NCBI RefSeq assembly: GCF_018687075.1
Contig: NZ_CP061285.1
Coordinates: 62,001 to 126,000, forward strand
Length of the DNA: 64,000 nt
DNA from: Polynucleobacter sp. MWH-UH35A
GTDB lineage: Bacteria; Pseudomonadota; Gammaproteobacteria; Burkholderiales; Burkholderiaceae
Direction: 5' to 3'
Positions 1 through 64,000 of this stretch are shown piece after piece (within the stretch, counting starts at the first letter, position 1; each line of letters starts with the position of its first letter). The translations under genes and the position numbers were made by a program. Under the pieces are notes generated by a model, which worked only from the letters and a program-made list of their open reading frames with translations, was not told the origin of the DNA and did no database searches.

Positions 1-39
1 GAAACACCTGCCGCAGATACGCAGAAGTCAGGAGAGTAA
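1..39 (+). CDS. rpsC: 30S ribosomal protein S3, C-terminal end (partial)
   Basis: Only the last 12 codons and a TAA stop lie in the window. The tail is polar ([12 protein letters not shown]), as S3 tails often are in Burkholderiaceae. Identity is inferred mainly from position: rpsC directly precedes rplP in the S10 operon, and here the stop is 2 nt before the rplP ATG. There is too little sequence for an independent assignment. Confidence 0.7.
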
Positions 40-41
40 GC

Positions 42-455
42 ATGCTACAACCAAAGCGTCGCAAGTATCGTAAGGAACAAAAAGGCCGTAACACTGGCGT
101 GGCAACACGCGGTAGTTCTGTAGCCTTTGGTGACTTTGGATTGAAGGCCGTTGGCCGTGGTCGTTTGACTGCTCGTCAAATTGAGTCAGCACGTCGTGCA
201 ATGACTCGTCACATTAAACGTGGTGGCCGTATTTGGATTCGCATTTTCCCAGATAAGCCAATTTCACAAAAACCTGCTGAAGTACGTATGGGTAACGGTA
301 AAGGTAACCCAGAGTACTACGTAGCTGAAATTCAACCAGGCAAAGTGCTCTACGAGATGGACGGTGTTGATGAGCAATTGGCGCGCGAAGCTTTCAAGCT
401 GGCTGCTGCTAAGTTGCCTTTACAGACCACTTTCGTGATTCGCCACTTAGGTTGA
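42..455 (+). CDS. rplP: 50S ribosomal protein L16
   Basis: Large-subunit protein that binds 23S rRNA near the A site and the peptidyl transferase region. The 137 aa match the usual length of about 137. The N-terminus ([17 protein letters not shown]) and the later [12 protein letters not shown] and [10 protein letters not shown] stretches are typical of L16. The ATG follows the preceding stop (rpsC) by 2 nt, with a GGAGAG Shine-Dalgarno inside the end of that gene. It lies in the S10 operon, tightly packed with rpmC, so translational coupling is likely. Confidence 0.98.
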
Positions 456-469
456 TCGGGATAGAGATT

Positions 470-664
470 ATGAAAAATACAGAATTAGCTTCAAAAGATC
501 TGAACGCTTTGAATGCAGAGTTGACCGAGTTGCTTAAGACCGGTTTTAAGCTCCGCATGCAAAAAGGTACTCAGCAACTCACAAATACCAGCCAATTGGG
601 TAAAAATAAGCGCGATATCGCTCGTGTGAAGACTTTTATCGCCCAAAAGACTGCACAGAAATAA
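470..664 (+). CDS. rpmC: 50S ribosomal protein L29
   Basis: Small helical protein at the polypeptide exit tunnel, next to L23, where trigger factor and SRP dock. The frame opens at a TTG (452), but ATG 470 gives 64 aa, the normal L29 length, beginning [15 protein letters not shown], so I chose the ATG. The C-terminal half has the family pattern of basic residues ([14 protein letters not shown]). It sits 14 nt after rplP and 12 nt before rpsQ in the S10 operon. Confidence 0.95.
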
Positions 665-676
665 GGAAAAAGGGAT

Positions 677-946
677 ATGACAGAATTATCTAAACCCTTG
701 CGCCGTACCCTCGTGGGACGTGTTGTTAGCGACAAAATGCAAAAAACTGTGACGGTGTTGGTTGAGCGTCAAGTTAAGCATCCAGTGATTGGTAAGTATG
801 TTGGCCAGTCTAAAAAGTACCATGCGCATGACGAAGCTGGCACATATAAGATGGGTGATACCGTTGAAATTGCTGAATCTAAGCCAATTTCACGCACTAA
901 ATCTTGGGTTGTGACCCGTTTGGTTGAGGCTTCAAAGGGTATTTAA
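677..946 (+). CDS. rpsQ: 30S ribosomal protein S17
   Basis: Primary 16S rRNA-binding protein of the small-subunit body with an OB fold. The 89 aa contain the S17 hallmarks [16 protein letters not shown], the [10 protein letters not shown] segment and the [18 protein letters not shown] signature. A good Shine-Dalgarno (AAGGAAAAAGGG) precedes the ATG. It is the last gene of the S10 operon here. The 183-nt gap that follows holds two hairpins and separates it from rplN. Confidence 0.97.
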
Positions 947-1010
947 AGAAATATTCGGGATTTTGGCGAAGATTCTTCCCAAATCCCTGTTTTACGTAGT
1001 AGAATAGAAG

Positions 1011-1044
1011 GCTTCTCTAGTTTTATTGGAGAAGCAGTGTTTTT
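1011..1044 (+). terminator. Hairpin with short U tract between the S10 and spc operons
   Basis: A 7-bp perfect inverted repeat, GCTTCTC (1011-1017) and GAGAAGC (1029-1035), encloses an 11-nt loop. After 4 further bases comes a five-T tract (1040-1044). This resembles a weak intrinsic terminator or attenuator closing the S10 operon after rpsQ. The separation from the T tract and the large loop suggest only partial termination. Confidence 0.5.
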
Positions 1045-1054
1045 CATTAATTCC

Positions 1055-1078
1055 GGGTTTTAGCTTTCGTTAAAGCCC
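1055..1078 (+). promoter_or_regulatory. Stem-loop in the leader before rplN
   Basis: GGGTTTTAGC (1055-1064) pairs with GTTAAAGCCC (1069-1078) over 10 bp, including two G-U wobbles, with a 4-nt TTTC loop. It lies 51 nt before the rplN ATG and just after the putative S10 terminator. It could be a leader structure of the spc operon or an RNA-processing site. I do not know of a described regulator binding here, and the function is inferred from position only. Confidence 0.4.
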
Positions 1079-1129
1079 ATAGACGGAACCAAGACTGTTT
1101 GCCTTTGGCTAATAAGTTGGGGATTAGAA

Positions 1130-1498
1130 ATGATACAAACCGAAAGTAGATTACAGGTTGCCGATAACACAGGCGCTAGTGAAGTGTTGTGCATCAAGGT
1201 ATTAGGCGGCTCTAAGCGTCGTTACGCCAGTATCGGTGATGTCATCAAAGTCAGCGTTAAGTCTGCTGCTCCACGTGGCCGTGTAAAAAAAGGTGATATT
1301 TATAACGCTGTTGTTGTAAGAACAGCTAAGGGTGTTCGCCGTCCAGATGGTTCATTGATTAAGTTCGATGGCAACGCTGCGGTATTGCTCAACGCTAAGT
1401 TAGAGCCAATTGGCACACGTATCTTTGGACCAGTAACGCGTGAGTTGCGTACTGAAAAGTTCATGAAGATCGTTTCTCTCGCCCCCGAAGTTATTTAA
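1130..1498 (+). CDS. rplN: 50S ribosomal protein L14
   Basis: Large-subunit protein at the subunit interface; it contributes to bridge B8 and is the site where RsfS can bind. The length of 122 aa is exactly usual. Seen directly: the [17 protein letters not shown]-terminus, the [12 protein letters not shown] strand, and [20 protein letters not shown]. First gene of the spc operon, preceded by a structured 183-nt gap, so it probably has its own promoter, although I could not place convincing -35/-10 boxes. Confidence 0.98.
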
Positions 1499-1507
1499 GA
1501 GGCTGAT

Positions 1508-1816
1508 ATGAAAAAGATTCGTAAAGGTGATTCCGTAGTTCTGTTGACTGGCCGCGATAAGGGCAAGCAAGGAACTGTTACTGCCGTTCTCGAGAACAAG
1601 TTAGTGATCGAAGGCGTAAATATTTACAAAAAGAGCGTTAAGCCAAATCCAGCGGCCGGTGTTACTGGCGGCATGATTGACAAGACGATGCCTGTTCACA
1701 TTTCTAATGTGGCTTTGGTTGACGGTAACGGCAAACCATCACGTGTTGGTATCAAACTCGTTGACGGTAAAAAGCAGCGTTTCCTCAAAACTACTGGCGC
1801 AACTTTAAGCGCATAA
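1508..1816 (+). CDS. rplX: 50S ribosomal protein L24
   Basis: Assembly-initiator protein of the 50S subunit that binds the 5' end of 23S rRNA. The 102 aa begin [22 protein letters not shown], a KOW motif, followed by the [11 protein letters not shown] segment. It sits 9 nt after rplN, with AGAGGCTGAT as a weak Shine-Dalgarno, and 16 nt before rplE. Confidence 0.97.
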
Positions 1817-1832
1817 GGGGCACGGAGAAATT

Positions 1833-2375
1833 ATGAGCACACGTTTTCAAGAACACTATCAATCTAAAGTAGTTGCAGATTTGATCACCAAATTTGGTTA
1901 CAAATCTGTAATGGAAGTTCCACGTATCACCAAAGTTACCCTGAACATGGGCTTGGGCGATGCAGTGAACGACAAGAAAATTATCGAAAATGCAGTTGGC
2001 GATTTAACTAAGGTTGCAGGTCAAAAGCCAGTGGTAACTAAAGCTAAAAAAGCGATTGCAGGTTTCAAGATTCGTCAAGGCTATCCAATCGGTGCCATGG
2101 TGACATTGCGTGGTGCACGCATGTACGAATTTTTGGATCGTTTCGTTACTGTTGCATTGCCACGCGTACGCGACTTCCGCGGTATTTCTGGTAAAGCATT
2201 TGACGGCCGCGGCAACTACAACATCGGCGTTAAAGAACAGATCATTTTCCCTGAAATCGAATACGACAAAATTGATGCCCTCCGTGGTCTCAATATCAGT
2301 ATTACGACGACTGCTAAAACCGACGAAGAAGCAAAAGCTTTGTTGGCGGCATTCAAATTCCCTTTCCGCAATTAA
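1833..2375 (+). CDS. rplE: 50S ribosomal protein L5
   Basis: 5S rRNA-binding protein of the central protuberance that contacts P-site tRNA and S13. The 180 aa include the [17 protein letters not shown]-terminal strand, the [19 protein letters not shown] region, and the [11 protein letters not shown]-terminal signature. The upstream CACGGAGAA is a clear Shine-Dalgarno. In E. coli the S8 protein represses the spc operon at the start of this gene; I did not find an obvious copy of that target here. Confidence 0.97.
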
Positions 2376-2384
2376 GAGGCTAAC

Positions 2385-2690
2385 GTGGCAAAACTATCCC
2401 TAATTGAGCGCGAGAATAAGCGCGCAAAAACTGTAGAGAAGTACGCTGCCAAGCGTGCTGAACTCAAAGCGATCATTGCTGATCAATCACGCAGCGATGA
2501 AGAGCGCTATGAAGCTCGCTTGAAGCTACAGGCACTTCCACGTAACGCAAGCCCGATTCGTCAAAGAAATCGTTGTTCATTAACCGGTCGTCCACGTGGC
2601 ACATTCCGTAAATTCGGTTTGGCCCGTAGCAAGATTCGTGAAATCGCCTTCCGTGGCGAAATCCCCGGTTTAACCAAGGCCAGCTGGTAA
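2385..2690 (+). CDS. rpsN: 30S ribosomal protein S14
   Basis: Head protein of the 30S subunit. The 101 aa correspond to the long, zinc-free type: the conserved C-terminal motif [21 protein letters not shown] keeps one Cys but lacks the CxxC pairs of the short zinc type. The start is GTG (2385), 9 nt after rplE, preceded by AAGAGG. It lies between rplE and rpsH, the standard spc order. Confidence 0.97.
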
Positions 2691-2714
2691 GCGGCGAAAG
2701 AATTAGGAGAACTC

Positions 2715-3110
2715 ATGAGTATCAGCGATCCAATCGCCGACATGTTGACAAGGATCCGCAATGCGCAAGCAGTGCAGAAACCCGTAGTCTTGATGCCGTC
2801 GTCAAAAGTTAAAGTAGCCATCGCAAAAGTTTTGCAAGATGAAGGCTATATTGAAAGTTTCGAAGTCAAAGGTGAGGCAGCTAAACCAGTGCTCCACATT
2901 GATCTCAAATACTATGCAGGCCGTCCTGTTATCGAGCGTATTGACCGTGTTTCGACACCAAGTCTGCGTATCTATAAAGGCCGTCATGACATTCCAGAAG
3001 TAATGAATGGCTTGGGCATTGCAATTATTTCAACCCCTCAAGGCGTAATGACAGACCGTAAAGCACGTGCAACAGGCGTGGGCGGCGAAGTTATTTGCTA
3101 CGTAGCTTAA
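2715..3110 (+). CDS. rpsH: 30S ribosomal protein S8
   Basis: Central-domain 16S rRNA-binding protein and, in E. coli, the translational repressor of the spc operon. The 131 aa match the family length. Seen: the [19 protein letters not shown]-terminus, the [13 protein letters not shown] segment, and the signature [13 protein letters not shown] followed by GGEVICYV. It has the strong Shine-Dalgarno TTAGGAG. Confidence 0.98.
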
Positions 3111-3120
3111 GGAGCGAAAT

Positions 3121-3654
3121 ATGTCCCGCGTAGGTAAATCACCAATTCCAGTTCCTAAGGGCGCTGAGATCAGCATCAACGGTGCAAACATTACTGTTAA
3201 AGGTCCATTGGGCACTTTGACACATAACTTGCATCCTTCTGTTGGTTTGAAACAAGAAGATGGCGTACTGACAGTTGTTTTGAATAACGACACACCAGAA
3301 GCTGGTGCTCAGTCAGGTACTGCCCGTGCTTTGGTTAACAACATGGTTGTTGGCGTAACTACTGGCTTTGAGCGCAAGCTTAGCTTGGTAGGCGTTGGTT
3401 ACCGTGCTGCTGCTCAGGGCGAAACATTGAAATTGCAGTTGGGTTTCTCACACGACATTATTTACAACCTGCCAAAGGGTGTGAAGGCTGAGACTCCATC
3501 GCAAACAGAAATCATCATTAAAGGTTCCAACAAGCAGCAAGTTGGCCAGGTCGCAGCTGAAGTTCGCGCATACCGTTCACCAGAGCCATATAAGGGCAAA
3601 GGTGTTCGCTACGTGGATGAGGTTGTGCATCTGAAAGAAACTAAGAAGAAGTAA
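3121..3654 (+). CDS. rplF: 50S ribosomal protein L6
   Basis: Two-domain protein near the GTPase-associated centre, binding helix 97 of 23S rRNA. The 177 aa start [17 protein letters not shown], and the C-terminal signature ending [14 protein letters not shown] is intact. It follows rpsH by 10 nt with a TTAAGGAG Shine-Dalgarno. No unusual features. Confidence 0.98.
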
Positions 3655-3667
3655 GCGAGATTAGAAA

Positions 3668-4021
3668 ATGAATAAAGACGAATCCAGACAAAGACGCGCT
3701 AGGCAGACTCGTATTCGCATTGCCGAAGCATTGGCAAATCGCTTAACAGTTATCCGTAGCAACTCCCATATTTCTGCTCAGGTTTATAGCCCATGCGGAA
3801 CCAAGGTTGTAGCAGCTGCTTCAACAATGGAAAAAGATATGCGCCAAGCGATCAAAAACGGCGGTAACGCTGAAGCGGCTAAACAAATCGGCAAGTTAGT
3901 TGCTGAGCGTGCTGTTAAGGCAGGCGTTGTTGATGTTGCATTTGATCGTTCCGGTCATCGTTACCACGGCCGTATTAAGGCCTTAGCTGAAGCTGCGCGT
4001 GAAGCCGGCCTGAAGTTCTAA
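3668..4021 (+). CDS. rplR: 50S ribosomal protein L18
   Basis: 5S rRNA-binding protein of the central protuberance. The 117 aa start with a basic tail ([17 protein letters not shown]), then [16 protein letters not shown], and end with the family pattern [27 protein letters not shown]. It lies in standard spc position between rplF and rpsE. Confidence 0.97.
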
Positions 4022-4039
4022 TAGGGTTTAGGAAAAAAC

Positions 4040-4558
4040 ATGGCAAAAATGCAAACTAAGATGCAAAACGAAGAGCGTGATGATGGTCTTCGCGAGAAGA
4101 TGATTGCTGTTAATCGTGTAACTAAAGTGGTTAAGGGTGGTCGTATTCTCGGCTTCGCTGCACTCACAGTAGTTGGCGATGGCGATGGCCGCATCGGCAT
4201 GGGCAAAGGAAAATCTAAAGAAGTTCCAGTTGCTGTTCAAAAAGCAATGGACGAAGCTCGTCGCAAGATGATCAAAGTTTCCTTGCGTAAAGGTACTTTG
4301 CAGCACACTGTTACTGGTCAACATGGCGCATCACGCGTTTTGATTTCTCCAGCTAAAGACGGTACTGGAATTATTGCTGGCGGCCCAATGCGTGCGATTT
4401 TCGACGTAATGGGTGTAACGAACGTGGTTGCTAAGTCACTCGGCTCAACAAACCCATACAACTTGGTTCGTGCAACCATTGATGGTTTGAGCAAGATGAG
4501 TACTCCTGCTGAGATTGCTGCTAAGCGCGGTAAGTCAGTTGAAGAGATTCTCGGCTAA
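4040..4558 (+). CDS. rpsE: 30S ribosomal protein S5
   Basis: Small-subunit protein at the mRNA entry site, important for decoding fidelity. The 172 aa hold the N-terminal dsRBD-like S5 domain ([34 protein letters not shown]) and the C-terminal domain ([29 protein letters not shown]). The Shine-Dalgarno is TTTAGGAAA. No ram-type anomaly is obvious. Confidence 0.98.
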
Positions 4559-4582
4559 GACCTAAAGATTAGGAATCAATAA

Positions 4583-4771
4583 ATGACAACATCTAACTCC
4601 AAAGTCAAACTGCAATTAGTACGCAGCTTGATCGGTACACGCGAAAGCCATCGTGCAACTGTACGTGGCTTAGGCCTTGGTCGCATCAATTCTGTTTCTG
4701 AATTGGAAGACACTCCAGCTGTTCGCGGCATGATTAATAAAGTTTCTTATCTAGTTAAAGTCATTGGCTAA
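4583..4771 (+). CDS. rpmD: 50S ribosomal protein L30
   Basis: Small 50S protein. The 62 aa fit the family (about 60), with the motif [21 protein letters not shown] followed by [13 protein letters not shown]. It lies 24 nt after rpsE with a TTAGGAA Shine-Dalgarno, in standard spc order before rplO. Confidence 0.96.
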
Positions 4772-4798
4772 TAACTAGCAAGTAAATAGGCGAAGAAT

Positions 4799-5239
4799 AT
4801 GCAACTCAACACAATTAAACCTGCAGAAGGCTCCAAGAAAAACCGTCGTCGCGTTGGTCGCGGCATTGGTTCTGGTCTTGGCAAAACTGCTGGCCGTGGT
4901 CACAAAGGTCAAAAATCCCGTTCTGGTGGTTTCCACAAGGTTGGATTTGAAGGCGGTCAGATGCCTATGTATCGTCGTTTGCCAAAACGCGGTTTCGTGT
5001 CTTTGACACGTCGTCATGTTGGTCAAATTACTTTGAACGACTTAGCAAAAATCAATTTGCCAGAAGTGGACTTATTGGTATTGAAGGCTCATGGTTTTGC
5101 TGGTGAGCAGATCAATGCAGTGAAAGTTATCAAGACTGGTGAACTCAAGATTGCTGTAACCCTCAAGGGCATCACAGCAACTGCTGGTGCTAAAGCAGCT
5201 ATTGAAGCGGCTGGCGGCAAACTGGTTGAATTGGCTTAA
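4799..5239 (+). CDS. rplO: 50S ribosomal protein L15
   Basis: Late-assembling 50S protein. The 146 aa begin [22 protein letters not shown], then the Gly-rich [20 protein letters not shown] region that threads into 23S rRNA, and the [17 protein letters not shown] motif. It precedes secY by 16 nt, so export and ribosome genes are co-transcribed. Confidence 0.97.
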
Positions 5240-5255
5240 TAGGTTTTTAGTAGAT

Positions 5256-6593
5256 ATGGCATTAGCACCTACCAATAACGCAAGCACCGCAGCATCAGGT
5301 GGCAAGTTTGGCGAATTACGCCAACGCTTAGTCTTCCTGGTGTTGGCTTTGCTCGTGTTCCGTTTGGGTGCGCATATTCCTGTTCCTGGAATTGATCCGG
5401 ACCAATTGGCACAGTTGTTCTCAGGCCAAAAAGATGGCATCTTGGGAATGTTCAATCTATTTTCAGGCGGTGCTTTATCTCGCTTTACTGTATTTGCTTT
5501 GGGAATCATGCCTTACATTTCTGCATCGATCATCATGCAGTTAATGACTATTGTTGTGCCATCCTTGGAGTCTTTGAAAAAAGAAGGTCAAGCTGGACAG
5601 CGCAAGATTACTCAGTACACACGCTACGGTACTGTGTTCTTGGCTACATTCCAGGCATTAGGTATTTCTGTTGCCTTGCAAGCTCAACCAGGTTTGGTTA
5701 TCAATCCAGGTTTAATGTTTGAACTGAATACTGTAGTTACTTTGGTGACTGGCACGATGTTTTTGATGTGGCTAGGCGAGCAAATTACTGAACGTGGTTT
5801 GGGTAACGGTATTTCTATCATCATTTTTGGCGGTATTGTTTCTGGTTTGCCAAATGCTTTGGCAAGCTTATTAGAGCTAGTGCGTACTGGCTCAATGAAC
5901 ATTGTTTCCGCATTGCTTATTGTTGTAATTTGCGTGGCAGTGACTTATTTTGTAGTGTTTGTAGAGCGCGGTCAGCGTCGTATCTTGGTGAATTACGCTA
6001 AGCGTCAAGTTGGCAACAAGATCTACGGCGGCCAATCTTCTTACTTCCCATTGAAGTTGAATATGGCAGGCGTTATCCCTCCAATTTTTGCTTCTTCAAT
6101 TATTTTGTTTCCTGCAACGATTGCTGGCTGGTTCACATCAGGCGAGCCAACCAATATGTTCAGCAGAATGATTAAGGACTTGGCTGCAACTTTGGCTCCA
6201 GGCCAACCTGTGTACACGATTCTGTACGCAGCTGCGATTATTTTCTTCTGTTTCTTCTATACAGCATTGGTATTTAATAGCCGTGAGACTGCTGAGAATT
6301 TGAAGAAGAGTGGCGCATTCGTTCCAGGTATTCGTCCAGGTGACCAAACAGCACGTTACATCGATAAGATCTTGGTGCGTTTGACTCTAGCGGGTTCTAT
6401 TTATATGGTTCTGGTTTGCTTGTTGCCAGAATTCTTGGTATTGAAGTACAACGTGCCGTTTTATTTCGGCGGTACTTCATTGTTGATTATTGTGGTTGTT
6501 GCAATGGATTTCATGGCTCAAGTTCAGTCATTCGTTATGCAGCAGCAGTACGGCTCTTTGATGAAAAAAGCCAACTTTAAGATGGGCGCTTAA
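5256..6593 (+). CDS. secY: Protein translocase subunit SecY
   Basis: Central channel of the Sec translocon in the inner membrane, with SecE and SecG. An open frame extends back to 5187 inside rplO, but ATG 5256 gives [14 protein letters not shown] and 445 aa, the family length. Ten membrane segments are apparent. Family signatures visible include [12 protein letters not shown] in the first segment and plug region, and [19 protein letters not shown] near the C-terminus. The upstream Shine-Dalgarno is weak, which suggests coupling to rplO. infA follows after 4 nt. Confidence 0.97.
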
Positions 6594-6597
6594 CTGA

Positions 6598-6816
6598 ATG
6601 TCTAAAGACGATGTAATTCAGATGGCGGGAGAAGTTGTAGAGAATTTGCCGAACGCGATGTTTCGCGTGAAGCTGGAAAACGGACATGTGGTTCTTGGGC
6701 ACATTTCTGGAAAGATGCGGATGCACTACATCCGTATTTTGCCGGGAGATAAGGTGACGGTGGAGATGACTCCTTACGACCTGACACGCGCCAGAATCAT
6801 TTTCCGTGCGAAGTAA
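6598..6816 (+). CDS. infA: Translation initiation factor IF-1
   Basis: OB-fold factor that occupies the ribosomal A site during initiation. The 72 aa are typical, with [39 protein letters not shown] and the end [13 protein letters not shown]. It begins 4 nt after the secY stop; no independent Shine-Dalgarno fits the gap, so coupling to secY is likely. The gene sits between secY and rpmJ, as in other betaproteobacteria. Confidence 0.97.
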
Positions 6817-6850
6817 AGATTAAGTAGTACCTATTTTTAAGAGGTGAGTT

Positions 6851-6967
6851 ATGAAAGTTTTAGCATCCGTTAAGTGTATTTGCAGAAATTGCAAGATCAT
6901 TAAGCGCAAACGCGTTGTGCGCGTGATCTGTTCTTCAGACGCACGTCATAAGCAGCGTCAAGGCTGA
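6851..6967 (+). CDS. rpmJ: 50S ribosomal protein L36
   Basis: The smallest ribosomal protein. Translating from ATG 6851 gives 38 aa, [20 protein letters not shown] and onward, ending DARHKQRQG. The four zinc ligands of the canonical type are present (Cys11, Cys14, Cys27, His33), plus an extra Cys9 where Arg or Lys is more common. A GAGGTGAG Shine-Dalgarno precedes it. It is too short for most ORF length cut-offs but certain by sequence and position. Confidence 0.96.
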
Positions 6968-6991
6968 TCTGGTTAATTAAGAGGAAATCTC

Positions 6992-7357
6992 ATGGCACGT
7001 ATCGCTGGGGTAAATATCCCAAATCATCAACATACTGTTATCGGTTTAACAGCAATTTTTGGTATTGGCACAACTCGTGCTCGCAAAATTTGTGAAACCA
7101 CAGGTGTTGCAATCGACAAAAAAGTGAAAGACCTTACTGACGGTGACTTGGAAAAGTTGCGTGATGAAGTGGGTAAATTCATTACCGAAGGTGACCTTCG
7201 TCGTGAAGTAACTATGAGCATCAAGCGTTTGATGGACTTAGGTTGCTATCGTGGCGTACGTCATCGCAAGGGCTTGCCTGTACGTGGTCAGCGTACCAAG
7301 ACTAATGCGCGCACCCGTAAGGGCCCACGTAAGTCTGGCGTGCAACTAAAGAAATAA
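6992..7357 (+). CDS. rpsM: 30S ribosomal protein S13
   Basis: Head protein that bridges to L5 and contacts P-site tRNA through its basic C-terminal tail. The 121 aa contain [20 protein letters not shown], the helix-hairpin-helix region, and the signature [28 protein letters not shown] in pieces up to the basic end. It opens the alpha operon genes (rpsM-rpsK-rpsD-rpoA-rplQ), with an AAGAGGAAA Shine-Dalgarno. Confidence 0.98.
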
Positions 7358-7375
7358 TCAAGAAAGTTTATTGAC

Positions 7376-7783
7376 ATGGCACAACAAAAATCTGCTGCAG
7401 CCGCTTCACAGCGCGCTCGTAAGAAAGTTAAAAAGAACGTTGCTGACGGTATTGCACACGTTCACGCTTCTTTTAATAACACCATTATTACGATCACTGA
7501 TCGTCAAGGAAATGCGCTTTCATGGGCAACTTCTGGCGGCCAGGGCTTCAAAGGCTCACGTAAATCAACTCCTTTTGCTGCTCAAGTAGCTGCAGAAGTT
7601 GCTGGTAAGGTAGCAATTGAATGCGGTATTAAGAACTTGGAAGTTCAGATCAAAGGCCCAGGCCCAGGTCGTGAATCAGCAGTTCGTGCATTGAACTCAT
7701 TAGGCATCAAGATCACTGAGATTCAAGACGTAACTCCAGTTCCACATAACGGTTGCCGTCCTCCAAAGCGTCGTCGTATCTAA
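7376..7783 (+). CDS. rpsK: 30S ribosomal protein S11
   Basis: Platform protein lining the mRNA exit channel, paired with S7. The 135 aa include a basic N-terminus, [20 protein letters not shown], the [14 protein letters not shown] motif and the C-terminal signature [16 protein letters not shown]. It follows rpsM by 18 nt. A structured 118-nt gap separates it from rpsD. Confidence 0.98.
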
Positions 7784-7835
7784 GCTTGGAAGTTGGCAGT
7801 ACAACAGTTTCAGTAGTTTTTTATTAAAGCCCACT

Positions 7836-7884
7836 GTTCGCCTGATTTAAAGGGCGAACTCACCGCCGGTCGCAAGACTGCGGC
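7836..7884 (+). promoter_or_regulatory. Two consecutive stem-loops in the rpsK-rpsD gap
   Basis: First stem: GTTCGCC (7836-7842) with GGCGAAC (7853-7859) around a 10-nt loop. Second stem: GCCG plus GTC (7865-7871) with GAC and CGGC (7876-7884), closed by a GCAA tetraloop and carrying a 2-nt bulge. They end 17 nt before the GTG start of rpsD. S4 autoregulates the alpha operon in E. coli through a structured mRNA before rpsM. A structured leader directly before rpsD suggests S4 may act here instead, but this is inference. Confidence 0.5.
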
Positions 7885-7901
7885 AAAGAAAGGAAAGCAT
7901 C

Positions 7902-8525
7902 GTGGCACGTTACTTAGGGCCTAAGGCCAAATTAGCACGTCGGGAAGGTACCGACTTATTTTTAAAGAGCGCACGTCGCGCCCTGTCAGACAAGTGCAAG
8001 TTAGATACTAAGCCTGGTCAACATGGACGCACATCTGGCTCAAGAACATCTGATTACGGTAATCAATTGCGTGAAAAGCAAAAGGTTAAGCGTATCTATG
8101 GCGTATTAGAGCGTCAATTCCGTCGTTACTTCGCAGAAGCTGAGCGTCGTAAGGGCAACACTGGTGAAACATTGCTCCAATTGCTCGAGTCACGTTTGGA
8201 TAACGTGGTTTATCGCATGGGTTTTGGTTCTACTCGCGCTGAAGCACGTCAGTTGGTTTCTCATTGCGCAATTTTGCTCAATGGCCAGCCTGTAAATATT
8301 CCATCAATTCAGGTTAAACCTGGTGATGTAGTTGCGATTCGTGAAAAAGCGAAGAAGCAAGCCCGTATTACAGAATCTCTCAATTTGGTTGGACAAATGG
8401 CGGCTGTTACTTGGGTATCAGTTGACGCAGCCAAGCTGGAAGGAACATTTAAGCAAGTGCCTGACCGCGAAGATATTAGCGGTGAAATTAATGAAAGTTT
8501 GATCGTCGAATTGTATTCACGTTAA
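7902..8525 (+). CDS. rpsD: 30S ribosomal protein S4
   Basis: Primary assembly protein that binds the 5' domain of 16S rRNA and, in enterobacteria, represses the alpha operon. The 207 aa begin at GTG 7902 ([19 protein letters not shown]), lack the N-terminal zinc cysteines of the C+ type, and contain the S4 RNA-binding domain ([31 protein letters not shown]). The Shine-Dalgarno AAGGAAAG is strong. The structured leader makes it a candidate for independent control. Confidence 0.97.
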
Positions 8526-8548
8526 TTAGGCACTCTCAAGGAAAAAAT

Positions 8549-9529
8549 ATGCAAACAAATTTGCTCAAGCCAAAGATTATTTCTGTTGAAGCGCTTACCG
8601 CCAACCAAGCTAAGGTTGTTATGGAGCCGTTCGAGCGTGGCTATGGCCACACACTCGGAAATGCATTACGTCGCGTACTCTTGTCCTCGATGGTTGGTTA
8701 TGCGCCAACTGAAGTAGCTATTGCTGGTGTTGTTCATGAGTACTCCACATTAGATGGAGTTCAAGAGGACGTTGTAAACCTCTTGTTGAACCTCAAAGGT
8801 ATTGTATTTAAGTTGCAGTCACGTGACGAAGTTACTATCAATTTGCGTAAAGAAGGCCCAGGCCTTGTTACTGCAAAAGATATCGATTTGCCACATGATG
8901 TAGAAATCATGAACCCTGACCATGTGATCGCTCACCTGTCAGCAGGTGGTAAGTTGGACATGCAGATCAAGGTAGAAAAAGGCCGTGGCTATGTCCCAGG
9001 TAACGTACGTCAATATAGCGACGAAGCAACGAAGATTATTGGCCGCATCGTATTGGATGCTTCATTCAGTCCGGTAAGCCGTGTTAGTTATGCTGTTGAG
9101 TCTGCTCGTGTTGAGCAACGTACCGACCTCGATCGTTTAGTAATGACTATCGAAACGAATGGTGTGTTGTCTCCTGAAGAAGCAATTCGTCAGGCAGCTA
9201 GCATCTTGGTTGATCAGTTAGTTGTATTCGCAGCTCTTGAGAGCAGCGAAGTTTCTGGTGATATGGCACCAAGCCGCTCTTCAATGGTTGATCCAATGTT
9301 GATGCGTCCGGTAGATGACCTCGAGTTAACAGTGCGCTCTGCAAACTGCTTGAAGGCTGAGAATATTTACTACATCGGTGACTTGATTCAACGTACAGAG
9401 AATGAATTGTTGAAGACGCCTAATCTAGGTCGCAAATCTTTGAATGAAATTAAAGATGTTTTGGCGGCTCGTGGCTTAAGTCTTGGCATGAAACTCGAAA
9501 GCTGGCCTCCAGCTAACCTCGAGAAATAA
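8549..9529 (+). CDS. rpoA: DNA-directed RNA polymerase subunit alpha
   Basis: Alpha subunit: an N-terminal domain for dimerisation and assembly with beta and beta', and a C-terminal domain that binds UP elements and activators. The 326 aa fit the family. Seen: [20 protein letters not shown] in the NTD and, in the [24 protein letters not shown] and [17 protein letters not shown]. Co-transcribed with rpsD and rplQ. Confidence 0.98.
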
Positions 9530-9545
9530 TTAGAAAGGAAGCATC

Positions 9546-9941
9546 ATGCGTCACGGAAACGGCTTACGCAAACTAAACAGAACATCATCACATCGCTTGG
9601 CGATGCTGCGCAACATGTCCAATTCACTCTTGGAGCACGAAGTCATTAAAACGACTTTGCCAAAAGCAAAAGAATTGCGCATGGTTGTGGAGCCTTTGAT
9701 TACCTTGGGTAAAAAAGACAACTTAGCAAACCGTCGCCTAGCATTTAATCGTACTCGTGATCGCGATATCGTGACTAAGCTCTTTACAGAACTTGGCCCA
9801 CGTTACGCAACACGTCCAGGTGGCTACCTTCGTATTTTGAAGTTTGGCTTCCGTCATGGCGACAATGCACCAATGGCTTTGGTTGAGTTGGTAGATCGCC
9901 CAGAAGTTGAAGAAACAGCGGCAGTAGCTGAAGAGGCTTAA
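9546..9941 (+). CDS. rplQ: 50S ribosomal protein L17
   Basis: Large-subunit protein near the exit tunnel. The 131 aa begin [20 protein letters not shown], followed by [18 protein letters not shown] and the signature [22 protein letters not shown] Glu/Ala-rich C-terminal tail is typical for betaproteobacteria. Last gene of the alpha operon; an intrinsic terminator follows 16 nt later. Confidence 0.98.
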
Positions 9942-9957
9942 GTCTCTCAGTTGCGAT

Positions 9958-9987
9958 AAAAAAGCCAGGCCTCGGTCTGGCTTTTTT
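9958..9987 (+). terminator. Intrinsic terminator of the spc-alpha operon
   Basis: A run of A residues precedes GCCAG (9964-9968), which pairs with CTGGC (9977-9981), and six T residues follow (9982-9987). The stem extends across the flanking A/T runs, AAAGCCAG with CTGGCTTT. The loop sequence GCCTCGGT can pair further inside. It is well placed 16 nt after rplQ. Confidence 0.93.
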
Positions 9988-10010
9988 GCTTATCAGGTTA
10001 TAAATACAGA

Positions 10011-10370
10011 ATGTCTGAAACCTCCCCAGTCAATCCCATCAATCCCAGCAAGCTTTTGGTGGTTGTAACTAGCCTTCCGAATATGGAGGCCGCTAGAAGC
10101 TTGGCTCGTGCCTTGGTTGAGCAGAATCTAGCGGCTTGTGTACAAATTACTGAAGGAGTTCGCTCAATTTACCGCTGGGAAGGTAAGGTTTGTGAGGAGC
10201 AAGAGGTTTTGTTGTCTGCAAAAACCACCCTGGCGAAATGGGCTGAGATCTCTGCTTTTATACAAAGCGCACACCCATATGAACTTCCAGAAATATTGGC
10301 TTTTCCCCCGGAGCAATATGAAATGCAATACGGCAAGTGGGTCGAGTCTGAGGTAAATTCGAAGTCATGA
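10011..10370 (+). CDS. cutA: Divalent-cation tolerance protein CutA
   Basis: Small trimeric alpha/beta protein of the CutA1 family, linked genetically to copper tolerance; its true biochemical role remains debated. The 119 aa show the family pattern: LVVVTSLPNMEAARSLARAL, NLAACVQIT, SIYRWEGKV, and the end HPYELPEILAFPPEQ. Its last 4 nt overlap the dsbD start (ATGA), so the pair is one operon, an arrangement also common in other proteobacteria. The first 13 residues are extra compared with E. coli. Confidence 0.95.
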   Translation: MSETSPVNPINPSKLLVVVTSLPNMEAARSLARALVEQNLAACVQITEGVRSIYRWEGKVCEEQEVLLSAKTTLAKWAEISAFIQSAHPYELPEILAFPPEQYEMQYGKWVESEVNSKS

Positions 10371-12052
10371 AATTACATTCTTTTCTGACAAAGATTTTTG
10401 CGCTATTGCTACTGCTATCTGCGCAAGTATTTGCTGCGCAAGATTTCTTGCCTCCAGAAAAAGCATTTCGAGTGGAGGCTACGTGGCTGGAGAATTCGAA
10501 TCAGATTGAGTTGGAATTTTTGCCTGCCAAAGGCTATTACATTTACCAAGAATCTCTTAAGTTCCAAGCGGGAAATCAGCCTGGAAAGCTAAGTAATATC
10601 AGGCCTGAGCTAGCAAAGGGTGTAGAGAAATTTGATGAAACTTTTCAGAAAAAACTACAGGTTTATAAAGAGCCATTTTTAGTTTTTCTAGATGTCAAAC
10701 CTGTAATTGGGCAACCCATTCATTTAGAGATCACTCTTCAGGGGTGTGCAGAGGCTGGCATTTGTTACCCACCTATGACCCTCAAATTTTTGTTGGCAGG
10801 TCCTAGCGTGAAAGCAGCTCCGATACCAGATATCTTGGATGGCGCCAACTCAATTCATACTCAAGCAAGTGGGGAGGGTAGTCAATTCAGCTTGGCGGAT
10901 TTATGGCGTGAACGTGATGATGTGAATGCAATCGGACGTTTTTTAGAAAACACATCTACTGCTTATTTATTTTTAGCCTTCTTTGTTTTGGGGCTGGCAT
11001 TGGCGTTTACGCCTTGTGTGCTGCCGATGCTCCCTATTTTGTCGAGCGTCATCTTCGGTACTCAGGGTGGCAAAGCCATTTCTAAGGGTCGTGCCAGTAT
11101 CCTGGCTCTGGCCTACGTCTTGGGTATGGCCTTGGTCTATGCTTTGGCTGGGGTGCTCATGGCGGCCCTAGGCGGTAGTGTGCAACGTGCCCTACAAAGC
11201 CCATTTGCCCTGGCTACTTTTGCCTTATTGCTTGTGGCTCTTTCAGGCAGCTTGTTTGGTCTGTACGACCTGCGTTTACCGCAATCATGGCATCAGCATA
11301 TCGATAAGTTGGCGGGACGCCAAAAGGGCGGCAGCGCATTTGGTGCTTTTGCTTTAGGCGGTATCTCAACCTTAGTGGCTAGCCCATGCATTACAGCCCC
11401 TCTAGCAGGTGTTCTGGCCTTTATTGCGCAAACTGGCTCTATGAGCCTGGGCGCAGGACTACTCTTTGTAATGGCCCTAGGAATGGGGTTGCCGCTCCTC
11501 TTTATTGCGATTGAGGCCCGCATCTTGATTCCCTCGACGGGTATCTGGATGGTTTGGTTACAGCGCACCCTAGGAGTTTTATTGGTGGCAACTGCCGCAT
11601 GGATTGCTTCACCATTAATTCAGAAAAATGAATCCACCGGATCGGTTAAATCAATCTATGGTCAAGGCATTCATCGGGTCGGAGATTTATCTTTTGTAGT
11701 AATTCAGTCACCGGCGGAACTTGATGCACAACTTAGCAAAGCGCAAGCAGAAAAGAAATTAGTACTCCTCGATTTTTATGCGGATTGGTGTATCAGTTGC
11801 AAGGAAATGGAAGTGAATACTTTTGCAAATCCGGAGGTTAGCAAAGAGCTAAACCAGTTTGTTTTATTGCAAGCAGATGTCACTGCTAATAGCCCAGAGA
11901 ACCAGGCATTGCTTAAGCGCTTTGGGTTATTTGGCCCACCAGGAATATTGATTTTTAATCTATATTCGGAAGAGCTAAAAGATCAGCGAGTGATTGGCTA
12001 CATGCCACCACAGCGCTTTGTTGAGCGCCTCAAGAATGTTTTGAAAAATTAA
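10367..12052 (+). CDS. dsbD: Thiol:disulfide interchange protein DsbD
   Basis: Inner-membrane protein that carries electrons from cytoplasmic thioredoxin to periplasmic DsbC, DsbG and the cytochrome c maturation path. Three parts are visible: signal peptide and an N-terminal immunoglobulin-like domain with two cysteines (GCAEAGICYPP, about residue 130); a membrane core with TPCVLPMLP and ASPCITAPLAG supplying the paired cysteines; and a C-terminal thioredoxin domain with Cys475-Ile-Ser-Cys478 (DWCISCKEM). All six redox cysteines are present. The 561 aa are normal. Cytochromes c4 and c1 elsewhere in the window are plausible clients through haem ligation. Confidence 0.96.
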   Translation: MKLHSFLTKIFALLLLLSAQVFAAQDFLPPEKAFRVEATWLENSNQIELEFLPAKGYYIYQESLKFQAGNQPGKLSNIRPELAKGVEKFDETFQKKLQVYKEPFLVFLDVKPVIGQPIHLEITLQGCAEAGICYPPMTLKFLLAGPSVKAAPIPDILDGANSIHTQASGEGSQFSLADLWRERDDVNAIGRFLENTSTAYLFLAFFVLGLALAFTPCVLPMLPILSSVIFGTQGGKAISKGRASILALAYVLGMALVYALAGVLMAALGGSVQRALQSPFALATFALLLVALSGSLFGLYDLRLPQSWHQHIDKLAGRQKGGSAFGAFALGGISTLVASPCITAPLAGVLAFIAQTGSMSLGAGLLFVMALGMGLPLLFIAIEARILIPSTGIWMVWLQRTLGVLLVATAAWIASPLIQKNESTGSVKSIYGQGIHRVGDLSFVVIQSPAELDAQLSKAQAEKKLVLLDFYADWCISCKEMEVNTFANPEVSKELNQFVLLQADVTANSPENQALLKRFGLFGPPGILIFNLYSEELKDQRVIGYMPPQRFVERLKNVLKN

Positions 12053-12066
12053 AGCAGTTATAAAGC

Positions 12067-13762
<1,696 letters not shown>

Positions 13763-13876
13763 GTCCAGAAGCTATTGTAAAATCACGCAAAATCATGAAA
13801 TATCTCATGGTGTTGGGTAAAAGGTTGTAAATGCAGGGCCCAAACACTTTTAGGAATTTTTGCCAAGGTAAACATA

Positions 13877-14596
13877 ATGCGTCAAACCTCTCAAATCTCC
13901 AAATTAACTGGCTTACGTGCTGGTTTTGCGGCTTTCTCTATTTTCGCTCTGATCGGAATCTCTGGCGCAGCTTTTGCTGCTGATGCTGCTGCTCCAGCCG
14001 CTGAAGCCAAAGCTGCTGTTCCAGGCAAACCAAAAGTGGATATCGCTGCCGGTGAAGCACTGTACTCCAATGGCGATTCAACTCGTGGCGTTACTGCCTG
14101 TCTTACTTGCCATGGCCCTAAGGGACAAAGTGCAACAGGCACTTGGCCTAAATTATCTGCACAGCATGCAGCTTACACAGCCAAGCAACTGAAAAACTTT
14201 AAAGAAGGTACTCGAGCCAATCCTGTGATGATGGGTATGGCAGCTACTTTGACTGAACAAGATATGCAGAATATTGCTGCCTTCTTATCTAAGCAGCCAA
14301 TTTCTCAAGGTGTTGCGCAAGACAAGAACACTATTGAATTGGGTCAAAGCATTTACCGTGGTGGTATTGCTGCTAAGGGCGTTCCAGCTTGTGCTGCTTG
14401 TCATAGCCCAACCGGCGCTGGCATTCCTGCACAGTACCCATTGTTAGGTGGTCAATGGGCTGAATACACAAATGCACAATTGCTCGCATTCCGTGAAGGC
14501 GTTCGTAAAAATAGCAGCCAGATGACGACGATTGCTACCAAGCTTTCTGATCAAGAAATGAAAGCAGTTTCTGATTACATCGCAGGTTTGCATTAA
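13877..14596 (+). CDS. Diheme cytochrome c4
   Basis: Periplasmic electron carrier of the c4 family that passes electrons from the bc1 complex to terminal oxidases. The 239 aa have a signal peptide (GISGAAFAADAAA, cleavage near residue 35) and two similar halves, each with a haem c site: Cys75-Leu-Thr-Cys78-His79 and Cys172-Ala-Ala-Cys175-His176, followed by Met axial-ligand candidates (NPVMMGMA; SSQMTTIA). A clear intrinsic terminator follows. It likely works with petABC at 56-59 kb. The cytochrome biogenesis genes that often follow c4 in relatives are not here. Confidence 0.95.
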   Translation: MRQTSQISKLTGLRAGFAAFSIFALIGISGAAFAADAAAPAAEAKAAVPGKPKVDIAAGEALYSNGDSTRGVTACLTCHGPKGQSATGTWPKLSAQHAAYTAKQLKNFKEGTRANPVMMGMAATLTEQDMQNIAAFLSKQPISQGVAQDKNTIELGQSIYRGGIAAKGVPACAACHSPTGAGIPAQYPLLGGQWAEYTNAQLLAFREGVRKNSSQMTTIATKLSDQEMKAVSDYIAGLH

Positions 14597-14615
14597 TTTG
14601 TAATGGCTCATAAAC

Positions 14616-14644
14616 AAAACCCCGCTCATGCAGCGGGGTTTTTT
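14616..14644. terminator. Bidirectional intrinsic terminator between c4 and lysA
   Basis: CCCCGC (14620-14625) pairs with GCGGGG (14633-14638) around TCATGCA, flanked by AAAA on the left and TTTTTT on the right (14639-14644). The two genes converge here, and the symmetrical A and T tracts would serve both strands. It begins 19 nt after the cytochrome stop and ends 23 nt before the lysA stop. Confidence 0.95.
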
Positions 14645-14667
14645 ATTACCTAAATTTTTATATCTTT

Positions 14668-15966
14668 TTAACTTGGTAAAACAGTTTCCGAAGAAAATAA
14701 GTCGGTAGTTTTTTCACGGGCGCGAATGACGTAAGCATTTTTTCCATCAACCATAATCTCTGCGGGTTTAGGTCGCGTGTTGTAGTTTGACGCCATGACA
14801 AAACCATAGGCACCAGCAGACAGAATGGCCAGTAGGTCACCTTCTTCCACCGCTAAATGTCGATCCCTCCCCAGCCAATCGCCAGATTCGCAAACTGGGC
14901 CAACGATATCGTAAGTAAGGGCTTTTGCTACCTTCTTTTGCACGGGTACGATGCCATGATGTGCTTCATAAAGGGCGGGGCGCATGAGTTCTGTCATAGC
15001 AGCATCCACGATGCAGAAGTTTTTCTCAGCACCGGGCTTTAAATACTCGACTGTGGTGAGTAAAACACCAGCATTGCCGACCAGAGATCTGCCAGGCTCA
15101 AGAACAACATCCAAATGACCAAAACCCCGTTCAGCCACTCGGTTCAATAAGGTGTTTGTAAAGTCGGTAATGTCTGGTGGAGTTTCATCGCCATAAGAAA
15201 TGCCCAGGCCACCACCCAGATCAAGATGGTGAATAACAATACCCTCTTTTTTTAATTGCGCGACAAGATCCAAAACTTTGTCGAGCGCATCTAAGTAAGG
15301 AGCGGTAGTTGTAATTTGTGAGCCAATGTGGCAATCAATTCCGACCACATCTATTTGAGAAAGTTGTGACGCTTCACGATAAGTTTTTAAAACCTCGTGA
15401 TAAGCGATACCAAATTTATTGCCCTTGAGCCCCGTAGAGATATAGGGATGGGTTTGTGCATCCACATCGGGATTGACTCGTAATGAGATTGGGGCGCGGC
15501 AGTTTAGTTCAGTAGCAACCTTGTTGATCTTATGTAGCTCAGCAATTGACTCAACGTTGATGCATTTGACGCCAGCCTTGAGGGCAGTAGCGATTTCAGA
15601 AGCAGATTTACCGACGCCGGCAAACACTAAACTTTTTGGATCGGCACCAATGGCTAAAGCTCGAGCTAACTCGCCACCACTGACTAAATCAAATCCTGCA
15701 CCTAATTTTTTAAAGCAATCGATTACTGCCAAATTACTATTGGCTTTCATGGCATAGTGCACGCGTGCACGACGCTTGCCATGGCTATCAACACAGGCCT
15801 GGTCGTAGGCTTGGTAGGCTTCAGTCAAAGCCTTTTTGCTATAGATATAGAGCGGTGTCCCAAATTCTCGCGCTAGATCTGCGAGTGGAATTTCTTCGGC
15901 ATACCAATTGCCATCGCGCTCGGTAAATCCGGATAACTTGGGAAGGGGAATTGCTTTACTTGTCAT
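14668..15966 (-). CDS. lysA: Diaminopimelate decarboxylase
   Basis: PLP enzyme making L-lysine from meso-diaminopimelate, the last lysine-pathway step. The 432 aa show the fold-type III lysine in HYAMKANSN, the GGGLGISY phosphate-binding loop, EPGRSLVGNAG, and the C-terminal CESGDWLGRDR and GAYGFVMASNYN motifs, where Cys supplies the other half of the active site. Its ATG overlaps the lptM stop by 1 nt (TAATG), so it is second in a two-gene unit. Confidence 0.97.
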   Translation of the reverse strand: MTSKAIPLPKLSGFTERDGNWYAEEIPLADLAREFGTPLYIYSKKALTEAYQAYDQACVDSHGKRRARVHYAMKANSNLAVIDCFKKLGAGFDLVSGGELARALAIGADPKSLVFAGVGKSASEIATALKAGVKCINVESIAELHKINKVATELNCRAPISLRVNPDVDAQTHPYISTGLKGNKFGIAYHEVLKTYREASQLSQIDVVGIDCHIGSQITTTAPYLDALDKVLDLVAQLKKEGIVIHHLDLGGGLGISYGDETPPDITDFTNTLLNRVAERGFGHLDVVLEPGRSLVGNAGVLLTTVEYLKPGAEKNFCIVDAAMTELMRPALYEAHHGIVPVQKKVAKALTYDIVGPVCESGDWLGRDRHLAVEEGDLLAILSAGAYGFVMASNYNTRPKPAEIMVDGKNAYVIRAREKTTDLFSSETVLPS

Positions 15967-16157
15967 TACTTGGCCGATGAAGAATTGCTTGGGCTAGCAG
16001 GTGTTTGGGGTGGGTATAGTTTGCCTTTGGGCTCAGGCTCAGTTGGAGCAGGCGGAACTGGGGGCACATTTGGCATGTATAGCGGCCCTCTTACCCCACA
16101 CCCTACAAGGGATATTAGAAAGCTAAAACAGAGGGCTTTATTAAGAATCGCTATCAT
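15966..16157 (-). CDS. lptM: LPS-assembly-linked small lipoprotein LptM (YifL-like)
   Basis: A 63-aa lipoprotein. The start at ATG 16157 gives MIAILNKALCFSFLISLVGC: a type II signal peptide with lipobox L-V-G-C, followed directly by GVRGPLYMPN, the conserved LptM N-terminus (consensus CGxKGPLYxP). The rest is Pro-rich and disordered. In E. coli, LptM assists oxidative maturation of LptD. The lptM-lysA-cyaY neighbourhood is conserved in gammaproteobacteria and betaproteobacteria. The open frame extends to 16295 but the upstream part has no conserved features. Confidence 0.85.
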   Translation of the reverse strand: MIAILNKALCFSFLISLVGCGVRGPLYMPNVPPVPPAPTEPEPKGKLYPPQTPASPSNSSSAK

Positions 16158-16204
16158 GAATGTCTCTAAAACGAATGATTGAATATAGCATGCAGGGCTC
16201 CAGT

Positions 16205-16582
16205 ATGAATCCGAACAATTCAGGCGTAGAAACCATTGATGACAAGCAGTTTTATCAGCTGGGGAGTAATTTATTGCAATCCATAGAGGTGGCATTAGAG
16301 GCTGCTGACGATGCTTTGGATCTTGATTTAGATGTAGAGCGTCAGGGTGGCAATGTTATCAATATTCGTTTTAAGGATAAAAGCGTCATCGTGGTCAATA
16401 CACAGCCGCCTCTTCATGAGATTTGGGTGGCCGCTAAGTCGGGTGGGTACCACTACCGTTGGGCCGGCACTATGACCAAACCTTTGTGGCTGGACACGAA
16501 AACTGGCAAGGAGCTCTTGAGCGATTTATCTGGGTTTGCGACCACCCAGGCAGGTAAAGAAATAAAAATTTCCCTAATTTAA
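16205..16582 (+). CDS. cyaY: Frataxin homologue CyaY
   Basis: Iron-binding regulator of Fe-S cluster assembly that interacts with IscS. ATG 16205 gives 125 aa; an earlier ATG at 16160 would leave only 2 nt to the divergent lptM start and no room for a promoter, so I prefer 16205. Visible family features are the acidic first helix ([18 protein letters not shown]), the strand [27 protein letters not shown] read in part, and the GYHYRW core. The stop overlaps the convergent aroB stop by 2 nt. Confidence 0.92.
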
Positions 16583-17661
16583 GCAGCTCCTGTGGCGCTT
16601 AAGGTTTCAATGACCTGAGCATCAGCGACACTCTGAATCTGGGCTTTACCAATCTTTTCTAGAACGACGTAACGGATCTGTCCACCCTCAGTTTTTTTAT
16701 CCACCTGCATGAGTTCCATATAGCGATCTGCGCCAAACTTTGGTGGGGTAGTGGGTAAATTCATGGACTGAATAATTTTTGTAAGACGACGCACATCGGC
16801 TTCACTGATGTAATTTAGGCGGCGCGATAAATCTGCCCCCAAAACCATGCCACAACCAACTGCCTCGCCATGGAGCCACTCGCCATAGCCCATACCTGCT
16901 TCGATTGCGTGCCCAAAAGTATGACCAAAGTTCAGGGTTGCACGAATGCCACCCTCTCTTTCGTCTGCAGAAACTACCGCAGATTTAATTTCGCAAGAAC
17001 GTAAAACTGCATGACCCATTGCTTCGGTGTTGCAAGCTAACAATTGCGCAGCATTGGCCTCTATCCAATCTAAAAATTGTGCGTCAGCAATAGCGCCATG
17101 CTTGACTACTTCAGCAAGGCCTGCTGAGAGTTCCCTTGGAGGTAGCGTTTTTAAAGTGTTGAGATCGGCAATCACGGCAGCAGGTTGGTGAAAAGCGCCA
17201 ATCATATTTTTACCTAGAGGGTGATTGATGCCGGTCTTGCCGCCTACTGAAGAGTCAACTTGAGCAAGTAATGTGGTTGGAACTTGAATGAAGCGAATAC
17301 CTCGCATGAAGCTAGCTGCAGCAAAGCCAGTCATATCGCCGATCACTCCGCCACCCAAGGCAACCAGCATAGTTTGACGATCAGCACCAAATCTCAAAAG
17401 ATCATCAAAAATGAGTTGAAGATTTTTCCAGTCCTTATAAGACTCACCATCCGGTAATGCGATAGTTCTAACAGGCTTGCCAAAAGTATTCAGCGTTTTA
17501 GTTAGGCGCTCGGCATAGAGTGGGGCAACAGTAGTGTTGCTAACGATATAAATAGAAGTCGCTTTTTCGCAGCCGCTAAAGAGTTTTGCTTGATCAATGA
17601 GATCTGTACCAATATAAATTGGGTAGCTGCGATTACCAAGATCAACTTCGAGTGTTTTCAT
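16579..17661 (-). CDS. aroB: 3-dehydroquinate synthase
   Basis: Second step of the shikimate pathway: NAD- and metal-dependent conversion of DAHP to 3-dehydroquinate. With ATG 17661 ([18 protein letters not shown]) the protein is 360 aa, the usual length; another ATG sits immediately before it and the frame is open to 17694. Seen: the LPDGESYK and [19 protein letters not shown]-binding segment, [17 protein letters not shown], and metal-ligand histidines in [11 protein letters not shown] and [10 protein letters not shown]. It follows aroK by 16 nt as one transcript. Confidence 0.96.
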
Positions 17662-17677
17662 CATAGTGCCAACGTAT

Positions 17678-18202
17678 TTAAGCGGAAAGTTCAAGCTGCA
17701 TGATTAAGGTGTTGACTAGTTGATTAACGCTGGGCTTTCCAGTTTCAATCACGTAGTCGGCGATTTCCCGATAAAGCGGATCTCGAACGGCATATAAATT
17801 CTCTAAGATTTTTTTGGCATCACCATTTCTAAGGAGAGGGCGACCTTCACCGCCTTTAGTGCGATGCCACAGCTCTATAGGGTTTGCATGAAGATAAATA
17901 ACTGTGCCATGCTCGCTTAATGCCTGGCGATTCTCTGGCAAAAGCACTGCACCTCCACCAGTTGCCAAAATAATATTTTGCTCAGCAGTGATTTCTCGAA
18001 TGGCTTGAGCTTCACGTTTTCTAAAGCCCTCTTCACCTTCCATTTCGAAAATGACAGGGATTTTTACGCCGCAACGCTCTTCGATAACATGGTCGGCATC
18101 CAGAAATCGACGCCCCAATTTTTTTGCCAAGACTTTACCGACGGTCGACTTTCCGGCGCCCATCAGGCCGATCAGAAAGATATTGTTTGTCGAAGAGTTC
18201 AC
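17678..18202 (-). CDS. aroK: Shikimate kinase
   Basis: Phosphorylates shikimate at O3 using ATP. The 174 aa include the P-loop [12 protein letters not shown], the shikimate-binding region ([10 protein letters not shown]), the LATGGGAVL loop and the lid arginines in GGEGRPLL. The start codon is GTG at 18202, with AAAGG almost adjacent. It lies 12 nt after the interrupted pilQ, and is presumably read from the same promoter, which may explain why the remnant pil locus is still transcribed. Confidence 0.95.
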
Positions 18203-18214
18203 CCTTTGATTTTA

Positions 18215-19336
18215 TTAGGGTTTGTCGAGAACAGTCGGAGTTAAAAAGACAAGCAGCTCAGTTTTATCTTGTAATTTGGACTTATGGCGAAAAAAATGGC
18301 CAATGAAGGGGATATTACCCAATAAGGGGACTTTGACTTCATCCTCACGTTCGGTTGTTTGGAAGATGCCTCCAATGATGGCTGTTCCGCCATTCTCAAC
18401 GGTCACCTCTGAGCTAAGACTTTTTGTGTCTATGGCATACCCTTACTCAGTTTTCATGCCTACAGTGTCTTTATTGATACCCACGAGCATGGATATTTTT
18501 CCATCAGGATGAATTTTTGGGAGAACCTCTAGGCGTAAATTAGCCTTCCGAAATTGCAATTTGCTGCCATTTTGGTTTGAGGTTTGATAGGGGAGCTCAG
18601 TGCCCTGCTCAATTGTGGCTTTCACTTGGTCTCCAGTCATGATGCGAGGATTGGAAAGAATTTTGCCTTGACCATCCGATTCCAACGCCGAAAGCTCTGC
18701 TTGAAGTATGCTGCGTGCGTTCTTGGAGACTAAGGTTGCTGCTATGGTTGCTGGATTAAAGCCACCTAAACCTGCGCCACTGAAATCGATGTTGCCCTCC
18801 GCCTTTTGATCTGGATTGCCCCGTAGACCACTTGCTTGATATCCCAGCTTAACGCCTAACTCTCGCGCAAAGCGTTCATCAGCCTCGACTATGCGAGCTT
18901 CTATCAGAATTTGTCTTGGGCTATAGATGTGATCTCCACCAAAGGGTAGTGCGGCATCCTCGCGGCGGAATTTCTGAAAGGCCTGGATTTCAGCATGCGG
19001 GCCAATCCAATAGATATCGCCATTGCGGACCAGCCTTAATCCTCGACTCGCAAGAATGGAGTGAAGGGCTGTTTGCCATGGAGTGTTTCGCAGATCGATC
19101 GAAACTTGCCCCTGAATTGACTCGCTCAATAAAAAGTTGGTATTTCCTAATTGAGCCATTACTTGCAAAAGATCCTTTACTTCAATATTGGTAAATTGCA
19201 AGCTAATCGGATTCAATAAATGGTTTGATGGCGGTGAATTTCCTATGGCCTTATTGCTAGAAAAAATAATCAATAAGGCAATGTAAATAGGGAGCTGTTT
19301 AATGTAATTTAGGATGCATTTTGCGCAGATCTTCAT
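18215..19336 (-). pseudogene. pilQ: PilQ-like secretin interrupted by an in-frame TAA and lacking the N1 region
   Basis: Outer-membrane secretin of type IV pili or DNA uptake. Reading from ATG 19336: a signal peptide, an STN/N0 domain (ISLQFTNIEVKDLLQVMA, then the end GDIYWIGP), and only about 35 residues later the secretin core (QILIEARIVEADERFARELG). In full-length PilQ roughly 100 residues, including the N1 domain, lie between those two. The N-terminal AMIN domains are also absent. At 18443-18445 a TAA follows VGMKTE, and the same frame continues without shift as GYAIDTKSLSSEVTVENGGT and the intact signature VPLLGNIPFIGHFF to a TAA at 18215. One C-to-T change (CAA to TAA) would explain the stop. 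Without readthrough the product is 297 aa and lacks the membrane-spanning signature. Confidence 0.85.
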
Positions 19337-20025
19337 TGGCTTTTAATGGCTTTCAGAACCAAAAATTTACCTTGAGGGTGCGTGATAGTGGCCTGCTCTT
19401 TCTCGATCGTGCTTAGACGCCAATCTCCTAAAACCTGGGACCCCTTCTCAAAGACAAGATGGTTTTTTCCGTTATGAAAATAAGCTTGCTGAGTAGCCCC
19501 CATCTGGGAGCTTCCAAGGTAACGCCAGCGACGCAGTTCTAGCTCATGAGGGGGCGCCAGAGGCTTACTGGAAGTACGCATTTCGGGCTTTTTCTCCTTT
19601 AATAAGTGAACACTTACTTCTAATTCATCTATTTCCGCATATAGATCATCCTGATCTTGATGAATTTCCTCACGCATTAGAGCGATTTCTTTTTTCAGTT
19701 CAGTGATCTGTTTTTGAGATTCTTCTAAAGTGCCTTGAGAATGATTGTTTAGTGCTTGATAAGCCATAAAAAATGCACCAGCGGCAGCTACTAGGACCCC
19801 AAAAATAGTGATTGGACCTGCATAGGCATGGGCAAAATCTTTGATCTGAATAGGGCTTAATGACTCTGAAAAATGGTTGCCCTTGCTTTGGCTTGGGGGT
19901 CTAGGGGGAGTGCTTTTTTGGGAGGGTGTTCTGCGAATTCCATGGGGGTCGGGAATGGCTGGGTCGTCCCCCAGGTCGCTCAAAATTTCATCAAAGGATT
20001 GGCTGGAGATATGGCGTGCTGGCAT
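19333..20025 (-). CDS. Coiled-coil inner-membrane protein with a PilP/GspC-like C-terminal domain
   Basis: About 230 aa from ATG 20025 (a GTG lies 2 codons earlier). A Pro/Ser-rich cytoplasmic N-terminus is followed by one membrane segment near residues 70-92 (GPITIFGVLVAAAGAFFMAY), then a heptad-rich coiled coil (EESQKQITELKKEIALMREE and onward). The C-terminal 65 residues contain RRWRYLGSS, HLVFEKGSQVLGDWRLSTI and QATITHPQGKFLVL. That pattern resembles the HR domain of PilP and GspC, where 'G..v.gw.l..I....v.l' is typical. It overlaps the secretin start by 4 nt (ATGA) and occupies the place where pilMNOP would be expected. Function is inferred: a condensed alignment-complex protein or a remnant of one. 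Confidence 0.55.
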   Translation of the reverse strand: MPARHISSQSFDEILSDLGDDPAIPDPHGIRRTPSQKSTPPRPPSQSKGNHFSESLSPIQIKDFAHAYAGPITIFGVLVAAAGAFFMAYQALNNHSQGTLEESQKQITELKKEIALMREEIHQDQDDLYAEIDELEVSVHLLKEKKPEMRTSSKPLAPPHELELRRWRYLGSSQMGATQQAYFHNGKNHLVFEKGSQVLGDWRLSTIEKEQATITHPQGKFLVLKAIKSQ

Positions 20026-20152
20026 GCCCACATTCTTGAGTTTTGGGCGCTAAAAATCCATCGGTACAGATTGATGACTGTGTCAGAAATAAAGCTTTCA
20101 CTATCTACAAAATAAGGGTTTTAGAGCTTTTAGGGAAATTGCTTAAGCACCC

Positions 20153-20158
20153 TATAAT
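20153..20158 (+). promoter_or_regulatory. Consensus -10 box immediately upstream of mrcA
   Basis: A perfect TATAAT lies only 8 nt before the mrcA ATG (20167). A poor -35 candidate (TTAGGG) is 17 nt upstream. If used, transcription would begin at about 20165, giving an almost leaderless mRNA. The absence of a good Shine-Dalgarno (only GGAC) is compatible with that. A chance match in AT-rich DNA is possible. Confidence 0.45.
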
Positions 20159-20166
20159 TTGGACAT

Positions 20167-22503
20167 ATGGCCTTACCTCCAAAAGACAAGCCGCCGGTGA
20201 ACCAGCGTCCCATTCGTCCATCCGATAGACGTCCTCGGCAGACACGAGTTGAACCTGGCATACCCCGCAAGAATTCAAGCAATCCGCTAATTAAGGCTTT
20301 GTTGATTATTGGCGTGGTCTTTGCATTGGTGATTACCTTGCTGATGGGTTATGCATTCTTGGTGGCAAAACCGAATCTGCCTAAGATCTCTGCGTTAACT
20401 GACTACAACCCGAAAACTCCGTTGCGTATCTATACGGCTGACAAAGTCCTCATAGGGGAGTTTGGTGAGGAGCGCCGCAAGGTCATTCCGTTAAATGAAA
20501 TTCCGCAAAGCATGCGTAATGCTGTTTTAGCTATTGAGGATGATCGTTTCTATTCTCATGGTGGCGTGGACTATGTGGGCATATTGCGGGCTGCGGTAAC
20601 TAATTTGCGTGGACATCTTTCTCAAGGTGCGTCCACCATCACCATGCAAGTGGCGCGTAATTTCTTCCTGAGCAATGAAAAGACCTTTAGTCGAAAAATC
20701 TATGAGGTGCTGCTTGCCTGGGAGATTGAGTCTCAGCTTACTAAAGACAAGATTCTGGAAATTTATATGAATCAGATTTTCTTGGGGCAGCGGGCTTATG
20801 GCTTTTCTAGTGCGGCGCAGATTTACTTCGGCAAGGAGCTAAAAGACATCACAGTTGCCGAGTCAGCGATGCTGGCCGGCCTTCCTAAGGCACCATCGGC
20901 CTATAACCCTGTGAGTAATTTCCGTCGCGCAAAGATTCGTCAAGAGTACATTCTTCAGCGTATGCGCGATCTAGGCTACATCACTCCAGAAGAATATCAA
21001 AAGGCGATGATTGAAGAGCTGCATATTCGTGGTCTTGGTAATGAGTTTGCGGTACGTGCCGACTTCCCGGCGGAAATGGTTCGTCAATTACTCTTTGCTC
21101 AATATGGTGAGGCAATTTATTCACAGGGAATTGATGTTTACACAACAATTCTGAAGGCGGATCAAGACGCCGCTTATAAGGCAGTGCGCAAAGGTATTTT
21201 TGAATACGACTTACGTCATGCCTATCGTGGTCCAGATGGTTTTATTGATCTTCCAGAAGATCCTGTAAAACGCCAGCGTGCGATTGACGAAGCCTTGCTT
21301 GCATATCCACAATTAGACGACTTGCAATCTGGGGTTGTGCTTGATGTGAAACCAAAGGAGATGCAGGTCACGATCTCTACTGGCGACACCATCACTATTA
21401 AAGGTGAGGGCATGAAGTTGGCGGCAGCATCTATAACCGATAGCACTCAACCTAAAAAACGCTTGCGCCCGGGTGCAGTGGTGCGACTTCTGTCGGATGG
21501 TGGAGTTTGGAAGCTGGCCCAATTGCCACAAGTTGAGGCTGCTTTTGTCTCTATGAATCCAGAGACAGGCGCAATTCTTTCTTTGGTAGGCGGATTTGAT
21601 TTCCGTCGCAATCAGTTCAACCACGTGACGCAGGCCTTGCGTCAGCCTGGTTCTTCATTTAAACCATTTATCTACGCAGCCGCCATTGAAAAAGGTTTTA
21701 CACCCAGCACGATGGTGAACGATGCCCCTTTATCGATTGGTAGTATGGAAACAGGCAGTCAAGCCTGGGAGCCAAAAAACTACGATGGTAAATACGACGG
21801 CATGATGCGCTTGCGTAATGCTTTAGCAAAATCGAAGAACTTAGTTTCGGTTCGTATTATTCGCGCTATTGGACCTTCGTATGCACAAGAATATATTCAA
21901 CGTTTTGGCTTTGAGCCAGAAAAGCATCCACCTTATTTAACAATGGCTCTGGGCGCGGGTTCAGTTACACCATTACAGATGGCCTCTGCTTACAGCGTGT
22001 TTGCTAACGGCGGTTATCGCGTAGATCCGTTCTTAATTGACAAGATGGTCGATTCCAAAGGCACTGTGATGTTTGAAGCAAAACCTACGCGTGCTCGAGA
22101 GGATGCGCCACGCGTATTGGATGCACGCACTGCTTTTGTAATGGACAGCATGTTGCAAGAAGTAACAAAGACTGGAACCGCAGCTTCAGCACGCGGTAAG
22201 TTAGGTCGTAGTGATATTGCTGGTAAGACAGGCACAACCAATGATTCTCACGATGCATGGTTTGCTGGCTACAACCCCAAAGTGGTGGCTATCGCCTGGA
22301 TTGGCTTTGACAAGCCAGCAAGCTTGGGCGATCGTGAAACTGGTGGGGGCCTCGCATTGCCAATGTGGATTTCATACATGGGCACTGCACTAAAAGAGAT
22401 TCCACAGGAGGCGCGGGAAGTTCCAAGTGGAGTGACCCAAGTCGATGGCGACTGGTTTATTCCAGACTTCGCTAACAATGGTGGGGTACGCGAACTGCAA
22501 TAG
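20167..22503 (+). CDS. mrcA: Penicillin-binding protein 1A (bifunctional murein synthase)
   Basis: Class A PBP that polymerises lipid II and cross-links peptidoglycan in the periplasm. The 778 aa: a short Pro/Arg-rich cytoplasmic tail, one membrane helix (residues about 40-60), a GT51 domain (EDDRFYSHGGVDYVGILRA, then GASTITMQVARNFFL), an ODP/OB-like insert, and a transpeptidase domain with Ser496-Ser-Phe-Lys499 (SxxK), SKN (AKSKNLVSV) and Lys687-Thr-Gly689 (AGKTGTTND). All catalytic motifs are intact. It is divergent from the pil remnant and followed after 12 nt by a transposase gene. Confidence 0.97.
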   Translation: MALPPKDKPPVNQRPIRPSDRRPRQTRVEPGIPRKNSSNPLIKALLIIGVVFALVITLLMGYAFLVAKPNLPKISALTDYNPKTPLRIYTADKVLIGEFGEERRKVIPLNEIPQSMRNAVLAIEDDRFYSHGGVDYVGILRAAVTNLRGHLSQGASTITMQVARNFFLSNEKTFSRKIYEVLLAWEIESQLTKDKILEIYMNQIFLGQRAYGFSSAAQIYFGKELKDITVAESAMLAGLPKAPSAYNPVSNFRRAKIRQEYILQRMRDLGYITPEEYQKAMIEELHIRGLGNEFAVRADFPAEMVRQLLFAQYGEAIYSQGIDVYTTILKADQDAAYKAVRKGIFEYDLRHAYRGPDGFIDLPEDPVKRQRAIDEALLAYPQLDDLQSGVVLDVKPKEMQVTISTGDTITIKGEGMKLAAASITDSTQPKKRLRPGAVVRLLSDGGVWKLAQLPQVEAAFVSMNPETGAILSLVGGFDFRRNQFNHVTQALRQPGSSFKPFIYAAAIEKGFTPSTMVNDAPLSIGSMETGSQAWEPKNYDGKYDGMMRLRNALAKSKNLVSVRIIRAIGPSYAQEYIQRFGFEPEKHPPYLTMALGAGSVTPLQMASAYSVFANGGYRVDPFLIDKMVDSKGTVMFEAKPTRAREDAPRVLDARTAFVMDSMLQEVTKTGTAASARGKLGRSDIAGKTGTTNDSHDAWFAGYNPKVVAIAWIGFDKPASLGDRETGGGLALPMWISYMGTALKEIPQEAREVPSGVTQVDGDWFIPDFANNGGVRELQ

Positions 22504-22515
22504 TTCGTATTCAAC

Positions 22516-23220
22516 ATGGCACGGCAAGCCCGCACAGTAATACCTGGCCAAGCAATGCATGTGATGGTACGCGGCAATAATCGTGAAACCATTTTCTTTA
22601 CTAATGATGATCGCCGCATATATTTAGATTGGTTGCGAGAAGCCGCAAGGCAATTTGGATGTGCAGTGCATGCTTTTGCATTGATGCCAAATCATTTGCA
22701 TCTATTGATGACACCCCAAAATGAAGATTCGCTTGCTAAGACAATGCAATCCTTAGGGCGTCGTTTTGCGCAATACTTTAATCAACAGCATCGTCGCTCT
22801 GGAACCATTTGGGAAGGACGTTATCGCTCCTCTTTAATTGACCCTGATTATTTTTTGCGTTGCCAGCGCTATATAGAGCTCAATCCGGTTAGGGCTGGAT
22901 ACGAATCCAACCCTCAGAGCTCTACTTGGACTAGTTTTGCGACGCATATTGGGGGCAAGGCTGAACCCTGGCTTGTGGATCATCCGCATTTTTGGAAGTT
23001 AGGTAATACGCCATTTGAGAGACAGATGAGTTGGTCTAACTTTGTGAAAGAGGGTGCGCCGCATTGGGAAGATCGTCAAATTACAGAAGCACTCCTTCGC
23101 TCTAAACCTTGGGTGAGCGATATTTATGCGAAAAAGCTCTTTAAAGACACCCCTGAGCTAGTCCTAATCCGTCATCGTGGGCGCCCTAGAAAAATAAATT
23201 CTTTAAATTCAGTAGCTTAG
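22516..23220 (+). CDS. REP-associated tyrosine transposase (RAYT, Y1_Tnp family)
   Basis: Single-strand DNA transposase or nickase related to IS200/IS605 TnpA, normally single-copy and domesticated around REP palindromes. The 234 aa have the HUH motif as His60-Leu-His62 (MPNHLHLLM), the preceding strand HVMVRGNNRETIFF, and the catalytic tyrosine Tyr119 in RYIELNPVRAG. A C-terminal basic patch (RHRGRPRKI) may bind DNA. It begins 12 nt after mrcA and is followed by an inverted repeat that looks like its palindromic partner. All catalytic residues look intact. Confidence 0.92.
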   Translation: MARQARTVIPGQAMHVMVRGNNRETIFFTNDDRRIYLDWLREAARQFGCAVHAFALMPNHLHLLMTPQNEDSLAKTMQSLGRRFAQYFNQQHRRSGTIWEGRYRSSLIDPDYFLRCQRYIELNPVRAGYESNPQSSTWTSFATHIGGKAEPWLVDHPHFWKLGNTPFERQMSWSNFVKEGAPHWEDRQITEALLRSKPWVSDIYAKKLFKDTPELVLIRHRGRPRKINSLNSVA

Positions 23221-23266
23221 AGATATAAAACTTATTTTGGCATCCAGCCAAGGCGTTGAATATTTC

Positions 23267-23327
23267 GACTCTGTCCCCATATATAGAATTCATATTGGTG
23301 CGACATCTAAATAAATGGGACAGATTC
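23267..23327. repeat. Imperfect inverted repeat next to the RAYT gene
   Basis: GACTCTGTCCCCATAT (23267-23282) and AAATGGGACAGATTC (23313-23327) are imperfect inverted copies: reversed, the right arm reads GAATCTGTCCCATTT. About 30 nt separate the arms. Similar CTGTCCC...GGGACAG arms are often seen beside RAYT genes, so this is a likely REP/BIME-type target. It lies between the transposase stop and gltB. Confidence 0.65.
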
Positions 23328-23413
23328 ATTTTATTTCTATTGCATCGGTGTGGGTATTCACCTATATTGGATCCTCCAAAAGTACTCAGGCCATTGCGCC
23401 CCTCGGAAATACT

Positions 23414-26400
23414 ATGACTACAAACTTAAATTCAGATCTTCGCCCAATCGCTCAAGGTCTATATGACCCTAGTAATGAGCATGACGCATGCGGCGTAGGA
23501 TTCGTTGCACACATCAAAGGTAAGAAATCTCATGAGATCGTTTCTCAGGGATTAAAGATTCTTGAAAACTTAGATCACCGGGGAGCGGTTGGTGCCGATC
23601 CTTTGATGGGTGACGGTGCTGGCATCTTGATTCAGATTCCAGATACTTTGTATCGTGAAGAAATGGCCAAGCAAGGTGTGACCTTGCCACCCTTAGGTGA
23701 GTACGGCGTTGGTATGATTTTCTTGCCAAAAGAGCATGCGTCTCGTTTGGCATGTGAGCAAGAATTGGAGCGCACTGTCCGCTTAGAAGGTCAAGTAGTC
23801 TTAGGTTGGAGAGATGTTCCGGTAGATGTGAAATTACCGATGTCTCCAACGGTGCAAATGACAGAGCCATTTATTCGTCAAATTTTTATTGGGCGTGGCC
23901 GCGACATCATGACAACCGATGCGCTTGAGCGTAAGTTGTACGTGATTCGGAAGACAGCAAGTCATGCAATTCAAGATCTGCATCTTAAGCATGGCAAAGA
24001 ATATTTTGTTGCTTCAATGTCTGCTAGAACCATTGTTTACAAGGGTTTGCTGTTAGCTAACCAAGTTGGTGCTTATTACCAAGACTTGCAAGATAAACGC
24101 ACAGTTTCTGCGCTTGCATTAGTGCATCAACGTTTCTCTACCAACACTTTCCCTGCATGGGAATTGGCGCACCCTTACCGCATGATTGCGCATAACGGTG
24201 AGATCAATACTGTTAAAGGTAACGTTAATTGGGTGAATGCGCGTGAGGGTGCAATTAGCTCCCCAGTGCTTGGCGAAGATTTGCAAAAACTTTGGCCATT
24301 AATTTATCCAGGCCAATCAGACACTGCGTGTTTCGATAACTGTTTAGAGTTATTAGTAATGTCTGGCTACCCATTGGCGCAAGCCATGATGATGATGATT
24401 CCTGAAGCGTGGGAACAGCATGCCTTGATGGACGACAATCGTCGTGCCTTCTATGAATACCATGCAGCAATGATGGAGCCATGGGATGGTCCTGCTGCAA
24501 TGGCGTTTACTGATGGTCGTCAAATTGGCGCCACTTTGGATCGCAATGGTTTGCGTCCAGCACGTTATTACGTAACTGATGACGACCTCGTCATCATGGG
24601 TTCTGAGGCTGGTGTATTGCCAATTCCTGAAAGCAAGATCGTTCAAAAATGGCGTCTGCAACCAGGCAAGATGTTCATGATCGACATGGAGCAGGGTCGA
24701 ATCATTGATGACGTTGAGCTGAAGAACGCCGTTTCTAAGGCCAAGCCATACAAGAGCTGGATTGATGCGGTTCGCGTTAAGTTGGATGAGGTTGATGCCA
24801 GCAAAGCGGATTTGGTTGATGAGAAAACTACGATTCGTCCAGCAGCTAAATTATTAGATCGCCAACAGGCATTCGGTTACACGCAGGAAGACATTAAATT
24901 CCTGATGGCGCCGATGGCCATGAATGGTGAGGAGGCTATCGGCTCAATGGGTAATGACAGCCCATTGGCAGTTCTTTCTAATAAGAACAAGCCGCTCTAT
25001 AACTATTTCAAGCAATTATTTGCACAAGTTACCAATCCTCCAATCGATCCGATTCGCGAGAACATGGTGATGTCATTGGTTTCTTTCATTGGGCCTAAGC
25101 CGAATTTGTTAGACACTAATAACATTAACCCTCCAATGCGCTTGGAAGTCAGCCAGCCAATTTTGGATTTTGATGACATCACTAAGATTCGTCATATTGG
25201 TCACTACACCAATGGCAAGTTCCGTTCTTATGAATTGGATATCTGCTATCCAGCGTCATGGGGTAAGGCTGGCATTGAGGCTCGCTTGGCATCTTTGTGT
25301 GCTGAAGCTGCGGATGCGGTTCGTTCTGGTTACAACATTTTGATCGTGAGCGACCGTCAAGTTGATGAAAAGCATGTTGCAATCCCTGCGTTGTTGGCAA
25401 CTTCTGCAATTCATCAGCATTTAGTGCAAAAAGGTCTGCGTACTAGCGTTGGCTTAGTTGTAGAAACTGGCAGCGCCCGCGAGACGCATCACTTTGCACT
25501 CCTTGCTGGTTATGGTGCTGAAGCCGTTCATCCATACCTTGCAATGGAAACTTTGGCAGAGATGGCTAAAGGCTTGTCTGGCGATTTGTCTGCAGAAAAA
25601 GCAGTTAAGAACTTTGTCAAAGCAATTGGTAAGGGCTTACAAAAAGTGATGTCCAAGATGGGCATCTCTACTTACATGTCTTACACCGGCTCACAAATTT
25701 TTGAGGCGATTGGTTTAAACCGCGACATTATTGATCAGTACTTCAAAGGCACTCCATCCAATGTTGGTGGTATTGGTGTGTTTGAAGTAGCGGAAGAGGC
25801 GTTGCGCATGCATTCAGCTGCATTTGGTAATGACCCAGTGCTAACTAATATGCTCGATGCTGGTGGTGAGTATGCTTTCCGTATTCGTGGTGAAAACCAC
25901 ATGTGGACTCCCGATACGATTGCGAAGTTGCAGCACTCCACACGTATTGGTGCTGAGAAGGGTTATCAGACTTATAAAGAGTACGCCAACATCATCAATG
26001 ATCAAACTAAGCGTCAAATGACTTTGCGCGGTTTGTTTGAGTTTAAGATTGATCCAGCAAAAGCGATTCCATTAGACGAAGTTGAGCCTGCAAAAGAAAT
26101 CGTCAAACGCTTTGCAACCGGTGCGATGTCATTGGGCTCGATCTCCACAGAAGCGCATGCTACTTTGGCGATTGCAATGAACCGTATTGGCGGTAAGTCC
26201 AATACTGGTGAGGGCGGCGAAGATCCAAACCGTTATGTGAATGAACTCAAAGGCATTCCGATCAAGAAGGGTGAGTCTTTAGCCAGCATCTTGGGCAATG
26301 ACGTGGTTGAGGCAAATATTCCATTGCAAGATGGCGACTCATTACGTTCGAAGATTAAGCAAGTTGCTTCCGGTCGTTTTGGTGTAACTACTGAATATTT

Positions 26401-28159
26401 ACGTTCTGCAGATCAGATTCAGATCAAGATGGCACAAGGTGCTAAGCCTGGTGAAGGCGGTCAATTGCCTGGTGGTAAGGTCTCTGATTACATCGGTAAG
26501 TTGCGTTTTTCAGTGCCTGGTGTTGGCTTGATTTCTCCACCTCCGCACCATGATATTTACTCAATTGAAGATATCGCTCAGTTGATTCATGACTTGAAGA
26601 ACGTCAATCCAAAAGCGGACGTTTCTGTGAAGTTGGTTTCTGAAGTCGGTGTTGGCACAGTTGCTGCCGGTGTTGCGAAAGCAAAAGCAGATCACGTAGT
26701 GATCGCTGGCCATGATGGTGGTACTGGCGCATCCCCACTATCTTCAATCAAGCACGCTGGTTCCCCATGGGAGTTGGGCTTGGCAGAAACACAGCAAACC
26801 TTGGTTCTCAATGGTTTGCGTAGCCGCATTCGTGTTCAGGCTGACGGCCAAATGAAAACTGGTCGCGACGTAGTCATCGGTGCTTTGTTAGGTGCTGATG
26901 AGTTTGGTTTTGCAACAGCCCCATTGGTTGTTGAGGGTTGCATCATGATGCGTAAGTGTCATTTGAATACCTGTCCAGTAGGGGTTGCTACACAAGATCC
27001 TGAATTGCGTAAGAAATTCTCAGGTAAGCCAGAGCATGTTGTGAACTTCTTCTTCTTTATTGCTGAAGAGGCTCGCGAGATCATGGCGCAATTAGGCATC
27101 CGCAAATTTGATGACTTAATTGGTCGCGTTGATTTGTTAGATACCCGCAAAGGTATCGAGAACTGGAAAGTGCATGGTTTGGATTTCAGCAAGATCTTCG
27201 CTGAGCCAGAAGTTGCTGCCGAAGTTCCACGTTATCAAGTGTTGACCCAGGATCATGGTTTAACAAGCGCGCTCGACAATATCTTGATTGAGAAGAGTGA
27301 GCCGGCCTTAGAGCGTGGTGAGAAGGTTTCCTTCATTGTTCCAGTGAAGAATGTAAACCGCACTGTAGGTGCCATGCTTTCTGGCGAAGTGGCTCAACGT
27401 TATGGTCATGCAGGATTGCCGGATGACACTATCCACATTCAGTTGAATGGCACGGCTGGTCAAAGTTTTGCCGCATTCTTGGCGCGTGGTATCACTTTAG
27501 ATTTGGTTGGTGATGGCAATGACTATGTTGGTAAAGGCTTGTCTGGTGGTCGTGTGATTGTGCGTGCTCCTCATGAGTTCCGTGGCGATACAGCCAAGAA
27601 CATCATTGTGGGCAACACCGTTCTTTATGGTGCGATTGCAGGCGAATCGTTCTTTAATGGCGTAGCGGGCGAACGCTTCGCAGTGCGCAACTCTGGCGCC
27701 ACTACTGTTGTTGAAGGCACTGGTGACCACGGTTGCGAATACATGACCGGTGGCACCGTGGTCGTGTTGGGTTCAACAGGCCGTAACTTTGCAGCTGGTA
27801 TGAGCGGCGGTATTGCCTATGTTTATGACGAAGATGGTTTGTTCGACAAGCGTTGCAATACCAGCATGGCGACTTTGGAAAAAGTCCTACCTTCTGCTGA
27901 GCAGATTGCCAAGTTGCCGAAGTCTGAGTGGCACGCTCCTGTAGATGTGAAAGATGGCGGTGAGCGCTTAACCGACGAGCAAATCTTGAAGGGCTTGATT
28001 GAGCGTCATTTCCGCCACACTGGCTCTGAGCGCGCTAAAGCAATCTTGGCCGATTGGGAAAATTCCCGTGGTCGTTTTGTGAAAGTTCTCCCAACCGAGT
28101 ACAAACGTGCTCTCGGTGAGTTGTGGGAAAAGGCTCAAAACAAAACCGTTGCGGCATAA
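23414..28159 (+). CDS. gltB: Glutamate synthase (NADPH) large subunit
   Basis: Makes glutamate from glutamine and 2-oxoglutarate. ATG 23414 ([15 protein letters not shown]) gives 1581 aa; an open frame begins at 23315, but that extension comes from the inverted-repeat region and is not conserved. The class II amidotransferase nucleophile is Cys26 ([10 protein letters not shown]), exposed after propeptide removal. Seen further on: the FMN/2-oxoglutarate domain ([15 protein letters not shown]), a 3Fe-4S site with Cys1176, Cys1182 and Cys1187 ([12 protein letters not shown]), and the C-terminal glycine-rich beta-helix (GxxxG repeats). It is 47 nt upstream of gltD. Confidence 0.97.
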
Positions 28160-28206
28160 GCCACTTAATCAATAAAGATATTAAGAAAAGATACTAAGGA
28201 TTCGAT

Positions 28207-29670
28207 ATGGGTAAGGTCACTGGATTTATGGAGTTTGAGCGCGTCGATGAAACATACGAAGCGCCGGTTAAACGTCTCCATCACTACAAAGAATTCGTTG
28301 CTGCTTTAACTGACGAAGAGGCTAAAGTTCAGGGCGCACGTTGTATGGACTGCGGTATCCCGTTCTGTAACAATGGCTGCCCAGTAAACAACATCATTCC
28401 TGATTTCAATGATTTGGTATTCCATAGTGATTGGAAGAATGCATTAGATGTTTTGCAATCCACCAACAACTTCCCAGAATTTACTGGCCGTATTTGTCCG
28501 GCTCCATGTGAAGCTGCGTGCACTTTGGGAATTAATAGCACTGCGGTTGGTATCAAGTCCATTGAGCATGCCATTATTGATAAGGGTTGGGAAAGTGGTT
28601 GGGTTAAGCCCCAGCCATCTAAAACTAAGACCGGCAAGAAAGTGGCGATTGTTGGTGGTGGACCTGCAGGTATGGCTGCTGCACAGCAATTGGCGCGTGT
28701 TGGCCATGATGTAACTGTGTTTGAGAAGAATGACCGCATTGGTGGCTTGCTCCGTTATGGAATTCCTGATTTCAAAATGGAAAAGTGGTTGATTGATCGT
28801 CGCGTTGAGCAGATGCAGGCTGAAGGCGTGAAATTTGAAACGGGCGTGTTTGTTGGTAAAGAGGCGATTGGTGCTGAAGTAAAAAATTACTCCAACAAGA
28901 CAGTTTCACCAGAACAGTTGATGAAAGACTTTGATGCAGTGGTCATTACTGGTGGCGCAGAGCAGCCCCGTGATTTGCCAGTCCCGGGTCGTGAGTTAGC
29001 TGGAGTGCACTTTGCATTGGAATTCCTGATCCCACAAAATAAAGAAAATGCTGGTGATTTTAAAAATGAAATTCGTGCAACCGATAAGCATGTAGTTGTT
29101 ATCGGTGGTGGCGATACAGGCTCTGACTGTGTAGGCACTTCAAACCGTCATGGCGCTACCAAGATCACTCAGTTTGAATTGCTCCCACAACCTCCAGAAG
29201 TAGAGAATAAGCCTTTGGTATGGCCCTATTGGCCAACAAAGTTGCGCACTTCTTCTTCTCATGAAGAAGGTTGTGATCGCGACTGGTCAGTAGGAACTAA
29301 GCGTTTTGAAGGTAAAAACGGCAAAGTTGAGAAGTTGATCGGTGTTCGTTTGGAGTGGAAAGACGGCAAGATGTCAGAAGTGCCAAACTCTGAATTTGAG
29401 ATCAAGGCAGATTTAGTGCTTTTGGCAATGGGCTTTGTATCCCCAGTTCAGCAGGTGCTCAATGCCTTTGGCGTTGAAAAAGATGCGCGCGGCAATGCTA
29501 AAGCGACTGTAGATGGTCAAAATGCCTATCAAACGAATGTTCCAAAGGTATTTGCAGCTGGAGATATGCGACGCGGACAGTCCTTGGTAGTTTGGGCGAT
29601 TCGTGAAGGCCGTCAATGTGCCCGTTCAGTAGACGAGTATTTAATGGGGTCTTCTGTTTTACCTCGATAA
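28207..29670 (+). CDS. gltD: Glutamate synthase (NADPH) small subunit
   Basis: FAD and 4Fe-4S protein that takes electrons from NADPH and passes them to GltB. The 487 aa show two N-terminal cysteine clusters ([14 protein letters not shown] and CPAPCEAAC), the FAD dinucleotide fold [15 protein letters not shown], the NADPH-binding fold [14 protein letters not shown], and the end [16 protein letters not shown]. It directly precedes mlaF by 10 nt, so gltBD and mla may share transcripts. Confidence 0.97.
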
Positions 29671-29680
29671 TGTCGAGGAT

Positions 29681-30535
29681 ATGAACAGTGGTCAGCCAAA
29701 CTCCTTGGATGTAAGCAAGCAAGCTGCAGGAGAAGTTGTCGTCTCAATTAAAGACGTCAACTTTTCATATGCTCCTGGAGAGCGGCAGATTTTGTCCGGA
29801 CTCAATATGGAGTTTCGACGTGGCCAAGTAGTTGCGGTAATGGGTGGTTCGGGCTGCGGCAAGACCACCATTCTTCGCCTCATAGGCGGACAATATAACG
29901 CTCAATCTGGTCAAGTTCTGTTTGAGGGCCAAGATGTCGGCAAGATGAATAGTGCTGAGTTAATGGCTGCTCGTCGACGTATGGGTATGTTGTTTCAATT
30001 CGGCGCCTTGTTTACCGATCTAAGCGTTTTTGAAAACGTAGCTTTTCCATTGCGGGAACATACCGATCTCAGTGAAGAACTATTGCGTTCATTGGTGTTG
30101 ATGAAACTCAATGCAGTAGGTTTGCGCGGCGCGCGTGATTTAATGCCATCGCAAATTTCAGGCGGCATGGCAAGGCGTGTTGCGCTTGCAAGAGCGATTG
30201 CTTTGGATCCCCCGCTGATCATGTATGACGAGCCATTTGCTGGTCTGGACCCTATTTCGCTTGGTATTACTGCACGCTTGATTCGTGATCTGAATAATGC
30301 CCTGGGAGCCACGAGTTTATTGGTTACGCACGATGTTGAAGAGACTTTTGCCATCGCTGATTATGTTTATTTCATTGCGAATGGTCGCATTGGTGCCGAA
30401 GGAACTCCTGAAGAGTTAAGTCGCTCCACTGATCCGTTTGTCAGACAGTTTTTAGATGCGGCACCTGATGGGCCGGTGCCATTCCATTATCCAGGAACAA
30501 GTCTAGAAGAAGATTTTGGAGTGAGGGCACCATGA
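29681..30535 (+). CDS. mlaF: Mla phospholipid transporter, ATP-binding protein MlaF
   Basis: ATPase of the inner-membrane MlaFEDB complex, which moves phospholipids between inner and outer membrane. The 284 aa carry Walker A GGSGCGKTTI, Q-loop MLFQFGAL, signature SGGMARR, Walker B PLIMYDEPFAGLDP and the switch His (VTHDVEE). The first roughly 18 residues are extra and not conserved. AGGAT precedes the ATG. It overlaps mlaE by 4 nt. Confidence 0.95.
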   Translation: MNSGQPNSLDVSKQAAGEVVVSIKDVNFSYAPGERQILSGLNMEFRRGQVVAVMGGSGCGKTTILRLIGGQYNAQSGQVLFEGQDVGKMNSAELMAARRRMGMLFQFGALFTDLSVFENVAFPLREHTDLSEELLRSLVLMKLNAVGLRGARDLMPSQISGGMARRVALARAIALDPPLIMYDEPFAGLDPISLGITARLIRDLNNALGATSLLVTHDVEETFAIADYVYFIANGRIGAEGTPEELSRSTDPFVRQFLDAAPDGPVPFHYPGTSLEEDFGVRAP

Positions 30536-31320
30536 ATGCACTCCTAAATTTATTTGGCGACCTTGGATTTTTTGTGCGCCGTAATTTAAGCAGTCTTGGT
30601 TTGGCTGCACGCATGTTTGTGGCAGTGGTTGTGCGTTCAGGATTTCTACTCAAAAGACCCCGTTTGGTGATTGATCAGATTCTGTTTGTTGGTAATCACT
30701 CTTTTGTCATCATTGCAGTTTCCGGTTTGTTTGTGGGCTTTGTTTTAGGTTTGCAGGGCTATTACACCTTAAATCGTTATGGTTCAGAACAGGCGCTCGG
30801 CTTGTTGGTTGCTCTCTCATTAACCCGCGAGTTGGGTCCAGTAATTACTGCTTTATTGTTTGCGGGTAGAGCAGGCACATCTTTAACTGCTGAGATCGGA
30901 TTGATGAAGGCTGGGGAGCAATTGACTGCTATGGAGATGATGGCAGTTGATCCTTTGGGGCGTGTGATTGCACCACGACTCTGGGCAGGCATTATTTCCA
31001 TGCCAATTCTGGCAACGATCTTTACAGCAGTCGGTGTTTTAGGCGGCTATCTTGTGGGCGTCCCTCTTATTGGGGTGGATTCAGGGGCTTTTTGGTCCCA
31101 AATGCAGGGCGGAGTTGATCTGTTCTCTGACATTGGCAATGGCTTAATAAAAAGCATGGTGTTTGGTGTAGCGGTGACATTTATTGCCCTTTATCAGGGT
31201 TATGAATCAAAGCCGACTCCCGAAGGCGTTTCGCAGGCAACCACCCGTACGGTGGTGATCTCTTCTTTATCGGTCTTAGCATTGGATTTCTTGCTGACCG
31301 CGATGATGTTCTCAAATTAG
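30532..31320 (+). CDS. mlaE: Mla phospholipid transporter, permease MlaE
   Basis: Inner-membrane permease of the MlaE/YrbE family. The 262 aa have the family's interfacial N-terminal helix, then membrane segments including FVIIAVSGLFVGFVLGLQGY, the RELGPVITALLFAGRAGTSLTAEIG coupling region read in part, and the EGVSQATTRTVV C-terminal motif. ATGA overlap with mlaF and a 21-nt gap to mlaD place it firmly in the operon. Confidence 0.96.
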   Translation: MNALLNLFGDLGFFVRRNLSSLGLAARMFVAVVVRSGFLLKRPRLVIDQILFVGNHSFVIIAVSGLFVGFVLGLQGYYTLNRYGSEQALGLLVALSLTRELGPVITALLFAGRAGTSLTAEIGLMKAGEQLTAMEMMAVDPLGRVIAPRLWAGIISMPILATIFTAVGVLGGYLVGVPLIGVDSGAFWSQMQGGVDLFSDIGNGLIKSMVFGVAVTFIALYQGYESKPTPEGVSQATTRTVVISSLSVLALDFLLTAMMFSN

Positions 31321-31341
31321 AAAGAATAAACTGAGGCTCTT

Positions 31342-31824
31342 ATGAGAAAAAGTGCAATTGACATCTGGGTAGGAATCTTTGTTGCCATTGGTTTGCTGGC
31401 AGCGTTATTTCTTGCGCTGAAGGTTGGGAATATGAATGCTGTGTCATTCGCTCCAACATACAAAATTTCTGCACGCTTTGACAATATCGGCGGCTTAAAA
31501 CCGCGTGCGCCAGTGAAAAGCGCTGGCGTAGTGGTTGGCAGAATTGCCAACATTTCTTTCGATGACAAGACTTATCAGGCAACAGTAGTGATGACGATTG
31601 AAGATTCTTTTAAGTTTCCAAAAGATTCCTCCGCAAAGATTTTGACATCGGGTTTGTTAGGCGAGCAGTACATCGGCCTAGAAGCAGGTGGTTCCGACGA
31701 CATGTTGGCTAACGGAGAGAAGATTTCTCAAACCCAATCTGCGATTGTTTTAGAAAACCTGATTAGTCAATTTCTCTATAACAAAGCAGCAGATAGCGGC
31801 CAAGAAAAAGGCGCAGCAAAGTGA
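31342..31824 (+). CDS. mlaD: Mla phospholipid transporter, MCE-domain subunit MlaD
   Basis: Single-span inner-membrane protein whose MCE domains form a hexameric periplasmic ring. The 160 aa have a membrane helix (residues about 7-27), then the MCE domain with ARFDNIGGLKPRAPVKSAGV, and the LTSGLLGEQYIGLEAGG segment. Length and order match the MlaD family. The stop overlaps the GTG start of mlaA (GTGA). Confidence 0.96.
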   Translation: MRKSAIDIWVGIFVAIGLLAALFLALKVGNMNAVSFAPTYKISARFDNIGGLKPRAPVKSAGVVVGRIANISFDDKTYQATVVMTIEDSFKFPKDSSAKILTSGLLGEQYIGLEAGGSDDMLANGEKISQTQSAIVLENLISQFLYNKAADSGQEKGAAK

Positions 31825-32573
31825 AGCAGTTGGTGTTGCGCAAAATCAAGGCGGCAATTTTGCTTGGCTTGATTACAGCTATGATTGGGTGCGCATCCAT
31901 TCCTGCTGGTGCAGAGCGTTCCCCCCAAGATCCTTGGGAGCCATTCAATCGTTCGGTATTTGAATTTAACGAAGGCTTAGATGCTTATCTTTTGAAGCCG
32001 GTGGTAGCGGGTTATCGCTTTGTGCTCCCGGAATTTGTGCGCGACGGAATTTACAACTTCTTTAGTAACTACAACGATATTTACACCGCACTTTTTAACT
32101 TGTTGCAGGGCAAGCCAGATTTTGCCTTTAATGACTTTATGCGAGTGGTGGTGAATACAACGATGGGATTAGGCGGCCTTATCGATTTGGCAACCCCAGG
32201 CGGTCTTGAAAAACATAAAGAGGACTGGGGTCAAACTTTAGGTGTTTGGGGTGTGCCCTCGGGCCCTTATGTGGTTCTCCCTTTCTTTGGTCCAAGCAAT
32301 GTGCGAGATACTTTTGGAACGGTTGCCGATTTAGAGTCGGATTATCTATTTAGACTCTTGCCAGATGTGGCCTTGCGTAATAGTTTGACAGGCTTGCGTG
32401 TAGTGAATGCGCGTAATACTTACTATGAGGCGGGTGACTTATTGGATGGCGCTGCAATTGATAAATACAGCTTTATGCGGGATGCCTATATTCAAAGGCG
32501 AGCGTATCAAATTAACGAGGGGCGAGATGATGAAGAGCCCCTCATGCCGGTTTACGAGAATCCCTATCAATAA
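31821..32573 (+). CDS. mlaA: Outer-membrane lipoprotein MlaA (VacJ)
   Basis: Outer-membrane ring-shaped lipoprotein that removes phospholipids from the outer leaflet, normally in complex with porins. GTG start; 250 aa with lipobox M-I-G-C near residue 24. Family motifs: DPWEPFNRSVFEFNE, the GGLIDLATPGGLEKHKEDWG region read in part, and GPYVVLPFFGPSNVRD. In enterobacteria vacJ is unlinked, whereas here it sits inside the mla operon, the order seen in betaproteobacteria. The major porin at 47 kb is a plausible partner. Confidence 0.95.
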   Translation: MKQLVLRKIKAAILLGLITAMIGCASIPAGAERSPQDPWEPFNRSVFEFNEGLDAYLLKPVVAGYRFVLPEFVRDGIYNFFSNYNDIYTALFNLLQGKPDFAFNDFMRVVVNTTMGLGGLIDLATPGGLEKHKEDWGQTLGVWGVPSGPYVVLPFFGPSNVRDTFGTVADLESDYLFRLLPDVALRNSLTGLRVVNARNTYYEAGDLLDGAAIDKYSFMRDAYIQRRAYQINEGRDDEEPLMPVYENPYQ

Positions 32574-32655
32574 GTCAAAAGAAACAAGCGGCCAGCAAGT
32601 TTTTTGAAGTGGCTAAAATGGGTCTCAACATAGTCAAAGATCATCTACAGGAAAT

Positions 32656-33297
32656 ATGAAAACATTTAAAAAAGTCTACAACCTCCTGTTTGCAGGCCTA
32701 ATGCTTGTATCTAGCGCTGTTTTTGCTCAAACACCTGATCAAGCAACCCCACCAGACGCTTTAATTAAGATGGTTGTAACCGAGGTGATGGCAACCGTTA
32801 AGGCTGATCCAGATATTCAAAAGGGCAATATTCCGAAGATTGTGGATTTGGTTGAAAAGAAAATTGTTCCATACACCGATATGCGTCGCACTACAGAAAT
32901 GGCAATGGGTCCTAATTGGAAAAAGGCAACGCCAGAACAACAGGCTCAATTAACTTCTGAATTTAAGAATCTGCTCATTCGCACCTACTCTGGCGCTTTG
33001 AGTCAATTGCGCGATCAGACAGTGCAATTTAAAGCTTTGCGTGCCGCTCCGGACGATAAAGAGGTAGTTGTGAAGACGGTGGTGCTTGGTCGTGGTGATC
33101 CCGTACCTTTGGACTATCGCCTTGAGAAAACAGCAAATGGTTGGAAGGTGTACGACATGAACATCATGGGTGTTTGGTTGGTAGAGGCCTATCGCAATCA
33201 ATTTTCCAATCAAATCAGTCAAAACGGTATTGAGGGTCTTGTGAAATTCTTGCAGGACCGTAATAAACAATTGGCTAGCGCAAAACCTGCTAATTAA
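32656..33297 (+). CDS. mlaC: Periplasmic phospholipid-binding protein MlaC
   Basis: Soluble shuttle between MlaA and MlaFEDB. The 213 aa have a signal peptide ending AVFA-QTPDQ, then the Tol_Tol_Ttg2 domain: IVDLVEKKIVPYTDMRRTTEMAMG, YSGALSQLRDQTVQF, and DMNIMGVWLVEAYRNQF. A CAGGAAAT Shine-Dalgarno precedes the ATG. The 82-nt gap before it holds nothing I can identify. Confidence 0.96.
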   Translation: MKTFKKVYNLLFAGLMLVSSAVFAQTPDQATPPDALIKMVVTEVMATVKADPDIQKGNIPKIVDLVEKKIVPYTDMRRTTEMAMGPNWKKATPEQQAQLTSEFKNLLIRTYSGALSQLRDQTVQFKALRAAPDDKEVVVKTVVLGRGDPVPLDYRLEKTANGWKVYDMNIMGVWLVEAYRNQFSNQISQNGIEGLVKFLQDRNKQLASAKPAN

Positions 33298-33315
33298 TTG
33301 TTAAGCACAGAGATC

Positions 33316-33573
33316 ATGCCTTTTCTTTTGCCCAAAAAAGTAACGCAAGAAAATGCCTTGCAGTTGCAGAAAGAAGGCCTGTTGAATAGCCCTAATCTGC
33401 AGTCGATTGATTGTTCAGTGCTCGTGGATTTTGATTCCACCGTGTTGACAGTTCTATTGGCCTGGCAAAAAAAGCTCGCTGCTGAAGGCAAGATGATTAA
33501 AATCGAGCACGCACCCGAGAAGCTAAAGGTCTTGGCTGGTGTTTATGGCGTTGCTCCATTGCTAGGTTTGTAA
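33316..33573 (+). CDS. mlaB: STAS-domain protein MlaB
   Basis: Small cytoplasmic STAS protein that binds MlaF and is needed for its activity. ATG 33316 gives 85 aa (MPFLLPKKVTQENAL); a TTG at 33298 directly after mlaC is possible but has no Shine-Dalgarno. The core VLVDFDSTVLTVLLAWQKKL holds the conserved Asp-Ser-Thr segment of STAS domains. The stop overlaps the next ATG by 1 nt (TAATG), coupling mla to the following ABC exporter genes. Confidence 0.9.
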   Translation: MPFLLPKKVTQENALQLQKEGLLNSPNLQSIDCSVLVDFDSTVLTVLLAWQKKLAAEGKMIKIEHAPEKLKVLAGVYGVAPLLGL

Positions 33574-34331
33574 TGGCGATGCATTCTGCAATATCTATCC
33601 AAAATATTTCTAAGCAGTACGGAGCCCTTCAGGCTCTGGATGACGTGTCTTTGGCTATTGAGCCCGGAGAATTTTTTGGTTTACTGGGCCCTAATGGCGC
33701 AGGTAAGACAACTTTGATTTCTATTTTGGCTGGTCTGGTTAGACCAAGTCATGGCCACGCAGCCATTATGGGCGCTGATGTTCAGAAGGGCTTTCGGGAG
33801 GCGCGCCGCATGCTCGGTGTGGTTCCCCAAGAGTTAGTCTTCGACCCCTTTTTTACTGTACGTGAAACATTGCGTTTTCAGTCGGGATACTTTGGCATAC
33901 GCAATAACGATGCGTGGATAGATGAGATCATGGCCAATCTTGATCTCAGCTCTAAAGCGGATAGTAATATGCGCTCTTTATCTGGCGGCATGAAGCGTCG
34001 AGTGCTTGTCGCACAGGCTCTAGTGCACAGACCCCCAGTCATTATTTTGGATGAGCCTACTGCTGGAGTCGACGTTGAGTTACGCCAATCCTTATGGCAA
34101 TTTATTAGCAGACTCAATCAAGATGGTCACACGATTGTTTTAACTACGCATTACTTGGAAGAGGCTGAAGCTTTATGTCAGCGCATTGCCATGCTCAAGC
34201 AGGGCAAAATTGTGGCGCTTGATACCACCGCTAATCTGCTCAGTCGATATGGTTCCATTAAAAAAGATGGTGAAGGTAAAACCGATCTAGAAGAAGTCTT
34301 TGTCAATATTATGTCCGGGGGCGCTTTATGA
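33573..34331 (+). CDS. ABC-2 type exporter, ATP-binding protein (YadG-like)
   Basis: ATPase of a two-gene exporter whose substrate is unknown. The 252 aa show Walker A GPNGAGKTTL, Q-loop VPQELVFDP, signature LSGGMKRR, Walker B PVIILDEPTAGVD and switch His (TTHYLEEAE). It closely resembles the E. coli YadG group. The start overlaps mlaB by 1 nt and the end overlaps the permease by 4 nt. A lipid or envelope-linked substrate is suggested only by position. Confidence 0.9.
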   Translation: MAMHSAISIQNISKQYGALQALDDVSLAIEPGEFFGLLGPNGAGKTTLISILAGLVRPSHGHAAIMGADVQKGFREARRMLGVVPQELVFDPFFTVRETLRFQSGYFGIRNNDAWIDEIMANLDLSSKADSNMRSLSGGMKRRVLVAQALVHRPPVIILDEPTAGVDVELRQSLWQFISRLNQDGHTIVLTTHYLEEAEALCQRIAMLKQGKIVALDTTANLLSRYGSIKKDGEGKTDLEEVFVNIMSGGAL

Positions 34332-35116
34332 AGCATGACATAAATAGACCGGCTTTGGAATACGGCAGTGGCTTTCCGACTTTGTTGTTCAAAGAAATAA
34401 AGCGCTTTTATAAAGTGGCCTTTCAGACTGTGGCAGCGCCAGTGCTTACCGCCGTACTGTATCTCATGATCTTCGGGCATGTGCTTGAAGGCAGGGAAGT
34501 ATATGGCCGCTTGAGTTATACCGCCTTTTTAATTCCAGGTCTTGTGATGATGAGTGTTTTGCAAAATGCATTTGCAAATACGTCATCTTCTTTAATTCAG
34601 TCAAAGGTTACAGGCAATCTGGTGTTCGTTTTATTGGCCCCCTTAAGTCACCTTGAGTTCTACGCTGCTTACATCTTGGCAGCAGTATTTCGCGGAATTG
34701 TTGTTGGCTTAGGTGTTCTACTGATCACTATCTGGTTCGCTATGCCTACCCTGGAATATCCGTTGTGGATTTTGGTGTTTGCCTTCTTGGGTGCGGCAAT
34801 CTTGGGAAGTCTTGGCTTAATAGCGGGCATTTGGGCTGATAAGTATGACCAGTTAGCCGCCTTTCAGAACTTCATCATCATGCCTGCGACGATGTTATCG
34901 GGCGTCTTCTATTCCATTCACTCTTTGCCGCCGGCGTGGCAAGTGGTATCGCACTTCAACCCTTTCTTTTACATGATTGATGGCTTCCGTTACGGTTTCT
35001 TTGGGGTTTCGGACAACTCGCCTTGGAGTAGCTTGGTGATTGTGTTCTGTTTCTTTGTAGTGGTGTCAGTGATTGCTTTACGCCTGCTGCAAAAGGGCTA
35101 TAAGCTCCGTTATTAA
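34328..35116 (+). CDS. ABC-2 type exporter, permease (YadH-like)
   Basis: Inner-membrane permease of 262 aa with six predicted membrane segments and the ABC-2 pattern: a cytoplasmic start (TLLFKEIKRFYKVAFQTV), FLIPGLVMMSVLQNAFANTS, and near the end MPATMLSGVFYSIHSLPPAW followed by HFNPFFYMIDGFRYGFFG. It resembles E. coli YadH and is ATGA-coupled to the ATPase gene. Confidence 0.9.
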   Translation: MKHDINRPALEYGSGFPTLLFKEIKRFYKVAFQTVAAPVLTAVLYLMIFGHVLEGREVYGRLSYTAFLIPGLVMMSVLQNAFANTSSSLIQSKVTGNLVFVLLAPLSHLEFYAAYILAAVFRGIVVGLGVLLITIWFAMPTLEYPLWILVFAFLGAAILGSLGLIAGIWADKYDQLAAFQNFIIMPATMLSGVFYSIHSLPPAWQVVSHFNPFFYMIDGFRYGFFGVSDNSPWSSLVIVFCFFVVVSVIALRLLQKGYKLRY

Positions 35117-35147
35117 TTATTTACACCCAGTTTTATTTGGAGAAGAA

Positions 35148-35396
35148 ATGCTACCCACCCCAGAACAGATTGAAGGCTATATCAAGCAAGGCATTCAGTG
35201 CACTCATATACAAGTTGAGGGTGACGGCCAACACTTTTTTGCAACCATTGTGAGTCCTGAATTTGAAGGCAAGCGTTTAGTGCAACGTCATCAACTGGTA
35301 TACGGCGCAATGGGCGATCGCATGAAAGCAGAGGTGCATGCCCTATCCATCAAAGCATTTACACCTGAAGAGTTTGCGCAAAACTCAACAGCATAA
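35148..35396 (+). CDS. ibaG: BolA-family protein IbaG (YrbA-like)
   Basis: Small BolA-like protein that pairs with monothiol glutaredoxins in Fe-S trafficking and is linked to acid stress. The frame opens at 35073 inside the permease gene, but ATG 35148 with the strong GGAGAAGAA Shine-Dalgarno gives 82 aa, the family size. Seen: HIQVEGDGQHFFATIVSPEFEGK read in part, and the conserved LVQRHQLVYGAMG. Placement directly before murA matches many proteobacteria. Confidence 0.93.
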   Translation: MLPTPEQIEGYIKQGIQCTHIQVEGDGQHFFATIVSPEFEGKRLVQRHQLVYGAMGDRMKAEVHALSIKAFTPEEFAQNSTA

Positions 35397-35459
35397 AAAT
35401 TACCTCATTGCGCATCAAACATCGAGCATCAATAACAAAGTTTTTACTGGAATCGTTTC

Positions 35460-36734
35460 ATGGATAAATTACGAATGGTTGGCGGAACACCCCTCAAGGG
35501 TGAGGTAGTGATTGCCGGCGCTAAGAACGCTGCCTTACCCATTCTGTGTGCTTGTCTATTGACCGATCAACCAGTCGTGTTGCGCAATGTCCCTGACTTG
35601 CAGGATGTGCGTACCATGCTCAAGCTTTTGCAAGAGATTGGTGTCACGGTAGATTTTCCAAATGCTGGTGACCGCAGTCATATGGTCTTGAGCGCAGCAG
35701 TGATTAAAAGCTCTGAAGCGACATATGAAATGGTGAAGACCATGCGTGCCTCTATTTTGGTTCTTGGCCCACTCTTAGCCAGAATGCATAGCGCCAAAGT
35801 GTCATTGCCTGGTGGCTGCGCCATTGGTGCCCGTCCAGTAGATCAGCATATTAAGGGCCTTAAGGCGATGGGTGCAAGCATCAAGATCAAGGGCGGCTAT
35901 ATTCAAGCGGAAACCAAGCCTCAATCAGATCGATTAAAGGGCGCATCAATTTTGACCGACATGATTACTGTGACCGGCACCGAGAATTTGTTGATGGCTG
36001 CCACTTTGGCGTCCGGCACTACTGTTCTAGAAAATGCCGCACGCGAGCCTGAGGTTGGTGACTTAGCTGAACTACTAGTCAAGATGGGCGCGAAGATTTC
36101 GGGCATAGGCAGCGATCGCTTAGTTATTGAAGGTGTTGAAAAACTGCATGGTGCAGAGCATTCAGTGATTCCTGATCGTATTGAGGCGGGCACATTCTTG
36201 TGTGCGGTTGCCGCCACCGGTGGTGAGATCACAGTGAAGCATTGCCGTCCTGATACTTTGGATGCGGTGATTGTGAAACTAAAGGAAGCTGGTCTGCAGA
36301 TGGAAATTGGTTCCGATTGGATTAAGGCTTCGATGCAAGGGCGTCCTAAAGCGGTCAGTTTCCGTACTTCTGAGTACCCAGCCTTTCCAACGGATATGCA
36401 GGCCCAGCTGATGACGGTCAACTCCATAGCTTCAGGTAACTCAACCATTACCGAAACAATTTTTGAGAATCGTTTTATGCATGTCCAAGAGCTAAATCGA
36501 TTGGGTGCGGATATTGCTATCGAAGGTAATACTGCGATCGCCCAGGGGGTGGAAAAACTCTCGGGCGCAATTGTGATGGCTACCGATCTACGTGCCTCAG
36601 CTAGCCTAGTGATTGCTGGATTGGCAGCCCAAGGCGAAACACAGGTAGATCGGATTTACCATTTAGATCGTGGGTATGACCGCATGGAGCATAAGTTAAC
36701 CCTCTTGGGCGCCAATATTGAGCGTATAAAGTAA
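35460..36734 (+). CDS. murA: UDP-N-acetylglucosamine 1-carboxyvinyltransferase
   Basis: First committed step of peptidoglycan synthesis, the fosfomycin target. The 424 aa contain [14 protein letters not shown] (Lys22-Asn23 site), the catalytic-loop cysteine in [13 protein letters not shown], so the fosfomycin-reactive Cys is present, and the C-terminal [18 protein letters not shown]. It is followed by hisG after 20 nt, so the his genes may be read through from murA. Confidence 0.97.
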
Positions 36735-36754
36735 GGCTGATGGATAATTAGTCC

Positions 36755-37381
36755 ATGAAATTGACTTTAGCGCTCTCCAAAGGGCGCATCTTCGAAGAAA
36801 CTGCAGAGATCTTATCTAAGGTCGGTATTGTGCCGCTGGAAGATCCTGAGAAGTCACGCAAACTCATCATTGAGACCTCCAAGCCAGATGTTCGCCTAAT
36901 CATTGTTCGTGCCTCCGATGTGCCTACCTATGTTCAATTTGGCGGCGCTGATTTTGGCGTTGCTGGCCTAGACGTATTGATGGAAAAAGGCGCCGACGGA
37001 CTTTATGTGCCTTATGACTTAGATATTGCTAAGTGCCGCATGTCTGTGGCTGTGCGTGAAGGCTTTGATTACGCCGCTGCTGTAAAACAAGGATCGCGCT
37101 TAAAAGTGGCTACTAAGTATGTCAATTGCGCACGTGAACACTTTGCTAATAAAGGCGTGCATATCGATACGATTCAGTTGTATGGTTCGATGGAGCTCGC
37201 GCCTCTAGTCGGTCTGGCGGATGCCATCGTCGATTTAGTTTCTACAGGTAACACATTAAAAGCCAATGGGCTGGTTGAAGTTGAGCCAATCGCTGATATC
37301 AGTGCTCGCCTTGTAGTCAACCAAGCTTCGTACAAACGCAAGCGTGCGCAGCTACAGCCTATCTTTGAGTTGCTGAAGTAA
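36755..37381 (+). CDS. hisG: ATP phosphoribosyltransferase, short form
   Basis: First step of histidine synthesis. The 208 aa are the short form, without the C-terminal ACT-like regulatory domain, so it needs the HisZ subunit, which is not in this window. Seen: [16 protein letters not shown], the [13 protein letters not shown] region, and the PRPP-binding [18 protein letters not shown]. The start is ATG 36755. Confidence 0.96.
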
Positions 37382-37407
37382 TCAGTAGCCAACCAGAGGT
37401 TTTATCC

Positions 37408-38730
37408 ATGTCTGCAAATATCAACGTTAAGCGCCTCAATAGCAAGGATGCGGGGTTCAGAGACATTCTGCTATCTAGCCTTTCCTTGCCTACAGCCGAT
37501 GACGAAGCCATCGATGCTGCGGTAGTCAAGATTTTGGCGGCCGTCAAAGATAAGGGTGACGAAGCGGTTCTGGGTTTTACAAAACAATTCGATCGTTTGA
37601 ATGTTGTAAGCGTTTCCGAATTAGAGATTCCTCGCAAAGATTTAGAGCAGGCATACCTCTCTTTATCTACTGAACAAAAAAGTGCGCTGGATATTGCCGC
37701 GCAAAGAGTTCGCGCATATCACGAGCAGCAAAAGATTGAAGCAGGTTGCCATTCTTGGGAATATGAAGAGAAAGATGGCACGCGCCTGGGTCAAAAAGTA
37801 ACTCCATTAGATCGTGTTGGTATTTATGTGCCAGGCGGTAAAGCCGCTTATCCATCCTCAGTGTTGATGAATGCCATTCCTGCAAAAGTAGCAGGTGTTG
37901 CTGAAGTCATGATGGTGGTGCCAACCCCTGATGGTGCTCGTAACCCTTTAGTTCTGGCCGCAGCCTATCTATCTGGCGTTGATCGTGTCTTTACGATCGG
38001 CGGTGCTCAAGCTGTTGGCGCTCTAGCTTACGGCACGAAAACTATTCCATCAGTCGATAAAATTGTTGGCCCTGGTAATGCCTATGTAGCTGCAGCAAAG
38101 CGCCGAGTATTTGGTACGGTAGGTATCGATATGATTGCTGGCCCTTCAGAAATCTTGGTTCTCTGTGATGGATCTACTAACCCTGATTGGGTTGCTATGG
38201 ATTTGTTCTCACAGGCGGAACATGATGAGCAAGCACAATCAATCTTGCTGTGTCCGGATGCTGCATACATTGAGCAAGTGCAAGCAAGTATCAATAAGCT
38301 CCTGCCAAAAATGCCACGAGCGAAAGTGATTGAAGCATCACTCACAAATCGGGCCTTATTGATTCAGGTGAACGATATGGCGGAGGCATGCGAAATTGCG
38401 AATGCAATTGCAGCTGAGCACTTGGAGATTTGCGCTGCGGATCCGCGTAAGTGGGTAGAGAAAATTCGTCACGCTGGCGCCATCTTTATGGGCAACTACA
38501 CTAGTGAGTCATTAGGCGATTACTGCGCCGGACCTAACCATGTCTTGCCCACCGCACGAACTGCACGCTTCTCTTCGCCATTAGGTGTGTATGACTTCAT
38601 TAAGCGCTCGAGCATGATTGAAGTCAGTGAAGCTGGTGCCCAGGCCTTAGGTGCTGTGGCAAGCACTTTGGCTCATGGTGAGGGCTTACAAGCTCACGCC
38701 CGTGCAGCTGAGATGCGACTAAAAAAGTAA
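37408..38730 (+). CDS. hisD: Histidinol dehydrogenase
   Basis: Zinc- and NAD-dependent oxidation of L-histidinol to histidine, the last two steps. The 440 aa show [35 protein letters not shown], and the active-site segment [17 protein letters not shown] with the catalytic and zinc residues. The stop codon lies inside the hisC terminator hairpin, so end-of-gene structure is shared with the convergent hisC. Confidence 0.97.
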
Positions 38731-38754
38731 GCGCACAATCAATTTACGCTTACT
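38721..38754 (-). terminator. Intrinsic terminator of the inverted hisC gene
   Basis: AGTAAGCG (38726-38733) and CGCTTACT (38747-38754) form an 8-bp stem with a 13-nt loop. On the minus strand the stem is followed directly by TTTTTT (complement of 38721-38726). This is a proper terminator for hisC, 15 nt after its stop. On the plus strand there is no T tract, so it would not stop hisD transcription in the same way. Confidence 0.8.
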
Positions 38755-38768
38755 AGTTAATTCAATAT

Positions 38769-39836
38769 CTAACTGAGTATTTCTCTTAAAGCAGCGACGA
38801 GTTCGTTGCTTTGTTGATCTGTGCCAATCGTAATGCGCAAGAATTCATCTATGCGCGCAGATGTAAAGTGACGCACGATGATGCCACGGTCACGTAATGC
38901 TTGATACAGTGCCACGCCAGCATGCTTAGGGTGGCGAGTAAAAATAAAGTTAGCAGTGGAAGGCAATGTTTCAAATCCCAAAGTGTTGAGTTGCTCAACT
39001 AACTTAGTACGTGTTTTGATTACCTTGGCTGAGGTCTCTTGCAGATGTGCTTGATCTTCAATGGCCGCAATAGCTCCGGCTTGAGCAAGACGCCCTAGTG
39101 GGTAGGAGTTAAAGCTATTTTTTACTCGCTCTAATCCTTCAATCAGGTCTGGATGACCAACCGCAAAGCCAACCCTTAGACCAGCTAGAGCGCGAGATTT
39201 GGAGAGCGTATGAACAACTAGAAGATTTTCTGGGCAGTCCTGGCCACGCAATAGCGGAATGCAAGATTCTGTTCCGTAATCTACATAGGCTTCGTCAATG
39301 ACCAACACTGAATCTTTGTTGCGCGATAGTAGGCCTTCGATTTCTGAACGAGGAAGAGATCTGCCAGTTGGGGCATTTGGGTTTGGAAAAATGATTCCAC
39401 CGTTCGGTGCTTTGTAGTCAGTCGTGTTGATTTCAAACTTTTCATTTAGAGGAATGGTTTGGTAATCAATGCCAAAAAGTTTGCAGTAGACGGGATAGAA
39501 GCTATACGTAATATCCGGAAAATGTACTGGCTTACTTTGCTTGAGTAATCCAGCAAACACGTGTGCCAATACTTCATCTGAACCGTTGCCTAAAAACACT
39601 TGTTTCGGATCTAGGCCATGCAATTTAGCGATAGCTTGTTTAAGGGCCACCCCTTCTGGGTCAGGATAAAGGCGTAAATCTGCGGTATTTTGACTTTCGA
39701 TTGCCGCTAAAGCTTTTGGTGAAGGACCATATGGACTTTCATTGGTATTGAGTTTGACCAGCCGCTGCATTTGCGGTTGCTCCCCTGGCACGTAAGGGGT
39801 TAGGGTTTGAACAACGGGGCTCCAAAAACGGCTCAT
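38769..39836 (-). CDS. hisC: Histidinol-phosphate aminotransferase
   Basis: PLP enzyme converting imidazole-acetol phosphate to histidinol phosphate. The 355 aa include [37 protein letters not shown], the Schiff-base lysine in [13 protein letters not shown], and FLRITIGT at the end. It lies on the opposite strand to all other his genes here, between hisD and hisB, with its own terminator. The 116-nt gap to hisB must then hold promoters for both directions, though I could not fit good -35/-10 pairs. Confidence 0.95.
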
Positions 39837-39952
39837 GGGGGTTCTCAGGTCAAAAAACAGGATGAAAGTACGGCAATGTCGATATTTATATTTTCTCTTG
39901 GAATGATATTATGAGGCTTCAATCAACACTTCGCCTCGCGGCGCAATGAAGC

Positions 39953-40540
39953 ATGCGGCAAGCTGACGTTACCCGAAACACTTCGGAAACCAAAATTCAG
40001 ATTTCCATCAATTTAGATGGTACCGGTAAGGCTGAGCTCGCCTCTGGCGTTCCTTTCCTAGACCATATGTTGGATCAAATTGCCCGTCACGGCATGATTG
40101 ACCTCAAAGTGGTTGCCAACGGTGATACCCATATTGATGACCATCACACCGTTGAGGATGTGGGCATTACTCTTGGGCAGGCCTTTGCCAAAGCAGTGGG
40201 TGATAAGGCTGGCATTACTCGCTATGGCCACTCTTATGTGCCTCTTGATGAGACCCTCTCTCGAGTTGTGATTGATTTTTCTGGTCGACCTGGTTTGGAA
40301 TTCAATGTTCCATTTACACGCGCTCGTGTGGGTGACTTTGATGTGGATTTGAGCATCGAGTTCTTCCGTGGTTTTGTGAACCATGCTGGGGTGACTTTGC
40401 ACATCGATAACTTACGCGGTATTAATGCGCATCACCAGATTGAAACGGTATTCAAAGCTTTTGGTCGCGCTCTGCGTATGGCCTTGGCAGTCGATCCTCG
40501 TGCATCTGGCTCTATTCCTTCAACCAAAGGCAGCCTCTAA
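39953..40540 (+). CDS. hisB: Imidazoleglycerol-phosphate dehydratase
   Basis: Manganese enzyme of histidine synthesis, monofunctional here (no histidinol phosphatase domain). The 195 aa carry the metal-binding repeats [14 protein letters not shown] and [18 protein letters not shown], plus [16 protein letters not shown]. The ATG at 39953 lies in an upstream sequence with an inverted repeat (GCTTCA with TGAAGC) that may shape the leader. It restarts the plus-strand his run after the inverted hisC. Confidence 0.96.
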
Positions 40541-40589
40541 TCTAGATCTTCTAGTTGCCCGTTAGATAACAGCAAAGATAGGCTCAATT

Positions 40590-41246
40590 TTGGCGCAAAC
40601 CATTGCGATCGTTGATTATGGAATGGGCAATCTCCGTTCTGTGTATCAGGCATTTCATCATGTTGCACCCAATGACAATGTACTGATTGCGCATCAGCCC
40701 GAAGACATTCGTTCTGCGGATCGCGTAGTTTTGCCCGGCCAAGGCGCAATGCCAGATTGCATGAGGCATCTTGAGGAGTCGGGATTATTGGAGGCCTTAC
40801 TAGAGGCATCTAAAACTAAACCGCTCCTAGGCGTTTGTGTTGGCGAGCAAATGCTATTTGATAAAAGTGCGGAGGTGCGTGCTGGTGAGCAATGGACGCC
40901 ATGCTTAGGTTTAATTCCTGGTGAAGTGCGTCGTTTTGATTTAGCTGGCCAAAAGCAAGCCGATGGATCTGCTTATAAGGTGCCACACATGGGCTGGAAT
41001 CAGGTGCGTCAAGATCAACAGCACCCCATTTGGTCTGGTATCCCAGATTTGACGAGCTTTTACTTTGTGCACAGTTACTATGTTGTGCCGCAGCGCAATG
41101 ATAACGTTGCTGGATCTACCGAATACGGTGATTGGTTTACTTCTGCGGTGGCGCGAGATAATATTTTTGCTACACAATTCCATCCAGAAAAAAGTGCAGA
41201 ATACGGATTAAAGCTTTATCAGAATTTTGTTTCTTGGAAACCTTAA
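40590..41246 (+). CDS. hisH: Imidazole glycerol phosphate synthase, glutaminase subunit
   Basis: Class I amidotransferase that feeds ammonia to HisF. The 218 aa show [18 protein letters not shown], the nucleophile loop [12 protein letters not shown] (Cys), and the catalytic His-Glu pair in [12 protein letters not shown]. No ATG or GTG is in frame near the start, and TTG 40590 ([11 protein letters not shown]) fits the family N-terminus, with GATAGG upstream. One residue differs from the common GxCLGxQ nucleophile motif: here it is Val-Gly. Confidence 0.95.
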
Positions 41247-41264
41247 TATTTATTACCTTTTGCT

Positions 41265-42026
41265 ATGCTGCTGATTCCCGCAATTGATCTCAAAGACGGC
41301 CACTGCGTTCGACTCGAACAAGGTGATATGGATAAAGCCACGGTTTTTTCTGAAGATCCGGGTGCAATGGCGGCGCACTGGATAAGCAAAGGTGCGCGAC
41401 GTTTGCATTTAGTTGATCTGAATGGCGCATTTGCTGGCAAGCTCAAAAATGAATCTGCTATCAAATCGATCCTTAAAGCGGTTGGTGATGAGATCCCGGT
41501 GCAACTTGGTGGTGGTATTCGTGATCTGGAAACAATTGAACGCTTGCTGGATGACGGTATCAGCACGGTCATCATCGGAACTGCAGCAGTGAAGAATCCT
41601 GGTTTTGTACAAGATGCTTGCACAGCATTTCCAGGTCATGTCATGGTTGGTTTAGATGCCCGCGACGGTAAGGTGGCGACTGATGGCTGGAGCAAGATCA
41701 CTGGTCACGAAGTGATTGACCTTGCCAAGAAATTTGAAGACTGGGGTGTTGAAGCCATTATCTATACCGACATTGGACGCGACGGCATGCTCAAAGGTGT
41801 GAACATTGACGCGACAGTCAAGTTGGCGCAAGCAATTCGCATTCCTGTGATTGCGAGCGGCGGCCTATCCAATAACCAAGATATTGATGCGCTCTGTAAG
41901 GCAGAAGAAGAGGGTGTCATGGGTGTTATCGCTGGCCGCTCAATTTACGCTGGCGATCTTGATTTGGCGGCTGCCCAAAAATACGCTGATGAGTTGACAC
42001 TCAAATATAAAAAGAAAATTATCTAG
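41265..42026 (+). CDS. hisA: Phosphoribosylformimino-5-aminoimidazole carboxamide ribotide isomerase
   Basis: Beta-alpha barrel enzyme, Amadori rearrangement step of histidine synthesis. The 253 aa begin [20 protein letters not shown] with the catalytic Asp8, then [18 protein letters not shown], and [14 protein letters not shown] with the second catalytic Asp. The TAG stop shares one nucleotide with the GTG start of hisF. Confidence 0.97.
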
Positions 42027-42784
42027 TGTTAACCAAGCGAATTATTCCTTGCCTCGATGTCACAGCAGGGCGCGTAGTTAAGGGTGTGAACTTTGTTGGT
42101 CTGCGTGACGCAGGCGATCCCGTTGAAATTGCTAAACGGTATGACACACAAGGCGCTGACGAACTCACCTTTTTGGATATCACGGCGACCTCTGATGGGC
42201 GCGATCTGATTTTGCACATTATTGAAGATGTGGCATCACAAGTATTTATTCCCCTCACCGTTGGTGGTGGAGTGCGCGCTGTTGCTGACGTGCGTCGCTT
42301 ACTCAATGCTGGTGCAGACAAAGTGAGCATGAATTCTTCTGCGGTTGCCAATCCGGATTTGGTCTCAGATGCGGCTGCCTATTACGGCTCCCAATGCATT
42401 GTGGTGGCGATTGATGCCAAACAAACAGAGGCTGGTAATTGGGAAGTATTTACTCATGGTGGCAGAACGGCTACCGGTATGGATGTGGTTGAATGGGCCA
42501 AAGAGGTTGCTCAACGTGGCGCTGGTGAAATTCTTTTAACCAGTATGAATCGCGATGGCAGTAAAGATGGTTTTGACTTGGCACTTACTGCCGCAGTGAG
42601 TGATGCTGTTTCTGTGCCAGTGATTGCCTCTGGTGGCGTGGGTAATTTGCAGCATTTAGTTGATGGGATTACCAAAGGCCATGCAGATGCAGTATTAGCT
42701 GCAAGTATCTTTCATTATGGTGAATACACAGTAGGCCAGGCAAAAGAATATATGGCTGCCCAAAGTATTCCGGTTCGAATTTAA
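42026..42784 (+). CDS. hisF: Imidazole glycerol phosphate synthase, cyclase subunit
   Basis: Barrel enzyme using ammonia from HisH to make imidazole glycerol phosphate and AICAR. The 252 aa begin at GTG 42026 ([20 protein letters not shown]) and contain the catalytic Asp11, [23 protein letters not shown] in part, and [14 protein letters not shown] with the second catalytic Asp. One-nt overlap with hisA implies coupled translation. Confidence 0.97.
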
Positions 42785-42836
42785 GTAACCACAGGCATTT
42801 TTAGTAAGTTCACGCTATTGCCTGTAAAGTTTAGGT

Positions 42837-43250
42837 ATGAGTGAATCCAAAACCACCTTCAGCCCCATTAAATCCCTAGAAGCCGGCTCGTGGCTCGATG
42901 CTGTCACTTGGAATGAGCAAGGCTTGGTTCCAGTTATTGCCCAAGAGGTGGGCAGTAAAGATATTTTGATGATGGCTTGGATGAATCGTGATGCTTTGCT
43001 GGAAACCTTGCGTTTAGGCGAGGCGGTTTATTGGACTCGCTCTAGACAAAAGCTTTGGCACAAAGGTGAAGAATCTGGCCATACTCAAAAAGTAAAAGAA
43101 ATCCGCTTGGATTGTGACGGCGATACTATTTTGCTTTTAGTGGATCAAAAAGATGGTATTGCTTGCCACACAGGCGAACATAGTTGTTTCTTTTTGCAGT
43201 GGGACTCTGCAAAGGCTGCTTGGGTTGATGAGTCCAAAAATAAAAAGTAA
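42837..43250 (+). CDS. hisI: Phosphoribosyl-AMP cyclohydrolase
   Basis: Zinc- and magnesium-dependent opening of the adenine ring, third step. The 137 aa show [37 protein letters not shown], the metal-binding [11 protein letters not shown] and the C-terminal CHTGEHSCF cysteines. It is a separate gene, not fused to HisE as in E. coli. Confidence 0.96.
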
Positions 43251-43288
43251 TGGTGAAGCCCCGCTTACAAAAGACATAAAATGATCGT

Positions 43289-43690
43289 ATGACAAGCTCA
43301 ACAAACAAATCTTCCAATCTTGACTCAGCCTTAGCCCACTTGGCTGATGTGGTGGATCAGCGTCGTGATGCGTTCAAGGCAGGTCAAGCGGATCCCAAAA
43401 CTTCTTATACCGCTTTGCTCTTTTCTAAGGGTGACGATGCGATTTTGAAGAAGATTGGCGAAGAAGCAACCGAAGCTGTAATGGCTGCCAAGGATGTGCG
43501 AAATTCTAATTTATCTCCTGATGAGCAAAAGTTGTTAGTTGGTGAAATGGCGGATTTATGGTTTCACTGCTTAATTGCTTTATCTCAATTTAATCTACGT
43601 CCAGAAGATGTGATTGCTGAGCTGGATCGCCGCTTGGGAACTTCTGGTATTGAAGAAAAGGCTGCTAGAAAAGCTGCTGGTAAGGAATAG
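43289..43690 (+). CDS. hisE: Phosphoribosyl-ATP pyrophosphatase
   Basis: Second step of histidine synthesis, of the all-alpha MazG-like fold. The 133 aa include [24 protein letters not shown] read in part, and the [15 protein letters not shown] segment. An N-terminal 10-residue extension is rich in Ser/Asn. It is the last his gene here, followed by a HIT-family gene, an order common in betaproteobacteria. Confidence 0.96.
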
Positions 43691-43725
43691 CTAATAAATA
43701 GCAGCGTAATGACTACGGAATAAAC

Positions 43726-44082
43726 ATGTCGCACGACCCCAATTGCCTGTTTTGTAAGATTTCTCAAGGTTTGATCCCTTCCCAGAAGGTCTATGAGGAT
43801 GAAGAAGTCTACGCTTTTAAAGATATCAACCCAGCGGCCCCGGTTCATTTTTTGATGATTCCTAAAAAACACATACCCATGTTGGAGTCTGCAGAAAGCG
43901 CTGATGCCCCTTTGCTGGGTAGAATGATGGAATTAGCACCCCGACTTGCCAAAGAGCAGGGTTGTCGTCCTGGCAAGGATGGCGGCTTTAGATTAATGGT
44001 GAACAATGGTGCGGATGGTGGGCAGGAGGTTTATCACTTGCATTTACATGTGATGGGCGGTCCCCGCCCCTGGAAAAAATAA
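43726..44082 (+). CDS. hinT: HIT-family purine nucleoside phosphoramidase
   Basis: Small hydrolase of the Hint branch. The 118 aa contain [19 protein letters not shown] at the N-terminus, [19 protein letters not shown], and the histidine triad in [10 protein letters not shown]. The His-x-His-x-His core and trailing GG are intact. The role in this operon is not known; its position between hisE and tatA is conserved among relatives. Confidence 0.92.
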
Positions 44083-44098
44083 TCCAAGGAGATTAAAG

Positions 44099-44320
44099 AT
44101 GGGTTCATTTAGCATTTGGCATTGGTTAATTGTGTTGGTCATTGTGATGTTGGTATTTGGTACCAAAAAGTTGCGCAACATCGGTCAAGACTTAGGTGGT
44201 GCTGTCAAGGGCTTTAAAGATGGCATGAAGTCATCCGAGGAGCCTAAAGAGCAAATTCAACAAAGTTCTGCTACAGCAGAAAAAACTGTTGATGTGCAGG
44301 CAAAAGACGTAAACAAATAA
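44099..44320 (+). CDS. tatA: Sec-independent protein translocase TatA
   Basis: Pore-forming component of the Tat export system. The 73 aa: a short periplasmic end, one membrane helix ([16 protein letters not shown]), the hinge [13 protein letters not shown], an amphipathic helix ([12 protein letters not shown]) and a charged tail. The hinge glycine and the FGTKKL pattern identify the family. AAGGAG precedes the ATG. Confidence 0.96.
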
Positions 44321-44388
44321 ACAATAAGTAATTAATAAATCACTGAAGCGCAATAGAAGCTGATGCAGCTTAAACATGACTGAGTTAA

Positions 44389-44865
44389 ATGATTGATCTC
44401 GGAGTTTCAAAACTTGCGCTGATTGCTGTAGTTGCATTGGTAGTGGTGGGGCCAGAGCGCTTGCCAAAAGTAGCGCGCATGGCCGGTAATTTGTTTGGTC
44501 GTGCACAACGCTATATGGCCGATGTTAAGTCTGAAGTTAATCGCCAGATGGAAGTCGAGGAATTTAAAAAGTTTCGTGAAGAAACTGCTGCCACCCTGAA
44601 GGAGGTTGAAAATAGTATTGGCTCAACGGTTCAAGAGGCGGGAGCCAATTTAAGCGATCAGGCTGATATTTTCGAAACCAGTTTTGAGAAACCGCCGCTC
44701 GATGAGAAAGAAGTTTTTCAAAAAACGAAACGCCAAGGTCGCAAAAGCTGGGGTGTGCGCCGTGCTGCAAGACCAGTCTGGTTTAAGCGCTCTGCAGGCA
44801 TTCGTACTCGCGTGCAATCTGGTGCAGCCAGAATGAAGCGCTTTCACCATAGCGCTGGTAAATAA
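44389..44865 (+). CDS. tatB: Sec-independent protein translocase TatB
   Basis: Receptor component with TatC. The 158 aa start MIDLGVSKLALIAVVALVVVGPERLP, with the acidic residue before the helix and the VGPERLPKVARMAG hinge that separates TatB from TatA. The tail is longer and basic. It lies 68 nt after tatA and 11 nt before tatC. Confidence 0.95.
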   Translation: MIDLGVSKLALIAVVALVVVGPERLPKVARMAGNLFGRAQRYMADVKSEVNRQMEVEEFKKFREETAATLKEVENSIGSTVQEAGANLSDQADIFETSFEKPPLDEKEVFQKTKRQGRKSWGVRRAARPVWFKRSAGIRTRVQSGAARMKRFHHSAGK

Positions 44866-44876
44866 ATATAGTTCGC

Positions 44877-45647
44877 ATGACTGAAAACAATTCAACCGAA
44901 GACTCGGGATTACAAGAAACTTTTCTTTCCCACTTATTTGAATTACGTGATCGCGTAATTAAGGCGGCGCTCGCTATTATTGTGGTCTTTGTTTGCCTTG
45001 TTTACTGGGCGCCAGATATTTTCCATTTATTCGCACAGCCATTATTAGAGGCTCTGCCTGCTGGCGGCAAGATGATTGTGACCGATGTGACAGGCTCATT
45101 TTTTGTACCCATGAAAGTCACCATGCTTGTGGCATTTCTGATTGCATTACCGGTAGTGATGTATCAGCTCTGGGCTTTCATTGCGCCGGGCTTATATTTG
45201 CATGAAAGAAAACTCATTCTGCCTTTGGTAGTGAGTAGCTATACCTTATTCATCATTGGTATGGCATTCGCTTACTTCTTAGTCTTCCCAACAGTATTTA
45301 AATTCATGGCTAGCTATAACGCGCCCCTAGGCGCGGAGATGTCGACTGACATCGATAACTATTTAAGTTTTGCTATGACAACCTTCTTGGCATTTGGTAT
45401 CACCTTTGAGGTGCCAGTTGTTGTGGTTGTATTGGTGCGTATGGGTATGGTGCCCCTGGCTAAGCTTAAAGAAATTCGTCCTTATGTCATTGTGGGTGCT
45501 TTTGTGATCTCGGCAATTGTGACGCCGCCAGATGTGCTCTCACAATTATTACTAGCAGTGCCTATGACCTTGCTTTATGAATTGGGCCTGCTCATTTCAC
45601 GCTTTTACGTGCCCAAACCATCTGAGGATGAATCAGCAGCCAGTTAA
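44877..45647 (+). CDS. tatC: Sec-independent protein translocase TatC
   Basis: Six-span membrane protein that recognises the twin-arginine signal. The 256 aa show LQETFLSHLFELRDRVIKA with the conserved glutamate, FFVPMKVTMLVAFLIALPVVMYQLW in pieces, AFGITFEVPVVVVVLVRMG, and VGAFVISAIVTPPDVLSQLLLAVPM in pieces. Rieske protein PetA, encoded about 10 kb away, carries a twin-arginine N-terminus and is a likely substrate. Confidence 0.96.
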   Translation: MTENNSTEDSGLQETFLSHLFELRDRVIKAALAIIVVFVCLVYWAPDIFHLFAQPLLEALPAGGKMIVTDVTGSFFVPMKVTMLVAFLIALPVVMYQLWAFIAPGLYLHERKLILPLVVSSYTLFIIGMAFAYFLVFPTVFKFMASYNAPLGAEMSTDIDNYLSFAMTTFLAFGITFEVPVVVVVLVRMGMVPLAKLKEIRPYVIVGAFVISAIVTPPDVLSQLLLAVPMTLLYELGLLISRFYVPKPSEDESAAS

Positions 45648-45665
45648 TTGGCAGTCGGCGGTCGA

Positions 45666-47129
45666 TTAATCGATCTCTACGTTTACTTGATTCTTAGAAA
45701 AAGTACTCGTTAACCAATTGGTGACCCGATCAAAGCGATAGCGTCTTTGGCGTAAATTGCCTTCTAGATCTATTTCGGAGCCGGCAAAGGCCTTACCTGC
45801 CGCCAAAAGAGCGCGACGCTGTTGAATCGTCTCAATCTGAATCAACCGCGGCAAAATCTTTGGTAGCTCCCATCGTATATCAACCACTACACAATGCTCA
45901 TGCTGGAGTTGTCCCACTTCGCACAACAATAATTCTGCTTTACTGAAGTTAAATTGATTAGCAATGATGATGCGGTGACAAAGCAAGAGCCAATCTTCGT
46001 CTAGTTTATGTTCGGCATGGTGATTAAGTGCCTCTTCAGCATACCCAGCCAATTCAAACCATTCATTCGATTTGGGATTGGGGCAACTTTCTAAAATCTT
46101 GCTTAATAATTCTTTTGCTTCTGGGACGCCTTGCTGGTGTGCTTGCCATACCCAGTAGGAGGCTTGTAATCCACGCACCTTTTCTTCGCTTTTTTCGCGC
46201 TTGCGCCAAAGATTGGCGCCTTTACGTAGTTGCGCTTGTGCATGACCAAGATCGGCGGCACGATCAATACAACGATCACTCTCTGCAGCGTTGTATCCAG
46301 AAAATTGTGGGCGACGATAAATTTCACCAAGAGCGTACCAAGCATCTCGATCACCATCTTTGGCGGCAAGCTCTAACCAGTGCGCTGCCTTTTTAAGCGA
46401 GGCATTAGATTTTGTTTCGGCTACCTCAACTCGCTCATCGAGTTGTGCAAGTCGCAAGCCCAAAGTGAGTTTTGCAATCGTTAAACCAAGCTCTGCAGCT
46501 TGAGTAAGAGCATCTTCATTTTGCTCATCAAGCCAAACTTTCCACAATGAGGATAGGGCTTCATTTTTAGGTTGTAGCTTGATCAGCAATTCTTTTGCGT
46601 TACTGGTAAAAGAAGAATCGCTTTCTGCAAGCTCATGCAAATATTGCTTAGCGATCTTTTGAATGCTTGAAAAATCCAAGGAAGCGATTTTTTCCGGCAA
46701 TGAAGATGACGGTTTCTTTTTAAGCCAATCAACCAGTTGGTTTTGAATATCTTGATTTACGGGGTTAATTAGTAAGTTAATAAGTTGCCATTTGGCAGCA
46801 AGGTTGGTTGTAGAGCCATCGGCAGATTCGGCTAGCTTCCAAAAAGAACTCCAACCAAACTCAAAAGCAGGTGAATTGAAGGTTTCGGCCAGTGGAATAT
46901 CGGCAACCTGGCTTAACAAATCAAAAATTTCAGCGCTGGTTGAGCTTTGGTTCTCAAGTAATTGATTTGTAATGGAAAAATATGATTTTTCGAGCCAGAT
47001 CAGGGCATTGGCTGGCTGAATGGGTGTTTTAAAAGCGCCCGTAAGGTACGCAGAAGCCAGCTTTTGTTGCGCAGAAACGTCACCCAATCGGGCTGAACTC
47101 AGGATTTTTAAGAATTCGCGGCTTGCCAT
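45666..47129 (-). CDS. Sel1-like repeat protein of unknown function
   Basis: With ATG 47129 (MASREFLKILSSARLGDV) the protein is 487 aa; the frame is open to 47225 but the extra residues have no conserved features, and no candidate has a clear Shine-Dalgarno. Sel1-type helical repeats are visible near the N-terminus (AQQKLASAYLTGAF) and in the middle (AAHWLELAAKDGDRDAWYAL, CIDRAADLGHAQAQLRKG). No signal peptide is evident, so it is probably cytoplasmic. A Leu-rich middle and a charged C-terminus (LEGNLRQRRYRFDRV) are not matched to a domain I know. It converges with tatC and diverges from the porin gene. Sel1 proteins act as scaffolds; the partner here is unknown. Confidence 0.75.
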   Translation of the reverse strand: MASREFLKILSSARLGDVSAQQKLASAYLTGAFKTPIQPANALIWLEKSYFSITNQLLENQSSTSAEIFDLLSQVADIPLAETFNSPAFEFGWSSFWKLAESADGSTTNLAAKWQLINLLINPVNQDIQNQLVDWLKKKPSSSLPEKIASLDFSSIQKIAKQYLHELAESDSSFTSNAKELLIKLQPKNEALSSLWKVWLDEQNEDALTQAAELGLTIAKLTLGLRLAQLDERVEVAETKSNASLKKAAHWLELAAKDGDRDAWYALGEIYRRPQFSGYNAAESDRCIDRAADLGHAQAQLRKGANLWRKREKSEEKVRGLQASYWVWQAHQQGVPEAKELLSKILESCPNPKSNEWFELAGYAEEALNHHAEHKLDEDWLLLCHRIIIANQFNFSKAELLLCEVGQLQHEHCVVVDIRWELPKILPRLIQIETIQQRRALLAAGKAFAGSEIDLEGNLRQRRYRFDRVTNWLTSTFSKNQVNVEID

Positions 47130-47337
47130 ATGACAATTTTGGCATCTAGGAGTCATAAAAGACAGAAAACAAAGGTCTTGTTGCCGAGATACAACGAAGA
47201 AAGCCAAAAAACTACCTTTTGACAAGCAAAAAGAGCTCCTAAATACCCTGACCCTCAGTCTGGTGAGGCAAAAGAAGCAAAATTCACAGGTCCCAGTTTT
47301 ATTTGGGCATTACTTTTAATTTTTGGAGATTTAAAGA

Positions 47338-48606
47338 ATGAAAAAATCGCTATTAGCAGTTGCAGCTATCGGTGCATTTGCATCTGCTGCTCAAGCTCAG
47401 TCCAGCGTAACCGTTTACGGTATCTTGGACGTTGGTTACATCGGTGGTAATAACCGTTTGAGTTCATCAAGTATTGCTGCAAACGGTGGACAACTCAAGT
47501 CAACAATCAACAAATTTGGTGACTCAGCAGAATCTACTTCACGTTTGGGTTTCAAAGGTACTGAAGACTTAGGTGCAGGCACTTCTGCTTTCTTTACACT
47601 TGAGTTCGAACTCTATCCAACAGACTCTACCGTTTCTGGTAACACCAATGGCGGTTTAAAAAATCGCCAATCTTTTGTTGGTTTGAAGAAAAATGGCCTT
47701 GGTCAAACAGCTGTTGGTACTCAATACACGCCAGTATTTAATGCTGGTACAGCTACAAACCCTAACGGTCAAAACAACATGATCGGCGATTTGGTTTACG
47801 CTGGCGCTCCTGCTGTTGGCACAACTGATAATGCTGGCTTAACAAGCTTCTCACAAACAAACCGTACATCAAATACATTGACATTCCAAACTGAAAAGTT
47901 TGCAGGTTTTTCTGGTAACTTGATGTATACATTGAACCAAAAGAATGTTTCATCGCAAGTTGGTTCAACTAATGGTCAAATCACTTCTGGTGGAAACACT
48001 AATGCAACTGGCTGGGGCTTAGGTGCTGACTTCACATACAACAAGTTTTATGTAACTGCAGCATACCAAGCGTTGAAGCAATTGACCTCTGCAAGCAACT
48101 ACAGCACTGCTAACGCTCCTACAGCTTTTGGAGTTTGGGGAAGTGCTCAACCTGCTCCTGGTGTTGCAACTCCTACAGCAGGCATCAATAGTGTGGCATC
48201 TGCAATTGCTGTTGATGTTCAAGATAACCAATTCTTGGCTGGTACAACATATGACTTCGGCATCTTGAAGGCATATGCTCAATACATTAGCCGTAAAGCA
48301 ACTTCAACTGCCAGCTCTAACTACTATGTTAAGCGTTCTGCAGAACAGATTGGTGTACGTAGCTACATCACCCCAACAATCGAAGCTTGGGCTTCTGGTA
48401 GCTTGGGTCGTTACACTGCATACGGTGTAAATCAGCCTACAATTAACATGAATGCATGGCAGTTGGGTTCTAACTACTACCTCAGCAAGCGTACAAACTT
48501 GTATGCTATCTATGGTCAGCAGCTTAACTCTAACGGCGCTGCTGCTGGTGTTACAACTAGCTCAGGCGCAAGCAACTATGCAGTTGGCGTACGTCACACT
48601 TTCTAA
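47338..48606 (+). CDS. Outer-membrane porin (Gram-negative porin family)
   Basis: General diffusion porin. The 422 aa begin MKKSLLAVAAIGAFASAAQA with cleavage before QSSVTVYGILDVGY, the typical betaproteobacterial first strand. The pattern of alternating hydrophobic strands and turns continues to the terminal aromatic residue (YAVGVRHTF), the BAM signal. SRLGFKGTEDLGAGTSAFF is a family hallmark. GGAG precedes the ATG by 9 nt. Codons look uniform and the terminator is strong, which suggests high expression. Selectivity cannot be told from sequence. Confidence 0.93.
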   Translation: MKKSLLAVAAIGAFASAAQAQSSVTVYGILDVGYIGGNNRLSSSSIAANGGQLKSTINKFGDSAESTSRLGFKGTEDLGAGTSAFFTLEFELYPTDSTVSGNTNGGLKNRQSFVGLKKNGLGQTAVGTQYTPVFNAGTATNPNGQNNMIGDLVYAGAPAVGTTDNAGLTSFSQTNRTSNTLTFQTEKFAGFSGNLMYTLNQKNVSSQVGSTNGQITSGGNTNATGWGLGADFTYNKFYVTAAYQALKQLTSASNYSTANAPTAFGVWGSAQPAPGVATPTAGINSVASAIAVDVQDNQFLAGTTYDFGILKAYAQYISRKATSTASSNYYVKRSAEQIGVRSYITPTIEAWASGSLGRYTAYGVNQPTINMNAWQLGSNYYLSKRTNLYAIYGQQLNSNGAAAGVTTSSGASNYAVGVRHTF

Positions 48607-48651
48607 TTTAACGCTAGCGTAAGCTAGCTTGAATTAGTTTAGTATTAAATT

Positions 48652-48681
48652 AACCCACTGTGGAAACACAGTGGGTTTTTT
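48652..48681 (+). terminator. Strong intrinsic terminator after the porin
   Basis: An 11-bp perfect stem, AACCCACTGTG (48652-48662) with CACAGTGGGTT (48667-48677), is closed by a GAAA tetraloop and merges into a T tract (48676-48681). It lies 45 nt after the porin stop. Confidence 0.96.
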
Positions 48682-48760
48682 CTTTTAGGTTCAATTGATC
48701 GTAGAATGTATCAAGCCCACCTATATGATTGGTTGTATGACCATGATTGGAGACTTCTAG

Positions 48761-49663
48761 ATGAATTTCAAAAACTTTCCTACGTTTGTTATTGGTGTGT
48801 GTCTTTCCCAACTTGTTGTTGCAGGCTCACCGACATTGGACAAGATTAAATCCTCATCTACCGTAACGATGGGGGTGCGTGAGTCCTCTATTCCCATGTC
48901 CTATACAACGGGCGATAGCCGCTTTGATGGTTATCACGTTGAAATTTGCCGCATGATTTTGGGTGATATTAAAGATCGATTGAAGCTTGACACACTTCGT
49001 ATTAATTACCAACCTGTTACCTCGCAAAATCGCGTGTCTTTAGTGCAAAACGGTACTGTGGATATTGAGTGCGGGACAACCACCAATAATCTTGCGCGCT
49101 CAAAAGACGTGGCATTTGCCAACACCCTTTACGTTGAACAGGTCCGGATTGCGGTGAAAGCAAATTCTGGTATTAACTCTATTAGTCAACTGGCAGGCAA
49201 GAAAGTGGCAACTACCACTGGTACCACTTCAGTGCAGTTATTGCGTAAACATGAAAAAGCGAATGGCGTTAATTTTGATGAGGTATTTGGTAAAGATCAC
49301 GCTGATAGTTTCCTATTACTAGAGTCTGGCCGGGCAGATGCCTTTGTCATGGACGGCTCTATTTTGGCCGGCAATATTGCGAACTCTAAGAATCCAAAAG
49401 ACTATAAGATTGTTGGAGAGGTTTTGAGTACTGAACCTATTGCGATTATGGTTCGTAAAGACGATCCAGAATTCAAGGCTGCTGTGAATGAGGCGATTGC
49501 CAAGATTGTGAAGAACGGCAATATGCCAAAACTTTGGAATAAGTGGTTTTTGTCGCCTATTCCGCCAAAAAATATTGTTGTCGGTCTTGAGTTATCTCCG
49601 GCCACCAAAAATGCTTGGGCTAACCTAAACGATAAGCCTGCGGAAGATTATCAAAAGAAATAA
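48761..49663 (+). CDS. gltI: Glutamate/aspartate-type ABC transporter substrate-binding protein
   Basis: Periplasmic binding protein of the polar amino-acid family. The 300 aa have an N-terminal signal (FVIGVCLSQLVVAGSPTLD), then SSTVTMGVRESSIPMSY, the YHVEICRMIL segment, and NGTVDIECGTTTNNLARSKDVAF in part, the region that in GltI contacts the amino acid. The length and these motifs best fit glutamate/aspartate binding, but specificity is not proved. The TAA overlaps the next ATG by one base. Confidence 0.88.
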   Translation: MNFKNFPTFVIGVCLSQLVVAGSPTLDKIKSSSTVTMGVRESSIPMSYTTGDSRFDGYHVEICRMILGDIKDRLKLDTLRINYQPVTSQNRVSLVQNGTVDIECGTTTNNLARSKDVAFANTLYVEQVRIAVKANSGINSISQLAGKKVATTTGTTSVQLLRKHEKANGVNFDEVFGKDHADSFLLLESGRADAFVMDGSILAGNIANSKNPKDYKIVGEVLSTEPIAIMVRKDDPEFKAAVNEAIAKIVKNGNMPKLWNKWFLSPIPPKNIVVGLELSPATKNAWANLNDKPAEDYQKK

Positions 49664-50451
49664 TGGCACTTGATCTTGGAGTTTTTTGTAAAAGCACTCT
49701 AGATGGTGAGGTGGTTGAGCATTGTTTTTCGGCTGTATTTGGCTTGAGTCAAAACGCCGATCCAAGTTATTTGGATTGGTTGATGAAAGCATGGGGCTGG
49801 ACCCTGGCTGTTGCGGGCTTAAGTCTAACAATTGCACTGATTCTGGGTGCGGTGATGGGAACCTTGCGGACATTGCCAGAAGAGCGCGCTCTAAATCGCT
49901 GGCTTGTGCGTTTTTCTACTGCCTGGGTTGAGTTGTTTAGAAACATTCCGATTCTGGTTCAGGTCTTTCTTTGGTATCACGTTATTCCTGCATTTGTTCT
50001 GCCTTTGAAAGCGCTTCCCTCGTACTGGTTGGTGAGCATCGCTTTGGGATTTTTTACCTCTGCACGTATTGCTGAGCAGGTGAGGGCAGGGATTCAGGCA
50101 TTGCCCAGTGGGCAGAAAATGGCAGCAACTGCACTGGGGTTGACTACATATCAAAGTTATCGCTATGTCATCTTACCGATGGCTTTGCGCATTGTGATGC
50201 CACCGCTAACTTCAGAGAGTATGAATCTGATCAAGAACTCCTCCGTTGCTTTTGCAGTTTCAGTTCCTGAACTTACATTATTTGCAATGCAGGCTCAGGA
50301 GGAAACTTCACATGGGGTTGAGATTTATTTGGCGGTGACATTGCTGTATGCCTTTTCAGCGTTTGCAGTGAATCGTGCGATGACAATGATCGAAAAAAGA
50401 ATTCGCATCCTAGGGTTTAATGTTGCATCCAACAATGCGGCGGTGCACTAA
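49663..50451 (+). CDS. gltJ: Amino-acid ABC transporter permease, GltJ type
   Basis: Inner-membrane permease of the HisMQ family. The 262 aa have a GltJ-like long N-terminal loop before the first span, FRNIPILVQVFLWYHVIP, and the EAA-type coupling loop RAGIQALPSGQKMAATALGLT. Translation is coupled at both ends by 1-nt overlaps (TAATG). Confidence 0.9.
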   Translation: MALDLGVFCKSTLDGEVVEHCFSAVFGLSQNADPSYLDWLMKAWGWTLAVAGLSLTIALILGAVMGTLRTLPEERALNRWLVRFSTAWVELFRNIPILVQVFLWYHVIPAFVLPLKALPSYWLVSIALGFFTSARIAEQVRAGIQALPSGQKMAATALGLTTYQSYRYVILPMALRIVMPPLTSESMNLIKNSSVAFAVSVPELTLFAMQAQEETSHGVEIYLAVTLLYAFSAFAVNRAMTMIEKRIRILGFNVASNNAAVH

Positions 50452-51119
50452 TGCTTACTTTGGATCTTAGTTTTTATAACTGGGAGCTTTTCACCAATTA
50501 TATTTTGAAGGGCTTGCTCTTTAGTCTGCAGTTAACGGTAGTAGCTACTATCGGTGGGATTGTCTTTGGAACATTCTTGGCTCTGATGCGTCTTTCTGGC
50601 AGATCTTCCTTGGCATATCCAGCTACTTTTTATATCAACACTATGCGTTCTATTCCCTTAGTGATGGTAATTTTGTGGTTCTTCTTGCTAATTCCGATGT
50701 TGATTGGGCGCCCTATAGGGGCGAACCTTTCAGCAACCATTACTTTTATTGCTTTTGAGGCCGCCTTCTTTGCTGAGATTGTGCGCGCAGGAATTCAGTC
50801 GGTACCAAGAGGTCAAGTATTTGCCGCAGAAGCCTTAGGAATGACCTATAGTCAAAACATGCGTTTTATTGTTTTGCCGCAGGCCTTTAGAAATATGATT
50901 CCAGTCTTTATGACGCAAACGATTGTTTTGTTTCAGGATACTTCATTGGTTTATGCAATCGGCGCATATGACTTACTCAAAGGCTTTGAGATTGCAGGGA
51001 AAAATTTTGGACGCCCCATAGAGACCTATATCTTGGCGGCATTTACGTACTTCATAATTTGTTTCTCTCTATCTAAAGAGGTGCGCAAAATTCATGAAAA
51101 AGTTGCGATTATTCATTAA
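50451..51119 (+). CDS. gltK: Amino-acid ABC transporter permease, GltK type
   Basis: Second permease of the importer. The 222 aa have about five membrane segments, TMRSIPLVMVILWFFLLIP, and the coupling loop VRAGIQSVPRGQVFAAEALGMTYSQ in pieces. Starts at ATG 50451, overlapping the gltJ stop by 1 nt. It pairs with GltJ to form the heterodimeric channel. Confidence 0.9.
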   Translation: MLTLDLSFYNWELFTNYILKGLLFSLQLTVVATIGGIVFGTFLALMRLSGRSSLAYPATFYINTMRSIPLVMVILWFFLLIPMLIGRPIGANLSATITFIAFEAAFFAEIVRAGIQSVPRGQVFAAEALGMTYSQNMRFIVLPQAFRNMIPVFMTQTIVLFQDTSLVYAIGAYDLLKGFEIAGKNFGRPIETYILAAFTYFIICFSLSKEVRKIHEKVAIIH

Positions 51120-51146
51120 CTATTTATTGTGAATTGAAAAACCTAG

Positions 51147-51881
51147 ATGATTGAACTTCGCAATGTTTCTAAATGGTATGGATCCTTTCGGGTTCTGAAT
51201 GACTGTAGCGCTTCAATACAGAAAGGCGAAGTCGTAGTGGTTTGTGGACCATCTGGCTCTGGAAAATCCACGCTAATAAAAACTATTAATGCTTTAGAGC
51301 CCTTTCAGCAGGGTGAAGTTACAGTGGATGGGGTGTGTTTGCACGATCCCAAAACAAACCTACCGCAGCTACGTGCGAGAGTGGGGATGGTATTTCAGCA
51401 TTTTGAGCTCTTCCCGCACTTAAATGTTACGGAGAACCTCACACTTGCACAAATGAAGGTGTTAGGGCGTAGCGTGGATGAGGCAAAAGCACACGGTCTT
51501 CAGTATTTAGAACGTGTTGGGTTGCTGACTGAAAAGGACAAATTTCCGGGGCAACTATCAGGCGGTCAGCAACAGCGTGTCGCTATTGCCAGAGCATTAA
51601 GTATGGATCCAGTGGTGATGTTATTTGATGAGCCGACATCTGCTTTAGATCCAGAGATGGTTGGTGAGGTATTGGATGTTATGGTCAAACTGGCAAATGA
51701 TGGGATGACAATGTGTTGCGTTACCCATGAGATGGGCTTTGCCAGAAAAGTAAGTCATCGTGTGATTTTCATGGATCAAGGCCGCATCATTGAGGACTGT
51801 GGCAAAGCAGAATTTTTTGACAAACCTGAAGCCCGTTCACCAAGAGCAAAAGAATTCCTATCAAAAATTCTAGCGAATTAG
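51147..51881 (+). CDS. gltL: Amino-acid ABC transporter ATP-binding protein, GltL type
   Basis: ATPase of the importer. The 244 aa show Walker [12 protein letters not shown]-loop [12 protein letters not shown], signature [15 protein letters not shown], Walker [21 protein letters not shown] in part, and switch His (THEMGFAR). It converges with the protease gene, with only 13 nt between stops and no clear terminator there. Confidence 0.93.
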
Positions 51882-51894
51882 CCCATAAGCCAAT

Positions 51895-53079
51895 CTATTG
51901 GTTGGATTGTTGCTTGGGTCTTGGCCGCTTGCCAGTCTGGGCGATGAGTTCTATCTCTTTGCCTTTGCGCAAGACTGTTAACTTAGCTTGATTGCCGGGA
52001 CTAATTTGGGCAATTTGATTTAGTAAGCCACGCACATCTTTGGTTGGGTTGCCATTAACGGCGATCAAAACATCCCCTGGCTTGACCCCGCCACGTGCTG
52101 CGGGACCACCTTCGAGCACGCCAGATAAAAGAACGCCTTCAGTATTAACTGGCAGCCCTAGGGACTCTGAGAGCTCTTTGGAGAGATTTTGAGGCTCAAC
52201 TCCAATCCACCCTCTGGTAACGCTACCATTGGACAAAATAGACTCCATGACTTGTTTTGCAAGGTTGATGGGTATGGCAAATCCAATCCCCATTGATCCG
52301 CCATTGTTTGAGTAAATGGCGGTGTTGATGCCAATAAGATTCCCGCGAGTATCAATGAGTGCTCCGCCTGAATTTCCTGGATTAATCGCGGCATCGGTTT
52401 GAATAAAATTTTCAAAGGTATTAATGCCTACATGATCACGACCCAAGGCAGAAACAATGCCAGAAGTTACAGTCTGTCCGACACCAAATGGATTGCCAAT
52501 TGCAAGAACCACATCTCCTACGTGCACAGACTCAACTTTGCCTAGTGTGATTGGGGTAGGCAGTTTCTTTGCTTCAATTTTTAAGACAGCGATATCAGTC
52601 TCAGGATCGCTGCCGATCACTTGCGCTTTGACTTTTCGACCATCAGATAATGCAACATCAATATCATCCGCGTCACTAATCACATGATGGTTGGTGAGGA
52701 TGTAGCCTTCGGGGCTCACTAAGACCCCTGATCCCAAACTTGAACTAGGCTCTTCCTCTGGGGGTTGATCTCCAAAGAAGAACTTAAATAATGGATCTGC
52801 AGAATTGGAGCCCCCACCTTTTCGGGGCTTTGGTTTTGCTTTGCTAGTAAATATATTAACGACCGCCGGCATTGAGCGTTTCACAGCTTCGTGATATGAG
52901 CCAGGACTTAGCTGTCCATCGTAGTTGCTTTCTCTGAGTGAAACTGTATCTACCAAAGAACCTACTCTGGACTCTGAAAGCCATTCCGGCTTTAGGGTGG
53001 CAACAATAAATAGGGCTGCCAACATCACGGTAACCGTCTGCGCAAATAAGAGCCAATATTTTTGTAGAGATGAATGCAT
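51895..53079 (-). CDS. HtrA-family membrane-anchored serine protease (DegS/AlgW-like)
   Basis: Periplasmic trypsin-like protease. The 394 aa: an N-terminal membrane anchor (residues about 10-28), a Gly/Pro-rich linker, the protease domain with catalytic His132 (TNHHV), Asp162 (ETDIAV) and Ser237 (NPGNSGGAL), and one PDZ domain (ARGGVKPGDVLIAVNGNPTKD in pieces). One PDZ with an anchor resembles DegS or AlgW, which cleave anti-sigma factors in the envelope-stress cascade. I cannot exclude a general quality-control role. It is third in a minus-strand run after mscL and the TPR-GT41 gene. Confidence 0.88.
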   Translation of the reverse strand: MHSSLQKYWLLFAQTVTVMLAALFIVATLKPEWLSESRVGSLVDTVSLRESNYDGQLSPGSYHEAVKRSMPAVVNIFTSKAKPKPRKGGGSNSADPLFKFFFGDQPPEEEPSSSLGSGVLVSPEGYILTNHHVISDADDIDVALSDGRKVKAQVIGSDPETDIAVLKIEAKKLPTPITLGKVESVHVGDVVLAIGNPFGVGQTVTSGIVSALGRDHVGINTFENFIQTDAAINPGNSGGALIDTRGNLIGINTAIYSNNGGSMGIGFAIPINLAKQVMESILSNGSVTRGWIGVEPQNLSKELSESLGLPVNTEGVLLSGVLEGGPAARGGVKPGDVLIAVNGNPTKDVRGLLNQIAQISPGNQAKLTVLRKGKEIELIAQTGKRPRPKQQSNQ

Positions 53080-53089
53080 CGAGATCTTT

Positions 53090-55321
53090 TTATTTGCGCG
53101 TTTGATTAATTAGGAATTTTTCTAATGCTCTGATGGGTTCCAGATCATTAAATAATGCAGCCTTGGATCTCTCAATCTTTTCTTTAAAAGAGTTCAGTAG
53201 GCGTTCATTTTGAATTAACTCTACTACCAAATCAATATAGGCAATGTCAGAGTGGCAAACGAGTTCTTGAAGTCCAATGTGATTGAGGATTGCGCTAGCA
53301 AGCCGACCACGCATTCTGGCACCTTCTATTGTGATAACGGGTAGATCGCATACTAAAGCTTGCATTGCTGTATTAAAGCCCGAAAACCCTATAGTGTCTA
53401 AATATAGATCGGCTTTTTGCATAAGCCCATAAAACTCCTCTTTTTTTAGGAAGGGAATGATGAAAATAAACTGATTAGCATTGAGTTGCTCACGAGCAAA
53501 AGCCGCCTCAAGACGCTCTTTTAAGATGGATGTGAGGCTTTCATCAAAGTTAAAGAGGACAAATTGACACTGACCCAGTCTCTTAGCAATCTCTACAAAT
53601 ACAGCATCATGGTTTGGGTTGTATTTCGATGGCGAACCTGCACACAAAAGTATTGGTAAAGAGGGGTTAAGTCCAAGGCTGGCAAGATCTGGTGCTATAG
53701 CCGCCACTTCCTCTGGTTGAATATGGGTGCCTAAGTTTGGCAAATGAACCAGTAATTCGCTATAAAGATTTTGTGCGTTTTCGGGCTCGAGCAGTTTGGC
53801 TGATAAATAGAAATCTATTGTGGGCAGTCCAGTGGACTCAGGATGTCCCCAGCTCGCCATCTGGATTGGGGCCAAGCGTAGGCAGGCAAGTGCTTTGGTA
53901 GTTGCATCCATTCCGATTTCTGGATAGAGCAATACATCTAGCCTCTGTTTTGCGATAAGGTGTCCCGCGCTTTGGGTAGAGGTGCCGCAATTGACGTAGT
54001 GCGCAGATTTTGATTTTGCCAGTTCCGTTTCGATATCTTCCGTACCGTTGGTATTGAAGAGTTGCACCTCAAATTGATCTGGATCTAGGTGGGTTACCCA
54101 TCCCTTGGTGATGGCATCCCATACTGGATGCCTGCAAAAATACTTGCTTACGATGCCAACTTTGATTATTTGAGAGGATTCCGCTATTGCTGTGGTGTTA
54201 GCAACGCTATTTTGAATGCTCTTTGCATGTTCGATACATATTTTTCCATATTGACTCAGTAGGGAAACGTTGTTTTCATCTTGGTAGGCTAAGTAAAACG
54301 GATGCCTGCCAATGATCTTTTCTAATTTCCCAGCCGCTCCTTTTTCTGGAGCTATGCTTTTCAATATTTTTAGCTGACTTGCAAATGCATTCCTCGAATT
54401 TTGCAATTCTTCTTTTTCTTTATAGACCTTAGGAATTTGAGAAATAACTAATGCAAATTGCGCTTCACTATTTTTTGGATTTAGATCTAGTGATTTGGCT
54501 AAATAGGTTTTTGCTAGCTCAGCATCCCCAGTGTCGTAATAGATTTCACCTAATAAATAGTAAGTTTGAGCATGACTGGGATTGATCTTGAGCGCATGTT
54601 GGTAGCAATCGATGGCTGCGCTGAATTGCTTGGCTTTTTTGAGGCTATTACCAAAATTTAAACATGCCTCTAGGTAGTTATTGTTGATTTGTAGGGCGCG
54701 CTCAAAGCACTCATATGCATCTTGATAAAGATCTAGCTGAGTCAGAGCATTGCCTAGATTGTTATAGGCTACCGCTAGATTGGGATTGGCTGCTAGGGCT
54801 TTTTCAAAAAGAGGAATCGCTTTTTGAGGGCTGCCATCCTCCAGAAAAATGACGCCTTGATTGCTTAATGCTTCAGCATAGTCAGGGCGTAATGAAAGGG
54901 CTTGTTGATAGGCATTAATGGCCTCTGTATTTCTTGCTAAACCCTTTAGTGCATTGCCACGATTATTGTGCGCCTCAGGAATATGAGGGTTGCATTTAAT
55001 TGCAAGGTCAAAACAATGCAATGCTTCTGAAAATTCAAATAGTGCGTTGTAAGTCAGGCCCAAATTACTCAGAGTTTGTGGAGAGTTGGGTGCAACTTCA
55101 TTCGCTCGGTTTAAAAACCGCAAAGCATTTTTGTAATCTTGCTTTTGATATGACCGGATGCCTAAAAGATTCAGAACATCAATATTGTTTTCATCAAGTT
55201 GATGTGCATGCAAGAAAAGAGTATCTGCTTCCTCGGGCTTTCCTTGTTGGAGCAATCTCAAACCATTCTGAAAAATGCGTTGAGACTGCTTTCGTGTATC
55301 TTGGTGCGATTGCTTAGACAA
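53090..55321 (-). CDS. TPR protein with GT41 (OGT/SPINDLY-like) glycosyltransferase domain
   Basis: A 743-aa protein beginning at TTG 55321, 1 nt after the mscL stop, with no good Shine-Dalgarno, so probably coupled. Residues about 14-290 hold some eight tetratricopeptide repeats (for example AHNNRGNALKGLARNTEAIN). The C-terminal half matches GT41: VGIVSKYFCRHPVWDAI supplies the His-Pro near the active site, ASWGHPESTGLPTIDFYLS the acceptor-side loop, AGSPSKYNPNHD the sugar-nucleotide-binding lysine, and DTIGFSGFNTAMQAL the donor region. Such enzymes transfer sugars to protein Ser/Thr or Asn; donor and target are unknown. The 11-nt gap to the protease suggests one transcript. Confidence 0.82.
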   Translation of the reverse strand: MSKQSHQDTRKQSQRIFQNGLRLLQQGKPEEADTLFLHAHQLDENNIDVLNLLGIRSYQKQDYKNALRFLNRANEVAPNSPQTLSNLGLTYNALFEFSEALHCFDLAIKCNPHIPEAHNNRGNALKGLARNTEAINAYQQALSLRPDYAEALSNQGVIFLEDGSPQKAIPLFEKALAANPNLAVAYNNLGNALTQLDLYQDAYECFERALQINNNYLEACLNFGNSLKKAKQFSAAIDCYQHALKINPSHAQTYYLLGEIYYDTGDAELAKTYLAKSLDLNPKNSEAQFALVISQIPKVYKEKEELQNSRNAFASQLKILKSIAPEKGAAGKLEKIIGRHPFYLAYQDENNVSLLSQYGKICIEHAKSIQNSVANTTAIAESSQIIKVGIVSKYFCRHPVWDAITKGWVTHLDPDQFEVQLFNTNGTEDIETELAKSKSAHYVNCGTSTQSAGHLIAKQRLDVLLYPEIGMDATTKALACLRLAPIQMASWGHPESTGLPTIDFYLSAKLLEPENAQNLYSELLVHLPNLGTHIQPEEVAAIAPDLASLGLNPSLPILLCAGSPSKYNPNHDAVFVEIAKRLGQCQFVLFNFDESLTSILKERLEAAFAREQLNANQFIFIIPFLKKEEFYGLMQKADLYLDTIGFSGFNTAMQALVCDLPVITIEGARMRGRLASAILNHIGLQELVCHSDIAYIDLVVELIQNERLLNSFKEKIERSKAALFNDLEPIRALEKFLINQTRK

Positions 55322-55322
55322 A

Positions 55323-55745
55323 TTATTTTTTTAGGCTGTCACGAATTTCGCGGAGTAACAAGACATCCTCCGGAGCTGGGGGTGGAGGAGGGGCGTCCAT
55401 CAGACGAACCTTATTGACCACTTTGACCATTTGAAAAATAACAAAGGCTAAGAGAATGAAATTGATGGAGATAGTGATGAAGTTTCCATAGGCAAAAATG
55501 GGTACTCCTGCCTTTTTGAGGGCATCAAAGGTTCTGGGAACACCCTCTGGAATATAGCCCAAGACGACAAAAAGGTTCGTAAAGTCGATATGACCCCCTA
55601 AAAGGGTCGAAATAACCGGCATTACGATGTCATTTACCAGGGAATCCACGATTTTCCCAAAAGCGCCGCCAATAATGACGCCCACCGCCAAATCGATCAC
55701 ATTGCCCTTTACGGCAAAGTCCCGAAATTCCTTTAAAACACTCAT
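55323..55745 (-). CDS. mscL: Large-conductance mechanosensitive channel MscL
   Basis: Pentameric channel that opens under membrane tension and releases solutes during osmotic downshock. The 140 aa start [30 protein letters not shown] in pieces, with the first helix and gating residues, a periplasmic loop, the second helix ([24 protein letters not shown] in pieces), and a C-terminal helix with [20 protein letters not shown]. It is divergent from petA and upstream of the GT41 gene by 1 nt. Confidence 0.96.
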
Positions 55746-55802
55746 AAATGCCTTCCTTTTGACTTAGATCCAGATTAACCCGAGATTAACCCCATAACTT
55801 TC

Positions 55803-55830
55803 TTGCTTACCCCACTTTTTACTTTAAAAT
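55803..55830 (+). promoter_or_regulatory. Candidate sigma-70 promoter of petABC
   Basis: TTGCTT (55803-55808) and TAAAAT (55825-55830) are separated by 16 nt, 52 nt before the petA ATG. The -10 matches 5 of 6 consensus positions, the -35 matches 3. AGGA follows at the right distance before the ATG. No experimental support. Confidence 0.5.
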
Positions 55831-55882
55831 CCTACCTTTAAGCAATTTCCACCCATAAATACCCTTTCTAGGAATTTTGTAA

Positions 55883-56485
55883 ATGAGTGACAAGCCCTGT
55901 ATGGACAAGGATCGCCGTAACTGGTTGATCGCCACATCGGCGGTTGGTGGCGTAGGCGCCGCTGCAGCCCTTTACCCTTTTGTAGACAGTTTTGAGCCTT
56001 CTGAGCGTGCAAAAGCCGCTGGAGCCGCTGTTGAAATCGATATCGCTGGTATGCAGCCAGATGAGATGAGAATGGTTGAGTGGCGCGGTAAGCCAGTTTG
56101 GGTGGTGCGTCGTACTCCTGAGCAGGTTGCTGAGTTATCCAAGATTGATAGCGAATTAGCTGATCCAGATTCTTTACGTGATCCAGCGCAATTCACGCCT
56201 CCGTATGCGCAGAATCAATGGCGCTCCATCAAGCCTGAGTACCTCGTAGTGGTTGGCATCTGCACGCATTTAGGATGCTCTCCAACTCCAAAATTTGAAG
56301 CAGGTGCTCAGCCCTCTTTGCCAAATACTTGGCCAGGTGGTTTCCTTTGCCCATGTCATGGTTCTACATTCGATATGGCAGGCCGCGTATTTAAGAATAA
56401 ACCAGCCCCAGATAACCTTGAAGTGCCGCCACATATGTATTTGAGCGATACCAAGATTCTGATCGGCGACGATAAGAAGGCCTAA
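55883..56485 (+). CDS. petA: Ubiquinol-cytochrome c reductase, Rieske iron-sulfur subunit
   Basis: 2Fe-2S subunit of the cytochrome bc1 complex in the inner membrane. The 200 aa have an N-terminal twin-arginine anchor (DRRNWLIATSAVGGVGAAAA), consistent with Tat export. Cluster ligands are Cys127 and His129 (CTHLGC) plus Cys156 and His159 (CPCHGS); Cys132 and Cys158 form the disulfide. It starts a three-gene operon with petB (10 nt gap) and petC. Confidence 0.97.
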   Translation: MSDKPCMDKDRRNWLIATSAVGGVGAAAALYPFVDSFEPSERAKAAGAAVEIDIAGMQPDEMRMVEWRGKPVWVVRRTPEQVAELSKIDSELADPDSLRDPAQFTPPYAQNQWRSIKPEYLVVVGICTHLGCSPTPKFEAGAQPSLPNTWPGGFLCPCHGSTFDMAGRVFKNKPAPDNLEVPPHMYLSDTKILIGDDKKA

Positions 56486-56495
56486 GGAGAGATAA

Positions 56496-57896
56496 ATGGC
56501 ATTCCACGAAAAAGAAGTCCCAGCAGACGCTCCAGTTGCACAGAAGGTCTTGGCTTGGGTTGATTCCCGCTTTCCTCTGACATCCTCGATTAAGGCGCAT
56601 TTAACTGAGTATTACGCTCCTAAGAACCTTAATTTTTGGTACTTTTTTGGTTCTTTAGCGATTGTTGTCTTGGCTTTGCAAATCATTACTGGAATTTTCT
56701 TGGTAATGAACTACAAGCCTGATGCTGCCAAAGCTTTTGAATCAGTTGAGTACATCATGCGTGAGGTTCCATGGGGCTGGATGATTCGTTATCTGCACTC
56801 CACTGGCGCTTCCATGTTCTTCGTGGTGGTTTATTTGCACATGTTCCGTGGTTTGATTTACGGTTCTTATCGCAAGCCACGTGAACTCATTTGGATCTTC
56901 GGCTGCGCAATTTTCTTGTGTTTAATGGGCGAAGCATTCTTCGGCTATTTGCTCCCATGGGGTCAGATGTCTTACTGGGGTGCTCAAGTTATTGTGAACT
57001 TGTTCTCCGCAATTCCATTCATTGGTCCAGACTTGTCTTTATGGTTGCGTGGCGACTATGTTGTGGGTGATGCAACTCTCAACCGCTTCTTTGCATTCCA
57101 CGTGATTGCGATTCCATTGGTATTGATTGGTTTGGTTGCTGCTCACATCATCGCTTTGCATGAAGTTGGCTCAAACAATCCTGATGGCGTTGAAATCAAA
57201 GAGACAGTTGATGAAAAAGGCATTCCATTAGATGGCATTCCTTTCCATCCTTACTACACCGTCCATGATGTGTTTGGCCTGGGTGTTTTCTTGATGGTTT
57301 TTGCTTGCATCGTGTTCTTTGCGCCAGAGATGGGCGGTTACTTCCTCGAGGCAAATAACTTCATTCCTGCAAACCCATTGCAAACGCCTCCGCACATTGC
57401 GCCGGTTTGGTATTTCACACCGTTCTACTCAATGTTGCGTGCAACTACTACTAACTTCTTGTTGCCTTTGTGGATCTTCTTGGCAGTCATTCTTGGAATG
57501 TTTGCCTTGAAATCGAATGACAAGAAGGTAAAAGGCGCATGCGCAGCGATTGCTTTAGTGTTAGCGGCTGGCTTCTACTTATTTGATGCGAAGTTCTGGG
57601 GTGTTGTGATCATGGGCGGTTCTGTTGTGATCATGTTCTTCTTGCCTTGGCTAGATCATTCCCCAGTGAAATCTATCCGCTATCGCCCACAATTCCATAA
57701 ATATATTTATGGTGTATTTGTGGTGAGTTTTGTGATTTTGGGTTATTTGGGTATCCAGCCACCATCACCAGTATTTGAAAAGATTTCTCAGGTATGCACT
57801 ATTTATTATCTGGGCTTCTTCTTGGCAATGCCGTTCTGGAGCACGCTTGGTAAATTTAAGCCTGTTCCAACACGCGTTACTTTTAAGTCCCATTAA
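56496..57896 (+). CDS. petB: Ubiquinol-cytochrome c reductase, cytochrome b subunit
   Basis: Membrane subunit with two b haems and the quinone sites. The 466 aa contain the haem-b histidines in RYLHSTGASMFF and FHVIAIPLVLIGLVAAHIIALHEVG in pieces, GYLLPWGQMSYWGAQVIVNLF in pieces, and the Qo-site FHPYYTVHD segment. It is longer than mitochondrial cytochrome b through an extra C-terminal membrane region, as usual in betaproteobacteria. Overlapping AAGGAG precedes the ATG. Confidence 0.97.
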   Translation: MAFHEKEVPADAPVAQKVLAWVDSRFPLTSSIKAHLTEYYAPKNLNFWYFFGSLAIVVLALQIITGIFLVMNYKPDAAKAFESVEYIMREVPWGWMIRYLHSTGASMFFVVVYLHMFRGLIYGSYRKPRELIWIFGCAIFLCLMGEAFFGYLLPWGQMSYWGAQVIVNLFSAIPFIGPDLSLWLRGDYVVGDATLNRFFAFHVIAIPLVLIGLVAAHIIALHEVGSNNPDGVEIKETVDEKGIPLDGIPFHPYYTVHDVFGLGVFLMVFACIVFFAPEMGGYFLEANNFIPANPLQTPPHIAPVWYFTPFYSMLRATTTNFLLPLWIFLAVILGMFALKSNDKKVKGACAAIALVLAAGFYLFDAKFWGVVIMGGSVVIMFFLPWLDHSPVKSIRYRPQFHKYIYGVFVVSFVILGYLGIQPPSPVFEKISQVCTIYYLGFFLAMPFWSTLGKFKPVPTRVTFKSH

Positions 57897-57927
57897 TTCA
57901 GATACCACAGAGAAACTAGGAACTAGT

Positions 57928-58701
57928 ATGAAACGAATTCTGCAAAATTTGATGGGCGTCTGCCAAGCAACATTATTGGTTGCAGCCCTGGGCTTTGGTG
58001 TCAGCGCCAATGCAAATGAAGGTGGCTTTCCATTGGATCAAGCCCCTAATCGCGTAAGCAACAATGCCTCATTACAAAATGGTGCAAAGTTATTTGTAAA
58101 CTATTGCTTGAATTGCCATGCAGCATCTAGCATGCGTTACAACCGTTTGCGCGATATCGGCTTGACCGATCAACAAATCAAAGACAACCTTATTTTGACT
58201 GATGCCAAAGTAGGTGATTTGATGACCATTGCCATGACACCAAAAGAAGGTAAAGCTTTCTTTGGTAAGAACCCACCTGATTTATCGGTTGAGGCTCGTG
58301 CTCGTGGAACGGATTGGCTCTACACCTACTTCCGCACATTCTATAAAGACGATACAACTCAGACCGGCTGGAATAACTTGGTGTATCCAAGTGTTGGTAT
58401 GCCACATGTGCTCTGGCAGTTGCAAGGAGAGCGTGCTGCGAAGTTTGAGGAACATAAAGATCCTCATGACCCAAGCAGAATGGAAAAGGTATTTGTAGGG
58501 TTTGAGCAGTTAACTCCAGGCACCATGACTTCACAAGAGTATGACGATAATATTGCCGACTTGGTTGCTTTCATGTCATGGATGGCTGAGCCAGTTCAGT
58601 TAGAGCGCAAGCGTCTCGGCGTAATAGTGCTCTTGTTCTTGGCAATCTTTACCATCTTGGCTTGGCGTTTGAACAAAGCTTATTGGAAAGATGTTCACTA
58701 A
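57928..58701 (+). CDS. petC: Ubiquinol-cytochrome c reductase, cytochrome c1 subunit
   Basis: c-type haem subunit passing electrons to cytochrome c4 or similar carriers. An open frame starts inside petB at 57775, but ATG 57928 (MKRILQNLMGVCQATLLVAA) gives a signal peptide and 257 aa. The haem site is CLNCHAASSMRYNRLRD; the sixth-ligand Met is likely in GTMTSQE or nearby, not settled. A C-terminal membrane anchor (LGVIVLLFLAIFTILAWRLN) is clear. Confidence 0.95.
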   Translation: MKRILQNLMGVCQATLLVAALGFGVSANANEGGFPLDQAPNRVSNNASLQNGAKLFVNYCLNCHAASSMRYNRLRDIGLTDQQIKDNLILTDAKVGDLMTIAMTPKEGKAFFGKNPPDLSVEARARGTDWLYTYFRTFYKDDTTQTGWNNLVYPSVGMPHVLWQLQGERAAKFEEHKDPHDPSRMEKVFVGFEQLTPGTMTSQEYDDNIADLVAFMSWMAEPVQLERKRLGVIVLLFLAIFTILAWRLNKAYWKDVH

Positions 58702-58710
58702 TTGAGTTTG

Positions 58711-58734
58711 ATGGGTCCTGACGCTAGGGCCCAT
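58711..58734 (+). terminator. Hairpin after petC without a U tract
   Basis: ATGGGTCC (58711-58718) pairs with GGGCCCAT (58727-58734) over 8 bp with one G-U pair and an 8-nt loop. No T run follows, so it is unlikely to be a standard intrinsic terminator. It may stabilise the petABC mRNA end or partly separate it from sspA. Confidence 0.4.
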
Positions 58735-58800
58735 TAGTGAAAAGATTTAACGCTGTTGTGCGTTTGTTGTATTGAAGTAGAAATTTAAGGAAATAAATTT

Positions 58801-59412
58801 ATGATGGTGTTGTACTCGGGTACTAACTGCCCATTCTCGCAACGCTGCCGTTTGGTGCTTTTCGAAAAAGGCATGGATTTTGAAATCCGCGATGTCGACT
58901 TGTTTAACAAGCCTGAAGATATCTCAGTAATGAACCCATATGGCCAAGTGCCTATTTTGGTTGAACGCGACTTAATTTTGTATGAGTCAAATATCATCAA
59001 TGAATATATTGATGAGCGTTTTCCTCACCCACAATTGATGCCGCCTGATCCTGTGGCTCGTGCTCGCGCACGCCTCTTCCTCTTCAATTTTGAGAAAGAG
59101 TTGTTTGTACATGTAGCCGCTTTGGAAAATGAAAAAGGCAAGGCTGCTGAGAAGGTTCACGAAAAAGCGCGTTTAGCAATTCGTGATCGTTTGACTCAGC
59201 TGGCGCCTATTTTTGTTAAAAACAAATACATGCTGGGCGATGAGTTTTCTATGCTTGACGTAGCCATTGCGCCATTGTTGTGGCGTCTTGAACACTATGG
59301 CATTGATCTTTCTCGCAATGCTGCTGCGCTCCTCAAATATGCTGAGCGTATTTTCAGCAGACCTGCCTATATTGAAGCATTGACTCCTTCAGAGAAGGTA
59401 ATGCGTCGCTAA
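58801..59412 (+). CDS. sspA: Stringent starvation protein A (GST fold)
   Basis: RNA polymerase-associated protein of the glutathione transferase fold, without GST catalysis in E. coli. The 203 aa contain VLYSGTNCPFSQRCRLVLFEKG in pieces, NPYGQVPILVERDLILYES, and the C-terminal helical domain (FSMLDVAIAPLLWRLEHY). AAGGAAAT is a good Shine-Dalgarno. The petABC-sspA-sspB order is conserved in betaproteobacteria. Confidence 0.93.
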   Translation: MMVLYSGTNCPFSQRCRLVLFEKGMDFEIRDVDLFNKPEDISVMNPYGQVPILVERDLILYESNIINEYIDERFPHPQLMPPDPVARARARLFLFNFEKELFVHVAALENEKGKAAEKVHEKARLAIRDRLTQLAPIFVKNKYMLGDEFSMLDVAIAPLLWRLEHYGIDLSRNAAALLKYAERIFSRPAYIEALTPSEKVMRR

Positions 59413-59441
59413 GCAGTCCCAGCGGCTCATGATTGGTCGGC

Positions 59442-59849
59442 ATGTCTGACACCCCAAGCAATAAACCCTACCTAATCCGTGCTCTACATCAGTGGTGCAC
59501 GGATTTTGGTTTTACGCCCTTCATAGCGGTCTTTGTGGATGCCAGGGTAGAGGTTCCTATGGAGTTTGTGAAGAACGACGAAATTGTTCTCAATCTTTCG
59601 CTGGAGGCTTGTCACCAGCTAGCAATAGAAAACGATTGGATCAGCTTCCAGGCTAGATTTGGCGGAATTCCCAGGAAGATTATGGTCCCAGTTAGCCATG
59701 TTCTGGCAATCTACGCTAGGGAGAATGGTCAGGGCATGTCTTTCCCATTTGATCCAGCCCAAGCACGAGATCTTCACATTGCAGATTCATCTGATCAAGC
59801 CCCTGAAAAGCCTAAAACTAATCGACCATCCTTGAAGATTGTGAAATAG
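59442..59849 (+). CDS. sspB: ClpXP protease specificity factor SspB
   Basis: Adaptor that delivers ssrA-tagged proteins to ClpXP. ATG 59442 (MSDTPSNKPYLIRALHQWC) gives 135 aa; a TTG at 59433 is less likely. The substrate-binding domain shows VPMEFVKNDEIVLNLS and ARFGGIPRKIMVPVSHVLAIYARENGQG in pieces. An unstructured linker leads to the C-terminal ClpX-binding tail RPSLKIVK, which matches the family end. Confidence 0.94.
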   Translation: MSDTPSNKPYLIRALHQWCTDFGFTPFIAVFVDARVEVPMEFVKNDEIVLNLSLEACHQLAIENDWISFQARFGGIPRKIMVPVSHVLAIYARENGQGMSFPFDPAQARDLHIADSSDQAPEKPKTNRPSLKIVK

Positions 59850-59867
59850 GATAAAATATTAACCGTT

Positions 59868-59943
59868 GCCCCTTTAGCTCATCTGGTAGAGCAACTGATT
59901 TGTAATCAGTAGGTGGTCTGTTCGAGTCGGACAAGGGGCACCA
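59868..59943 (+). tRNA. tRNA-Thr (anticodon UGU)
   Basis: A 76-nt cloverleaf: 7-bp acceptor stem GCCCCTT with AAGGGGC, D arm around AGCTC, anticodon stem ACTGA with TCAGT and loop TTTGTAA, where TGT (59901-59903) reads ACA threonine codons. The T arm GTCTG-TTCGAGT-CGGAC has one G-U pair. Discriminator A and CCA are encoded (59940-59943). An intrinsic terminator follows. Confidence 0.97.
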
Positions 59944-59949
59944 AATTCC

Positions 59950-59983
59950 AAAAGCTTCTAGGTAAACACTTAGAAGCTTTTTT
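59950..59983 (+). terminator. Intrinsic terminator of tRNA-Thr
   Basis: AAAAGCTTCTA (59950-59960) pairs with TAGAAGCTTTT (59971-59981) over 11 bp with a 10-nt loop, running into TTTTTT (59978-59983). It begins 7 nt after the CCA end of the tRNA. Confidence 0.94.
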
Positions 59984-60023
59984 ATTAGCATCGGTTATTT
60001 GGGTAATAAATTAGAATTTTCAA

Positions 60024-61895
60024 ATGCATGCGCTAATTAATAATTTGATGACCCTGGCTGTTGGACATCTCCAAAAAGGGGACTTGGCTAGCGCGGAGAA
60101 ATTATTAAAGCAGTCGCTGACTGTGGCCCCAAAAAATTCAGAGGCATTACGGCTGCTAGGCGTTACTTTTGCATTTAAAAAAGATTTGCAAGAGGCGCTA
60201 AAAGCGCTGGATAAGGCAATCAAAGTCGATCCAAACAATTGGTTGGCCCACAGTAATCGCGGCAACGTTCTGAAGGATCTCAATCAATTCGATGCAGCAT
60301 TAAAAAGCTATGACCGGACTATTGCTCTGCAACCAAATTATGCAGAGGCCTATAACAACAAAGGTAATCTTTACCAAGATCTCAAGAGATATGAAGACGC
60401 AGTAAAGAGTTATGATCAGGCAATTGCTTTGCAACCAAATTATGCAGATGCTTATAGCAATGCGGGCAATGCTCTTAATAAATTAAATTTACTTGATTTA
60501 TCTTTAAATGCTCATGAAAAAGCAATGCAATTGGGCGGCGAAAATGTGGCTGCTTATATAAGCTGCAAGATGCAGTTGTGTGATTGGGGCGGCATTCAGG
60601 GGCATCTAGAAAAAATTCAGCGTGGCGATATTGCTCGTAAGGATTTGTTTTATCCTTTTCATATTCTATCTATATGTAACTCGCCTCAGGTTATTAAAGA
60701 AGTCACCCAAAGCTATATGGCTTTACATTACCCTGACAAAACGGATTTATGGGAATTTGATAAGACCAAACAAAATAAAAAAATTCGCCTTGGATACTTC
60801 TCTCCTGATTTCAGAAATCATGCCGTCTCATTTTTGATTGCTGGCTTGATTGAGGCACATGATAAGAATAAATTTGAGTTAATAGCGTTTTCAATGGGAT
60901 CTGATGCTTCTGATGAAATGCGCGAGCGCCTCAAAGCTAGTTTTGATCAATTTATAGATATTTCCTCTAAAAGCGATTTAGAGGTTGCAAAGTTAGCAAG
61001 AGAAATGCAAATTGATATTGCTATTGATTTAGCGGGAATCACCCAAAACGCACGACCAAGCATTTTTGCTTACCGCACAGCTCCAATTCAGATGGGCTAT
61101 CTAGGTTACCTGGGTACCATGGCTGCTCCATATTATGACTACATCATTGCCGATGAGGTCATTATCCCCAATGAATATAGAAATGCCTATTCAGAAAAGA
61201 TCATATACCTACCAAGCTACCAGGCAAACGATCCTAAACGTGAGATTTCAAGTCGCGTATTTACAAGAGAAGAGTTTGGTATTTCTGAGGCGTCATTCGT
61301 TTACTGTTGCTTTAACAATAATTACAAATTTACCCCTTCAATTTTGGATAGTTGGTCAAAAATTCTGAAGAGTGTAGATAAGGGCGTAATGCTTCTTCAT
61401 GCCGAGAGCGATACGGTTAAAAGGAATTTATTGGCTGAATTTAATTCTCGTGGAATAGAGTCTTCTCGAATCTTTTTTGCTGAGCGATTGCCCCGTGCGG
61501 AATATCTATCTCGTTATCGTATAGCTGATTTATTTTTGGATACATCCCCCTACAATGCTGGTACAACAGCTAGTGACGCTCTTTGGGCTGGTCTGCCAGC
61601 GCTTACTTTCCTCGGAAATACATTTTCAGCAAGAATGGGCGGTAGCCTTTTGAAGTCTGTTGGACTGCCTGAGATGATTTGTGATTCGCAGAAAGCTTAT
61701 GAAGATTTAGCGATTATGCTTGGTCTAAATCCATCAAGGTGTGCCAACGTTAAGGAAAAGTTAGCCGCTAACCGTTTGTGCACACCTCTTTTTGATATCA
61801 AGACATTTGCTGCAAACTTAGAAAATGGATTAAGCCAGGCGCATGAGAAGTTTTTGAATGGCATGCTCCCAGATCACATAATCATCAACCCATAA
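60024..61895 (+). CDS. TPR protein with GT41 (SPINDLY/OGT-like) glycosyltransferase domain
   Basis: A 623-aa protein. Residues about 5-180 hold tetratricopeptide repeats, two of which are close copies (LQPNYAEAYNNKGN and LQPNYADAYSNAGN). From about residue 253 the GT41 domain follows: IRLGYFSPDFRNHAVSFL (active-site His), LAGITQNARPSIFAYRTAPI, QMGYLGYLGTMAAPYYDYI, CCFNNNYKFTPSILDSW with the lysine equivalent to the UDP-binding lysine of OGT, and DTSPYNAGTTASDALWAGLP. All expected motifs are intact. The start has no clear Shine-Dalgarno. It opens an AT-richer cluster after tRNA-Thr. Protein O-glycosylation is the family role; the substrate is unknown. Confidence 0.88.
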   Translation: MHALINNLMTLAVGHLQKGDLASAEKLLKQSLTVAPKNSEALRLLGVTFAFKKDLQEALKALDKAIKVDPNNWLAHSNRGNVLKDLNQFDAALKSYDRTIALQPNYAEAYNNKGNLYQDLKRYEDAVKSYDQAIALQPNYADAYSNAGNALNKLNLLDLSLNAHEKAMQLGGENVAAYISCKMQLCDWGGIQGHLEKIQRGDIARKDLFYPFHILSICNSPQVIKEVTQSYMALHYPDKTDLWEFDKTKQNKKIRLGYFSPDFRNHAVSFLIAGLIEAHDKNKFELIAFSMGSDASDEMRERLKASFDQFIDISSKSDLEVAKLAREMQIDIAIDLAGITQNARPSIFAYRTAPIQMGYLGYLGTMAAPYYDYIIADEVIIPNEYRNAYSEKIIYLPSYQANDPKREISSRVFTREEFGISEASFVYCCFNNNYKFTPSILDSWSKILKSVDKGVMLLHAESDTVKRNLLAEFNSRGIESSRIFFAERLPRAEYLSRYRIADLFLDTSPYNAGTTASDALWAGLPALTFLGNTFSARMGGSLLKSVGLPEMICDSQKAYEDLAIMLGLNPSRCANVKEKLAANRLCTPLFDIKTFAANLENGLSQAHEKFLNGMLPDHIIINP

Positions 61896-61911
61896 CAAAA
61901 TAGGTGATGCT

Positions 61912-62592
61912 ATAAAAGTTCATTTTATCGTAGCTACAAGAGTTAGCTTAGAAGATTTTTATTTAAAGACAGCTACAGGGAAATCTTTAGCCCTATATAA
62001 ATCCTCCGATTTAGTGGTGCATGTATACCCAGAAAATAAAGCGAGTTTATCTGCAATTTATAACTCGGCAATTGAGCGCTTTGTTAGCGAATCATGCATT
62101 CTCGTTTTTGCTCATGATGACTTGCTCATAACTGATTTTTATTGGATGCATACTGTTTTCAATGGCTTGCAACACTTTGGGGTCGTGGGATGTGCTGGGA
62201 ATGTTAGTAGGGCACCTTTTCAGCCGGCTTGGGCTTTTAAAAATTTGGATTTTGAATGGGATGCCCCACAAAATTTAAGCGGCATTGTTGGCCATGGAAG
62301 ACAATTTCCCCCGGAAAATTTGGCTGTGTTCGGACCACCATTTCGACAAGTTAAATTGTTGGATGGGCTCTTTCTAGCGGCTTTTAGTGACACCCTAAAA
62401 AAGTCAAACCTTCGCTTTGATGAGCGATTTGATTTTCACTTCTATGATATGGATTTTTGTCGTCAGGCGGAGTTTCTTGGGGTGAGTATGGGTACGATAC
62501 CGCTATCTTTAGTCCATGAGAGTGGGGGTAGCTATGCATCCGAATCGTGGACCAATGCGTACGGAAAATATATGGAGAAATGGACTTCGTAG
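61912..62592 (+). CDS. Small glycosyltransferase-like protein, apparent ATA start
   Basis: The coherent frame begins 16 nt after the preceding stop: ATA 61912 gives IKVHFIVATRVSLEDFYLKT, with TAGGTG as a Shine-Dalgarno 5 nt before. The first GTG (62014) would remove 34 residues of the strand-turn-helix start. In total 226 aa. Motifs suggest a GT2-like glycosyltransferase: ILVFAHDDLLITDFYW (Asp-Asp in DxD-like position), VVGCAGN, LLDGLFLAAFS, RFDERFDFHFYDMDFCRQAE and VHESGGSY near the C-terminus. It sits between two TPR-GT41 genes and probably works on the same glycan or protein. An upstream ATG lost by mutation is an alternative reading. Confidence 0.7.
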   Translation: MKVHFIVATRVSLEDFYLKTATGKSLALYKSSDLVVHVYPENKASLSAIYNSAIERFVSESCILVFAHDDLLITDFYWMHTVFNGLQHFGVVGCAGNVSRAPFQPAWAFKNLDFEWDAPQNLSGIVGHGRQFPPENLAVFGPPFRQVKLLDGLFLAAFSDTLKKSNLRFDERFDFHFYDMDFCRQAEFLGVSMGTIPLSLVHESGGSYASESWTNAYGKYMEKWTS

Positions 62593-62687
62593 GATGGTAA
62601 GCATATAAATATTGCTATGCTAATTAAAATTTTTGCCATCTTGACCTTTAATCGGTTTGATAAATTCTATGCAGATAAAGTTTTCTA

Positions 62688-64000
62688 ATGAGTCATGATC
62701 ATCAATCTATAATTGAGCAAGCATTCCAAGCTTTGCAGATGGGAAACTGGATTAGAGCGGAGGAAATGCTTAAGAATTTTTTATGCATGACTCCAAGCAA
62801 CTTTGATGCCACACATCTTTTGGCAATAGTTTACGCAAGTCAATCTAATCATCACGAGGCAATTAAGTGGTATTCGGAAGCGCATAAATTGAGCCCTGCT
62901 CAATATTCGGTTCTTTCAAATTGGGGGTCCTCTCTAAATCTGCTTGGCAAAAATGATGAGGCTTTAATTGCCTTTACAAAAGCGCTAAATCTTAGTCCTT
63001 ATGCCCCTGAAGTTTTATATAACACTGGAAATGTTCTTTGTGATTTAAATCGACATGCAGAAGCACTAATATTTTTTAAAAATGCCGTCAAATTAAACCC
63101 AGAATATTTTCAAGCCCATAATAATTACGGAAAAGCGCTATATGATTTAGGGCGCTATCCAGAAGCTTTGAATTGTTTTGATAATGCTTTGCGCATTAAC
63201 CAATCTTTTTTAGATTCCTTAATCAATAAAAGCGAAACCCTAAAAAAGCTTAAACGTTACGATGAAGCAATCACTTTCGTTGATAGGGCATTGAAATTAA
63301 ATCCTGAGTGTGCTGAGGCTTATTCCAATAAGGGAAATATATTAAATGAACTTAAACGTTACGATGAAGCAATCACTTTCGTTGATAGGGCATTGAAATT
63401 AAATCCTGAGTGTGCTGAGACTTATTCCAATAAGGGAAATACATTAAATGAACTAAGGCGACATGACGAGGCAGTCGCTTGCTTTGAAAAGGCCCTCAGT
63501 TTAAATCCCAATCTAGATAAGATATTTGGAAATTTACTTCATACCAAAATGAAAATTTGTAGTTGGTTAGGTTTCGAGGAGTCTCTTAAGGCCATTGAGA
63601 ATATGGCCGAAAAAGACAAGATGATTTCAAATCCATTTCCACTTCTATCTTTATTTGATAATCCATTAATTCACAAAAAATCTTCCAAACTTTATATCCA
63701 GTCTAAATATCCACTTAATACTGCTTTGGGCCCAATTCCTAAGCGCTCAAAAAATCGAAAAATTCGAATAGGATATTTCTCGGCTGATTTTAAGATTCAT
63801 CCCATAGCTTTTCTTATTGCTGAGCTGATTGAACTTCATGATAGGGATAGTTTTGATATATATGCTTTTTCATTAGAGCGCGCTAACGATGAAATGAGGG
63901 GGCGCCTTTTTAAGGCATTTGATCATTTTATTGATACAGAAAAAATGTCAGATATTGAGATTGCCCAGCTGGCTCGAGATTTTGCGATAGATATTGCAGT
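62688..64000 (+). CDS. TPR protein with GT41 domain, cut by the window end
   Basis: Translation from ATG 62688 (MSHDHQSIIEQAFQALQMGN) stays open for 437 codons to the window edge. Residues about 5-290 are tetratricopeptide repeats, including two almost identical 34-residue units (188-221 and 222-255). The GT41 domain begins near residue 355 with RKIRIGYFSADFKIHPIAFL and runs to FAIDIAV, corresponding to the first quarter of the domain in the gene at 60024. The C-terminal catalytic part is outside the window. Codons are AT-rich compared with the his and mla genes. Confidence 0.85.
   Translation, partial: MSHDHQSIIEQAFQALQMGNWIRAEEMLKNFLCMTPSNFDATHLLAIVYASQSNHHEAIKWYSEAHKLSPAQYSVLSNWGSSLNLLGKNDEALIAFTKALNLSPYAPEVLYNTGNVLCDLNRHAEALIFFKNAVKLNPEYFQAHNNYGKALYDLGRYPEALNCFDNALRINQSFLDSLINKSETLKKLKRYDEAITFVDRALKLNPECAEAYSNKGNILNELKRYDEAITFVDRALKLNPECAETYSNKGNTLNELRRHDEAVACFEKALSLNPNLDKIFGNLLHTKMKICSWLGFEESLKAIENMAEKDKMISNPFPLLSLFDNPLIHKKSSKLYIQSKYPLNTALGPIPKRSKNRKIRIGYFSADFKIHPIAFLIAELIELHDRDSFDIYAFSLERANDEMRGRLFKAFDHFIDTEKMSDIEIAQLARDFAIDIA
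63249..63452 (+). repeat. 102-bp direct tandem duplication encoding one TPR unit
   Basis: Copies at 63249-63350 and 63351-63452 match at 100 of 102 positions. The differences are G/A at 63318/63420 (Ala to Thr) and T/C at 63340/63442 (Ile to Thr). The period of 34 codons equals one TPR, so the frame and fold are kept. Neighbouring repeats have diverged much more, so this duplication is recent. Confidence 0.97.

Follow-up and report, generated by a model that had tools for sequence, protein, structure and literature searches.

According to the parts of PMC12114550 (2025) available to us, N0 and N3 have been observed in every secretin to date. N3, described as the base ring of the secretin, is equated with Secretin_N in the excerpted text of PMC7545093, where this KH-like N1/N3 domain (Secretin_N, PF03958) is present in most secretins of type IVa pili (T4aP), and the AMIN domain is optional, being absent from 27 of 197 sequences; as far as the sources at hand go, the N3 ring is also reported to be necessary for assembly of the GspD pore. 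RcpA of the Tad system of Pseudomonas aeruginosa, as described in the accessible portion of PMC10499894, consists of one N-terminal domain, a 20-residue linker and the secretin domain; other RcpA homologues have N3 at that place, and the P. aeruginosa protein is a precedent for a secretin without it. Mitochondrial GspD is likewise a secretin without a fused N-terminal array, with N0 absent and Secretin_N-like domains carried on separate proteins (PMC8134430, partial text). No paper turned up in a literature search for the phrase 'lacks the N1' applied to a secretin, and the parts of the literature retrieved contained nothing specific on competence, transformation or type IV pili in Polynucleobacter, nor a demonstration of DNA uptake.

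The locus analyzed here lies in a 64,000-nucleotide stretch (the window) of the genome of Polynucleobacter sp. MWH-UH35A, a single contig of 1.96 Mb in which a Secretin search gives one match, the gene listed in Table 1. The first-pass annotation had read this gene as a PilQ-like frame interrupted by an in-frame TAA, and its coordinates, strand and frame were correct: in the assembly sequence, the frame reopens after the TAA and runs through the secretin signature to a terminal stop at 18215-18217, and both pieces belong to the Secretin family. Residues 1-297 match STN and positions 1-86 of the Secretin profile, and the 63-residue piece after the stop matches positions 110-168; both exceed the cut-off of PF00263 (Secretin domain), which the whole frame matches at E 1.6e-45 with one stop. 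With the PilQ model TIGR02515, the two pieces score 203.2 and 80.7 bits, each below the cut-off of 284.35, whereas intact relatives are PilQ by this NCBIfam cut-off in 3/3 cases (294.6-308.9 bits). Between the secretin and the divergent PBP1A-family gene there is a single gene, orf232.

Table 1. Positions of the secretin locus in the window and of further genes outside it
Feature	Position	Strand	Basis or remark
PilQ-type secretin gene	18215..19336	-	373 codons, single in-frame stop; profile matches and orthologue searches
Premature TAA, codon 298 of 373	18443..18445	-	identical sense residue in 82/82 intact genus rows
N0 (STN) domain, residues 44-113	18998..19207	-	PF07660 above cut-off, PF21305 below; alignment to solved PilQ N0
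24-residue linker, residues 114-137, replacing the KH-like domain	18926..18997	-	equal spacing in 83/83 genus rows
Secretin core (barrel), residues 138-373, interrupted at residue 298	18218..18925	-	profiles and PilQ structure alignment
63-codon open piece downstream of the stop	18215..18406	-	GTG start; carries the C-terminal secretin signature
orf232	19333..20031	-	4-base overlap with the secretin; C-terminal PilP-like domain, 41-row alignment
aroK, downstream neighbor of the secretin	17678..18202	-	family profile matches
PBP1A-family penicillin-binding protein gene, divergent neighbor	20167..22503	+	family profile matches
Minor pilin with premature TAA, frame otherwise intact	G000:C1:272588-273112 (by protein match); L200:3068-3484		outside the window
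ATPase / PilC / prepilin peptidase region	L126:6682-9298		outside the window

The N0 domain, whose boundaries we set ourselves, and the core align with PilQ of type IVa pili, represented by the solved chains 9sh1 (E 2.4e-69), 4av2 and 6w6m, of which we take 9sh1 and 4av2 to come from Neisseria. The gene also adjoins aroK and lies downstream of a PilP-like gene, as in PilQ; a shikimate-kinase frame follows the secretin in the loci L239, L241 and L242 of other genera as well. Unlike PilQ, the MWH-UH35A secretin has neither an AMIN match nor a KH-like domain, and PilM and PilN find no match in its genome; the neighborhood holds the PilP-like gene only, rather than a pilMNOPQ cluster. The resemblance to HofQ, a DNA-uptake secretin, extends to a weak match of N0 to the HofQ chain 2y3m (E 0.00099) and to HofQ-model scores of 192.9-201.1 bits in the intact relatives, far below the cut-off of 554, and the Polynucleobacter secretin differs in having no middle domain. 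Its layout resembles that of P. aeruginosa RcpA, in which, as the partial text of PMC10499894 has it, the N-domain is VirB9-like rather than N0 and the pilus system is another one.

The short distance between N0 and core had been noticed in the first-pass annotation, which called the absent domain N1, that is, the KH-like domain termed N3 or Secretin_N in recent papers. The distance is indeed short; the figure of about 35 residues did not hold, since profiles built for N0 and core place them exactly 24 residues apart, and alignment to the solved PilQ 9sh1 sets 17 residues here against 85 there. This 24-residue spacing recurs in 83/83 genus rows, MWH-UH35A included (rows drawn from 89 of 186 genomes, with 6 broken copies excluded), and the linker carries a conserved motif (alignments A1 and A2). 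Pfam gives STN plus Secretin in 40/40 named relatives; Secretin_N (PF03958) is not among the families that these 40 match with an E of 1 or less (most matches above 0.1 are removed by the HMMER filters), and AMIN has no match in them either. Because the short spacing is common to all genus rows examined, it is not evidence of decay. The suggestion that two separate lesions point to real decay is therefore wrong as an argument: the genus inherited the loss of the domain from its ancestor and keeps the gene under strong purifying selection, and the genus comparison rules out the two-lesion reading, leaving one recent nonsense mutation. The other suggestion in the first-pass annotation, a stripped-down secretin that recently took such a mutation, is borne out by the genus rows and by a nearly pristine frame.

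The loss extends beyond the genus. Of 39 family loci examined outside Polynucleobacter, 37 were measurable: 34 have 82-127 residues between N0 and core, and three (G206, G225 and G224) have 24-30. The congeners of G224, namely G205, G256, G238 and G247, have 82-84. The genes upstream of the secretin in G206 and G224 match PilP at E 3e-5 and 3e-4, both below the curated cut-off, which the congener G205 exceeds; G224 also has a PilN match. By locus, the secretins without a domain between N0 and core are L239, L240 and L242, of two other genera; L241, a congener in one of them, retains it. In the core tree, the loci of the genera g21 and g22 form one clade (support 100), in which secretins with and without the domain are mixed and which is separate from Polynucleobacter. 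This implies two or more losses of the domain, or a loss and a later regain. The genus-wide fusion of N0 to the barrel, together with one or more additional independent losses of the middle domain, is the wider novelty of this locus.

The age of the stop was assessed in the 89 of 186 Polynucleobacter genomes examined at the secretin locus (90 loci, one duplicate dropped). At the stop column, all 82 intact genus orthologues share one residue, always encoded by a sense codon; the inactivating change sits on a conserved position of the secretin, as in a pseudogene, and the codons of the relatives are consistent with the single-base origin proposed in the first-pass annotation. Besides the stop, the MWH-UH35A secretin is off consensus at 3 of 237 columns (those conserved in at least 75/82 rows). 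In a codon model of 22 genomes, omega is 0.075 for the background versus 0.119 for the MWH-UH35A branch (2dlnL 3.4), and 0.012 versus 0.099 for the post-stop codons (2dlnL 5.9, few changes). A control branch, G041, gives 2dlnL 4.3 in the opposite direction, and aroK, orf232 and part of aroB give 0.05, 0.09 and 1.8 on the MWH-UH35A branch. These omega signals are weak, and relaxation is slight, if there is any; purifying selection on the intact gene of the genus is strong, at a background omega of about 0.075, despite its absent middle domain. The stop in the assembly is one recent nonsense mutation. The secretin is broken in seven of the 89 genomes (MWH-UH35A, G031, G032, G033, G035, G037 and G051), and two more rows, whose stops at residues 3 and 13 lie in the signal region, resemble start shifts.

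A second premature stop, found outside the window in a minor pilin gene, lends support to the 'real decay' half of the two-lesion claim. The broken gene is the fourth of a pilin cluster, among whose other genes only the first matches the N_methyl model; in the sister species G063 the corresponding frame is open and aligns gap-free around and past the stop position. The minor pilin is unbroken in 46/54 chosen genomes: in 43/43 with intact secretin and orf232, versus broken or absent in 8/11 with a broken or missing machine (Fisher 1.6e-7, kinship ignored), these counts being phylogenetically non-independent and several of the broken genomes small; G032, G036 and G037 keep an unbroken pilin despite a broken or missing machine. 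The minor pilin probably belongs to the machine of the secretin. The local sequence of the two premature stops is the same at 12 of 15 bases (window 18430-18455 against the L200 pilin stop, counted by eye).

To place these two breaks against the rest of the genome, sister frames of 100 aa or more were matched to 400 kb of MWH-UH35A plus the window, and a stop counted only if it fell at 12% to 90% of the length. The queries numbered 444, of which 73 could not be compared; the remaining 371 include the secretin, orf232 and comEC. Intact genes number 364, and the seven flagged are the secretin, five judged spurious and one placed in neither class. Of five 400-kb flags inspected, four look like shadow frames or start extensions, and the fifth, in a signal-peptide region (G063 113858-114895 of the joined stretch), is the one placed in neither class; the seventh flag, where the shift falls within the opening 49 residues of a long gene, was put down to a start extension on the comparison alone. 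In reverse, four MWH-UH35A frames were raw-flagged against the 400 kb of the sister and none against 77 kb. In the 20-kb ATPase region, a sister frame is stopped at residue 43 of 515, where the frame of MWH-UH35A itself begins later, and a sister frame of 99 aa meets three stops in MWH-UH35A. Window segments 48761-51119, 53090-55321 and 60024-62592, whose frames find no match or only a weak one in the syntenic 77 kb of the sister, resemble a variable island. General genome decay was not seen in the compared parts, the secretin being the sole convincing break there. Machine genes are broken in 2/11 cases versus 0/368 others (p 0.0008, or 0.002 if the signal-peptide-region gene is counted as broken); once the secretin is conditioned on as the starting observation, the figure is 1/10 (p 0.03, or 0.05 with the same gene counted).

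The alternative that survives best, an error of sequencing or assembly in an intact gene, is nonetheless improbable. One substitution would suffice for it, the rest of the frame is nearly pristine, and the stop is known from the assembly alone; against this, there is no long homopolymer at the TAA, and a second premature stop occurs in the pilin gene while the secretin is the only convincing break among 371 comparable genes. Nor is there a systematic C-to-T change in the five-base context that the two stops share (52/450 sites versus 9321/86786 overall), and the same lack of excess disposes of a motif-specific error or hypermutation, which the similar context of both stops had brought to mind. 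Two breaks in one machine and no context bias make an error unlikely. Still less probable is that the TAA is read through, by a suppressor tRNA or by programmed readthrough, so that full-length secretin is made. Both stops do lie in otherwise intact frames with similar local sequence, but among the 68 non-overlapping open frames of 100 aa or more in the window 52 end in TAA, none of the 33 tRNA genes typed out of 39 has a TTA anticodon, the single tRNA-Gln among them being TTG, and no stop occurs at this column in any of the 82 intact relatives. Old decay, with the missing domain and the stop as lesions of a long-dead gene, has both features in its favor as they occur in the sequence, and is refuted by the genus comparison, given a domain absent from 83/83 rows and a genus gene under strong purifying selection, to the point of being hardly credible. 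Just as implausible is a split gene whose pieces are made separately, with a restart at GTG 18406, and then assemble: the open frame and C-terminal signature after the stop would fit it, but the cut falls in a barrel segment of high conservation, and 0/82 intact relatives are split there.

We therefore return to a loss that was recent and specific to one pathway, that of a miniature type IV filament machine probably for DNA uptake, in a genome without other convincing decay in the parts compared; this we hold to be the likely explanation of this locus with good, though not full, confidence. The secretin would be the outer-membrane pore of this machine, whose function is most likely natural transformation. 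A single-base nonsense mutation in MWH-UH35A would recently have removed barrel residues 298-373, a loss that should block a closed pore and thus, presumably, pore assembly in this strain; the second stop would truncate the minor pilin, and the machine would have been lost very recently. The other genes are consistent with a small apparatus. Its PilB-type ATPase (359 aa) matches only the later part of PilB models and is the sole one above cut-off in MWH-UH35A, PilC has 348 aa, and the prepilin peptidase (166 aa) has a Peptidase_A24 match only. All three are open, as are comEC, a 174-aa pilin and the remaining three genes of the pilin cluster. Elsewhere, PilN is found in 3/10 genomes searched (G069, G205 and G224), and PilM is clear in G069 and G031, with matches only near E 1e-3 to 1e-4 elsewhere among the 12 genomes searched; beside the miniature system, G069 carries, at about 1.21-1.24 Mb of C1, another type IV pilus system that is fuller and has PilM- and PilN-like frames.

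The link to DNA uptake comes from comEC, which is unbroken in 8/8 genomes with a confirmed intact machine versus 3/12 with a broken or missing one (Fisher 0.0013, kinship ignored), after 4 of 24 genomes were set aside in which the secretin frame was undisplayed or on contig ends (G042, G123 and G143, with comEC open, and G135, with comEC in pieces). MWH-UH35A is one of the three genomes with a broken machine that keep an open comEC, as expected under a recent loss. This co-occurrence favors a role of the machine in DNA uptake, as support rather than proof.

A relative of orf232 adjoins the secretin in 89/89 genomes examined and is broken in several. The orf232 protein combines a conserved N-terminal motif with a hydrophobic segment, a stretch that looks like a coiled coil on inspection and a C-terminal PilP-like domain. 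Its profile matches PilP of related genera with a probability of 66% (P 5.5e-5), versus 0.2% for a control profile, and we regard this as a putative PilP-like match of moderate strength; no curated family model scored above cut-off, and no solved structure was found by sequence at E below 0.009, the top rows being coiled-coil-like. In locus L104 (G132), an in-frame stop lies at residue 57 of orf232, in a variable part, with the secretin intact; it may be an artefact or an early lesion. In the genus secretin, which has neither the AMIN nor the KH-like (N1/N3) domains, N0 is consequently joined to the barrel by the conserved 24-residue linker. We propose that the PilP-like C-terminus of orf232 holds N0, and that orf232, through its membrane helix and its coiled coil, may span the periplasm and substitute for PilM/N/O/P. 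The proposal that a PilP-like domain sits on N0 is based on the GspC-GspD and PilP-PilQ contacts described in the available part of PMC10499894, and the contact between orf232 and N0 is a prediction by analogy. Taken together, this describes a genus-wide machine in which a PilP-like coiled-coil protein docks on an N0 fused to the barrel, with one ATPase and with no N3 ring, PilM or PilN, and in which N3 would be dispensable, having been lost at least two times in the family; we give this larger picture even chances of being right.

The small genomes with a broken machine belong, we presume, to symbionts. In the excerpted text of PMC5018217, P. necessarius is an obligate ciliate symbiont with a genome of about 1.6 Mbp and many pseudogenes, and the locus broken in MWH-UH35A is also broken in several small genomes. 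MWH-UH35A departs from such endosymbionts in that each of its broken genes carries a single stop and the compared parts show no convincing general decay. MWH-UH35A would accordingly capture a machine at the onset of its loss, in a genome otherwise free of convincing decay as far as compared. The break in the gene is in itself a recent and ordinary event, and the intact version in the relatives matters more: a PilQ-type secretin kept under strong selection without its base-ring domain would be a natural minimal construct for studying the role of N3.
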